Shown here piece after piece: positions 1-32,491 of a stretch of DNA of 32,491 nucleotides. The DNA comes from a virus, in IMG/VR virus record IMGVR_UViG_3300030389_001241, positions 1 through 32,491 of that record; one strand, 5' to 3'. How positions within the stretch are numbered: position 1 is the stretch's first letter; each line of letters begins with the position of its first letter. The translations under genes and the position numbers were made by a program. Below the pieces are notes generated by a model that saw only the letters and a list, made by a program, of their open reading frames with translations, did not search any database and was not told the origin of the DNA.

Positions 1-77
1 TTTGGAGCTGGAGGCACAATAACACTAGGTGGTGGTGCTACAGCAGATGACAGCATTGTTATTGTTCGTGATATTAC
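1..77. repeat. Terminal direct repeat, left copy
   Basis: These 77 bases are identical to 32415-32491. The tail-fibre reading frame passes through both copies in phase, so the repeat is the overlap of a closed circle written linearly. Its length is an odd number often used as an assembler k-mer, so I read it as an assembly overlap rather than a biological terminal repeat. The sequence alone cannot exclude circular permutation or a short terminal redundancy. Confidence 0.95.
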
Positions 78-2373
78 AGTAGAAAGACTAACAGATTTTA
101 CACCTGCTGCCTCATTTGATGTTACAGCATTGAATACCCAGTTAGATACATTAATGGCTATGATGGCAGAGAGAGAGGAAAGTGCATCTAGGTCAATACG
201 TTTACCATTGGCAGAAACCACTACAGGTTTTGACATGCAACTACCTGTCCAAGCAAGTAGAGCAAATAAAATACTAGAGTTTGATGCAGATGGAGACCCA
301 GCGTGTACCATTACAGCAACAAATTTATCTACACTTGGAACAATAACAGGAGACATAACAACTGTAGCTGGTATATCTAGCAATGTAACTACAGTAGCAG
401 GAATATCTGCTAATGTTACAACTGTGGCTGGAATATCTAGTAATGTAACAAGTGTTGCAGCAAAAGCTAGTTTTATTACATCTGATTTTGTATCAGATTT
501 AAACACATTAGCGACTACAGATGTGGTAAATGATTTAAATACATTGGCTACATCGGATATAGTATCTGACCTAAATACGTTAGCGACATCGGATATAGTT
601 TCTGATATCAATACGTTGGCAACATCGGACATAGTTTCTGATTTGAACACATTGGCAACATCAGATATTGTTACCGACTTAAATATACTAGCAACGTCAG
701 ACAACGTAACCAATATGGCAACGCTTGGAGCATCAGGCGTGGTCAGCAATATTGCTTCTGTTGCAGGTTCAATATCAAATGTAAATACTGTTGCTTCTAA
801 CATATCAGGTGTAAACAGTTTTGCTGCAAGATATAGAGTGGCCTCATCTGATCCAGGTTCTGATAATGATGCTGGAGATTTGGTATTTAACACCAGTTCA
901 AATATATTAAAAGTTTATAATGGTAGTTCATTTGATGATGTAACTGGCTCTACCCTTGCTGGATTAAGTGATACAAATATTACTTCACCTGCTGATGGCT
1001 CTATCTTGTTATACGACACAAGCACAAGCAAATACATTGATAATGTAATATCAGGCGATGCAACTCTGGCTGATACAGGAGTTTTAACCATAGCAGATGA
1101 TGCAATAAGTACAGCAAAAATTGCAGATGATGCAATAACTTCTGCTTTGATTGCAGATGATGCTATCAACTCAGAGCATTATACTGATGGTTCTATAGAC
1201 ACAGCACATATTGCAGATGCACAAGTTACATTAGCTAAACTAGCAACCGATGCTATACCAACACCTTTAAGACCAAATGCTAAACCACTTATTATAAATG
1301 GTAATATGGCAGTAGCTCAAAGAGGAACATCTTTAACTGGTATCTCTGGTGCTACTGATTATCAAATAGATAGATTTGGATTTCAAATGGACACTTTTGG
1401 TACTTGGACTATGAGCCAAGATACAGATGGGCCATCAGGCACAGGTTTTGATAATAGGTCATTAAAATGGGATTGCACAACAGCTGATACTAGTTTAGGT
1501 GCTGGACATTTTGGGATTTGTCGTTACCTATTTGAAGGACAAGATTTACAACTTCTCAAAAAAGGCACAAGTTCAGCTGAAAAACTTACTTTGAAGTTTT
1601 ATGTGAAAAGTAATAAAACTGGCACATATACAGTAGAATTTTTTGATACTGATAATTCAAGACAGATATCAAAAACTTATACTATTGATAGTGCAAATAC
1701 ATGGGAAGAAAAAATAATTAATGTACCAGCAGATACCACAGGTGCTTTAAATAACGATAATGGGCCAAGTTTTGTTATTAATTGGTGGCTTGGTGCTGGG
1801 AGTACTTATAGTGGTGGAACAGTTAATACCTCTGCTTGGGCTTCAAATACCAATGCCAATAGGGTATCTGGCTCAAATGTAAATTTAGCAGACAGTACTG
1901 ATAATGAATGGTTTTTGACAGGCGTTCAATTAGAAATTGGGGAATATACAAGTGCAACAATACCATCATTTCAATATGAGGATTTTAAAACAAATATTGA
2001 CAGATGTACCAGATATTATCAGATTTCAAAATCTCCAAACAATACAGGAGTAGGTCAAGGTTTTTCATCTGATGGAACAGGTAGAGGAGCAACTTTTGTG
2101 CCATTCTTTCCAATGAGAACAACACCAACAATAACAACATCAGCAGTAAGTACCTTTAAATTTCAACAAGGTGTTACCACATCTGGAGCTGGTACAGGTT
2201 TTATTGTCAAATCAATGCAAAATAATGGCTCAAACTATAATGAGCTATATGGTACAGGTTTCTTTTTTGTACATTTAGATATATCAGTATCAGGTATGGC
2301 ACAAGATGGTAGATTCTGTCGTGGTGTTGCTAATGGAGATGCCTTTGTAGAATGTGATGCAGAACTCGCTTAG
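1..2373 (+). CDS. Tail fibre protein, T7 gp17-like (residues 71 to end)
   Basis: This is the 3' part of a gene that starts at 32205; joined across the circle it codes for about 860 residues. The frame is open from base 1. The stretch reading FDVTALNTQLDTL is typical of the T7 gp17 N-terminal domain that attaches the fibre to the tail. Next come about three 10-residue TVAGISSNVT repeats, six 12-residue LNTLATSDIVSD repeats and then DDAI/TAKI-type repeats, expected to form a long trimeric shaft. The C-terminal part, from about NGNMAVAQRGTS, looks like a beta-rich carbohydrate-binding domain and would be the receptor-binding tip. A start near 130 would only reflect the contig break. The next gene follows after 8 nt with a good ribosome site. 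Fibre identity is secure; the binding target is unknown. Confidence 0.9.
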   Translation, partial: FGAGGTITLGGGATADDSIVIVRDITVERLTDFTPAASFDVTALNTQLDTLMAMMAEREESASRSIRLPLAETTTGFDMQLPVQASRANKILEFDADGDPACTITATNLSTLGTITGDITTVAGISSNVTTVAGISANVTTVAGISSNVTSVAAKASFITSDFVSDLNTLATTDVVNDLNTLATSDIVSDLNTLATSDIVSDINTLATSDIVSDLNTLATSDIVTDLNILATSDNVTNMATLGASGVVSNIASVAGSISNVNTVASNISGVNSFAARYRVASSDPGSDNDAGDLVFNTSSNILKVYNGSSFDDVTGSTLAGLSDTNITSPADGSILLYDTSTSKYIDNVISGDATLADTGVLTIADDAISTAKIADDAITSALIADDAINSEHYTDGSIDTAHIADAQVTLAKLATDAIPTPLRPNAKPLIINGNMAVAQRGTSLTGISGATDYQIDRFGFQMDTFGTWTMSQDTDGPSGTGFDNRSLKWDCTTADTSLGAGHFGICRYLFEGQDLQLLKKGTSSAEKLTLKFYVKSNKTGTYTVEFFDTDNSRQISKTYTIDSANTWEEKIINVPADTTGALNNDNGPSFVINWWLGAGSTYSGGTVNTSAWASNTNANRVSGSNVNLADSTDNEWFLTGVQLEIGEYTSATIPSFQYEDFKTNIDRCTRYYQISKSPNNTGVGQGFSSDGTGRGATFVPFFPMRTTPTITTSAVSTFKFQQGVTTSGAGTGFIVKSMQNNGSNYNELYGTGFFFVHLDISVSGMAQDGRFCRGVANGDAFVECDAELA
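361..714 (+). repeat. Intragenic tandem repeats in tail fibre
   Basis: Two tandem arrays follow each other. At 361-450 there are three 30-nt units encoding TVAGISSNVT-like decapeptides. At 499-714 there are six 36-nt units encoding LNTLATSDIVSD-like dodecapeptides; units two to five are nearly identical in protein and the sixth is diverged. Synonymous changes between units show that the protein repeat is maintained, while DNA similarity still allows unequal recombination that could alter shaft length. Confidence 0.9.
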
Positions 2374-2381
2374 GAGATAAT

Positions 2382-2588
2382 ATGGCTATAACATACAAAA
2401 AAGTTAAATATCCACCAGAAATTGAAAGTGGTGCAGTAAGAACAGATTATATTTGCAAAGTAGTTACAGATGATTCTGGTAATGTTATATCAGATTCTTG
2501 GATTCCAACAGATACAAGTAATTCAGATTATGTTGTATATCAAGAGTGGGAAGCTATTGATGGCAACACCATAGCAGATGCAGACTGA
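2382..2588 (+). CDS. Small protein downstream of tail fibre
   Basis: This is a 68-residue acidic protein starting 8 nt after the tail fibre stop, with TAGGAGATAAT before the ATG. It has no signal peptide or membrane segment. The C-terminal pattern YQEWEAIDGNTIADAD resembles the Y-x-E-W...GNT-P-x-x-AD tails of many phage fibre-associated or fibre-assembly proteins, which also sit directly after the fibre gene. The position supports a fibre-related role, but the protein is short and I recognise no full domain. Function is tentative; the gene itself is well supported. Confidence 0.75.
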   Translation: MAITYKKVKYPPEIESGAVRTDYICKVVTDDSGNVISDSWIPTDTSNSDYVVYQEWEAIDGNTIADAD

Positions 2589-2591
2589 TGT

Positions 2592-3104
2592 ATGCGAAGT
2601 GTAGCCCTCATAGTAATACTTGCCATAACCCTAGCATATATATCTCAATGTGAAGCAGCCGATAGTAATATCCGATATAAGGATATGCCTGTATCACCAC
2701 CTTCAGTACCCTCAGTAGCACCATCAGGAGCATATAGTGATATATGTGTGGTTGGTGCATCAGGCGGTATATCAGCAGGGTTTCTTGGTATCTCAGGTGG
2801 CTCACATATTGTTGACGAGTTTTGCCAAAGAATTAAATTATCTAGGTCTCTTGCTCAGATGGGGTTGAAAATATCTGCCACAGCATTGCTCTGTCAAGAT
2901 GCTAGAGTATTTGAAGCTATGATAGCAGCAGGTTCACCCTGTCCTGTTAATGGTTTAATTGGTAAGGAAGCTATTATAGAATATAGAAAACGAGGAATAT
3001 TAGATGAAGAAAATAACATCATTCGTAATCCTATGGCTAGGCGTGTCAAGTTTAATGTTGACAAACCTAAACGCACAGGAAACTACGGACAACCTACTAA
3101 ATAA
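2592..3104 (+). CDS. Secreted conserved phage protein, function unknown
   Basis: This is a 170-residue protein with a clear N-terminal signal sequence (MRSVALIVILAITLAYISQC, residues 1-20). The cysteine at residue 20 lies in ISQC, a poor lipobox, so a type I signal peptide cut near CEA-AD is as likely as lipidation. The middle has a Gly/Ser-rich stretch (VVGASGGISAGFLGISGG) followed by a helical part with CQDARVFEAMIAAGSPCP. Proteins of this pattern occur near lysis or fibre genes in other marine phages, to my recollection without known function. Conserved cysteines fit an oxidising periplasm. The last 101 nt overlap the next gene in another frame. It may act at the envelope during lysis or entry. 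Confidence 0.7.
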   Translation: MRSVALIVILAITLAYISQCEAADSNIRYKDMPVSPPSVPSVAPSGAYSDICVVGASGGISAGFLGISGGSHIVDEFCQRIKLSRSLAQMGLKISATALLCQDARVFEAMIAAGSPCPVNGLIGKEAIIEYRKRGILDEENNIIRNPMARRVKFNVDKPKRTGNYGQPTK

Positions 3105-4563
3105 TAATAGTTTTACTACTGGTACTTCTGGTTGGGAGTTATCAGATAACGATCAAAATAAAGTCAAGCGAGACCCCAATACCTATTCTAACTCCGCATC
3201 AAAGAGTATGCGATTTAGATATCAAGGTGGCAGTATCAGCCAGGATGTAGACATATCAAGTATGCCAGAGAATCATGTAGTCAAAGAAGTACACATGGAC
3301 TATCAAGGTATTGGTTGTGGTAATACAGGTAATCAATGGTGTACAGCAGGTGCAGATGACACAATCGTAAGCACAATTACCCTTTCAGCAACAGATTCTG
3401 TTGAGGTAATTTCAAATACTTCGGCTATACCCTATGAAGATGGGTGGGCTGATTACTCATTTAGTGAGGAAATCTTAGGCACTTTTAATACCAATGATTT
3501 AGATGTGAACTTAAATATTGTAGGCAATGATACTGGCAATAGCAGTAACTGGTATGGGCCTATCATAGATAATATTAATCTTTCGTTTACCATTGAAGAA
3601 TATATAGAACCTGTAGTAGAAGTCATAATAGAACCTACAGTACAAGAAATTATAGAAACAGTAGAAGAAGAAACCATGATTGGTGGTCTTGATTTATCTA
3701 CTGAGGTAACTCTTGATTTAATCCAAGATGTACCTACATTGCCAAGTATAGGTGGTACAATATCTGAAATACCTGATATCCCAGAGATTGAAACAATCGA
3801 AGTAGATATGCCAGAGTTGATAGATGTACCATTAGAAATTGATATGCCTTCACCTATCCCAGAGATACAGGTGGAGATGCCTATTGATATACCTGAGATT
3901 GCTGAGATTCAGCCAATCCAGGAGATTGCAGAAATTGAACCACAACAGCCAGAAATGGCAGGAGCAGAGAATGAAGGGAGGAAAATTGAGCCAGAAACAG
4001 AAGGACAAATTGAAGTCGCTAAGGCAGAAACAACAACAGGAAGCGAGTTATCAGAACCTGAACCAGACACAAGTGCCGACACCAAAGAAGGGAGCAAAGA
4101 AAGTAGTAGTGAAAGCAAAGCCGATACCAACAAAGGAGGAGAGCCAAGCGACACAACAGAGGTTGCAACAGGAGAAGATGAAGGAAGTAGTGGAGAAGAT
4201 AGTGGAAACAAAAAGTCTCAATCTAAGTCCAAAGCAAAAGTTAATACTAAAACTAGTGGAGATACAAAGTCTGTTAAAAAGAAAGTTGATAAACCTAAAG
4301 CTACTTTGCCTGTCAATACTTCGAGGCCTAAAACCATAGCACAGCTTCCATTACCGATTGCTTATTTGCAAAACATAACAGAATCAATTACATTAGTGGA
4401 AACTATCAGCTTAGAACAGGAGATGATATATGGAGGGCAGCAAGTCGATAACCTTAACACCAGCGGTATTACTATCATTGCTTTTGACGTTTATACCAGC
4501 CGCAGGTGGCGTGATTTACAAAATGAGTCAAAACGATTCAAAGCTCCAAAGTACAGTAGATGA
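3004..4563 (+). CDS. Secreted protein: CBM-like domain plus Pro/Glu-rich rod
   Basis: This is a 519-residue protein. Residues 1-24 form a standard signal peptide ending LNAQ. About residues 27-190 look like a galactose-binding/carbohydrate-binding sandwich (start NNNSFTTGTSGWELS, end WYGPIIDNINLSF). Residues of about 195-310 are a Pro/Glu/Ile-rich repeat (EIPDIPEIE, EIDMPSPIPEIQ), followed by a long Ser/Glu/Lys/Thr-rich low-complexity segment and a short C-terminal domain (LPLPIAYLQNITESITLVETI). The architecture resembles TonB-like periplasm-spanning linkers, but that is analogy. It overlaps the genes on both sides (101 nt upstream, 134 nt downstream). The signal peptide, encoded inside the upstream gene, argues that the 3004 start is real. 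The role may be envelope spanning or lysis. Confidence 0.75.
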   Translation: MKKITSFVILWLGVSSLMLTNLNAQETTDNLLNNNSFTTGTSGWELSDNDQNKVKRDPNTYSNSASKSMRFRYQGGSISQDVDISSMPENHVVKEVHMDYQGIGCGNTGNQWCTAGADDTIVSTITLSATDSVEVISNTSAIPYEDGWADYSFSEEILGTFNTNDLDVNLNIVGNDTGNSSNWYGPIIDNINLSFTIEEYIEPVVEVIIEPTVQEIIETVEEETMIGGLDLSTEVTLDLIQDVPTLPSIGGTISEIPDIPEIETIEVDMPELIDVPLEIDMPSPIPEIQVEMPIDIPEIAEIQPIQEIAEIEPQQPEMAGAENEGRKIEPETEGQIEVAKAETTTGSELSEPEPDTSADTKEGSKESSSESKADTNKGGEPSDTTEVATGEDEGSSGEDSGNKKSQSKSKAKVNTKTSGDTKSVKKKVDKPKATLPVNTSRPKTIAQLPLPIAYLQNITESITLVETISLEQEMIYGGQQVDNLNTSGITIIAFDVYTSRRWRDLQNESKRFKAPKYSR

Positions 4564-4807
4564 TATCAAGAAGATAAATAACAGATTAGGGAAGATAAAG
4601 AAGACAGATACCTCAGGATTGTTGGATAGAATATCCAAGCTCGAAGGTATCATAGAAGCACAAACCATACAGCTTACAGAAATGAAAGATGAAATATCTG
4701 AAATCTATGATGAGATAGATAAAGCAGAGGACAGAGTATCTGAATGGTCAGAAAAGGAATTTGAAAAACTGTACGAGATTGTCAACGATAACCCCTTAGG
4801 TCGATAG
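4430..4807 (+). CDS. Membrane-anchored coiled-coil protein, i-spanin-like
   Basis: This is a 125-residue protein. One transmembrane segment at about residues 8-30 (TPAVLLSLLLTFIPAAGGVIY) is followed by a charged, heptad-rich helix running to the C-terminus (LLDRISKLEGIIEAQ). This is the layout of inner-membrane spanin subunits. The start is chosen because AGGAG lies 7 nt upstream of ATG 4430; a start at 4524 would remove the membrane segment and has no ribosome site. The first 134 nt are shared with the 3' end of the 519-residue gene in another frame. No convincing lipobox partner (o-spanin) is visible nearby. Spanin function is inferred from topology and from the holin-like gene that follows. 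Confidence 0.6.
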   Translation: MEGSKSITLTPAVLLSLLLTFIPAAGGVIYKMSQNDSKLQSTVDDIKKINNRLGKIKKTDTSGLLDRISKLEGIIEAQTIQLTEMKDEISEIYDEIDKAEDRVSEWSEKEFEKLYEIVNDNPLGR

Positions 4808-4808
4808 C

Positions 4809-5243
4809 ATGATACCAATGGAACTAATCAGCATGGGAGCATCCACAGTCATAGGTGGGGTGCTATCTATCATGGCACAGAAAGCCAAAGACAAAGCAGA
4901 TGAACAGAAAGCTCTAATGCATAGGGCAGGATTTCAAAGCAAACAGTTTGATAAAGCTAGAAATGTTACTGACCAATTTACTAAAAACACCAGGAGATAC
5001 ATTGCTTTGATGTGCGTAATGGCAATCATAGTGTTGCCTAAACTAGCACCATTCATAGATCCAAGTTTAAATATTTATGTTGGCTATACCGAAGCAGTAT
5101 CATCAGGGTTTTGGATATTCAGTAGCAGTACTGACATGACATTATGGAAACCTTTAGATGGTTTGGTGATTACACCATTGGACACACATGTGGTATCAAG
5201 TATAATAGGATTATATTTTGGTGGTAGTTTAGTTAGAAGATAA
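4809..5243 (+). CDS. Holin-like membrane protein
   Basis: This 144-residue protein starts 1 nt after the previous stop. It has an N-terminal amphipathic or membrane stretch (MELISMGASTVIGGVLSIMA), a basic linker, a strong transmembrane segment at about 64-84 (YIALMCVMAIIVLPKLAPFI) and a C-terminal segment VVSSIIGLYFGGSLV. The arrangement resembles the three-helix holin-type proteins found in gene transfer agents and many marine phages. Adjacent spanin-like and small membrane proteins support a lysis role. I cannot verify family membership here, and it could be another small membrane protein. Confidence 0.55.
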   Translation: MIPMELISMGASTVIGGVLSIMAQKAKDKADEQKALMHRAGFQSKQFDKARNVTDQFTKNTRRYIALMCVMAIIVLPKLAPFIDPSLNIYVGYTEAVSSGFWIFSSSTDMTLWKPLDGLVITPLDTHVVSSIIGLYFGGSLVRR

Positions 5244-5519
5244 ATGAAAAAAGTAGTCAAAGAACATTATCAAAGAGTAGTTGATTTAGGTTGTATTATT
5301 TGTAGAAAGATGGGCCATTACGATAGTCCAGCAGAAATACATCATATTCAAGAAAAGTATATGTTAGGTAAGAAATCTGACCACACTTGCACTATACCAT
5401 TATGTCCACCTCACCATAGAACATCTGAATACAGTTATCATTTCAGTCCAAAGAAATTTACAGAGCAATGGGGTACACAACAAGAGCTGTTGAAAGAAGT
5501 CCAGGAGTTATTGAAGTGA
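5244..5519 (+). CDS. Small HNH nuclease, Ref/YbcO-like
   Basis: This is a 91-residue single-domain protein starting directly after the previous stop. It carries CIIC (C17, C20), a catalytic-type AEIHHI (H33, H34) and LCPPHHR (C54, H57, H58), spaced as in the zinc-bound beta-beta-alpha HNH nucleases of the Ref/YbcO/DUF968 kind. It ends with a helix FTEQWGTQQELLKEVQELL, also common in that group. Known relatives cut DNA during recombination or packaging. It is the only nuclease of its type here and sits in the late lysis cassette, so packaging or late recombination is likelier than homing. Fold confidence is high, role is open. Confidence 0.75.
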   Translation: MKKVVKEHYQRVVDLGCIICRKMGHYDSPAEIHHIQEKYMLGKKSDHTCTIPLCPPHHRTSEYSYHFSPKKFTEQWGTQQELLKEVQELLK

Positions 5520-5662
5520 AAGATTTGTTAATAATTATTTTATTATTTATTCTCATTATAGTTTTTGGTAGACAGCTTGTATCCCCAATTCCTATAAATG
5601 CAGAAAAAATAAAAAAAGATACATTTCAACAAGAACTAGATAATTGGCAGCCTTTTAGGTAA
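5516..5662 (+). CDS. 48-residue single-span membrane protein
   Basis: A GTG start at 5516 overlaps the HNH stop as GTGA, with AGGAG 9 nt upstream. This gives a 48-residue protein with a membrane segment at about 3-18 (DLLIIILLFILIIVFG) and a short polar tail ending DNWQPFR. An upstream in-frame ATG at 5468 lies inside the HNH gene and would add non-hydrophobic residues, so it is less likely. The stop is also the first base triplet of an inverted repeat. As the last gene of the late cassette it may help lysis; no family is recognised. Confidence 0.6.
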   Translation: MKDLLIIILLFILIIVFGRQLVSPIPINAEKIKKDTFQQELDNWQPFR

Positions 5663-5776
5663 ATATTTGCCCTCTTACAGGCCCATATAGAGCTTTTTAT
5701 ACCCTTCCCTATACTAACATATCAGAAAAAAAAAGGCCTCGCATATGGAGGCCTAACATGGATTGAGGGCTATTTA
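5660..5776. repeat. Inverted repeat enclosing the convergent terminator zone
   Basis: TAAATA-TTT-GCCCTC at 5660-5674 pairs with GAGGGC-TATTTA at 5765-5776 (12 bp with a 3-nt bulge). The repeat encloses the shorter terminator hairpin at 5734-5754 and lies exactly where the plus-strand late genes and the minus-strand early genes meet. The plus-strand side has no clear U-tract, so late transcripts may end at the larger fold or run through. Confidence 0.6.
5726..5754 (-). terminator. Intrinsic terminator of the minus-strand early operon
   Basis: On the minus strand AGGCCTC, loop CATATGC and GAGGCCT form a 7-bp GC-rich hairpin followed at once by nine U residues (A-tract 5726-5734 on the plus strand). 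It stands 39 nt past the last minus-strand gene, the ideal place for an intrinsic terminator of the leftward transcript. Confidence 0.88.
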
Positions 5777-5792
5777 CCCCCCAACTCGAGAA

Positions 5793-6029
5793 TTACATCA
5801 TAATCCTATACCTTTTCTTGGTAAGTTTCAACTGACGTATCATATTTTCACTTTTTATTTTCTCAAGATATCCTTGTGATATTAAATGAGACACTATATC
5901 AAACGCATGGCTCTTACTTTTTATTCTACACCCAGCACATATCTCTTTATATGTTGGTGATGTTTTATATGCAGAAATAAAATGTTTGATAAAATAATAT
6001 ACATCTCTTTGTCTTGCTTTTATTTTCAT
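5793..6029 (-). CDS. LexA N-terminal-like winged-helix protein
   Basis: This is a 78-residue protein. Residues 5-56 match the LexA DNA-binding domain pattern: ARQRDVYYFIKHFI, then SPTYKEICAGCRIKSKSHAFDIVSHLISQGYLEK, corresponding to RQ-x-x-V-x-x-x-I...SPT-x-x-EIA...S...V-x-x-H-x-x-L-x-x-x-GY. There is no peptidase domain, so it cannot self-cleave like LexA. It is the last gene of the early operon. The start overlaps the previous stop as ATGA, with AAGGAG before it. It probably acts as a small repressor of phage promoters or of host SOS boxes; the target is unknown. Confidence 0.72.
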   Translation of the reverse strand: MKIKARQRDVYYFIKHFISAYKTSPTYKEICAGCRIKSKSHAFDIVSHLISQGYLEKIKSENMIRQLKLTKKRYRIMM

Positions 6030-6187
6030 ACATACTCCTTTAACAATTCTAATATTTTTTGTTGTTTTACAGGGTCAGTAGTTTCAGCAAGTCGAGCATT
6101 AAAATAATTAATCCAATACTTTTTTTTGTCATTCATGTATTCAAGATTTTCTACATACTCTTTATCTTCTTCAAATAAATCTTCCAT
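6026..6187 (-). CDS. Small acidic protein, function unknown
   Basis: This is a 53-residue charged helical protein beginning MEDLFEEDKEYVENLEYM. The start at 6187 is chosen because the ATG forms TGATG with the stop of the 16-residue micro-gene upstream, which indicates translational coupling. A longer reading from 6211 would overlap that micro-gene almost completely. No domain is recognised. It overlaps the LexA-like gene by 4 nt. Confidence 0.6.
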   Translation of the reverse strand: MEDLFEEDKEYVENLEYMNDKKKYWINYFNARLAETTDPVKQQKILELLKEYV

Positions 6188-6237
6188 CACACTACCATCC
6201 CTACTGTCCATAGTATTACCAATATTCCTACTAACAT
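6187..6237 (-). CDS. 16-residue hydrophobic micro-protein
   Basis: The sequence reads MLVGILVILWTVGMVV. The ATG at 6237 has a near-perfect ribosome site, AGGAGGTAAT, placed directly after the ssb stop codon. Its stop shares bases with the next start (TGATG). The peptide is long enough to insert in or lie on a membrane. No relative is recognised. The strong ribosome site and coupled stop-start are the evidence; it could alternatively be only a translational-coupling leader for the 53-residue protein. Confidence 0.5.
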   Translation of the reverse strand: MLVGILVILWTVGMVV

Positions 6238-6245
6238 ATTACCTC

Positions 6246-6638
6246 CTAGAATGGCATGTCATCATCAAATTCATCATCTCTTTTTACATTACCTGTAGCT
6301 TTAGGTGCTGACCTTTCCAATACATGACAAACAGAATTAAATTTATCAAGCACTACACCACCAGCAGTAACCTCTTGTCCATCTTTATTGATATATGTGC
6401 TGTAAACTTGTTTTCCTTCTATGTAAAGCAATGTACCAGCTTTACCCTTTTTATCTAACTCTTTACCAATATAATCATTAAAGCATGTGATGTTGTGCCA
6501 AGTTGTTTCTTCTTTATCTTTAGATTTAATCCATTCATTGGTAGCAATACTAAATCTCCAGTATCTATTACCATTTGAAGAATCTTTAGCTTCTACATCT
6601 CTACCTAATCTTCCTATCAATGTTATTTTGTTATGCAT
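6246..6638 (-). CDS. ssb: Single-stranded DNA-binding protein
   Basis: This 130-residue protein is a bacterial-type SSB with an OB fold: NKITLIGRLGRDVE at the N-terminus, YWRFSIATNEW, then TTWHNITCF and LYIEGKQVYSTYINKDGQE, ending in the acidic tip DDEFDDDMPF that binds partner proteins. The start at ATG 6638 is preferred over GTG 6647 because GAGGTGAAGG is properly spaced before it. It overlaps the preceding gene by 8 nt. It protects single-stranded DNA in replication and recombination, and the conserved host-like acidic tail suggests it can recruit host replication and repair proteins. Confidence 0.93.
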   Translation of the reverse strand: MHNKITLIGRLGRDVEAKDSSNGNRYWRFSIATNEWIKSKDKEETTWHNITCFNDYIGKELDKKGKAGTLLYIEGKQVYSTYINKDGQEVTAGGVVLDKFNSVCHVLERSAPKATGNVKRDDEFDDDMPF

Positions 6639-7071
6639 TACCTTCACCTCTACTTATTAATTGTTCTTCCTTAGATTCTTTCGGTTGTTTGAAATCATCT
6701 GATTCACTATCTGAATAGATATATGCATGTGCATTTAATAATTTCAATACACATCTATCTACTGCACGTTTCTCTGCCATAGCATATGGAAAAGAGTTCT
6801 TGTTGTTTTGTGCTGTACATTCACCAAATGATTCAATGTGATTATCTTTCCATGTAGCACAACATTTGACTACAACATCAGGTGCAAAGTTTTCAATGGT
6901 CAAAGTCCAAGACATCTTTTCCTGCATAGCAATTCTTTCGACTGCATTATGTTTGATAATCATTAACTCTCTACCACCTCTGTTGAGTTCCCAAAAATCA
7001 CTACTAGATAATTTATATTTGTTTTTAAAACTATCAATAAGTTCTTTTGTATAGTTAGTTGTCTTACTCAT
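6631..7071 (-). CDS. Putative single-strand annealing protein
   Basis: This is a 146-residue protein. The N-terminal half is KYKLSSSDFWELNRGGRELMIIKHNAVERIA. The second half holds the motif ESFGECTAQNNKNSFPYAM, followed by AEKRAVDRCVLKLLNAHAY and an acidic tail YSDSESDDF. The fold pattern (beta-hairpin core, then an AEKRAxDR helix) recalls Rad52/ERF-type annealing proteins, but I cannot confirm it from sequence alone. Position is the strongest support: it lies between a YqaJ-type exonuclease and ssb, the usual place of an annealing protein in Red-like systems. The start ATG overlaps the exonuclease stop (ATGAGTAA) with GGAG upstream. Confidence 0.5.
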   Translation of the reverse strand: MSKTTNYTKELIDSFKNKYKLSSSDFWELNRGGRELMIIKHNAVERIAMQEKMSWTLTIENFAPDVVVKCCATWKDNHIESFGECTAQNNKNSFPYAMAEKRAVDRCVLKLLNAHAYIYSDSESDDFKQPKESKEEQLISRGEGNA

Positions 7072-7633
7072 ATAGTCTCCATGAGGTATTATCCTCTGTT
7101 GGTTCTTCGTCTTTATCTACCAGTTCCCAAAACAGTTCCTGTCTTTTCAACAGTTCTATTTGATACTGTAGATTCTTTTTGATGGGTACAAATTCCCATT
7201 TCATGTTTCCAAAAAATACTGATAAGTAACAAGTATCTAACTTGGATAGCAGTAAATAATGTTGGATTTGTGCATAGTATTTAGTCTTAACCTTACGCAT
7301 AGTGTTGAAAGCATTGGTATGTTTACACTCAATAATTTCTTTTTGATGGGGGAGAGTTACACCATCAAAGTGTGCATATCTAAATCCATCTACTATAACA
7401 CCTGGATAAGGTTCAGTTTCAATACCAGTCTGTTTTGTAAACCATGACCTATTAAAATCTTCAGTCAGTACACCCATTTGTACTGGCAAAACATCTGATA
7501 AATCATCTGGTTCTTTGCGTTGTGTTTTCAATAGCCAAAGGTTGTGTATACCACTTAATGATTCTTGCATAAGAATCCCGGAATCTGATCCACCAATACC
7601 CATATGTCTATCTATGTTGACTACACTACTCAT
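7064..7633 (-). CDS. YqaJ-type viral 5'-3' exonuclease
   Basis: This 189-residue protein belongs to the lambda-exonuclease/YqaJ nuclease fold. Visible motifs, in order, are GIGGSD (12-17), GVLTEDFN with E58, HFDG with D90, the E-x-K pair IECK (E102, K104) and YYAQIQHYLLL (119-129) with the conserved glutamines. It resects double-stranded ends and hands single strands to the annealing protein next door. It starts with AGGAGA before the ATG, 1 nt after the previous stop. Length is at the short end of the family, yet all catalytic positions are present. Confidence 0.85.
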   Translation of the reverse strand: MSSVVNIDRHMGIGGSDSGILMQESLSGIHNLWLLKTQRKEPDDLSDVLPVQMGVLTEDFNRSWFTKQTGIETEPYPGVIVDGFRYAHFDGVTLPHQKEIIECKHTNAFNTMRKVKTKYYAQIQHYLLLSKLDTCYLSVFFGNMKWEFVPIKKNLQYQIELLKRQELFWELVDKDEEPTEDNTSWRLYE

Positions 7634-7634
7634 A

Positions 7635-8225
7635 TTAGTCTCCTATTTTATATGATGTTTGTTCTAATTGTAAAGCCCACTCTGCTGAGTTCTCAAGGTT
7701 TCTAATAAAGTCATGACATCTTTTTACCTCATGGTCTAGGTACTCTATAAACTCATTTGGTAATGGCAATCGTGGCCATTTGTAGGTACTACATATATGT
7801 AATGTTGCATAAGGAAATAAAGCTCCAGGATATTTCTTGAGCAATTCCCAATAAGTTTGTAGACCTAGTTCATTGGGTGCAGCACAACTGAATGTTGAAC
7901 ATACAGTCTCAAGCATTATCTGAACATCTGCTAACTTACATGGTTGCATAAGTTCTTTGCAATTAGTAAGAGCAGTAATCAATTCACTTGTCTTTACCTT
8001 TTCTTTCAAGAAACTTACTTGATACATTTGACATATTAAGGAGTCGTTCACGTCTTGCTCGAACATAGGATGCCGATGTTTTATCCATGTTGCTGTTATT
8101 GCTTTCCCTCTCTCGTCTAAACTCGATAGACCTTTGAACCCAGAGTTTGAACATTGATTGCCAGTTGTGGCTGGTTCTACCCCTTGAGATGTAGTAGTTT
8201 GTAAATTTTTCTCTTTCTTCGTCAT
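7635..8225 (-). CDS. Putative replication partner protein (helicase-loader-like?)
   Basis: This is an ORF of 196 codons. From about residue 67 it looks like a compact helical domain: ELGLQTYWELLKKYPGALFP, then YATLHICSTYKWPRLPLPNEFIEYL. The W...L...A-x-x-H...K-x-W-P-x-L-P-x-P-x-E-F-x-x-x-L pattern recalls phage P-like helicase-loader or primosome proteins, where a FP-x-P-x-E helix is common. The similarity is only a pattern. The first 66 codons overlap the HTH/DnaT gene in another frame. ATG 8225 has CAGGAT about 9 nt upstream; the internal ATG 8027 has no ribosome site but would shorten the overlap. Next to an HTH-DnaT protein, a role in replisome recruitment is plausible. Confidence 0.55.
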   Translation of the reverse strand: MTKKEKNLQTTTSQGVEPATTGNQCSNSGFKGLSSLDERGKAITATWIKHRHPMFEQDVNDSLICQMYQVSFLKEKVKTSELITALTNCKELMQPCKLADVQIMLETVCSTFSCAAPNELGLQTYWELLKKYPGALFPYATLHICSTYKWPRLPLPNEFIEYLDHEVKRCHDFIRNLENSAEWALQLEQTSYKIGD

Positions 8226-8496
8226 AGTTTATATCCTGTTGTTGACACCATTCAATGATGGCAGATGTTGCCTCAAAGTCTGGTGGACATTCTGTTTCAT
8301 AATCACGCATAACAAGGTCTATCTCAAGAGCATTGCACCATGCAAATAGATTGGCAGCAGATGGGAACTTCCTGCCACGTTCCCAGTCTCCTACCAAACT
8401 ATCAGCTACACCAATCATCTGAGATACTGTCATCGTATCTACTCTAAACTTTTTTCTCTTGGTGATTAGAGCTTTCACCAATTCTTTATACATCAT
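7984..8496 (-). CDS. Xre-type HTH fused to a DnaT-like domain
   Basis: This is a 170-residue protein. Residues 5-63 form a Xre-like helix-turn-helix (VSQMIGVADSLVGDWERGRKFPSAANLFAW). Residues 73-122 resemble the DnaT/primosomal domain (SAIIEWCQQQDINYDEEREK, FTNYYISRGRTSHNWQSMFK, then LWVQRS), with the F-x-x-Y...R-G...W-x-x-x-F-x-x-W-V signature. A basic tail RARRERLL follows. The start at 8496 forms ATGA with the 24-residue micro-gene upstream; an earlier start would run through that gene. Reading: a phage initiator that binds origin DNA by its HTH and draws in the host replisome by the DnaT-like part. Dual use as a repressor is possible. Confidence 0.62.
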   Translation of the reverse strand: MMYKELVKALITKRKKFRVDTMTVSQMIGVADSLVGDWERGRKFPSAANLFAWCNALEIDLVMRDYETECPPDFEATSAIIEWCQQQDINYDEEREKFTNYYISRGRTSHNWQSMFKLWVQRSIEFRRERESNNSNMDKTSASYVRARRERLLNMSNVSSKFLERKGKDK

Positions 8497-8567
8497 TGTT
8501 GTATCACCACAATCCATATACCAATCAATATGGCAAAGGTTATATACCAACCTATATTATCTTTCAT
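8493..8567 (-). CDS. 24-residue single-span micro-protein
   Basis: The ATG at 8567 lies 1 nt after the stop of the winged-helix gene, with GGAG 8 nt upstream. It encodes 24 residues beginning MKDNIGWY and continuing ITFAILIGIWIVVIQQ, a complete transmembrane helix. Its stop overlaps the next start as ATGA. It is too short for most gene finders. The tight coupling on both sides and the strong hydrophobic helix support expression; function is unknown. Confidence 0.55.
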   Translation of the reverse strand: MKDNIGWYITFAILIGIWIVVIQQ

Positions 8568-8568
8568 A

Positions 8569-8793
8569 TTATTTCTCCAATTTATACACCATATATCTTG
8601 TGCCATCTTTATTTGTTTCCCATATACCATAGATATCATATCCACGATTTCTCATCTTATAAATAATATCTGACAATCTGGTTGCTCTAAACTTTGTTAT
8701 CGCTTCCCAACTAGTTATCTTACCTTTCTTCAATAAATATTTTTTTACTTCTTCATACTTATTTACTTTGCGTATTGGCCCTGTACCTTTCAT
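8569..8793 (-). CDS. Small winged-helix protein, HTH_39-like
   Basis: This is a 74-residue basic protein. Residues 12-60 read YEEVKKYLLKKGKITSWEAI, then TKFRATRLSDIIYKMRNRGYDIYG, the pattern of the phage HTH_39 winged helix (L...G-x-I-T-x-x-E-A-x-x-x-x-x-x-T-R-L-x-x-x-I-x-x-L-R-x-x-G-Y-x-I). It ends in a beta wing, GTRYMVYKLEK. It overlaps the upstream gene as ATGA. Such proteins are abundant in phages and are thought to bind DNA; the targets are not known. Confidence 0.72.
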   Translation of the reverse strand: MKGTGPIRKVNKYEEVKKYLLKKGKITSWEAITKFRATRLSDIIYKMRNRGYDIYGIWETNKDGTRYMVYKLEK

Positions 8794-9074
8794 TTAGCAC
8801 CCTCCTTCCATTCATCATATGTTAATCTTTCTTCTTCTTCTGGTAAGTTTTTTACTTTAACATGACCACTTAATACAGATATTAAGAATGGTTGCTCAAG
8901 TGGATAATCTGGAATATTTACACCATATAAGTTCATATGCCCAGTTCTTCGGTCTTTATATTTAATATCAAGCCATTCTTGCACTTGTTGTCTTGACCTC
9001 AAGGTTACTTTAGGTTGAACATGTAAATATTTTATTGTGTTGTTATCACATATTACATATGTATATCTTGGCAT
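8790..9074 (-). CDS. Early protein, function unknown (94 aa)
   Basis: This is a 94-residue soluble protein beginning MPRYTYVICDNNTIKYLHVQ and ending LTYDEWKEGAK. It has no recognisable domain. The ATG has GAAGGAGGTTATTA just before it, inside the end of the 34-residue micro-gene, whose stop shares a base with the start (TAATG). It overlaps the following winged-helix gene by 4 nt. It is probably co-translated within the early operon and may modify the host. Confidence 0.75.
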   Translation of the reverse strand: MPRYTYVICDNNTIKYLHVQPKVTLRSRQQVQEWLDIKYKDRRTGHMNLYGVNIPDYPLEQPFLISVLSGHVKVKNLPEEEERLTYDEWKEGAK

Positions 9075-9178
9075 TAATAACCTCCTTCGGTTAAAGTGAT
9101 TAATAAAAACTCTACCCCTGCTAACACTAATACCAAAATTATTAGTGTTATCAGGAATAATTTAATCCAGCTAGTCAT
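9074..9178 (-). CDS. 34-residue single-span micro-protein
   Basis: ATG 9178 overlaps the upstream gene by 8 nt (ATGACTAG). The peptide begins MTSWIKLFLITLIILVLVLA, a strong membrane helix, and its short tail contains a second hydrophobic patch, VEFLLITLTEGGY. The stop overlaps the next start as TAATG, and the last codons double as a perfect ribosome site (GAAGGAGG) for the next gene. The ribosome site of this gene itself is weak (GATAGG), so coupling to the upstream gene is likely. Confidence 0.55.
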   Translation of the reverse strand: MTSWIKLFLITLIILVLVLAGVEFLLITLTEGGY

Positions 9179-9380
9179 TGTCGTACCTATCTAAATCAAC
9201 ATATGATTTGATTTGACCAACACGATTACCATTGATGTCAAATAACTTTCGACTTATACATTTTTTTGTGTTGACATGCTGGATTGCATCTTGAACAATT
9301 CTTGTTAGCTCAATATCACTTGATCCTGCAAATGCAGAATTATCTGTACATACTTCTATGTGTATTGTTACTTCACTCAT
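9171..9380 (-). CDS. Early protein, function unknown (69 aa)
   Basis: This is a 69-residue protein beginning MSEVTIHIEVCTDN. The start at 9380 is chosen over the ATG at 9386 because AGAGG is 7 nt from the former and only 1 nt from the latter. A central helix (DIELTRIVQDAIQHVN) is followed by IDL/IKSYVDL strands and an acidic end. It overlaps its neighbours on both sides. No family is recognised. Confidence 0.7.
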   Translation of the reverse strand: MSEVTIHIEVCTDNSAFAGSSDIELTRIVQDAIQHVNTKKCISRKLFDINGNRVGQIKSYVDLDRYDND

Positions 9381-9600
9381 TTTCATACCTCTCTACGTTG
9401 TGTTTTATTTTTTCTATCAACCCACCTAGTTTCTTAGATGCGTGATAGCACTTAGTCATAAGAGCAACATACTCTTTAGGATATTCTGTAACGTTGTTTT
9501 CATCTATATTTTCTAAAAACTTTGCAGCAGTTTCTGTATTGGTGCTGATAAGCTCTACTAACCATACTTGTTCATCTATTGTTAGACATAATTCACTCAT
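9373..9600 (-). CDS. Early protein, function unknown (75 aa)
   Basis: This is a 75-residue mostly helical protein (LTIDEQVWLVELISTNTETA; ALMTKCYHASKKLGGLIEKI). It starts with ATGA overlap to the preceding gene and ends overlapping the next by 8 nt. There is no signal, membrane segment or domain that I recognise. Confidence 0.72.
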   Translation of the reverse strand: MSELCLTIDEQVWLVELISTNTETAAKFLENIDENNVTEYPKEYVALMTKCYHASKKLGGLIEKIKHNVERYENE

Positions 9601-9785
9601 AGTCTTTCTCCTTGACGAATACTCGTCATGTAATTGTGTGCTAATTTCTTAGCTGTGTTGTATACCACATCCAACCATACCTCTTGCCTGATATATGATG
9701 GACACTCAACAGAGTCCAGGCGTTTCTTGATACGCTGAAACGCCTCCTCTTTTCTATTTGCATAACGTCTTTGCCAACTTTCCAT
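9597..9785 (-). CDS. Early protein, function unknown (62 aa)
   Basis: This is a 62-residue basic helical protein beginning MESWQRRYANRKEEAFQRIK. It starts as TAATG with the gene before it and ends as ATGA with the gene after it. Many Arg/Lys residues could mean nucleic-acid or protein binding, but no domain is recognised. Confidence 0.72.
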   Translation of the reverse strand: MESWQRRYANRKEEAFQRIKKRLDSVECPSYIRQEVWLDVVYNTAKKLAHNYMTSIRQGERL

Positions 9786-10138
9786 TACTCTATCCTTTGA
9801 CTTACAGTTACATGTTGATCAATATCACTTTTGTTTGTAAGAAAGTCATCTAACGTCTCAAGTTCTAGCTCTGACATATCCCATACAATAGATACTTCCT
9901 TATCAACATGGTCAATACGAAGTGCCATATGTTTTCTTTCATACTCAGGGAAAGTTTTGATTTGTTCTATAGCGTAGATTACACGATTGATAAACTCTCG
10001 TAACTGTTCTTCTTCAAGAGTTTCTTCTAGTTGCTGGTCATCATTCATTATCTGTTTATATTCAAAATTATCCATCGTTATACTCCTCAAGCTCACTAGC
10101 TTGTCTGGTTTATCTATAATTACTTTTGGTTTACTCAT
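9785..10138 (-). CDS. Early protein, function unknown (117 aa)
   Basis: This is a 117-residue acidic protein. The N-terminus is extended (MSKPKVIIDKPDKLVSL), followed by an acidic helix (DDQQLEETLEEEQLREFINR) and an alpha/beta end (KEVSIVWDMSELELETLDDFL). It is linked by 4-nt and 1-nt overlaps to its neighbours. The acidity would fit a protein that mimics DNA or binds a basic host factor, but nothing specific supports this. Confidence 0.75.
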   Translation of the reverse strand: MSKPKVIIDKPDKLVSLRSITMDNFEYKQIMNDDQQLEETLEEEQLREFINRVIYAIEQIKTFPEYERKHMALRIDHVDKEVSIVWDMSELELETLDDFLTNKSDIDQHVTVSQRIE

Positions 10139-10338
10139 TGGCTACTCTTTTCTATTTCATAATCAGTTATCTTAGTTGCGAGTGCATGGATATAAGCTTT
10201 TCTTTCGTCTTTACCCATACTTTTCCATTCTTCTTTAGCTGGGATGGTAATGCCCATCTCAAGCATAGTGTCTATTGTGTCAGATATATCAACATATCTA
10301 TCACTCCAGGCTTCTCTTATATCATTCAATGCTCCCAT
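10135..10338 (-). CDS. Early protein, function unknown (67 aa)
   Basis: This is a 67-residue helical protein (MGALNDIREAWSDRYVDISD; WKSMGKDERKAYIHALATKI). It starts 2 nt after the DUF2958-like gene, with AAAGGGAGGTAGTC before the ATG, a very strong ribosome site. It overlaps the next gene by 4 nt. No family is recognised. Confidence 0.73.
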   Translation of the reverse strand: MGALNDIREAWSDRYVDISDTIDTMLEMGITIPAKEEWKSMGKDERKAYIHALATKITDYEIEKSSQ

Positions 10339-10340
10339 GA

Positions 10341-10652
10341 CTACCTCCCTTTTTGTTGTATCATTACTTCTTCAAATGTATCTGGCCCTGAATAATACAT
10401 ATCTCTTTCAATACCATTTTGTTTGAGTTCATTTATATGAAAATAACCATACTCAGGTTCAAAGATATCTGCGATACCAAACATAATACCTTCTTCATCC
10501 ATGCTGTATGCCCACCAATCACCAGCACCTATTGGATTAAAATACTTAACCACAACAGGTTCTTTGCCAATACTTTCTGTAGCAAAATCTGTGTTCTTGT
10601 GGTTGTAACGTAATAATTTTTCTATATCTTTTGTAATAAAACTATATGACAT
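10341..10652 (-). CDS. DUF2958-like protein
   Basis: This is a 103-residue protein. PVVVKYFNPIGAGDWWAYSM, then EGIMFGIADIFEPEYGYFHI and NELKQNGIERDMYY match the layout I know for DUF2958 (V-K-F-F-x-P...W-x-x-x-E-x-D...F-G...E-P-E-x-G-Y-F-x-x-x-E-L...ERD-x-x-F). These proteins are found in phages and plasmids, often with replication or antirestriction genes, and have no firmly known activity. The ATG has AGAGGTG upstream. It follows a 20-residue hydrophobic micro-gene. Confidence 0.78.
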   Translation of the reverse strand: MSYSFITKDIEKLLRYNHKNTDFATESIGKEPVVVKYFNPIGAGDWWAYSMDEEGIMFGIADIFEPEYGYFHINELKQNGIERDMYYSGPDTFEEVMIQQKGR

Positions 10653-10668
10653 GACTACACCTCTTTAG

Positions 10669-10731
10669 TTAGGCCCTAACACATACTACTAAGAGTATGA
10701 TTAGGGCAGTTAATAATAATAGTTGATCCAT
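10669..10731 (-). CDS. 20-residue hydrophobic micro-protein
   Basis: The ATG at 10731 with AAGGTGG 5 nt upstream opens a 20-residue frame, MDQLLLLTALIILLVVCVRA, which is almost all membrane helix. It lies between another micro-gene and the DUF2958-like gene. Its coding DNA also forms a long hairpin (10673-10707), so the segment may serve as a regulated leader as well as code for a peptide. Confidence 0.5.
   Translation of the reverse strand: MDQLLLLTALIILLVVCVRA
10673..10707 (-). promoter_or_regulatory. Hairpin in the leader of the tightly packed leftward genes
   Basis: On the minus strand GCCCTAA...TTAGGGC (7 bp) and an inner CATACT...AGTATG (6 bp) are separated by a small internal loop and closed by a 6-nt loop. 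The fold lies inside the 20-residue micro-gene, about 20 nt before the DUF2958-like start. There is no U-tract, so it is not a simple terminator. It could control translation of the operon or be an RNase III-type processing site. Confidence 0.6.
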
Positions 10732-10741
10732 ACCATCCACC

Positions 10742-10813
10742 TTAGTGAAGTGCCTGGACTATAGCGGGAATTACCACAAAATAATGTGCTGTTAATAATA
10801 TACCTAATACCAT
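10742..10813 (-). CDS. 23-residue hydrophobic micro-protein
   Basis: The ATG at 10813 has CGGAG 8 nt upstream and opens 23 codons starting MVLGILLTAHYFVVIPAIVQ. An in-frame ATG at 10849 would add 12 residues (MLFLLITTRRNI) but has no ribosome site. Its stop lies just before the AAGGTGG of the next micro-gene. The hydrophobic stretch could span a membrane, though it contains H, Y and P. Function is unknown. Confidence 0.45.
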   Translation of the reverse strand: MVLGILLTAHYFVVIPAIVQALH

Positions 10814-10938
10814 AATGTTTCTCCGAGTTGTGATTAATAAAAATAACATGGCTTTGAATTGGAATAGACTTAGCTAACCTTCCACCATAACCTATTACTG
10901 CATTCATCTTTATCGATTACTAGCTCAACAGGATGACC

Positions 10939-11157
10939 TTAAACGAGGTTTTTATTGGTTAGTACCATGTTACAATCAAAAAGTCTTGATGCTATCCTTT
11001 CCTGTACTTTCAAGTTCCCACACCAAGACCAAGACCTCACTCTGGCAGACATAACCGACATGCATAGAGCTACAAAGTAGGCATTACATTCGGACATCGT
11101 ACACCCCAGATTTATGAGGGCGATACAGACTATCGCTAGTGATTGTGATATCAACAA
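10939..11157 (-). CDS. Possible small protein in the early leader (weak)
   Basis: This is an open frame of up to 72 codons. From a TTG at 11157 it would begin with a signal-like hydrophobic stretch, LISQSLAIVCIALINLGC, in which NLGC is only a partial lipobox. From an ATG at 11097 (GGGGTG upstream) it would encode 52 residues starting MSECNAYFVALCMSVMSARV. Codon use and composition differ from the surrounding genes, and the frame lies over structured sequence. I do not recognise it and rate it as uncertain. Confidence 0.25.
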   Translation of the reverse strand: MLISQSLAIVCIALINLGCTMSECNAYFVALCMSVMSARVRSWSWCGNLKVQERIASRLFDCNMVLTNKNLV

Positions 11158-11203
11158 TGCTATGACCTAGTCTGTATCTATACCTAGTGGGATTCAAACC
11201 CAC
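11120..11203 (-). other. Structured sequence, possible RNA element
   Basis: Three dyads lie close together. GTGGG-TTTGAAT-CCCAC (minus strand, 11203-11187) looks like a tRNA T-arm. GATACAGACTA at 11122-11132 is exactly complementary to TAGTCTGTATC at 11168-11178 (11 bp). GCGATA-CAGAC-TATCGC at 11120-11136 is a hairpin that competes with the 11-bp stem. Mutually exclusive folds are typical of regulatory leaders. I could not build a full tRNA cloverleaf around the T-arm-like hairpin. The surroundings (10814-11398) hold no confident gene. Confidence 0.4.
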
Positions 11204-11287
11204 GCTTGGTAATTCATGCTTTTTGTTTTGCGACTTGGTTCAAGGTTGTATACCATATTACCTAGAGTACCTTGACCAATGGTTCGT

Positions 11288-11347
11288 TTAACGCATGGTG
11301 AAAGCTAACACCACCAGAAGTTCTAGGAGTAGGCAATGAAAGACCAT
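11288..11347 (-). CDS. Possible 19-residue hydrophobic micro-protein (weak)
   Basis: An ATG at 11347 opens 19 codons, MVFHCLLLELLVVLAFTMR. The peptide is hydrophobic like the other micro-proteins of this operon, but the ribosome site is poor (only AGAAG about 10 nt upstream) and it is not coupled to a neighbour. It may be a chance frame in this leader region. Confidence 0.25.
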   Translation of the reverse strand: MVFHCLLLELLVVLAFTMR

Positions 11348-11357
11348 TTACTAAACT

Positions 11358-11391
11358 TCTGTTCTGTAAACTATACCATATCTGTTCTGTA
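11358..11391. repeat. Two direct repeats, possible operator half-sites
   Basis: TCTGTTCTGTA occurs at 11358-11368 and again at 11381-11391, 23 nt apart centre to centre, about two turns of B-DNA. They lie just downstream of the 31-residue micro-gene on the leftward transcript. The spacing suits a protein binding twice on one face of the helix, for example one of the small HTH proteins of the phage. Confidence 0.45.
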
Positions 11392-11398
11392 TCTCAAG

Positions 11399-11494
11399 CT
11401 ATAAAATAAAGTTTTCGATAATAAATACTGCACATAATATTACAAGAATTATTAGTATCCCCTGTGCATATATTTCAAGTGCGTGTAACATCAT
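11399..11494 (-). CDS. 31-residue single-span micro-protein
   Basis: The ATG at 11494 has GGAGA 5 nt upstream. The 31 residues begin MMLHALEIYAQG, continue as a strong membrane helix ILIILVILCAVFII and end ENFIL. It stands between the 155-residue gene and the structured leader region. Good ribosome site plus a clean transmembrane helix support it; no relative is recognised. Confidence 0.5.
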   Translation of the reverse strand: MMLHALEIYAQGILIILVILCAVFIIENFIL

Positions 11495-11516
11495 ATTTAT
11501 CTCCATTGTAAATTGT

Positions 11517-11540
11517 GCAGTTTTTGGCCACTAGAACTGC
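11517..11540. promoter_or_regulatory. Short hairpin upstream of the 31-residue gene
   Basis: GCAGTT at 11517-11522 and AACTGC at 11535-11540 form a 6-bp stem with a 12-nt loop, between the end of the 155-residue gene and the ribosome site of the 31-residue gene. There is no U-tract. Otherwise I see nothing in 11495-11595. Confidence 0.35.
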
Positions 11541-11595
11541 GTAACTAGTATATTAATTCGGTTGACTTTTTGGCGAGAAGTCTAACTCGTAGAGA

Positions 11596-12063
11596 TTAGC
11601 TAAGTTTAGCTGGTTGTTTTGTAGTAACAGGTCTCTTTGATTTTACTGGAGTTGTTACCTTGTACATGAAACTCATATCTGGATTCATGTTGATTTTCTC
11701 AGGATTTTCATATCCTAACTCAGCATAAACTTCAGGAACTAAATCAATTCTTTGTTGGTGTTCACTTTGAGTTAACTTGAAGTTTTCAAGCACCTGATTT
11801 TCTTCTTCAATGTCGTGATTGGAATCAATCTCGACTTGTGGCATATCTGCAAAAGATTCAAATCCTTTTGCTTGTGCCATTTCATTAAGCTTTATTAACT
11901 TACGTTCTATCTGAATCTGACATCTATGCCATTTGACTAGATACATGCGAACCAAATCGTTTGCAGTTTCACGATGTGGCTCGTAAGTACTTCTGTCATC
12001 AGCCTTTTCAGGTTGTTTCATAAGTGTTGTAATTGCTTTCTTGAATGTTATATCTTTACTCAT
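11596..12063 (-). CDS. First gene of the leftward transcript, function unknown
   Basis: This is a 155-residue soluble protein beginning MSKDITFKKAITTLMKQPEK. The centre is a long helix rich in charged residues (DLVRMYLVKWHRCQIQIERK, then LIKLNEMAQAKGF), and the end is polar with KSKRPVTTKQPAKLS. Its start (AGGAGACTATT before the ATG) lies inside one arm of the large inverted duplication at 12048-12266, and a degenerate copy of its first codons is present in the other arm. Being the gene nearest the control region, it is likely transcribed first and early. No domain is recognised. Confidence 0.75.
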   Translation of the reverse strand: MSKDITFKKAITTLMKQPEKADDRSTYEPHRETANDLVRMYLVKWHRCQIQIERKLIKLNEMAQAKGFESFADMPQVEIDSNHDIEEENQVLENFKLTQSEHQQRIDLVPEVYAELGYENPEKINMNPDMSFMYKVTTPVKSKRPVTTKQPAKLS

Positions 12064-12266
12064 AATAGTCTCCTATAAATGTATTAAAATTAAATTGCGA
12101 AAACCGCAAAGCGACCAATCGGTGTACGAAGTACTTGCGTAGCAAGTCGTATGAAAGGAGAAAGCCCGCAGGGCTTTACGAGTATGCCGATTGGTGTAGT
12201 ATTCGCAAAAATTTAATTTTAATAATACATTTAAGATGGGGACTATGAACGAGTAAATGATATACA
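12048..12266. repeat. Long inverted duplication of the divergent control region
   Basis: The left arm (about 12048-12101) and right arm (12202-12266) are inverted copies. TTCGCA and TTTAATTTTAAT match exactly, with two 3-nt insertions in the right arm; ACATTTA follows, and then GGAGACTATTATGAGTAAAGATATA in the left arm corresponds to a GGGGACTATGAACGAGTAAATGATATA-like version in the right arm. The copy thus reaches over the ribosome site and first codons of the leftward gene. AT-rich arms could carry paired divergent promoters. An origin or packaging role is also possible. Confidence 0.8.
12115..12194. promoter_or_regulatory. Branched stem-loop core of the control region
   Basis: CCAATCGGTGTAC (12115-12127) pairs with GTATGCCGATTGG (12182-12194), 13 bp with two G-T pairs. 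Inside are two tight hairpins: ACTTGC-GTA-GCAAGT (12133-12147) and AAAGCCC-GCA-GGGCTTT (12161-12177). TCGTA (12147-12151) can also pair with TACGA (12177-12181). Outside, the arms of the long inverted duplication continue the pairing. The GC-rich core contrasts with the AT-rich surroundings. It can fold as a cruciform in DNA or as a three-way junction in RNA on either strand. Confidence 0.75.
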
Positions 12267-12349
12267 GATAGAAATGGCAATTACAACCTTATGAATACAA
12301 CAATCTCAGCAACAACTTACAGTACAAATCGAGCCACATCGAAACTGTC

Positions 12350-12443
12350 AATTTCGGTTGTAACAAAATCAATACGTTATGGCTAGTGGCTTGACAGATA
12401 GAACGCCATATGTTTCTATCGAGAAAAGGTAACAACCGAAATT
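12350..12443. promoter_or_regulatory. Inverted repeat and promoter-like sequence before terS
   Basis: AATTTCGGTTGT at 12350-12361 is an exact inverted copy of ACAACCGAAATT at 12432-12443, ending 4 nt before the terS start. Inside lies a perfect -35 hexamer TTGACA (12391-12396), followed by the dyad GATAGAA...TTCTATC (12397-12403 and 12414-12420). The -10 would have to be the poor TTCTAT at 12414, inside the dyad. A third GATAGAA is at 12267-12273. No ribosome site precedes terS. This may be an operator-controlled promoter or a terminase recognition site. Confidence 0.5.
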
Positions 12444-12447
12444 AGAT

Positions 12448-12849
12448 ATGCCACAACTCAAGAACGTGAACGCAATATTACCGAAGAAACCTCCTTCGCT
12501 GAATCAAAGACAGAAAGACTTAGTAGACATACTATTAAGAGATGGCTGTTCTGTCGAGGAGGCGTCAAGACTCGCAGGATACAAGGGCAAGACTCCTGGA
12601 GTGCAAGGTTACGCAACGCTGAAGAAGTCTCATGTAGCTGAGTACATGCACCAACAGATAAAGGAATCATTCGGACTCAACAGTATCAAGGCGGTGCGAA
12701 CCTTGACACGCCTCTCTCAGAACGCCAACTCAGAGTATGTCCAGATGGAATCAGCGAAGGATATACTTGACAGAGCAGGTCATAAAGCACCTGATAAGCA
12801 CCAACATCAAATCATCGGAGACTTCAAGGTAAATATAGATTTAGGTTGA
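12448..12849 (+). CDS. Terminase small subunit
   Basis: This 133-residue protein has a TerS-type helix-turn-helix: LNQRQKDLVDILLRDGCSVE, then EASRLAGYKGKTPGVQGYAT and LKKSHVAEYMHQQI. A helical oligomerisation part follows (LNSIKAVRTLTRLSQNANSE, VQMESAKDILDRAGH) and a short tail (GDFKVNIDLG) of the kind that touches the large subunit. It would recognise the packaging site and load concatemers for TerL. It is set apart from terL by about 3.2 kb and has its own terminator. The dyads directly upstream are candidates for its binding site. Confidence 0.8.
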   Translation: MPQLKNVNAILPKKPPSLNQRQKDLVDILLRDGCSVEEASRLAGYKGKTPGVQGYATLKKSHVAEYMHQQIKESFGLNSIKAVRTLTRLSQNANSEYVQMESAKDILDRAGHKAPDKHQHQIIGDFKVNIDLG

Positions 12850-12895
12850 CCTGCTATGGCTACCTGTGGGGTTAAAAAATAGGTGGCATATCTAG

Positions 12896-12925
12896 TAATG
12901 ACGTAGTATCCACGCATTATTTTTT
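12896..12925 (+). terminator. Intrinsic terminator after terS
   Basis: TAATG-(A)-CGT pairs with ACG-CATTA around a 7-nt loop (AGTATCC) and is followed by six T residues. The stem is AU-rich with one bulge, so it is moderate in strength. It lies 46 nt after the terS stop and just upstream of a strong promoter, separating terS from the structural operon. Confidence 0.6.
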
Positions 12926-12939
12926 CCCAGAACTCGATG

Positions 12940-12967
12940 TTGAAAAATATTTTTTTTTCGCTATAGT
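12940..12967 (+). promoter_or_regulatory. Sigma70-type promoter of the structural operon
   Basis: TTGAAA (12940-12945) and TATAGT (12962-12967), each one base from consensus, are separated by 16 nt that include a run of eight T. Transcription would begin near 12974, about 19 nt before the first ATG (12993), which has GGGGAG. It is the best host-type promoter visible here and fits the absence of a phage RNA polymerase. Confidence 0.75.
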
Positions 12968-12992
12968 AAAATTTTAACTACAGGGGAGTGTC

Positions 12993-13109
12993 ATGAAGAA
13001 GATGCAAGGTGAGAGTTTGTTGAAGGGCAAACAGAAGAACCTGCCTGATGCCATCAAGAAAAAGATTATTGCATCTCTTATGCGTAAGCGTAAGCAACAG
13101 AAGAAATGA
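12993..13109 (+). CDS. 38-residue Lys-rich protein
   Basis: A 38-codon gene with GGGGAG before the ATG; its stop overlaps the next start as ATGA. It begins MKKMQGESLLKGKQKNLPDA and ends in a basic tail LMRKRKQQKK. The segment NLPDAIKKKIIASLMRKR resembles DLPKAVRNRIMKMMKKK at the end of the 62-residue protein at 13830, so both may share a short helical, basic module. A DNA-binding or capsid-interior role is possible but unproven. Confidence 0.65.
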   Translation: MKKMQGESLLKGKQKNLPDAIKKKIIASLMRKRKQQKK

Positions 13110-13489
13110 GTACCGCAAAGAAAAGAGACCCCAAGAAGTGGGCGGCAGCAAAGGCCAGAGCCAGAGCTAAGATGGGTGGCAAACATTCAGCCAGAGCCAT
13201 GCAGTTAGCAGTCAAGTATTACAAACAAGCAGGTGGCACATATTCAGGGCCAAAGAAAAAATCCAACAAATTATCTAAGTGGTCTAAGCAAGACTGGGGT
13301 ACGAAGTCAGGTAAGAAGTCCAGCGAGACAGGCGAACGCTATCTACCAAAAAAAGCTATTGCCAGATTGTCAGCAAAAGAATATGCTAGGACAACAGCTA
13401 AGAAAAGGGCAGACACAGCCAAAGGTAAACAGTTTAGCAGTCAGCCAAAGGATATAGCTAAAAAAACTAGAAAATATAGGAGAGCATGA
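13106..13489 (+). CDS. DUF5872-like basic protein
   Basis: This is a 127-residue, very basic protein. It starts with an Ala/Lys/Arg-rich helix (KKWAAAKARARAKMGGKHSA), then LAVKYYKQAGGTYSG, and has WSKQDWGTKSGKKSSETGER and YLPKKAIARLSAKEYARTT, which match my memory of DUF5872, a module of phages and large DNA viruses. The charge suggests binding to DNA or to the virion interior. It is the second gene of the structural operon, coupled by 4-nt overlaps at both ends. Confidence 0.72.
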   Translation: MSTAKKRDPKKWAAAKARARAKMGGKHSARAMQLAVKYYKQAGGTYSGPKKKSNKLSKWSKQDWGTKSGKKSSETGERYLPKKAIARLSAKEYARTTAKKRADTAKGKQFSSQPKDIAKKTRKYRRA

Positions 13490-13833
13490 TGGCATTACCA
13501 TTACTAGCAGCAGCGAAAGTTGCATCTATACTAGGACCAACAGCATTAAAAGCTGCCAAGTTAGCTTATAAGCTGTACAAGAAAAGAGGTGGTAAGAAAA
13601 GTGAAAAGAAATTTTTATCTGATAAAGCTAACAAAGTAAAAAGGAATAAGGAAGAAATAAAAAAAGGTGAAGAAGCTCTTGATAGAGCAGACGATAAGTT
13701 TAAAATGGACGATGGAACTTTTGGTGCTTTTGATCCAGTTGTAAAAAAAACTAGATTAATGAAAAAAACAGATGATATAGCAATATATAATAGAATGGCA
13801 AAACGATACAACAGAGGAAAATTAGGAAAATGA
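13486..13833 (+). CDS. Basic protein with N-terminal hydrophobic helix
   Basis: This is a 115-residue protein. The first 30 residues are Ala/Leu-rich (MMALPLLAAAKVASILGPTA, then LKAAKLAYKLYKKRGG) and could form an amphipathic membrane-active helix. A charged helical centre (KRNKEEIKKGEEALDRADDK) and a C-terminal FGAFDPVVKKTRLMKK part follow. ATG 13486 and 13489 are both possible; GGAGAGC favours 13486 or coupling. It belongs to the block of small basic proteins ahead of terL. No family is recognised. Confidence 0.7.
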   Translation: MMALPLLAAAKVASILGPTALKAAKLAYKLYKKRGGKKSEKKFLSDKANKVKRNKEEIKKGEEALDRADDKFKMDDGTFGAFDPVVKKTRLMKKTDDIAIYNRMAKRYNRGKLGK

Positions 13834-14018
13834 AAGGCGTACCACATTATACAAAAGATGGCACATTGTTTACAGGCAAGACACATAAGATGGCTGATGG
13901 CACTTTACATACAGGTAAGAGTCATACAAAATCAAGTGAGAAGTTATTTCACATGAAGGACTTGCCAAAGGCAGTTCGCAATAGAATCATGAAAATGATG
14001 AAAAAGAAAGGAGGTTAA
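13830..14018 (+). CDS. 62-residue protein with DGTLxTGK repeats
   Basis: This 62-residue basic protein carries two copies of a short motif: KDGTLFTGKTHKM and ADGTLHTGKSHTK. A C-terminal basic helix, DLPKAVRNRIMKMMKKKGG, is similar to the end of the 38-residue protein at 12993. I recall comparable small proteins (Y-T-K-D-G...TG-x-T-H-K) among marine phage virion genes, without known function. It starts as ATGA with the gene before it. Confidence 0.68.
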   Translation: MKGVPHYTKDGTLFTGKTHKMADGTLHTGKSHTKSSEKLFHMKDLPKAVRNRIMKMMKKKGG

Positions 14019-14020
14019 TA

Positions 14021-14083
14021 ATGCCAGGTATGAAAAAGAAAAAGAAAGTAAAAATGCCAAAGCCAAAAAAGATTAAGTACTAA
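14021..14083 (+). CDS. 20-residue poly-Lys micro-protein
   Basis: The peptide MPGMKKKKKVKMPKPKKIKY contains ten lysines in twenty residues. AAAGGAGGTTAATA before the ATG is close to an ideal ribosome site, and its stop overlaps the next start as TAATG. It is shorter than gene-finder limits but set between two coupled genes. It could neutralise DNA charge, like a phage-encoded polyamine substitute, or only relay ribosomes. Confidence 0.62.
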   Translation: MPGMKKKKKVKMPKPKKIKY

Positions 14084-14346
14084 TGGCTAAGAGTCCAGCG
14101 TGGCAACGCAAAGCTGGTAAGAACCCAAAGGGTGGTCTGAACGCCAAAGGGAGAGCCAGTTACAATAGAAGTACTGGTGGTAATCTAAAACCACCAGCAC
14201 CTAATCCAAAATCCAAGCGTGATAAGGCGAGGCGTAAATCTTTTTGTGCTAGAATGAAAGGCATGAAGAAAAAATTAACGTCAGCTAAAACAGCTAGAGA
14301 CCCAAACTCAAGAATCAATAAAGCTCTTAGAGCATGGAACTGTTAG
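14083..14346 (+). CDS. DUF6321-like small virion-module protein
   Basis: This is an 87-residue basic protein with AWQRKAGKNPKGGLNAKGRA, SYNRSTGGNLKPPAPNP, then RRKSFCARMKGMKKKLTSAK and a C-terminal DPNSRINKALRAWNC. This pattern is conserved in many cyanophages and other marine phages, and I believe it is the DUF6321 family. Its role is unknown; the position among structural genes suggests a virion or assembly part. TAATG overlap with the micro-protein gene before it. Confidence 0.72.
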   Translation: MAKSPAWQRKAGKNPKGGLNAKGRASYNRSTGGNLKPPAPNPKSKRDKARRKSFCARMKGMKKKLTSAKTARDPNSRINKALRAWNC

Positions 14347-14354
14347 GAGGTAGT

Positions 14355-14588
14355 ATGCCAAAAGTAAAACCATTGGGTGTTAAACCAGTTAAAAAAAAAG
14401 TTTTAACTAAATTACAAAAAGCAGAAGCAAGAGCAAAGATTATGGTTGCCAATGAAAAAAAAGCCATTGATGCAGAAAAACAAAAACGTTTTCAACAATG
14501 TGTTGAAGTAAAACTTCTAAAAGGACATTCACAAGAACTTGCAGAAAAAATGGCTAGGGAGATTATCTACAATACGCATGAGGTGTAG
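14355..14588 (+). CDS. Basic helical protein, function unknown (77 aa)
   Basis: ATG 14355 is chosen because TAGGAGG ends 4 nt before it; the in-frame ATG at 14334 lies inside the upstream gene and has no such site. The protein begins MPKVKPLGVKPVKKKVLTKL and continues as a Lys/Glu-rich helix (QKAEARAKIMVANEKKAIDA). The stop is adjacent to the next start. No family is recognised. Confidence 0.68.
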   Translation: MPKVKPLGVKPVKKKVLTKLQKAEARAKIMVANEKKAIDAEKQKRFQQCVEVKLLKGHSQELAEKMAREIIYNTHEV

Positions 14589-15842
14589 ATGGCTGAACTG
14601 TATAACAATCCACTAAATATTGAAATTGTAAATTTAACTGATAGTTGGTCTGGACAGATAGGTGTCTATGCTGATGGTTATAGTAGTGTTGCAGATCGTA
14701 AAGCAAAAATAAATTACAATCCACAAAAAGATAGATATCGAATGGCACAAACCTTTACTACAAAAGGTGGCGATGTTACTGCTATCAGCGAAAAATACAG
14801 AAAAGAAATAATAGAAAAAACAAAAAATTTATCTTGGAAAGATGCTCGTAAAGAAATGAAAAAATTAATTCAACAAAAATACCCACAGAAAAATATAAAT
14901 AGAGTTGATTTTGCAAAACCATTTGCTCATTTTGATAGTAGGATAACAGGACTAAGAGCTGGTTTTAGATTGTTTAAAGGGAAAGGTTATTTAGGAAAAA
15001 AAGATAAATATGGAAATCCTGCACCTCTTAATAATCTGCGTGATATCATTAGTAGATTTGCTCCTGGTTCAGAAAATGATGTAGATGCATATGTATCATC
15101 TATAACTGCTAAAATGAAAAAAATTAATCCAAACTTTAATGGAATAGTAACAGAAGATGATGTACCAAATATGGTTAGATTTTTTATGGAACATGAAAAT
15201 AAACCAGAGCATAGAAGTTATTATCTAACAAAAGAAGCATTGGAACATGATTGGTTAGTTGCAGAATGGGCTTCACAAGAAGATAGGCCAATGAGTTTTA
15301 CTAGCAAAATGTTTGAAGAAGGATATAAACAATTTACAAATACTAAAATACAAAAAGATGAATTAAGTAACTTATTTGATTCTGATGGTGGTAGTTTTTC
15401 TGGAGGTTCAAGAGCAGTATCAACATTGTCAAAAGAACAAATTAGAAACTCTATGGCAAGTAATACCATAACAGGTAATTTTTTTATTCAAGAAATAGGT
15501 TCAGATTTATATCAAACAGGCGTAGGTGGTGTTTTACAGGGAGATAAAGATGGAATATATACTTCAGCAGAAACTATTTTAGATGATAAAGGAGAACGTA
15601 TAACTGAAATAGACTTTGATGCAGGTTTTAAAAATGAAAATATAGATATAAATTTTGGACAAAAACGTGGTGAACCTACATCAAGAATTAAATATGAAAA
15701 AAATAATTTAACTGTTCAAACAGAAAAACGTGGAGATGATAGAAAAAATTTAATCAGATATAAACGTGGTGGACTTGAAGTAGAAGCAACAGAACGTGAT
15801 GGTAAAAAAGGTTTAAATTTACAATATAGGAAAAAATTTTAA
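14589..15842 (+). CDS. Virion muramidase-like protein with beta-repeat tail
   Basis: This is a 417-residue protein. The N-terminal domain shows YNNPLNIEIVN...WSGQIGVY, then FAHFDSRITGLRAGFRLFKG and NLRDIISRFAPGSENDVDAY. This NP-x-N-I...W-x-G...F-x-x-F...G-x-RA...II-x-R-x-AP-x-x-END pattern is common to phage peptidoglycan-degrading virion proteins, usually described as lysozyme- or transglycosylase-like. It is the only such candidate here, so it may serve in entry, lysis or both. The C-terminal 110 residues are alternating beta-type strands (LIRYKRGGLEVEATERDGKK, GLNLQYRKKF) ending in Phe, like outer-membrane beta strands. The catalytic residue is not certain. Confidence 0.6.
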   Translation: MAELYNNPLNIEIVNLTDSWSGQIGVYADGYSSVADRKAKINYNPQKDRYRMAQTFTTKGGDVTAISEKYRKEIIEKTKNLSWKDARKEMKKLIQQKYPQKNINRVDFAKPFAHFDSRITGLRAGFRLFKGKGYLGKKDKYGNPAPLNNLRDIISRFAPGSENDVDAYVSSITAKMKKINPNFNGIVTEDDVPNMVRFFMEHENKPEHRSYYLTKEALEHDWLVAEWASQEDRPMSFTSKMFEEGYKQFTNTKIQKDELSNLFDSDGGSFSGGSRAVSTLSKEQIRNSMASNTITGNFFIQEIGSDLYQTGVGGVLQGDKDGIYTSAETILDDKGERITEIDFDAGFKNENIDINFGQKRGEPTSRIKYEKNNLTVQTEKRGDDRKNLIRYKRGGLEVEATERDGKKGLNLQYRKKF

Positions 15843-16045
15843 TGAATGATTTAGCAAACTCAGCAGTATATACACAAGAGCAATGGAATAAAGTAAGGTT
15901 GGTTGTAAAGACACAGCATATGAAACATTATCCAAAAGACTTTGTTACTGACCAAGAAGCAGATAAAATTATTGCTGCCATGTCAAGAGAAACAGTAGAG
16001 AAACTTTATGAGTTAGCAGTAAAATATGGCATCACTAGACTATAA
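15842..16045 (+). CDS. Small protein before terL, function unknown
   Basis: This is a 67-residue helical protein (MNDLANSAVYTQEQWNKVRL; FVTDQEADKIIAAMSRETVE). It starts 1 nt overlapping the previous stop and overlaps the terL start by 20 nt. Such tight coupling to terL may mean an accessory to packaging, but no family is recognised. Confidence 0.72.
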   Translation: MNDLANSAVYTQEQWNKVRLVVKTQHMKHYPKDFVTDQEADKIIAAMSRETVEKLYELAVKYGITRL

Positions 16046-17537
16046 AGCTCCAGGACCAGTAGTAAAGACATTCATGAAAGATGATAGTTTCTTTCGTGGA
16101 TTGCGTGGGCCAGTCGGTAGTGGCAAGTCAGTATCTTGTTGTATTGAAATATTACGCAGAGCATTAGCACAAGAACCAAATGCAGAAGGTATACGCAAAA
16201 GTAGATGGGCTGTAGTACGAAATACTAATCCACAGCTAAAAACTACAACCATTAAGACATGGTTAGATTGGTTTCCAGAAGAAGAATGGGGTAAGTTTTT
16301 ATACAGCGTACCCTTTACACACATGATAAAAAAAGGTGATATAGAGTTAGAAGTTATCTTTTTAGCGTTAGATAGACCAGAAGATGTAAAAAAACTACTA
16401 TCACTAGAACTTACAGGAGTATGGATTAATGAAGCTAGAGAAATACCCAAGTCTATTGTCGATGCTTGTACTATGCGTGTTGGTCGTTACCCTAGTATGC
16501 GTGATGGTGGTCCAAGCTGGTATGGGGTTATCGCTGATACTAACGCACCTGATACAGAGCATTGGTGGCCGATACTTGCTGGTGAAACAGTACTGCCTGA
16601 CTATCTTACAAAACAAGAAGCGAAGATGTTAGTCAAACCTGACAACTGGTCATTTTTTAACCAGCCACCTGCAATGCATGAAATCATGGGTAAAGATGAT
16701 GTAGTAGATAGATATGAGTCAAATGATGAGGCAGAAAATGCCACTAATCTTACGCCTAATTATTATCGCAACATAATTAGAGGTAAGACTAAATCATGGA
16801 TTGATGTGTATGTACTAAACAAACTAGGATTGATTGAAGATGGTAAACCAGTGTATGACTCATTTAGACATGATGTGCATGTAGCCAGGAGTGATTGTTT
16901 GGTTGCAGATAAACTACCAATCTATATGGGAATAGATTTTGGATTGACTCCAGCTTGTGTATTTGCTCAACGCATAAGAGGTCGATGGGTAATACTTGAT
17001 GAGTTAGTAGCAGAGGATATGGGTATTGTAAGATACTCTGATTTACTTAAACAGCAGATGTCGTTGTATATGCCAAGAGAATTTTACATCTTTGGAGACC
17101 CAGCAGGAGACCATAGAGTACAAACAGATGAGGCAACACCCTTTCAAATACTAAGAAGTAAAGGTATAAATGCAAGACCTGCACCATCTAATGATGTTTT
17201 AATTAGATTAGAGGCAGTTAATTCTACATTAACAAGAATGACTGATGGAGAATCAGGGTTGTTAATTGATCCAAAATGTATTAACTTGATAAAAGGATTT
17301 AGTGGTGGTTATCATTATAAGCGTATACAAACAAGTGGAGAACGCTATGATGAAAAACCAAACAAGAATAGATTTTCGCATATACATGATGCACTACAAT
17401 ATTTATTATTAGGTGCAGGAGAAGGAAGAAGATTAGTGCTAGGTGGGAAGAAGTCAAAACCATTTGTAGCAAAAAGAGACTTTGATGTTTATACTGTAAA
17501 ACCAAAACGTAATGTATATGATAGGAGGAATAGGTAA
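16026..17537 (+). CDS. Terminase large subunit
   Basis: This 503-residue protein is the packaging motor. The ATPase has Walker A GPVGSGKS (28-35) and Walker B with catalytic Glu, GVWINEARE (131-139). The RNase H-like nuclease has YMGIDFGLT (D304), YIFGDPAGDHR (D358) and a late FSHIHDALQYLL acidic motif. Length and order are those of podovirus TerL. It translocates concatemeric DNA into proheads through the portal and makes the cuts. The ribosome site is weak and the start overlaps the previous gene by 20 nt, so translation is probably coupled. Confidence 0.95.
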   Translation: MASLDYKAPGPVVKTFMKDDSFFRGLRGPVGSGKSVSCCIEILRRALAQEPNAEGIRKSRWAVVRNTNPQLKTTTIKTWLDWFPEEEWGKFLYSVPFTHMIKKGDIELEVIFLALDRPEDVKKLLSLELTGVWINEAREIPKSIVDACTMRVGRYPSMRDGGPSWYGVIADTNAPDTEHWWPILAGETVLPDYLTKQEAKMLVKPDNWSFFNQPPAMHEIMGKDDVVDRYESNDEAENATNLTPNYYRNIIRGKTKSWIDVYVLNKLGLIEDGKPVYDSFRHDVHVARSDCLVADKLPIYMGIDFGLTPACVFAQRIRGRWVILDELVAEDMGIVRYSDLLKQQMSLYMPREFYIFGDPAGDHRVQTDEATPFQILRSKGINARPAPSNDVLIRLEAVNSTLTRMTDGESGLLIDPKCINLIKGFSGGYHYKRIQTSGERYDEKPNKNRFSHIHDALQYLLLGAGEGRRLVLGGKKSKPFVAKRDFDVYTVKPKRNVYDRRNR

Positions 17538-17803
17538 TGTGTGCAGGACCATTTAAACCAAAGATGCCAACAGGCCCTACAGCAGAGCAAAAGGAAGCTA
17601 GAGAAGCAAGTAGAAAAGCTCAACGACAAGCACTTCAAGAAGAAAGAAGAACAGCATCTCAACTCAAAGCAGACCAACTTGAAGCAACTCAAGCTGCACT
17701 AGCTGGTAGACGAGGAAGAAGAAGTTTGTTATCTGGTCGTAGAGGTGGTCGAGGTTTTGAGATAAGTGAAGATTATAAAACTAAACAAACATTAGGTGCA
17801 TAA
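17537..17803 (+). CDS. Small basic protein between terL and portal
   Basis: This is an 88-residue protein starting MCAGPFKPKMPTGPTAEQKE, with a helix EASRKAQRQALQEERRTASQ and an Arg/Gly-rich segment GRRGRRSLLSGRRGGRGFE. The same kind of protein, with an RGRRSLL-type motif, is usual between terL and portal in related podoviruses. It is TAATG-coupled at both ends. Probably head- or portal-associated; exact role unknown. Confidence 0.75.
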   Translation: MCAGPFKPKMPTGPTAEQKEAREASRKAQRQALQEERRTASQLKADQLEATQAALAGRRGRRSLLSGRRGGRGFEISEDYKTKQTLGA

Positions 17804-19374
17804 TGATAGACTCTAAAGCAGCAGATAACGTGCAACATATTGAAAATCCTGTCAAAAGAATATTAGCAAAGTATCAACATGCTAAAACAATTAAAGACCA
17901 ATGGAATCCTGTCATGGAAGAATGTCATGAGTTAGCATTGCCACAAAGAGAATCATTCTACACAGAAACAATGGCTAGAAGAAGAACAGACCATATCTTT
18001 GATGAGACTGCTGTTGTAGGAGTCCAGGAGTTTGCTAGTAGATTACAGTCAGGTATAGTGCCTAACTATGCAAGATGGGCAAACTTTGTTGCTGGTACAG
18101 AAGTACCACCAGACCAACAAAAAGATGTAAACTTAGCATTAGATGAAGTTACAGAGTATGTATTTGAAATATTACAAAACTCAAATTTTTCTCAAGAGAT
18201 ACATGAAACATTTTTAGATTGTGCAATAGGCACAGGGGTTTTATTAGTTGAAGAAGGCGATGCTGTTCAACCAATAAAATTCAAAGCAATACCATTGCCA
18301 CAAGTATGCTTGACAAGTGGGCATGATGATAAGATAGATGCAGTATATAGAAAAAGAAGTATTAGAATGAAAGAACTTACTTTTGCGTATGCACAACCTA
18401 TCTTTAATGAAAAAATGATGATGGATGCAGAAGCAAATCCAGACAAAGAAATTAAAATATTAGAAGTTATATATCGTGATTATTCAGAGACTAAAGAAGA
18501 AAAAAATATTTTTTGTGCCATTGCAGAAGATTACGAACATAAAATTTATCAAGAAGAATATAAAGGTATGGGTAGTAATCCATATATAGTTTATCGCTGG
18601 TCAAAATGTCCAGGAGAAGTATATGGTAGAGGACCTTTACAGTTTGCATTACCTGCAATTAAAACTGCTAATTTAGTCGTAGAGCTAATATTAGAAAATG
18701 CACAAATGAGTATATCTGGTATGTACCAAGTGGAAGATGATGGAGTCATTAATGTTGACAACATTGCACTTATTCCAGGCACAGTAATTCCGAAAGCAGC
18801 AGGTAGTGCAGGTTTACAACCTATTGCACAAGCAGGTAACTTTAATGTTTCAGACCTCGTATTAAGAGATATGAGAAGTAACATAAAGAAAGCGTTATAT
18901 AATGATATGTTAGGTAATCCAAATGAAAAAACACCAATGTCTGCAACAGAAGTAGCTGAAAGACAAGCAGATTTATCCAGACAAATAGGTGCAGCGTTTG
19001 GTAGATTACAAGCAGAGCTAGTAAATCCAATACTATCAAGAGTTATTTACATCCTTAAAAAACAAGGAAGGATCAAAATACCTGTAGTAAATGGTAGAGA
19101 AGTGCAAATCAAATCATCTAGTCCATTGGCACAGGCACAACATCAACAAGATGTTGCTACCATAGATAGATTCTTAGGATTAATGCAAGGTAGAGTAGGA
19201 CCAGAGTTATTAAATATTATGATTAAACAAGATGAAGTTGCAAAGTTTGTTGCTAGAAAGCTTGGTATTCCAGAAGAACTAATTAGAAGCCAACAAGAAA
19301 TGCAAGAAATAATGGAAAGATATCAACAAGTTAATCAAGCAGCACCAACAGCACCAGCCGAACCTCCACAATAA
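17803..19374 (+). CDS. Portal protein (T7-type head-tail connector)
   Basis: This 523-residue protein matches the T7 gp8-type portal family: an N-terminal helical part with WNPVMEECHELALPQRESFY, DHIFDETAVVGVQEFASRLQ and SGIVPNYARWANF, then CAIGTGVLLVEEGD, a central KCPGEVYGRGPLQFALPAIK, and late helices PMSATEVAERQADLSRQIGA with a Gln/Pro-rich tail. It forms the dodecameric ring at one vertex of the head, through which DNA enters and leaves. It is followed by a promoter and dyads at 19379-19479. Confidence 0.95.
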   Translation: MIDSKAADNVQHIENPVKRILAKYQHAKTIKDQWNPVMEECHELALPQRESFYTETMARRRTDHIFDETAVVGVQEFASRLQSGIVPNYARWANFVAGTEVPPDQQKDVNLALDEVTEYVFEILQNSNFSQEIHETFLDCAIGTGVLLVEEGDAVQPIKFKAIPLPQVCLTSGHDDKIDAVYRKRSIRMKELTFAYAQPIFNEKMMMDAEANPDKEIKILEVIYRDYSETKEEKNIFCAIAEDYEHKIYQEEYKGMGSNPYIVYRWSKCPGEVYGRGPLQFALPAIKTANLVVELILENAQMSISGMYQVEDDGVINVDNIALIPGTVIPKAAGSAGLQPIAQAGNFNVSDLVLRDMRSNIKKALYNDMLGNPNEKTPMSATEVAERQADLSRQIGAAFGRLQAELVNPILSRVIYILKKQGRIKIPVVNGREVQIKSSSPLAQAQHQQDVATIDRFLGLMQGRVGPELLNIMIKQDEVAKFVARKLGIPEELIRSQQEMQEIMERYQQVNQAAPTAPAEPPQ

Positions 19375-19378
19375 GTAC

Positions 19379-19406
19379 TTGACTTTTGGTAACAATTTCA
19401 TATTCT
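19379..19406 (+). promoter_or_regulatory. Putative promoter of the capsid operon
   Basis: TTGACT (19379-19384, 5 of 6) and TATTCT (19401-19406, 4 of 6) with a 16-nt spacer lie directly after the portal stop, in the only sizeable gap between terL and the capsid genes. Extra transcription of scaffold and capsid from here would make sense, since they are needed in large amounts. Confidence 0.5.
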
Positions 19407-19412
19407 AAGATG

Positions 19413-19459
19413 GGAAGTGAAGAACAATATCCCTGAATGATGAAAGTACCTTTACTTCC
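19413..19459 (+). promoter_or_regulatory. Leader stem-loop before the scaffold/capsid genes
   Basis: GGAAGTGAAG (19413-19422) pairs with CTTTACTTCC (19450-19459), 10 bp with one G-T pair around a 27-nt loop. It would form at the very 5' end of a transcript started at the 19379 promoter, where it could stabilise the mRNA, or serve as a processing site for longer transcripts. Confidence 0.5.
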
Positions 19460-19463
19460 TTAA

Positions 19464-19479
19464 TGTTCCATGTGGAACA
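19464..19479. promoter_or_regulatory. parS-like palindrome
   Basis: TGTTCCATGTGGAACA has 7-bp perfect arms around a TG centre. It differs at one central base from TGTTCCACGTGGAACA, a parS-type ParB site form, and at three from the classical parS. It lies between the leader stem and the ribosome site of the next gene. No ParA or ParB is encoded here, so a host ParB or another dimeric regulator would be the binder. Confidence 0.45.
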
Positions 19480-19501
19480 ATTTAATTACATGAGGTGTAG
19501 C

Positions 19502-19786
19502 ATGGCAAAAGACATAAAAACTTTAATAGGTTTAGATGGCATAGAAAGAACTCCAGAACAAGAACAAACATTAAATTCAGTATTTAACGCATTGTTTAAG
19601 GCAGAACCTGGAGCAACAGTACTTGCATATCTAAAATCAATAACTATAGATACAGTAGCTGGACCAGAAATAGGTAATGAACAGCTACGTCATATTGAAG
19701 GACAAAGATATATAGTAGGGCTTATTCAAAGAAGAATGAGTAAAGGCAAATCACAACAAATAGTAGAGGAGAGTAAAGATGGCTGA
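19502..19786 (+). CDS. Bbp19-like small podovirus protein
   Basis: This is a 94-residue protein. The start at ATG 19502 has GAGGTG 4 nt away; earlier in-frame ATGs at 19463 and 19490 would read through the palindrome. The pattern LNSVFNALFKAEPGATVLAY, followed by HIEGQRYIVGLIQRRM, resembles small Bbp19-type podovirus proteins found between portal and scaffold. Function is unknown, possibly head assembly. It overlaps the scaffold gene by 8 nt. Confidence 0.7.
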   Translation: MAKDIKTLIGLDGIERTPEQEQTLNSVFNALFKAEPGATVLAYLKSITIDTVAGPEIGNEQLRHIEGQRYIVGLIQRRMSKGKSQQIVEESKDG

Positions 19787-20522
19787 AGAAATAACAGAAC
19801 AAGAAATACTAGATGAAGTTCCAGAGCAAGAAAAACCACCAATACCAGAAAGACCAGAGTATATACCTGAGAAATTTTATAATCCAGAAACAGGAGAAAT
19901 AAGAACTGAGGAAATGGCTAAGTCATATACTCAATTAGAAAAGTTTAGTACTGGTAAAGAAGAAGAAATGGAAGAAAGAATTGTTGAAAAATTAGCAGCA
20001 GAACATGCAGAAAATGTACCTGAAAGTTATGACTTACCTGCTCTGCCAGAAGGTATTACAGAAGAAATGGTAAATGCAAATCCTATGACTGAATGGTGGA
20101 AAAATGTTTCAAAAGAAAATGGTTTTTCTCAAGATGAATTTCAGGCAGGAGTTACTCAGTTTGTAGAAAATTTACAAGCAGAACATACAAATATTGATGA
20201 AGAAATGAATAAGTTAGGTGAAAATGCAGAAGCAAGAATAGAAGCAGTTGATAATTTTGCTCAAACATTTTTTCCACCAGACGAGTATGAAGCTATACAA
20301 TGGTCATTAGGTACATCAGCAGAAGGTGTTAAAGCTTTAGAAAGAGTTATGGAAGCTCAAAAAACTGGTGTTAGGTCAGAACAATTTGCACAACCAGAAA
20401 AGAAACTTACACTTGAAGATGCAAGAGCTATGATGCAAGACAAAAGATACTATGACCCTAAGTATCGAGACCCTGCTTTTGTAGCTAAAGTAGATGCAGC
20501 ATTTAGAATGATTACGAAGTAA
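19779..20522 (+). CDS. Capsid assembly scaffolding protein
   Basis: This is a 247-residue, strongly acidic, helical protein. The N-terminus is EITEQEILDEVPEQEKPPIP with FYNPETGEIRTEEMAKSYTQ, and the C-terminus LTLEDARAMMQDKRYYDPKY, RDPAFVAKVDAAFRMITK is the typical T7 gp9-type scaffold ending that contacts the capsid protein. It guides assembly of the prohead and leaves before packaging. Its place between portal and capsid genes is standard. TAATG overlap with the following gene. Confidence 0.9.
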   Translation: MAEEITEQEILDEVPEQEKPPIPERPEYIPEKFYNPETGEIRTEEMAKSYTQLEKFSTGKEEEMEERIVEKLAAEHAENVPESYDLPALPEGITEEMVNANPMTEWWKNVSKENGFSQDEFQAGVTQFVENLQAEHTNIDEEMNKLGENAEARIEAVDNFAQTFFPPDEYEAIQWSLGTSAEGVKALERVMEAQKTGVRSEQFAQPEKKLTLEDARAMMQDKRYYDPKYRDPAFVAKVDAAFRMITK

Positions 20523-21073
20523 TGCTTTATGTAGAAAAAACAATCCCAGATGATTGTTTTCGTTTAGCACCAAACTTAAAACAACTTGATAAGTATGAAG
20601 TAGCTGTTATGGGCCTTGATCCACTTACAGCTTTACTTCTACCATTTCAATATTGCAGACCTAATACACATACTTTTACTATCTTTGAAGAAGATACAAA
20701 TGAAATAGTTGCTATATGGGGAGCTATGCCTGTTAGTAAAAGACAACCAAAAATAGCAGCTATATGGTTTTTATCTTCTGATTTATTAGAAAAACATAGT
20801 AGATTTTTTCTACAAGGCAATATGAAGTGGTTACAATATTTAGAATCACACTACACATATGTTTATAATTTTATAACAAAAGAGCATAAACGTAGTATTA
20901 AATGGCTAAAATGGCAAAAATTTAGCTTTTATTCTACTCCAACTCTTGTAAAAGGTGTTGAAATGTATTATTTTTATAAGCATCTGCCATTGGTAGATAA
21001 AGTAATACAGCCCAATATGTCGGAGATAGGCCCTAAATGGACAACCGAATTGAAGGATAAAGGACAACTGTGA
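20522..21073 (+). CDS. Gp13-like internal virion protein A (GNAT-like fold)
   Basis: This is a 183-residue protein. TFTIFEEDTNEIVAIWGAMP, PKIAAIWFLSSDLLEKHSRF, the helix LQGNMKWLQYLESHYTYVYN and HKRSIKWLKWQKFSFY follow the order of T7 gp13 and DUF2833, which have an acetyltransferase-like fold. In T7, gp13 is needed for assembly of the internal core. Here it sits between scaffold and capsid rather than next to the tail tubes. No acetyl-CoA loop is clear, so it is probably structural and not an enzyme. Confidence 0.7.
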   Translation: MLYVEKTIPDDCFRLAPNLKQLDKYEVAVMGLDPLTALLLPFQYCRPNTHTFTIFEEDTNEIVAIWGAMPVSKRQPKIAAIWFLSSDLLEKHSRFFLQGNMKWLQYLESHYTYVYNFITKEHKRSIKWLKWQKFSFYSTPTLVKGVEMYYFYKHLPLVDKVIQPNMSEIGPKWTTELKDKGQL

Positions 21074-21104
21074 AATTTTAATTTAATTTAACAGGAGATA
21101 AACG

Positions 21105-21929
21105 ATGAGTACATCTATATCAACTGCCTTTATTAAACAGTTTGAAGCAGAAGTTCATATGGCATATCAACGTATGGGTTCAAAACTGATGAATACTGTC
21201 AGGCAGTCAAAAAATGTAAAAGGTAGCCAAGCACGTTTCCAGAAAGTAGGGAAAGGTACAGCAGTTACTAAGAATCGTCATGCAGAAGTTCCAACAATGG
21301 ATATAACCCATAGTACTGTTGATGTAACATTAGCTGATTTTTATGCTAGTGATTATGTTGATACACTCGATGAGTTAAAAACAAACATAGACGAAAGACA
21401 AGTTCTAGCTAAATCGGCAGCAGCAGCTTTAGGTAGAAAAACAGACCAACTTATCATTGATGTATTAGATGCAGGTACAAACTCTGCAAACATTGCTCAT
21501 GGTAGTGCAGGACTTACACTTGCAAAGAACTTAACCACATATGAAACATTTGGTGAAGCAGATGTTCCTGATGATGGTGAAAGATATTTTGTTGTGTCTA
21601 GTGCTGGATGGGCTGACTTGTTACAAATAGACCAATTCTCAAGAGCAGAATATGTTGGAGAAGGTGAACTACCTTACTCTGGTGGTATGACTGCTAAGAG
21701 ATGGTTAGGGTTCTTATACTTCACACATTCAGGATTGACATTATCTAGCACAACTAGAGACTGTCATGCTTACCATAAGTCTGCAATCGGCCTTGCTACA
21801 GGTGCTGATATTAAGACTGAGGTAAACTATATTCCTGAGAAGGTAAGTCATTTAACAACATCTATGATGAGTATGCAGGCCGTAGCGATTGATGCAGAAG
21901 GTTTCATGCAAATCCAGATTACTGAATAA
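21105..21929 (+). CDS. Major capsid protein
   Basis: This 274-residue protein is an HK97-fold capsid protein of the podovirus type: an N-arm helix TAFIKQFEAEVHMAYQRMGS, ARFQKVGKGTAVTKNRHAEV, a spine-like KTNIDERQVLAKSAAAALGR, then RYFVVSSAGWADLLQIDQFS and ADIKTEVNYIPEKVSHLTTS near the end. It builds the icosahedral shell. It has AGGAGATAAACG before the ATG, a strong site for a protein made in quantity, and follows a 31-nt gap. Confidence 0.92.
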   Translation: MSTSISTAFIKQFEAEVHMAYQRMGSKLMNTVRQSKNVKGSQARFQKVGKGTAVTKNRHAEVPTMDITHSTVDVTLADFYASDYVDTLDELKTNIDERQVLAKSAAAALGRKTDQLIIDVLDAGTNSANIAHGSAGLTLAKNLTTYETFGEADVPDDGERYFVVSSAGWADLLQIDQFSRAEYVGEGELPYSGGMTAKRWLGFLYFTHSGLTLSSTTRDCHAYHKSAIGLATGADIKTEVNYIPEKVSHLTTSMMSMQAVAIDAEGFMQIQITE

Positions 21930-21940
21930 GGGAGGTTAAT

Positions 21941-22189
21941 ATGGCTTTAACTAGCACATCGTTAAAATTAGTTGCTGGTGGTGGAACTGGAAATATTTTT
22001 CATTATGAAACTGCCGATGCACCGGGAACTGTAGCAGGTAGTGGTTACTTCAATGATGTAACCTCAAGTCTGAAACAGTTTGATATTATTTTGGTTGCAG
22101 GAACAACAGGTGGCACAGTAACTGTCGACATGCTGGTGGTAACATCAGCGACAGGAGCAGCAACTGTTACGACAACTAATGGCACTTAA
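21941..22189 (+). CDS. Putative capsid decoration/head protein
   Basis: This is an 82-residue, Gly/Thr/Val-rich, beta-type protein (LKLVAGGGTGNIFHYETADA; SGYFNDVTSSLKQFDIILVA; GGTVTVDMLVVTSATGAATV). A GYF-x-x...L-x-x-x-D-I-I-x-V core followed by a small beta sheet is common in proteins encoded directly after the capsid gene of marine phages and is thought to coat or project from the head. GGGAGG precedes the start, suggesting high expression. The decoration role is inferred from position and composition. Confidence 0.62.
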   Translation: MALTSTSLKLVAGGGTGNIFHYETADAPGTVAGSGYFNDVTSSLKQFDIILVAGTTGGTVTVDMLVVTSATGAATVTTTNGT

Positions 22190-22204
22190 TTAGTGCTTTG
22201 AACT

Positions 22205-22235
22205 TGAGGGAAGGTCTGACTACACCCTTCCCTCA
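22205..22235 (+). terminator. Attenuator hairpin after capsid and decoration genes
   Basis: TGAGGGAAGG (22205-22214) and CCTTCCCTCA (22226-22235) form a perfect 10-bp stem with an 11-nt loop, followed by the U-poor TCTTCATAC. It lies in the 66-nt gap before tail tube A. With a weak U-tract it may stop only part of the transcripts, giving more capsid than tail mRNA, or protect the 3' end of a processed capsid mRNA. Confidence 0.65.
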
Positions 22236-22255
22236 TCTTCATACAAGGAGGGATT

Positions 22256-22873
22256 ATGTTATCAGAAACTAGGTTTGATATTTGCAACAAAGCATTAGTA
22301 TTGGTTGGTGCTAACATAATCACTAGCTTTGAAGAAGCGACAACAGAATCTACTGTAGCTGGACAGCTATATGAATCTACATTGGAAGCTATGTTGACTA
22401 GAGTTCGATGGAGATTTGCAGCAAAACAGATACAATTAAGTTACCAATCTGTAGCACCATTAGGCAGATTTAAGTCTGCATATGCTATGCCAAGTGATGC
22501 ACTTTTGATCCACACAATTACAGTCAATGATAATGTTATTGCTTATGATAGATATGGTGATAAGTTACTTGCTGATACAGGTAGTAATGATACGTTAATA
22601 TGCGACTACACATTTCAACCAAGTGAGGCAGAGTTCCCACCATATTTTAAACAATGCATGGTATTTGAACTTGCTAGTTTGTTTGCTGGTTCTATAGCAA
22701 GAAATGATAGTTTATCAACTTTGTATCAACAAAGAGCAACAGCACAAATAGCAATAGCTAAATCAACAGATAGTCAAGCACAAACAACAAAACGCATGGA
22801 TGTTAACAGAATACGAAATAGAAGAAATCGTACTGCTTTAACTAATCTTAATGCAACACCACCTACGAGCTAA
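22256..22873 (+). CDS. Tail tubular protein A (gp11-like)
   Basis: This is a 205-residue protein. FDICNKALVLVGANIITSFE, then AMLTRVRWRFAAKQIQLSYQ, the strand part FKSAYAMPSDALLIHTITVN, and YFKQCMVFELASLFAGSIAR follow the T7 gp11 head-tail adaptor family. It forms the ring beneath the portal. CAAGGAGGGATT precedes the ATG. The basic end RIRNRRNR may contact DNA or neighbouring tail proteins. Confidence 0.9.
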   Translation: MLSETRFDICNKALVLVGANIITSFEEATTESTVAGQLYESTLEAMLTRVRWRFAAKQIQLSYQSVAPLGRFKSAYAMPSDALLIHTITVNDNVIAYDRYGDKLLADTGSNDTLICDYTFQPSEAEFPPYFKQCMVFELASLFAGSIARNDSLSTLYQQRATAQIAIAKSTDSQAQTTKRMDVNRIRNRRNRTALTNLNATPPTS

Positions 22874-22876
22874 TGG

Positions 22877-25345
22877 ATGCCAATACAAAGAATACATCAA
22901 GCAAGTTTTGTAAGAGGAGAGCTAGACCCAAAGATTGTTAGTAGGGTTGATGTAGTAGCTTACGAACAAGGATTAAAAAAAGCTAGGAATGTATTGACTT
23001 TAAATCAAGGTGGTATTGAAAGACGACCTGGCACAGTACACAGAGCAGACATTGGTTCGGCAACAGGCAGATTAGAATCATTTATTTTTTCAGATGACCA
23101 GGAGTATGTAATACTTTTTCAAAACACTACTATAAAAATATATAGTAGTGCAGGTACATTGTTACAAACAATTACATCATCAGGTATAGCAACAGCACAG
23201 TTATTTGAACTTACTGTTACGCAACAAGGTGATACCATGATTATTGCACACAAAGATTTTGCAACAAAAGTTTTGAAAAGAACTGGTGCAACTACATTTA
23301 CTTTATCTGATTTTGCTTTTGACCAAAGTGTTAATGACGAAAAAACATATCAACCATATTTCAAATTTTCAGCAGATGACATTACACTTGATATTAATCA
23401 AACAGCAAAAGGTTCAACTGGAGTTACGCTTACTACTTCTGCTGATTATTGGACATCAAGTCCATCTTATATTGGCACAAGAGTAAGATATCATGGTACA
23501 GAGATATTGATTACTGGTTATACATCAGCAACTGTACTAACAGGAACTTTACTAGGAGATGTAGAAATAGAGCTAGAAGATAATCCATTCAAAACATCTC
23601 AAGGATCTGGAGTAGTAGAAGTAACCCTTGCACAACATGGTTTCTCTACTGGTGCAAGTATAACCATTAGTGGTGCACAAGATATTTTTGATGCAGATGG
23701 AAATGGATTAGCAAGTGCTAATATAAATGGCACATTCACAATCACCAATATTGATGATAATAGATTTAGTTTTACAGCAGGTTCAAGTGATACAGCAACA
23801 GAATCTATAGATGCTGGTGGAGCAAGTGTTAAAATTGTTGGACATCCAGCAACAAGAAAGTGGGATGAACAACTATATAGTGATGTACATGGTTATCCAA
23901 GAACTTGTGCTTTTCACGAACAAAGACTTTACTTTGGTGGGAATACAGATGCTCCAGATTATCTTACATCAAGTAAAGTCGGTTCATTTTTCAACTTTGA
24001 TGTAGGCACAGCAAAAGATGATGAAAGTCTACAAATGCAAATAGCATCTGACCAGATAAATGAAATAAGACACTTAGTAAGTGGGCGTGTACTAGAAATA
24101 TTTACAAGTGGTGCAGAGTTTTTTTTAAGGCCACAAACAGGTAAAAATATAACACCTACTGATTCTATGATTGTTAGGCAAACATCTTTTGGTTGTCAAC
24201 AAAAAGGTATGCCTAGACCATTTGATGGAGGTACATTGTACATACAAAAGAATGGCAAGAACATAAGGGATTATGTTTTTGCTTCAACAACTGAATTATT
24301 TGATAGCAACAATACTAGTCTGGAGTCTGCACATTTGATTGATAATCCTGTAGATACAGCAACAGCATCTACCTTGCCAGATAGAACTGAACAATTATAT
24401 TTTTTAGTAAATACTGATGGCACAATGTGTGTATATAGTAGTCAGAAAGAGCAAAAGATATTTGGTTGGACACAATGGAATACTGATGGTAACTATTTAT
24501 CTATATGTTGTTTATCATCAAGTATCTATGTATTAACTTCAAGAACAATAGATGGCTCAACAGTATATAGTCTTGAGCAGTTTGCAACGACACAGTTTGA
24601 TATACCAACTGATATGTCTTTTACTAAAACTATGTCAGCAAGTTATCAGCCACATGGTACAGTAAAAAATAAAGGAGCAGTATCATCTGGTGTTAGTCAG
24701 TTTATTATAGATGGTGCAACTAACAGTCCTAATCAAGGAGAGACCTTTCAGTTTGGTGGCACAGGTACAACACATACAGTTACAAGTGTAGTATCAACAG
24801 GCACATCAAATGAGTATGTAATATCAGTTAGTCCAGTAACAGCATCTATTAGTGATAATACTGACCTAGTATTTTTAACCAGTCGTGTCTTTACAGGCAT
24901 TACTCAAGTAGGTAAGACAGTACATGCAACAAGTGGCTCAACAGAAGATGGCGATTTTTTTTACTATGGTAGTGCAACAGTAGCTTCTGGTGGTACAGCA
25001 GTCTTTCCATCACCAGCATCAGCAGTAGATATAGGATTAGATTACACAATTACTGTAGAAACATTACCACAAGATGCAAGATTACAAGCTGGTGTATTGA
25101 CTGGTATGCCAAGAAAAATAGGTAAAGCTGTATTAGAATTATCTACAACATATAATGTTACAATTAATTCTAATCAAGTTTTGATAGGTAGTAATCCAAA
25201 TGACTCATCTTCTGGATTACAATCCTTGACAGGTAAGAGAGAAGTTCATACGCTTGGCTATGAAAAAGATCCAACATTAACAGTATCGCAGACAGCACCA
25301 TTGCCAATGCGAGTATTAGGCATAACATCGGAGGTATACTACTAA
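22877..25345 (+). CDS. Tail tubular protein B (gp12-like nozzle)
   Basis: This is an 822-residue beta-rich protein. The N-terminus IQRIHQASFVRGELDPKIVS, followed by YEQGLKKARNVLTLNQGGIE and RRPGTV, is the hallmark of gp12-type nozzle or tail-stabilising proteins. Later strands include RTCAFHEQRLYFGGNTDAPD, DYLTSSKVGSFFNFDVG and RVLEIFTSGAEFFLRPQTGK, and the end contains GMPRKIGKAVLELSTTYNVT. It forms the hexameric tip of the short tail. TAATG coupling with the next gene. Confidence 0.92.
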   Translation: MPIQRIHQASFVRGELDPKIVSRVDVVAYEQGLKKARNVLTLNQGGIERRPGTVHRADIGSATGRLESFIFSDDQEYVILFQNTTIKIYSSAGTLLQTITSSGIATAQLFELTVTQQGDTMIIAHKDFATKVLKRTGATTFTLSDFAFDQSVNDEKTYQPYFKFSADDITLDINQTAKGSTGVTLTTSADYWTSSPSYIGTRVRYHGTEILITGYTSATVLTGTLLGDVEIELEDNPFKTSQGSGVVEVTLAQHGFSTGASITISGAQDIFDADGNGLASANINGTFTITNIDDNRFSFTAGSSDTATESIDAGGASVKIVGHPATRKWDEQLYSDVHGYPRTCAFHEQRLYFGGNTDAPDYLTSSKVGSFFNFDVGTAKDDESLQMQIASDQINEIRHLVSGRVLEIFTSGAEFFLRPQTGKNITPTDSMIVRQTSFGCQQKGMPRPFDGGTLYIQKNGKNIRDYVFASTTELFDSNNTSLESAHLIDNPVDTATASTLPDRTEQLYFLVNTDGTMCVYSSQKEQKIFGWTQWNTDGNYLSICCLSSSIYVLTSRTIDGSTVYSLEQFATTQFDIPTDMSFTKTMSASYQPHGTVKNKGAVSSGVSQFIIDGATNSPNQGETFQFGGTGTTHTVTSVVSTGTSNEYVISVSPVTASISDNTDLVFLTSRVFTGITQVGKTVHATSGSTEDGDFFYYGSATVASGGTAVFPSPASAVDIGLDYTITVETLPQDARLQAGVLTGMPRKIGKAVLELSTTYNVTINSNQVLIGSNPNDSSSGLQSLTGKREVHTLGYEKDPTLTVSQTAPLPMRVLGITSEVYY

Positions 25346-25902
25346 TGTGTTCACCAGAAGCATATTTTGCAGCAGCAGTAGGTAATATGTTTTTAGCAAG
25401 AAGTCAGATGAAATCTGAGGTTGCTTTTGCAGAAGCAGCTCGACAAGAAGAAAGAGAGCAAATCAAAGATGAAAGCATACAACTTGCATTAGAAACTGTT
25501 GAAAAACAAAATATATTAGCACAACAATTTCAAGAAGATTTAGCAGCAAATAGAGCAATACTTGCAGCAGCAGGTATTGATGAACAGAGTTATAGTTATC
25601 AAGCATTATTAGCTGATAACAAAATAAAACAAAAAACTGATTTAAGAAATATTAATTTAGAATATCTGTCTGGTCAACGTGATTTAAGTTATGCAAAAAG
25701 TGATAGTCAAAGGAGACTTCAAGCAACAAAAATTGGTGCAAGAAATAGATTCTATGGGTCAGTACTTGATAGTGCTGTTACAGCAGGAGAAGCGGCAAAG
25801 GGTATATTAGGTCCAACAAAAAAAAGTAGTGGAATAAAACCTTTTAAAGGGCCTAATTATGCAAAGTACTCAGAATCTGATAAACGTCTGTTAGGAGATT
25901 AA
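25345..25902 (+). CDS. Internal virion protein B (gp14-like)
   Basis: This is a 185-residue, Ala/Gln-rich helical protein: MCSPEAYFAAAVGNMFLARS, then EAARQEEREQIKDESIQLAL, and Gly/Ser-rich ends DSAVTAGEAAKGILGP. N-terminal composition, length and place between tail tube B and the large internal proteins are those of T7 gp14, which is ejected first and forms a pore in the outer membrane. Sequence similarity in this family is low, so the call depends much on order. Confidence 0.75.
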   Translation: MCSPEAYFAAAVGNMFLARSQMKSEVAFAEAARQEEREQIKDESIQLALETVEKQNILAQQFQEDLAANRAILAAAGIDEQSYSYQALLADNKIKQKTDLRNINLEYLSGQRDLSYAKSDSQRRLQATKIGARNRFYGSVLDSAVTAGEAAKGILGPTKKSSGIKPFKGPNYAKYSESDKRLLGD

Positions 25903-25904
25903 AA

Positions 25905-28151
25905 ATGGCACTTAAAGATGCAGACAGAAAAGTAGCAGTACAAGCATCACGAATAGGTGTTACTCGTGGAAGTGGTAATCGTGCTGTTGGTCAAGCTATT
26001 CAAAGTGGTAATCTTACAGGTGCTATCAATAGCTTTCTAAGAACTAAAACAGCTCTTTTAAAAGAATCAGAAGAAGCTAAAGGTGAGTTATTAGGTAAAC
26101 AAGCTGAGTTAGTTTATGAAGATTTTACAGCTGAAGATGGTACTACATATCAAATAGCTACTAATTATGCTACTCCAGAAAATTTAATTACAACATCATG
26201 GGCTGCAACAAAGTTTGAAGAAGAAGCAGCAGCAAATTTATTTGAAGGATTGCTTACAGGTGTTTCTCAAATAGTTGAAAATGAAAAAATAAACATGAAA
26301 GCATCTATCAATCTTAATTCATCAGTTGGTGAAATCAATGCTCAGTTTAGAAATAAATTAAATGGACCATTGAATATCATAGAAGAAAATATACCACCAG
26401 AATTATTATCAGCATATAGAAAAAAGAAAGAGCAAATAGTTTTATCAGCAGCATCAGAATTATCTAATAAACATATTAGAATGTCTGATACTTACAATAA
26501 TGCTATTGCAACAAATCTTATCAATCAATCTTTAACTGCTATGACAACGCTTAGTTATACAGACCCTACAAGAGCAATGCAGTTGTATGAAGATACAAGA
26601 GATAAACTTAAATTATTGGCTGGTAAATCATCAACACAAGCACAAGTAATGCTTGATACTAAATTAAAAAGTTTAGAGATTATAAAAGATATTGGAGCTG
26701 GTTTACAAAAATATACAACAGGAGATTTATCAGCAGGTAACTTAGAAGAAATTTCTTTGATGACAAAAAATTTACCAGAATTGCAAAAATTATTTAATGA
26801 AGGTCCAGGTTCATCTGTAACAGTAACAAACTTAGAAACAGGTAAACCAGAAACAATTACTTTTGAAAGTCTTGGTTTATCTGAAAATGACCTCATGGAT
26901 TATGGCGAAGATTTAAGACAATCATTTTCAAGATTAAATCAGTTACTTATAGCAAAACAAACTGGTGCTGTTAAAAGTGCTAGAGTATTAGGATTAATCA
27001 ATCAAAGTTTACTTAGTCCTGGAGGTAAATATCTTGTAGATAAAAAAGATGTTACCTTTGTTGCTAAAGAAATACAAAATGCTGATAGTGAAATTAATAG
27101 ACATTTGATGGCTGAATTTAATACAGAAAATCCAACTGCAAATCTTACACCTTTTAACTTTAATTCTGATCCAAAAGTTATGGGCCAATATTATACGTTT
27201 GTTGCATCAAAACTTGGTGTTGTACCAGAAACTTACAGAAATTATATAGAGGCAAATTTAATAAATAATAATACAAATTTTGCAATTCTTGAAACAATGG
27301 TAACTGACCCTAAATGGCAAGTAGCAACTGGTGCAACTGTACACCCAACTGAAAATACAGGTGTAGTAACTGATGTTTTATCTTCTATGGGATTAAGTGA
27401 GAAAGCAGAAAAAAAAGCTATGATATTAAGAAGAAGTGTAGAGTTATATGGGGTTAAAGATGGTGTTCAAGATTTTATGTCAAAAATGGAAAATGTTAAA
27501 GATGATTTAATTGATTTAAAAGATGTAGCAAAAGACAAAGGTTATAATAGTATTATTGATTTTAGAAATAAAGTAAGAGATAAAATTGAAAGTAACTATG
27601 CAGATACAATATTTACTATAAAGCACGATACTATGGTAAGCAATAGATTTGTAAAAAGTGTTGCAGATGATGTTTTACGAACTTTGCAATTTTCAACAGA
27701 TATACCTTTAGATGATGCTGTAGCTGCTGCATTAGTCAAAATTGAAAAAGGTAATAACTATGGATTAAGTTCTGTTTCTATTGGGTCTGTAATGACAACA
27801 GCAAGTGATGAAATAGATTTAGCAAGTGGTCAAATGGCATTTACTAGATTTCCACCTGATGATTATTTAACAACAGAAGCACAAATGGATATTATAGAAG
27901 AAAAATTCAAAAGCGTAAATATAGAGCAAATGAAAATTATAGACAATAGATTTACCGATGAAGAACTTGAATTGGGTACAAATGTATTTTTACAAGTTAT
28001 TGGTAATCCCGGTTCAGCAGATATAGTGCAATATAGATTTGTATATGCAAATAATGATGGAACTAATCAAAGAATACTATTTGATAATAGTGGTAATACC
28101 ATAACTGTAGGTATACAAGAATTAATGAGTGCAAGAGGTGAAGGTGGCTAA
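25905..28151 (+). CDS. Internal virion protein C (gp15-like)
   Basis: This is a 748-residue, largely helical protein without recognisable catalytic motifs (VRDKIESNYADTIFTIKHD and similar segments). Length and position between gp14-like and gp16-like genes match T7 gp15, part of the ejectosome tube that crosses the periplasm during DNA entry. It overlaps the next gene by 8 nt at a GTG start. The identity rests on synteny and size. Confidence 0.72.
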   Translation: MALKDADRKVAVQASRIGVTRGSGNRAVGQAIQSGNLTGAINSFLRTKTALLKESEEAKGELLGKQAELVYEDFTAEDGTTYQIATNYATPENLITTSWAATKFEEEAAANLFEGLLTGVSQIVENEKINMKASINLNSSVGEINAQFRNKLNGPLNIIEENIPPELLSAYRKKKEQIVLSAASELSNKHIRMSDTYNNAIATNLINQSLTAMTTLSYTDPTRAMQLYEDTRDKLKLLAGKSSTQAQVMLDTKLKSLEIIKDIGAGLQKYTTGDLSAGNLEEISLMTKNLPELQKLFNEGPGSSVTVTNLETGKPETITFESLGLSENDLMDYGEDLRQSFSRLNQLLIAKQTGAVKSARVLGLINQSLLSPGGKYLVDKKDVTFVAKEIQNADSEINRHLMAEFNTENPTANLTPFNFNSDPKVMGQYYTFVASKLGVVPETYRNYIEANLINNNTNFAILETMVTDPKWQVATGATVHPTENTGVVTDVLSSMGLSEKAEKKAMILRRSVELYGVKDGVQDFMSKMENVKDDLIDLKDVAKDKGYNSIIDFRNKVRDKIESNYADTIFTIKHDTMVSNRFVKSVADDVLRTLQFSTDIPLDDAVAAALVKIEKGNNYGLSSVSIGSVMTTASDEIDLASGQMAFTRFPPDDYLTTEAQMDIIEEKFKSVNIEQMKIIDNRFTDEELELGTNVFLQVIGNPGSADIVQYRFVYANNDGTNQRILFDNSGNTITVGIQELMSARGEGG

Positions 28152-31100
28152 AACTAATTACACAACATTTCAATATAATCAGCCAGGCACATTTGAACCT
28201 TTGACACAAGAGGCAACCTTTTGGGATGAAGTAGAAGCATCTTGGGATTTATCTTGGGCTGGACAAGCATATTTAGAAATGACTGATGAAAAAACATTTC
28301 TTGATATGCCTGAGGACCCAACATTAGATGTTATGGGTGAAATACAAGGCACAGAATACATGAATTATGAAAGTGCATTTAATGATGTACGCAATAGAGA
28401 ACATCTTGAAGCAATAAAAGATAAGATAGATTTTAATAATCGTCAAAGACAAATAAGAGATGATGCAGGAATCATGCCAGAATTAGTTGCAGCTCTTGGC
28501 GATCCATTGACATATGTGCCTATACCATTTGTAAAAGGTGTAACTATGACAAGTAGGTTTGTTAAAGGTGGTGCAGCAGTTGGTACATTAGTTGCCGCAT
28601 CAGAACCTGTAAGACAAAGTTTGGACCCAACAGCAACATTGAGTGAATCAATAAGTTATATTGGTGCAGCATTTGTTATGGGTGGTGGATTATCAGCAGC
28701 GTTTGGTAGGCGACTACCTCAAAAGTATAGCAATAATGTTGATGAACAAACACTTCATGAAAACTATTTTAAAGCATCATGGGACACAGAAAATGATAAT
28801 TTTATATCGCCAATGTATGATGAAACCTCTGGCGTTAAATATCAAGTTGAAATAAATGATTTAACCTACGACTATAAATTAGATACAGCATCAGTAAGAC
28901 AGAGAGATGATTTAGGCAGTAGAAAATATGTGCATATAAAAAGAGCATCAGATAAAAGGTCAGGTGTAAAAGATAATACTATTGTTATAGATGAAGCTAG
29001 AATACATAAAGATTTTATGAATGATAATTATAGAATATCAGGTAAAGCAGGTGTTACAAATCTACCAAAATTTAACAATGTAGAAGATTTTAAAAAGTTT
29101 TTGATTGATAAAGAGATAACAAAATTTATAGGTGGACAGCCAAAAGCAAAAAATTCTATAGAAGCAGAAAATTTATTAAATAGAGAAATATTAGAAAATG
29201 CAAATATATCTAATATTAAAAGAAATATAGGTGGTGTTGGTAAAGACAGAAATATATGGGCTGAAAGAGTAGATAGATGGGTAACAGATTTTGGTGAGTT
29301 AACTAATAATAAATTTAGAAATACAGAGTTAGGAAATCGTATAGCTGACAAAGCAGTAGCATTATTTGGTGATGCAGGTATTATCCAAAGAGGTGCAAAG
29401 TTTGGTCAAAAAGTAACTCATAGTGCATTAACAAGAGCAACTTTAAATCATTTTCAAGCTGTAGGTAGTTTTAATACAGGTTTGCATAATGCTTGGAAAG
29501 CACATAGAAATATAGCTGCTGATGGACAACAAAGTATACTTGGTTATGACCCAGTAGCACAAGCACAAAAAGGAAAAGATATAGTTGCAGGATTAGTAGA
29601 CAAAGTAAAAAGAGCTGGAGGTAGGCCTGGTTTAGAAGCAAGAATGACTTTTCAAGAATTTAAAGAAGTAGTTGGCAGAGCTATGGGAGATGAAGAATTT
29701 AGATTACAACAATCCGAAGCAGTACAGAAGTTTGCTGCTGATGCAAGAGTGATGTATGACGAAATTGGTCAACAAGCAAAAGACTTAGGAATGTTTCAAT
29801 CACAAGCTGTTGTATCAAGAAATAAAGCAAAGTTTTTAGAAAGACTAGATAGAATAGAAGCTGAAATAGCAAGAGTAAAACAAGAAACTCCAAACAATAA
29901 AGTTTTAATTAAAGAATTAAATGCATTGAAAAAAAGAGCTGATGATGAAGTTAAAGACTTAGATGCTATAGAAAGAGATTTAGAATTACAAATAGAAAAT
30001 GAATTTGATCCGATGGTAGAAAATTATGTTAATCGTGTATTTGATGTAGAAAATGTACTTAAAGATATAACTGCAAATGATGTAAATTTTTTACCACCTG
30101 CAACTATAAAAAATCCTTTAAAAGTTAAAAATGGCATGGTCAAAGGCATGGTAGTACAGTTTCGTAGAGCAGCAAATGACAGAGACTTTACATATGCAAA
30201 TATTGAGGAAGTATTAGAAAATGGAAAAATAAAAGTCAAGGTTGATGGTAAAATTAGAACATTAAATAAAAAAGATTATTCGTTAAGAAGTTTAAAAATA
30301 GATGAAGTAGATAATAGATTTTACAGCGTACCTGATGAAAATTCATTAAGAGGTAAAATATTCAAACACTTTGCAAAAAATCCTAGAGTATTTAAATACA
30401 AAAATGATAATGGTGATATTGTTTCTGTATTTGAACCTAATGATGCTTATTCAATTAATCTTAGAGTACAACAAACATTAGATGATATTGTAGATGATAC
30501 TCAAGGTATTAATATGGAAAATGATTTAGGTATTAAAAAATCTGATAAAGGTGTCTTAACTGGTGCATCTAATCTTATGAGTAGAAAACTTACTATGACT
30601 GATAAAGAACTAGAAGGTTTTTTAGTAAGAGATATAAATTATTTATTTAGACAGTATAGCGACAGAATGTACAAACGTATAGAAGTAACCAAAAGGTTTG
30701 GTGATAGCCAAATGAAAACAGATTTATGGGACACAGAACTTGATATGTTGTTGAATGAAGGTGTAGGTAATTTACCATACATAAAAGAAACTATGCAAAC
30801 TTTAAGAAACTCAAGAGATAAAGTTTATAATATATATAATACAGGAGACCCATCATCATTTTTTAAATCAAGATTACCACATGCTCTTAGAAACTGGGGT
30901 AGTTTAGCTATGATGGGTAAAGTATATTTGTCATCTTTAGTAGACATAGGTCGTATGCCAATGGTACATGGTTTAGCAGATACAATGAAAGTACTAAATG
31001 CAAAGAATCCATTTTCACCATATAGCGATGAATTAAATAAAGCACTTGAAGCTAATAAATGGTTGGCAGATGCTTTTGATGTAGTCATGAATGATACTTC

Positions 31101-32208
31101 AATACAAAGATTAATATCTCAACAAGAAAGAGTTGGTTCTGGTACAACAATTTTGGGTAGATTTTTTGATAAAATAATAGGTAAACCACTAGATAGATTA
31201 CAAAGTCCATTTTATCATGCAAACCTATTATCACCACATACACAATTAGTAAAACAATGGACAGGACATATATCTACACATAGATTTTTAGAAGATTCAA
31301 TTAAAGTAGCAAAAGGTACAGCATCAGAATCAGATATAGCTCGACTTGCTAGTTATGGTATAAGCAAAGCAGAGGCAAGAGCAATAGCAAAATTACCAAT
31401 AGAAAAAACAAAAAATGGTTTGCATTATTTAACAGAAGAAGCTGCACTCAAAACTAAAAATGGTGCAGCATTAGGTAGAAAATTAAGGTATGCCACATTT
31501 AATGATGTGCAAAGAACAATTATTACACCAAGTATAGCTGATAAACCTAATATGATGTTTGGTGTAATAAGAGTTAAAAACGAAAACTTAGCAAAAGCAT
31601 TAGATAATGAAGTGATGAAGTTTTTTGGTTTTGAAAAAACAGAAGCAGGAGGAAAAATTAATAATGGTTTTCTAGCATTGCCATTACAATTCTTTGCCTG
31701 GTCATTTGCAAGTAATAGAAAGTTAATGTTGTCAGCAGCAGGTGGTAGAGAAACAAGTATTATGGCTGGTATAGCTGCTATGTATGCTTTTGCATATATG
31801 GGTGATTATTTAAAAAATCCTACTTATCATCAACATAAAACTTCACAAGAAAAAGTATATCGTGCTTTAGAAATGTCAGGTGTTTTAGGATTGCCTGGCG
31901 ATTTAAACTTTATGGTAGAAGTTGTATCAGAAGGCATGTTTAATACACCTATGGGTGTAAGACCTATAATAGGAACTCCAGGCAGATTTGGTGAGGCCAA
32001 TGCTGCTGATGCTACAGGTGAATTTATTGGTGCAGCTCCAGGCATGTTAGCTGATTTAATATATGCTTTTAGAGAGGACCTGCCTTTTGATGAAAAAGCA
32101 GCTACAATTAGACGTTTAATTCCATTAAATAATTTGTTATGGTTTAATAACTCTTTTATTAATTTTAAAGATACATACAATACAATAGCGAGGGAGTACT
32201 TTAGATGA
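28144..32208 (+). CDS. Internal virion protein D (gp16-like)
   Basis: This is a 1354-residue protein, the largest here, in the position of T7 gp16. GTG 28144 is preferred because AGAGG ends 5 nt before it; GTGs at 28129 and 28138 are less well placed. Small-residue hydrophobic stretches occur early (VPIPFVKG, GGAAVGTLVAASEP, YIGAAFVMGGGLSAAFG), and a coiled coil in the middle (RLDRIEAEIARVKQ, ELNALKKRADDEVKDLDAIE). I see no N-terminal transglycosylase motif of the T7 gp16 type; the muramidase-like domain at 14589 may stand in for it. It is ejected and anchors the DNA entry channel. The stop overlaps the tail fibre start (ATGA). Confidence 0.82.
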   Translation: MAKTNYTTFQYNQPGTFEPLTQEATFWDEVEASWDLSWAGQAYLEMTDEKTFLDMPEDPTLDVMGEIQGTEYMNYESAFNDVRNREHLEAIKDKIDFNNRQRQIRDDAGIMPELVAALGDPLTYVPIPFVKGVTMTSRFVKGGAAVGTLVAASEPVRQSLDPTATLSESISYIGAAFVMGGGLSAAFGRRLPQKYSNNVDEQTLHENYFKASWDTENDNFISPMYDETSGVKYQVEINDLTYDYKLDTASVRQRDDLGSRKYVHIKRASDKRSGVKDNTIVIDEARIHKDFMNDNYRISGKAGVTNLPKFNNVEDFKKFLIDKEITKFIGGQPKAKNSIEAENLLNREILENANISNIKRNIGGVGKDRNIWAERVDRWVTDFGELTNNKFRNTELGNRIADKAVALFGDAGIIQRGAKFGQKVTHSALTRATLNHFQAVGSFNTGLHNAWKAHRNIAADGQQSILGYDPVAQAQKGKDIVAGLVDKVKRAGGRPGLEARMTFQEFKEVVGRAMGDEEFRLQQSEAVQKFAADARVMYDEIGQQAKDLGMFQSQAVVSRNKAKFLERLDRIEAEIARVKQETPNNKVLIKELNALKKRADDEVKDLDAIERDLELQIENEFDPMVENYVNRVFDVENVLKDITANDVNFLPPATIKNPLKVKNGMVKGMVVQFRRAANDRDFTYANIEEVLENGKIKVKVDGKIRTLNKKDYSLRSLKIDEVDNRFYSVPDENSLRGKIFKHFAKNPRVFKYKNDNGDIVSVFEPNDAYSINLRVQQTLDDIVDDTQGINMENDLGIKKSDKGVLTGASNLMSRKLTMTDKELEGFLVRDINYLFRQYSDRMYKRIEVTKRFGDSQMKTDLWDTELDMLLNEGVGNLPYIKETMQTLRNSRDKVYNIYNTGDPSSFFKSRLPHALRNWGSLAMMGKVYLSSLVDIGRMPMVHGLADTMKVLNAKNPFSPYSDELNKALEANKWLADAFDVVMNDTSIQRLISQQERVGSGTTILGRFFDKIIGKPLDRLQSPFYHANLLSPHTQLVKQWTGHISTHRFLEDSIKVAKGTASESDIARLASYGISKAEARAIAKLPIEKTKNGLHYLTEEAALKTKNGAALGRKLRYATFNDVQRTIITPSIADKPNMMFGVIRVKNENLAKALDNEVMKFFGFEKTEAGGKINNGFLALPLQFFAWSFASNRKLMLSAAGGRETSIMAGIAAMYAFAYMGDYLKNPTYHQHKTSQEKVYRALEMSGVLGLPGDLNFMVEVVSEGMFNTPMGVRPIIGTPGRFGEANAADATGEFIGAAPGMLADLIYAFREDLPFDEKAATIRRLIPLNNLLWFNNSFINFKDTYNTIAREYFR

Positions 32209-32491
32209 CAATAGCGAGTGCAAAAAATACGCCAAGAAATACATATACTGCTACAGGCGGACAAACAGTATTTACTATAGGATTTGAGTTCTTTAATACA
32301 TCTGATATTAAAGTCTTTAGAAACGGCTCGGAACTAACCTTTAATGCTGCACCAAGTAGTGTAGCTCAGTTTAGCGTACAAGGTACAGCCAATGCGAGTG
32401 ATAGTGCATATGAGTTTGGAGCTGGAGGCACAATAACACTAGGTGGTGGTGCTACAGCAGATGACAGCATTGTTATTGTTCGTGATATTAC
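32205..32491 (+). CDS. Tail fibre protein, N-terminal part (continues at base 1)
   Basis: ATG 32205, with GGGAG about 9 nt upstream and ATGA overlap to the previous gene, starts the fibre gene. The first residues, MTIASAKNTPRNTYTATGGQ, TVFTIGFEFFNTSDIKVFRN and GSELTFNAAPSSVAQFSV, are the T7 gp17 N-terminal domain that docks to the tail (Y-x-A-x-x-G-Q-T-x-F-x-I-x-F...DI-x-V). The frame continues at base 1 after the 77-base overlap. The whole gene is 2583 nt on the circle. Confidence 0.92.
   Translation, partial: MTIASAKNTPRNTYTATGGQTVFTIGFEFFNTSDIKVFRNGSELTFNAAPSSVAQFSVQGTANASDSAYEFGAGGTITLGGGATADDSIVIVRDI
32415..32491. repeat. Terminal direct repeat, right copy
   Basis: Exact copy of 1-77, inside the tail fibre gene. 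Removing one copy closes the circle at 32414 bp and restores one uninterrupted fibre frame. Confidence 0.95.

Follow-up and report, generated by a model that had tools for sequence, protein, structure and literature searches.

Can reading frames of a few dozen codons or fewer in the early operon of a phage be genuine genes, and what might their products do? The question is raised by the 32.5-kb IMG/VR virus record IMGVR_UViG_3300030389_001241, of which positions 1 to 32,491, here called the window, were analyzed. Its plus strand carries head, packaging, and tail genes, and its minus strand carries an early block (from about position 12063 to 5793) with genes for a single-strand DNA-binding protein (SSB), a YqaJ/RecE-like exonuclease, a LexA-type winged-helix protein, and an HTH/DnaT-like protein. 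Among isolates, Pelagibacter phage EXVC031P Hodr (OQ414635) is nearest, with a major capsid protein 78.5% identical and an exonuclease 44% identical to those of the window, so that this marine phage likely has a SAR11 host. A megablast nucleotide search of the early region against a phage collection gave no match, and tRNA and Rfam searches returned nothing significant. A preliminary description of this DNA had proposed a set of single-helix membrane microproteins, unrelated in sequence, alike in form, and confined to the early operon.

Six of the proposed frames, here named tm1 to tm6, were borne out on the early (minus) strand, each with an ATG start, a ribosome site, and one hydrophobic helix. 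The shortest, tm1 (6187 to 6237; 16 amino acids; MLVGILVILWTVGMVV), has the ribosome site AGGAGGT and lies between ssb (6246 to 6638, minus strand), located upstream, and the next gene. In order of increasing coordinate, the others are tm2 (8493 to 8567; 24 amino acids; MKDNIGWYITFAILIGIWIVVIQQ; ribosome site GGAG), tm3 (9074 to 9178; 34 amino acids; MTSWIKLFLITLIILVLVLAGVEFLLITLTEGGY; weak ribosome site AGGT), tm4 (10669 to 10731; 20 amino acids; MDQLLLLTALIILLVVCVRA; TAAGG), tm5 (10742 to 10813; 23 amino acids; MVLGILLTAHYFVVIPAIVQALH; GGAG), and tm6 (11399 to 11494; 31 amino acids; MMLHALEIYAQGILIILVILCAVFIIENFIL; GGAG). The stop-start overlaps described earlier are real as well: the tm1 stop overlaps a small gene at 6026 to 6184 (minus strand; here named g6026) by TGATG, tm2 overlaps the HTH/DnaT-like gene at 7984 to 8496 (minus strand) by ATGA, and tm3 overlaps the frame at 8790 to 9074 by TAATG. 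No tight overlap with the next gene was found for tm4, tm5, or tm6. The product of the gene coupled to tm2 is a probable replication protein with an N-terminal HTH and a DnaT-like domain (Pfam HTH_3, E value of 1.8e-4, and DnaT, 2.6e-5, both slightly under the curated cut-offs), and it matches PHROG replication initiation profiles at about 4e-4. This gene and the one after it share 242 bases, read in different frames (7984 to 8225, minus strand), an arrangement that is kept in relatives.

The explanation that these are chance open frames in AT-rich DNA draws on the GC content of the window (35%). A detector requiring an ATG, at least four Shine-Dalgarno bases, 14 to 45 codons, and a 15-residue stretch with a mean hydropathy of at least 2 returned exactly tm1 to tm6 on the early strand, one frame in the late block of 20 kb, and none on the opposite strand. 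Shuffling of the DNA, a check suggested in the preliminary description, gave a mean of 0.125 such frames over 200 dinucleotide shuffles, against the six observed; no shuffle yielded more than 2, and none (0/200) reached six. AT-richness does not explain the frames; as an account of the whole set we give chance almost no credence, and their conservation in relatives, described below, speaks against it too. With a stricter filter dropping frames that overlap longer open reading frames, the window retained 5 frames and nine isolates 0 to 1, a rough comparison by a single filter that is too strict, as it also loses tm2.

Chance does hold for a seventh frame at 11288 to 11347, which had been called weak from the outset and is rejected here as a gene: its ribosome site is weak, the close relative L002 has TAG in place of its start codon, and it is located within a conserved noncoding stretch. 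Stops or frameshifts in relatives, named in the preliminary description as the sign of a spurious frame, were found for this frame only and not for the six others.

Two further elements were noticed in this part of the early block. An RNA hairpin at 11181 to 11211 (minus strand; UACY-GAGC-GURGG-UUUGAAU-CCYAC-UA-RGUA), with a loop resembling the tRNA T-loop, is kept at about 86 to 93% identity in some 25 relatives while its flanks diverge, and it is present twice in some of them (L021, L026, and L041). In the alignment, 99.2% of cells are paired, two pairs have changed on both sides, and the covariation score was reached by 0 of 500 shuffles; ARAGORN and Rfam returned nothing for it. It may act in the early transcript as a regulatory RNA element. 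Upstream of the hairpin, (T/A)AGAACAG boxes spaced about 20 bases apart occur at 11300 to 11400 (minus strand) of the window and in many relatives; they may represent an operator or a promoter element.

Relatives (loci numbered L0xx) were taken from IMG/VR, and homologues were sought by searching every frame of the fetched contigs with profiles, the tm6 set being enlarged by direct reading. Because the relatives are mostly metagenomic fragments, several of them near-identical, contig counts overstate the independent evidence, and distinct DNA variants are therefore reported beside them. Each family has intact homologues in place in 3 to 36 contigs. The largest is tm2 (36 contigs, 18 distinct variants; NIG and W18 invariant), followed by tm4 (26 contigs, 16 variants; Q3 invariant), tm5 (16 contigs, 12 variants; G4, Y11, F12, P16, and A17 invariant), tm1 (10 contigs, 7 variants; G4, W10, V12, G13, and M14 invariant), and tm3 (5 contigs, 4 variants). 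For tm6, profile searches gave 3 contigs and direct reading extended these to 6 contigs with 4 DNA variants, the frame and Shine-Dalgarno sequence being intact in L002/L039, L040, L041, L042, and L045. Homologues of the six families contain no internal stops, and the alternative frames of the same DNA mostly do, the exceptions being frame +2 of tm1, tm4, and tm5. Hodr yielded no member of any of the six families. The tm2 pattern matched one Anabaena contig in a cellular genome collection, probably by chance.

A further membrane gene of 34 to 43 residues, here named tm3b, ends in GYE or ARILL and was found in 27 contigs (for example, L044, 4465 to 4596, minus strand of the locus). It occupies a slot comparable to that of tm3 and is frequent in relatives without tm3.

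Selection on the amino acids was assessed by parsimony counts of changes on a tree compared with simulated random mutations; codon likelihood with IQ-TREE (GY+F3X4) was dropped, as codon frequencies become degenerate on such short alignments. Over all loci, omega was 0.27 to 0.57 for tm1 to tm5, with P values of ≤0.004 except for tm1 (0.043). Some loci had been fetched by degenerate peptide patterns of tm1, tm2, and tm5, which favors conserved copies, and the estimates were repeated on an unbiased set fetched through neighboring genes only. In this set, omega was 0.49 for tm2 (P < 0.001), 0.39 for tm3 (P = 0.0015), 0.53 for tm4 (P = 0.001 to 0.008 across both locus sets), and 0.22 for tm5 (0.2 to 0.3 overall; P < 0.001); tm1 was borderline (omega 0.46, P = 0.065), and tm3b did not deviate significantly (0.86). 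The case for tm6, with too few changes for an estimate, rests on the keeping of its frame. The comparison of synonymous and nonsynonymous change proposed beforehand thus points to purifying selection in tm2 to tm5, and together with the homologues and their intact frames it supports the earlier view of unrelated single-helix microproteins restricted to the early operon. Chance is already refuted for tm1 to tm5 as a set.

A null model preserving hydropathy gave nearly the same result for tm1 to tm5, and the constraint therefore exceeds plain hydrophobicity. Several invariant residues also go beyond it, namely, NIG and W18 in tm2, the G, YF, and PA of tm5, W10 and G13 in tm1, and Q3 in tm4. A test for a conserved helix face was significant in tm4 only (P = 0.026, six families tested), and we do not rely on it. 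Since hydrophobic NTN codons allow cheap amino acid drift, omega is no proof of a binding function.

Such constraint bears on the proposal that the frames are translation-coupling leaders, in which the act of translation feeds ribosomes to the next gene and the peptide is a by-product. The overlaps after tm1 (TGATG) and tm2 (ATGA) are conserved, and the gene after tm2 has a weak or missing ribosome site in L054, L038, L044, and L060, as this proposal would have it. A leader or attenuator, however, would have a free amino acid sequence and a dependent downstream gene; what we found is purifying selection, invariant residues, and deletions with an intact downstream gene. In L015 and L016, which lack tm2, its usual ribosome site now precedes the DnaT-like gene, and in L012, L013, L020, and L021, which lack tm1, the AGGAG at the ssb stop that usually belongs to tm1 serves the LexA-type winged-helix DNA-binding gene (5793 to 6029, minus strand; here named g5793). 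The next gene thus inherits the ribosome site once the frame is lost, and a leader is not needed. With tm4, tm5, and tm6 not overlapping their next genes tightly, a leader function is a highly improbable explanation. These natural deletions, which leave the operon intact, indicate that tm1 and tm2 are optional, and they argue against an essential structural role as well as against leader peptides.

At the junction of ssb and g5793, a 14-base remnant of the tm1 3' end was observed in L017 and L026, of which L017 keeps the last bases of tm1 only (GTAGGGATGGTAGT); it is probably a decayed copy.

The neighbors of the frames also have to be weighed against a role inside the phage replication machinery. 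The phi29 protein p16.7 holds the phage replication complex at the membrane, and tm2 and tm1, made together with DNA-handling neighbors, could tether such a complex in a similar way. In all 36 of 36 loci, tm2 leads into the HTH/DnaT-like gene with an ATGA overlap, and tm1 sits in every case with ssb on one side and g5793 or g6026 on the other, the LexA-type DNA-binding gene g5793 following it directly in most relatives; both arrangements speak for such a role, and that of tm2 would fit a phage partner. Of the rivals to the reading preferred below, the strongest is that tm2 anchors phage replication proteins. This rival is nevertheless unlikely in our judgment, as L015 and L016 keep the HTH/DnaT-like gene without tm2, ssb and g5793 persist in many relatives that have no tm1, and the downstream neighbors of tm4 and tm5 vary among relatives. 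In L029 and L030, tm5 directly follows g11596, the place that tm6 occupies in the window. That different families have different neighbors fits separate roles.

Small holin-like peptides reduce the membrane potential or contribute to lysis, and the size and hydrophobicity of the present peptides, including a tm1 without any charged residue, would suit pore formation or membrane disturbance of this kind. Their position in the early operon and the existence of six unrelated members do not. Searches of Pfam, PHROG, and NCBIfam gave no match above cut-off for tm2 to tm6 or tm3b, tm1 being too short for the tool; no holin family was matched, and the frames lie on the early strand rather than in a late lysis cassette. 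The best known-family match, of tm3b to DUF5326, scored under its curated cut-off. By these searches the families appear new to the three collections, and the lack of matches suggests that they are not a known structural or lysis part. We consider membrane disruption quite improbable, although the case against a lysis role is less firm because no lysis genes of this phage were identified.

Our preferred explanation, held with moderate confidence, is that tm1 to tm6 are six real genes for accessory early one-helix peptides of the inner membrane that bind host membrane proteins. Judging from sequence and position, the frames would be translated, and early in infection each peptide would insert into the inner membrane of the host. 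The frames would act as accessory cassettes, each with its own ribosome site, some passing ribosomes on to the next gene through a stop-start overlap and at least tm1 and tm2 being gained or lost without disturbing their neighbors. As for targets, our guess is that each peptide binds one host membrane protein, such as a transporter, a respiratory or secretion subunit, or a DNA-entry route, whose altered activity might result in superinfection exclusion, counter-defense, or a productive cell. The roles suggested in the preliminary description (disturbance of the host membrane, a block to superinfection, or tuning of host membrane enzymes) are all plausible, and the present evidence favors none of them over the others. 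More tentatively, and with some doubt, the set might be a modular early toolkit of six separate peptides, down to 16 residues, each bound to a different protein of the host inner membrane; marine phages would swap their genes as minimal cassettes that fit between a ribosome site and the start codon after it.

Most gene finders apply size limits that exclude genes of 16 to 34 codons, and in Hodr, the nearest isolate, matching frames are unannotated. If genes of this size are a general feature of marine phages, then one layer of membrane-level host control has gone unnoticed. The families are conserved enough for one-by-one testing, for which the natural deletions offer ready comparisons, and tm1, whose 16 codons are kept in ten contigs, is near the lower limit for a membrane-spanning gene.

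A large global catalogue of predicted phage small genes, by Fremin et al. in 2022 (PMC9254267), is cited in PMC11188072 and PMC11364881. The early one-helix class seems little studied, since the word transmembrane is absent from a 2024 review of phage small proteins (PMC11323111). The preliminary description knew of no system with so many such genes; T7 and Lactococcus phage c2, each with several tiny hydrophobic genes, call for a milder form of that claim. The window frames fit this T7/c2 type in having at most about 50 codons, one hydrophobic helix, a ribosome site, and an early-operon position, with SSB, YqaJ/RecE-like exonuclease, and DnaT-like genes as same-strand neighbors. In T7, genes 0.5, 1.4, 1.5, and 6.3 (and 19.5), mostly in the early or middle region and annotated as hypothetical or DUF, encode several tiny proteins with hydrophobic stretches similar in strength; they have 29 to 51 amino acids compared with 16 to 34 in the window, whose set is larger by one, and no sequence relation to the tm families was detected. 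In c2, the early strand encodes the one-helix microproteins e1, e3, e10, and e14 next to SSB and Erf genes, and e10, with 22 amino acids, shares a 4-base overlap with the next gene, as in the tm set; c2, however, belongs to a different host phylum and shows no detected relation, and its four genes, against six, are longer on average. Closer by, the early region of Hodr contains an unannotated 23-codon one-helix frame (13493 to 13564; AAGGAGGT) with a 4-base overlap with the preceding gene. Set against these cases, the tm genes are shorter and there are more of them, and they come with evidence of selection and of cassette exchange.

Follow-up and report, generated by a model that had tools for sequence, protein, structure and literature searches.

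Gene organization of the locus

We examined a virus record 32,491 bases long (hereafter called the window) from a podovirus-like phage, the large terminase of which is 79% identical to that of the Pelagibacter phage EXVC031P Hodr. Leftward and rightward genes diverge at about 12.1 kb of the window; the leftward set encodes SSB, a RecE/YqaJ-like exonuclease, a DnaT/HTH protein, and a LexA-like protein, and the rightward set comprises packaging and structural genes. The cumulative GC skew reaches its minimum near 12 kb, which does not decide on an origin because the minimum coincides with the switch in gene orientation. No DNA polymerase was found among the proteins searched (a subset of the ORFs), and a search for iterons in the DnaT-like gene gave weak two-copy repeats only. 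At a convergent junction (5244-5519 and 5793-6029), we noticed a gene for a RecA-dependent nuclease-like protein (Ref, PF16786) and one for a protein with a LexA DNA-binding domain. Also, in Hodr (L094), an early gene matching anti-restriction PHROG 7245 (13573-14457) lies shortly downstream of the hairpin-linked gene described below, and the operon holding it ends with a RusA-like resolvase (18587-19051).

The two divergent genes at the locus are a leftward gene and terS (Table 1). The former is translated, given that its third codon positions differ most between relatives. Its product hit no Pfam family above the cut-off and no PHROG. A helical hairpin was predicted with confidence for this protein and its positional homologues, the model being the same in two groups despite the low pairwise identity, and the model of the window protein had no fold match in the PDB or among viral structures. 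The leftward protein evolves fast at a constant place in these phages. The position of the probable promoter of terS is kept in relatives. It is flanked in the window by a 15-nt inverted repeat, AATTTCGGTTGTAAC / GTAACAACCGAAATT (12350-12364 / 12429-12443), which also occurs in the related loci L008-L012 with the stem letters changed and is possibly an operator or a promoter hairpin.

Architecture of the hairpin in the window

Between the divergent leftward gene and terS, we found an imperfect inverted repeat that is capped by a GC-rich tip of two hairpins (Table 1). The strict arms of 144 and 153 nt form 120 Watson-Crick pairs with 12 mismatches and 19 indels in the gapped alignment, and a looser gap cost extends the arms to about 220 nt (11903-12122 / 12187-12405).

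Table 1. Genes and structural features around the divergent junction of the window
Feature	Position	Strand	Remarks
Leftward gene	11596..12063	-	155 aa; helical-hairpin protein; heads the leftward (early) operon; coding by third-codon-position excess
Outermost match, left	11829..11848	+	18/20; inside the leftward gene
Left arm, strict	11961..12104	+	gapped self-complement alignment; includes the opening codons of the leftward gene
AT-rich perfect 15-bp stem, left strand	12082..12096	+	pairs with 12210-12224
Core stem (13-14 bp), left strand	12114..12127	+
Tip hairpin 1	12133..12147	+	6-bp stem; C(GTA)G triloop
Tip hairpin 2	12161..12177	+	7-bp stem; C(GCA)G triloop
Core stem (13-14 bp), right strand	12182..12195	+
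Right arm, strict	12199..12351	+	gapped self-complement alignment; non-coding, indel-riddled inverted copy of the 5' part of the leftward gene
AT-rich perfect 15-bp stem, right strand	12210..12224	+	pairs with 12082-12096
Degraded copy of the ribosome site and first codons of the leftward gene	12234..12262	+	in the right arm
Probable sigma-70-type terS promoter	12391..12419	+	TTGACA, 16-17 nt, TTTCTA/TTCTAT; read by eye
Outermost match, right	12444..12463	+	18/20; covers the terS start codon
terS (terminase small subunit)	12448..12849	+	Terminase_2, PF03592

An earlier note on this DNA had placed the element at 12048-12266 with arms of about 55-65 bp. The arms, the 13-bp core stem, and the two tight hairpins are all present there, and the right arm indeed carries, as the note had described, a degraded inverted copy of the start of the leftward gene; the extent was nonetheless set too small and covers only the inner part of the strict arms. 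The note had also seen far more structure than in a plain divergent promoter, and this is right. DNA folding gave z = -12.4, and none of 200 shuffles was as stable.

When the window was scanned for inverted repeats, the element scored 81, as compared with 34 for the next repeat and 28 in the shuffled window, and was the sole such repeat. It is also unique in the genome of Hodr, where the scan gave 178 for the element, 29-31 for the next, and 40 after shuffling; in MEP301, HTVC010P, HTVC019P, BcepC6B, and N15, the best scores did not exceed 46. A chance origin is ruled out by the shuffles, the genome-wide scans, and these five other phage genomes.

Counting near-copies, the 1 kb upstream of TerS is enriched 17-fold in small hairpins with C(GNA)G loops. 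In L007, the stem of the second tip hairpin has undergone a double change from C-G to T-A. Furthermore, a strong hairpin with a C-GNA-G loop, AGAATACC[GNA]GGTATTCT, in which the loop varies, was noticed in L011, L027, and L038 at about -960 from TerS, downstream of the leftward gene.

Occurrence in related phages

Loci of relatives were retrieved by using the leftward protein and TerS as queries. The same element was found between the same two genes, terS and the leftward gene for a helical protein of about 150 residues, in the cultured pelagiphage Hodr (OQ414635) and in many independent IMG/VR contigs, at one place per genome and in phages with TerS identity down to 43%. Comparison of the loci showed that the element recurs at a constant location although the related phages differ in sequence: the intergenic sequences of the element-bearing relatives cannot be aligned with each other, and the arms nevertheless match within each.

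Four relatives (L008, L034, L089, and L090) have arms of about 580-644 nt, which form roughly 490-513 Watson-Crick pairs. Their right arm does not code and reproduces the entire leftward gene in inverted form, riddled with indels. The largest arms (635/644 nt) have 513 pairs and 56 mismatches, and the DNA folding energy of L008 is -391 kcal/mol versus about -129 kcal/mol for shuffles. While TerS of L008 is 85% identical to that of the window, its leftward gene is 78% identical to that of L034 and has no detectable similarity to that of the window; the leftward gene and its mirror therefore appear to be exchanged between phages as a module, or cassette.

Among the relatives compared, the center of the hairpin is located 76-112 or 150-170 nt upstream of the leftward gene and 190-970 nt from TerS. 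Because the center keeps its distance to the leftward gene and not to TerS, the hairpin belongs to the early operon. The same gene order without the long hairpin was found in L011, L021, L027, L038, L039, and L047, so the element is not strictly essential; other relatives have short hairpins or none. On the TerS tree, at least five changes on well-supported branches are required to explain the long hairpin form. A search for loop inversion between relatives gave no convincing case.

Compensatory change between the arms

Between L008 and L034, 48 pairs have changed on both sides versus 14.5 expected (38 of them Watson-Crick), and between L089 and L090, 30 have done so versus 4.6 expected (24 Watson-Crick); about a third of unrelated double changes would restore pairing, the compared pairs share branches and are not phylogenetically independent, and the choice of alignment influences the counts. 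The comparison shows base pairs kept by compensatory changes even though one of the arms codes. The compensated changes are unclustered (51 runs versus 49.9 in shuffles, and 25 versus 28.8), which argues against conversion tracts, involve G-T steps in a minority of cases, and comprise 27 transitions and 35 transversions. About 50-70% of the changed pairs were altered on one side only. In the Hodr group, the arms within one genome differ by 8-11% in substitutions, and the same arm differs by 11-25% between more distant members.

In the coding arm, bulged positions change faster than paired ones at every codon position (20-31% versus 9-20%; 24.5% versus 13.1% overall). When pairs were defined by an outgroup, paired sites in the near group changed at about one-half to one-third of the rate of unpaired ones, and several comparisons with the distant outgroup L062 show no difference between paired and unpaired sites. 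The arms differ mainly by small indels (42 indels versus 22 mismatches in Hodr); with the same aligner, the left arms of Hodr and L087 show 17% substitutions but only 6 indels. Presumably, the coding arm cannot follow when the silent arm gains an indel, whereas a substitution can be compensated.

Pairing into terS

In the Hodr-like phages, pairing extends to about +120-140 of terS. The score of coding complementarity between the leftward gene and TerS is 55 in Hodr, 53 in L087, 48 in L070, 44 in L058, and 38 in L067, as compared with about 18.5 ± 2.5 after synonymous-codon shuffling of both genes; it is only 28 in L061, and the elevated set is hence Hodr and four of the five related contigs. 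In the Hodr group, the choice of codons in these two conserved genes is adjusted for pairing. The TerS part of this pairing cannot stem from duplication of the leftward gene because TerS there is a normal family member. Plain duplication followed by neutral decay is ruled out by the compensation and by the codon-shuffle tests that reach into TerS. The idea of a duplicated promoter arm in the earlier note was thus right in that the start of a gene is copied in inverted form but too narrow in view of the whole-gene copy in some relatives and the pairing into TerS in the Hodr-like phages. Pairing in relatives, on which the note had made its reading depend, is present in most of them with compensatory changes, but some lack the long hairpin.

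Discussion

A maintained and functionally relevant fold at the DNA level is highly probable, before allowing for an alternative in which the arms are kept alike with no function at all. Namely, the DNA would fold occasionally, and template switching or short-patch repair would then use one arm to correct mismatches in the other, with small loops escaping. Template switching homogenizes the arms of inverted repeats (PMC8604942), and the concerted change of the arms and the coding sequence in an arm are features that our element shares with long inverted repeats in which template switching or gene conversion maintains similarity (PMC8604942, PMC1803023). The predominance of indels in Hodr would, moreover, follow from a correction that acts on mismatches and spares bulges. 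Unlike in those repeats, however, the changes here affect single sites and do not lie in tracts, the differences are mainly indels, and the position is kept, once per genome, across phages with unrelated sequence and diverged TerS; also, at a given codon position of the coding arm, bulged sites evolve faster than paired ones. We hold functionless concerted evolution to be rather unlikely.

It is unlikely, too, that the element is a switch of early expression, either as an Frpo-like fold-back promoter or as a supercoiling-driven cruciform toggling the divergent promoters. The tip sits where an early promoter is expected, and the stem of Hodr can be read as carrying TTGACA-17-TATACT with a 6-nt bulge beside the -10; a -35/-10 within the fold-back stem is a trait of Frpo. 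The Frpo/ssi single-stranded promoters of conjugative plasmids share the long imperfect fold-back DNA, and the leading regions that they drive likewise carry SSB and anti-restriction genes (PMC11541004); SSB is among the early genes here, as is an anti-restriction gene in Hodr. Nonetheless, tailed phages deliver their DNA as a double strand, reading of the long-arm class gave no clear leftward sigma-70 promoter, and a promoter does not need gene-length arms. The present element, furthermore, resides in a tailed dsDNA phage, has arms several times longer than those of Frpo/ssi with a whole gene inside, and shows no match to them in sequence or promoter. Promoters of the N4 virion RNA polymerase are small triloop hairpins upstream of early genes. 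Hairpins with a 5-7 bp stem and a 3-nt loop are also present here upstream of early genes, with the C-GNA-G loops, as in N4, on the template strand for the leftward genes; gene-length arms are, however, absent from N4, and no RNA polymerase, N4-like or other, was found among the large proteins searched (a subset of the ORFs), the largest being tail/internal virion proteins or unmatched.

If the fold acted in RNA, a single transcript over the whole element would form a rod regulating early or late genes. RNA folding is indeed strong (-286 versus -179 kcal/mol in Hodr), the C-GNA-G triloops lie on the + strand, and standing G-T mismatches on that strand exceed A-C ones outside the Hodr group (68 versus 28), albeit not within it (23 versus 25). 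On the other hand, G-T pairs are few, one-sided changes yield G-T and A-C about equally and favor neither strand, and transversions make up about half of the compensated changes, which together suggest that the fold acts as DNA. A spanning transcript would also be antisense to one of the two genes, and Rfam models had no match in the window or in five related loci. The excess of triloops versus tetraloops does not discriminate between the DNA and RNA readings. The compensated substitutions and the codon choice point to a constraint on the folded DNA and not on the protein or on one RNA, and we consider an RNA rod improbable.

We similarly see little likelihood in a packaging start (pac), at which TerS would recognize bent or folded DNA. 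Sites of pac are often in or near terS; the element adjoins this gene, and in the Hodr-like phages the pairing reaches into it as far as about +128. The center, however, does not keep its distance to TerS, the arms end at least 63 nt before TerS in L034, L089, and L090 and about 310 nt before it in L008, and a symmetrical site lacks direction. Lastly, while inverted chimeras are common in amplified metagenomes, a fold-back artefact of assembly or amplification is hardly credible for arms that have diverged and co-evolve and for an element that is shared by a cultured isolate and contigs from independent samples.

The element matched no known family of elements. Cruciform or hairpin origins of rolling-circle plasmids, e.g., oriD of pC221 (PMC5775427), share the inverted repeat and, putatively, the recognition of a folded form; those origins are short, whereas the element is long, and the proteins searched here (a subset of the ORFs) included no RepD-like initiator. 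The telomere of N15 (tos) is likewise a phage palindrome at a single place of the genome and is detected by the same scan with a score of 44, but it is a 56-bp palindrome cut by protelomerase; the arms here are long, imperfect, and partly coding, with the indels and mismatches of the window spread over arms of about 150 nt rather than a near-perfect short palindrome, and no protelomerase gene was present among the proteins scanned (a subset of the ORFs). Parvovirus telomeres have an imperfect long stem and a T-shaped tip of two hairpins. Both features are shared by our element, which is internal in a tailed-phage genome and not at its end, and a parvovirus-like replication protein was not found among the proteins searched.

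We therefore favor a fold-back site of the early region, related to replication, over an early-expression switch, a packaging site, and functionless hairpin-templated repair. Taken as a whole, the reading of the element as a giant imperfect DNA hairpin (quasi-palindrome) with a DNA-level fold and a putative role as such a site has, in our judgment, an even chance of being correct. The first leftward gene would supply one arm with its 5' part or, in some relatives, its full length, and a silent, frameshifted inverted copy of it would be the other, with the GC-rich branched tip about 75-170 nt upstream of the leftward gene. The negative supercoiling that arises from divergent transcription might extrude the fold as a cruciform, or the fold might be a hairpin of phage DNA in its single-stranded state; in either form, it could be recognized in starting or priming phage DNA synthesis. 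A role in origin or priming is a tentative assignment, which is preferred because a DnaT/HTH initiator-like protein, SSB, and a RecE/YqaJ-like exonuclease are encoded and no DNA polymerase was among the proteins searched.

In conclusion, it is somewhat probable that tailed phages here carry a cis element of a new class, namely a DNA hairpin as long as a gene, with a working gene as one arm and a silent mirror as the other. Selection on the folded DNA would keep the arms paired base by base, the fold could draw in terS, and the gene and its mirror would be a module exchangeable between phages. Long palindromes are generally unstable, and a coding sequence serving as a strand of a maintained DNA hairpin is unexpected; hundreds of base pairs co-evolve, codons of two conserved genes included. 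If driven by repair, the element would document in nature how a hairpin templates correction. With a functional fold, it would show that the evolution of genes can be constrained by DNA secondary structure on the kilobase scale and would hint at a new step of replication or early expression in phages of SAR11, which is among the most abundant bacteria in the ocean.
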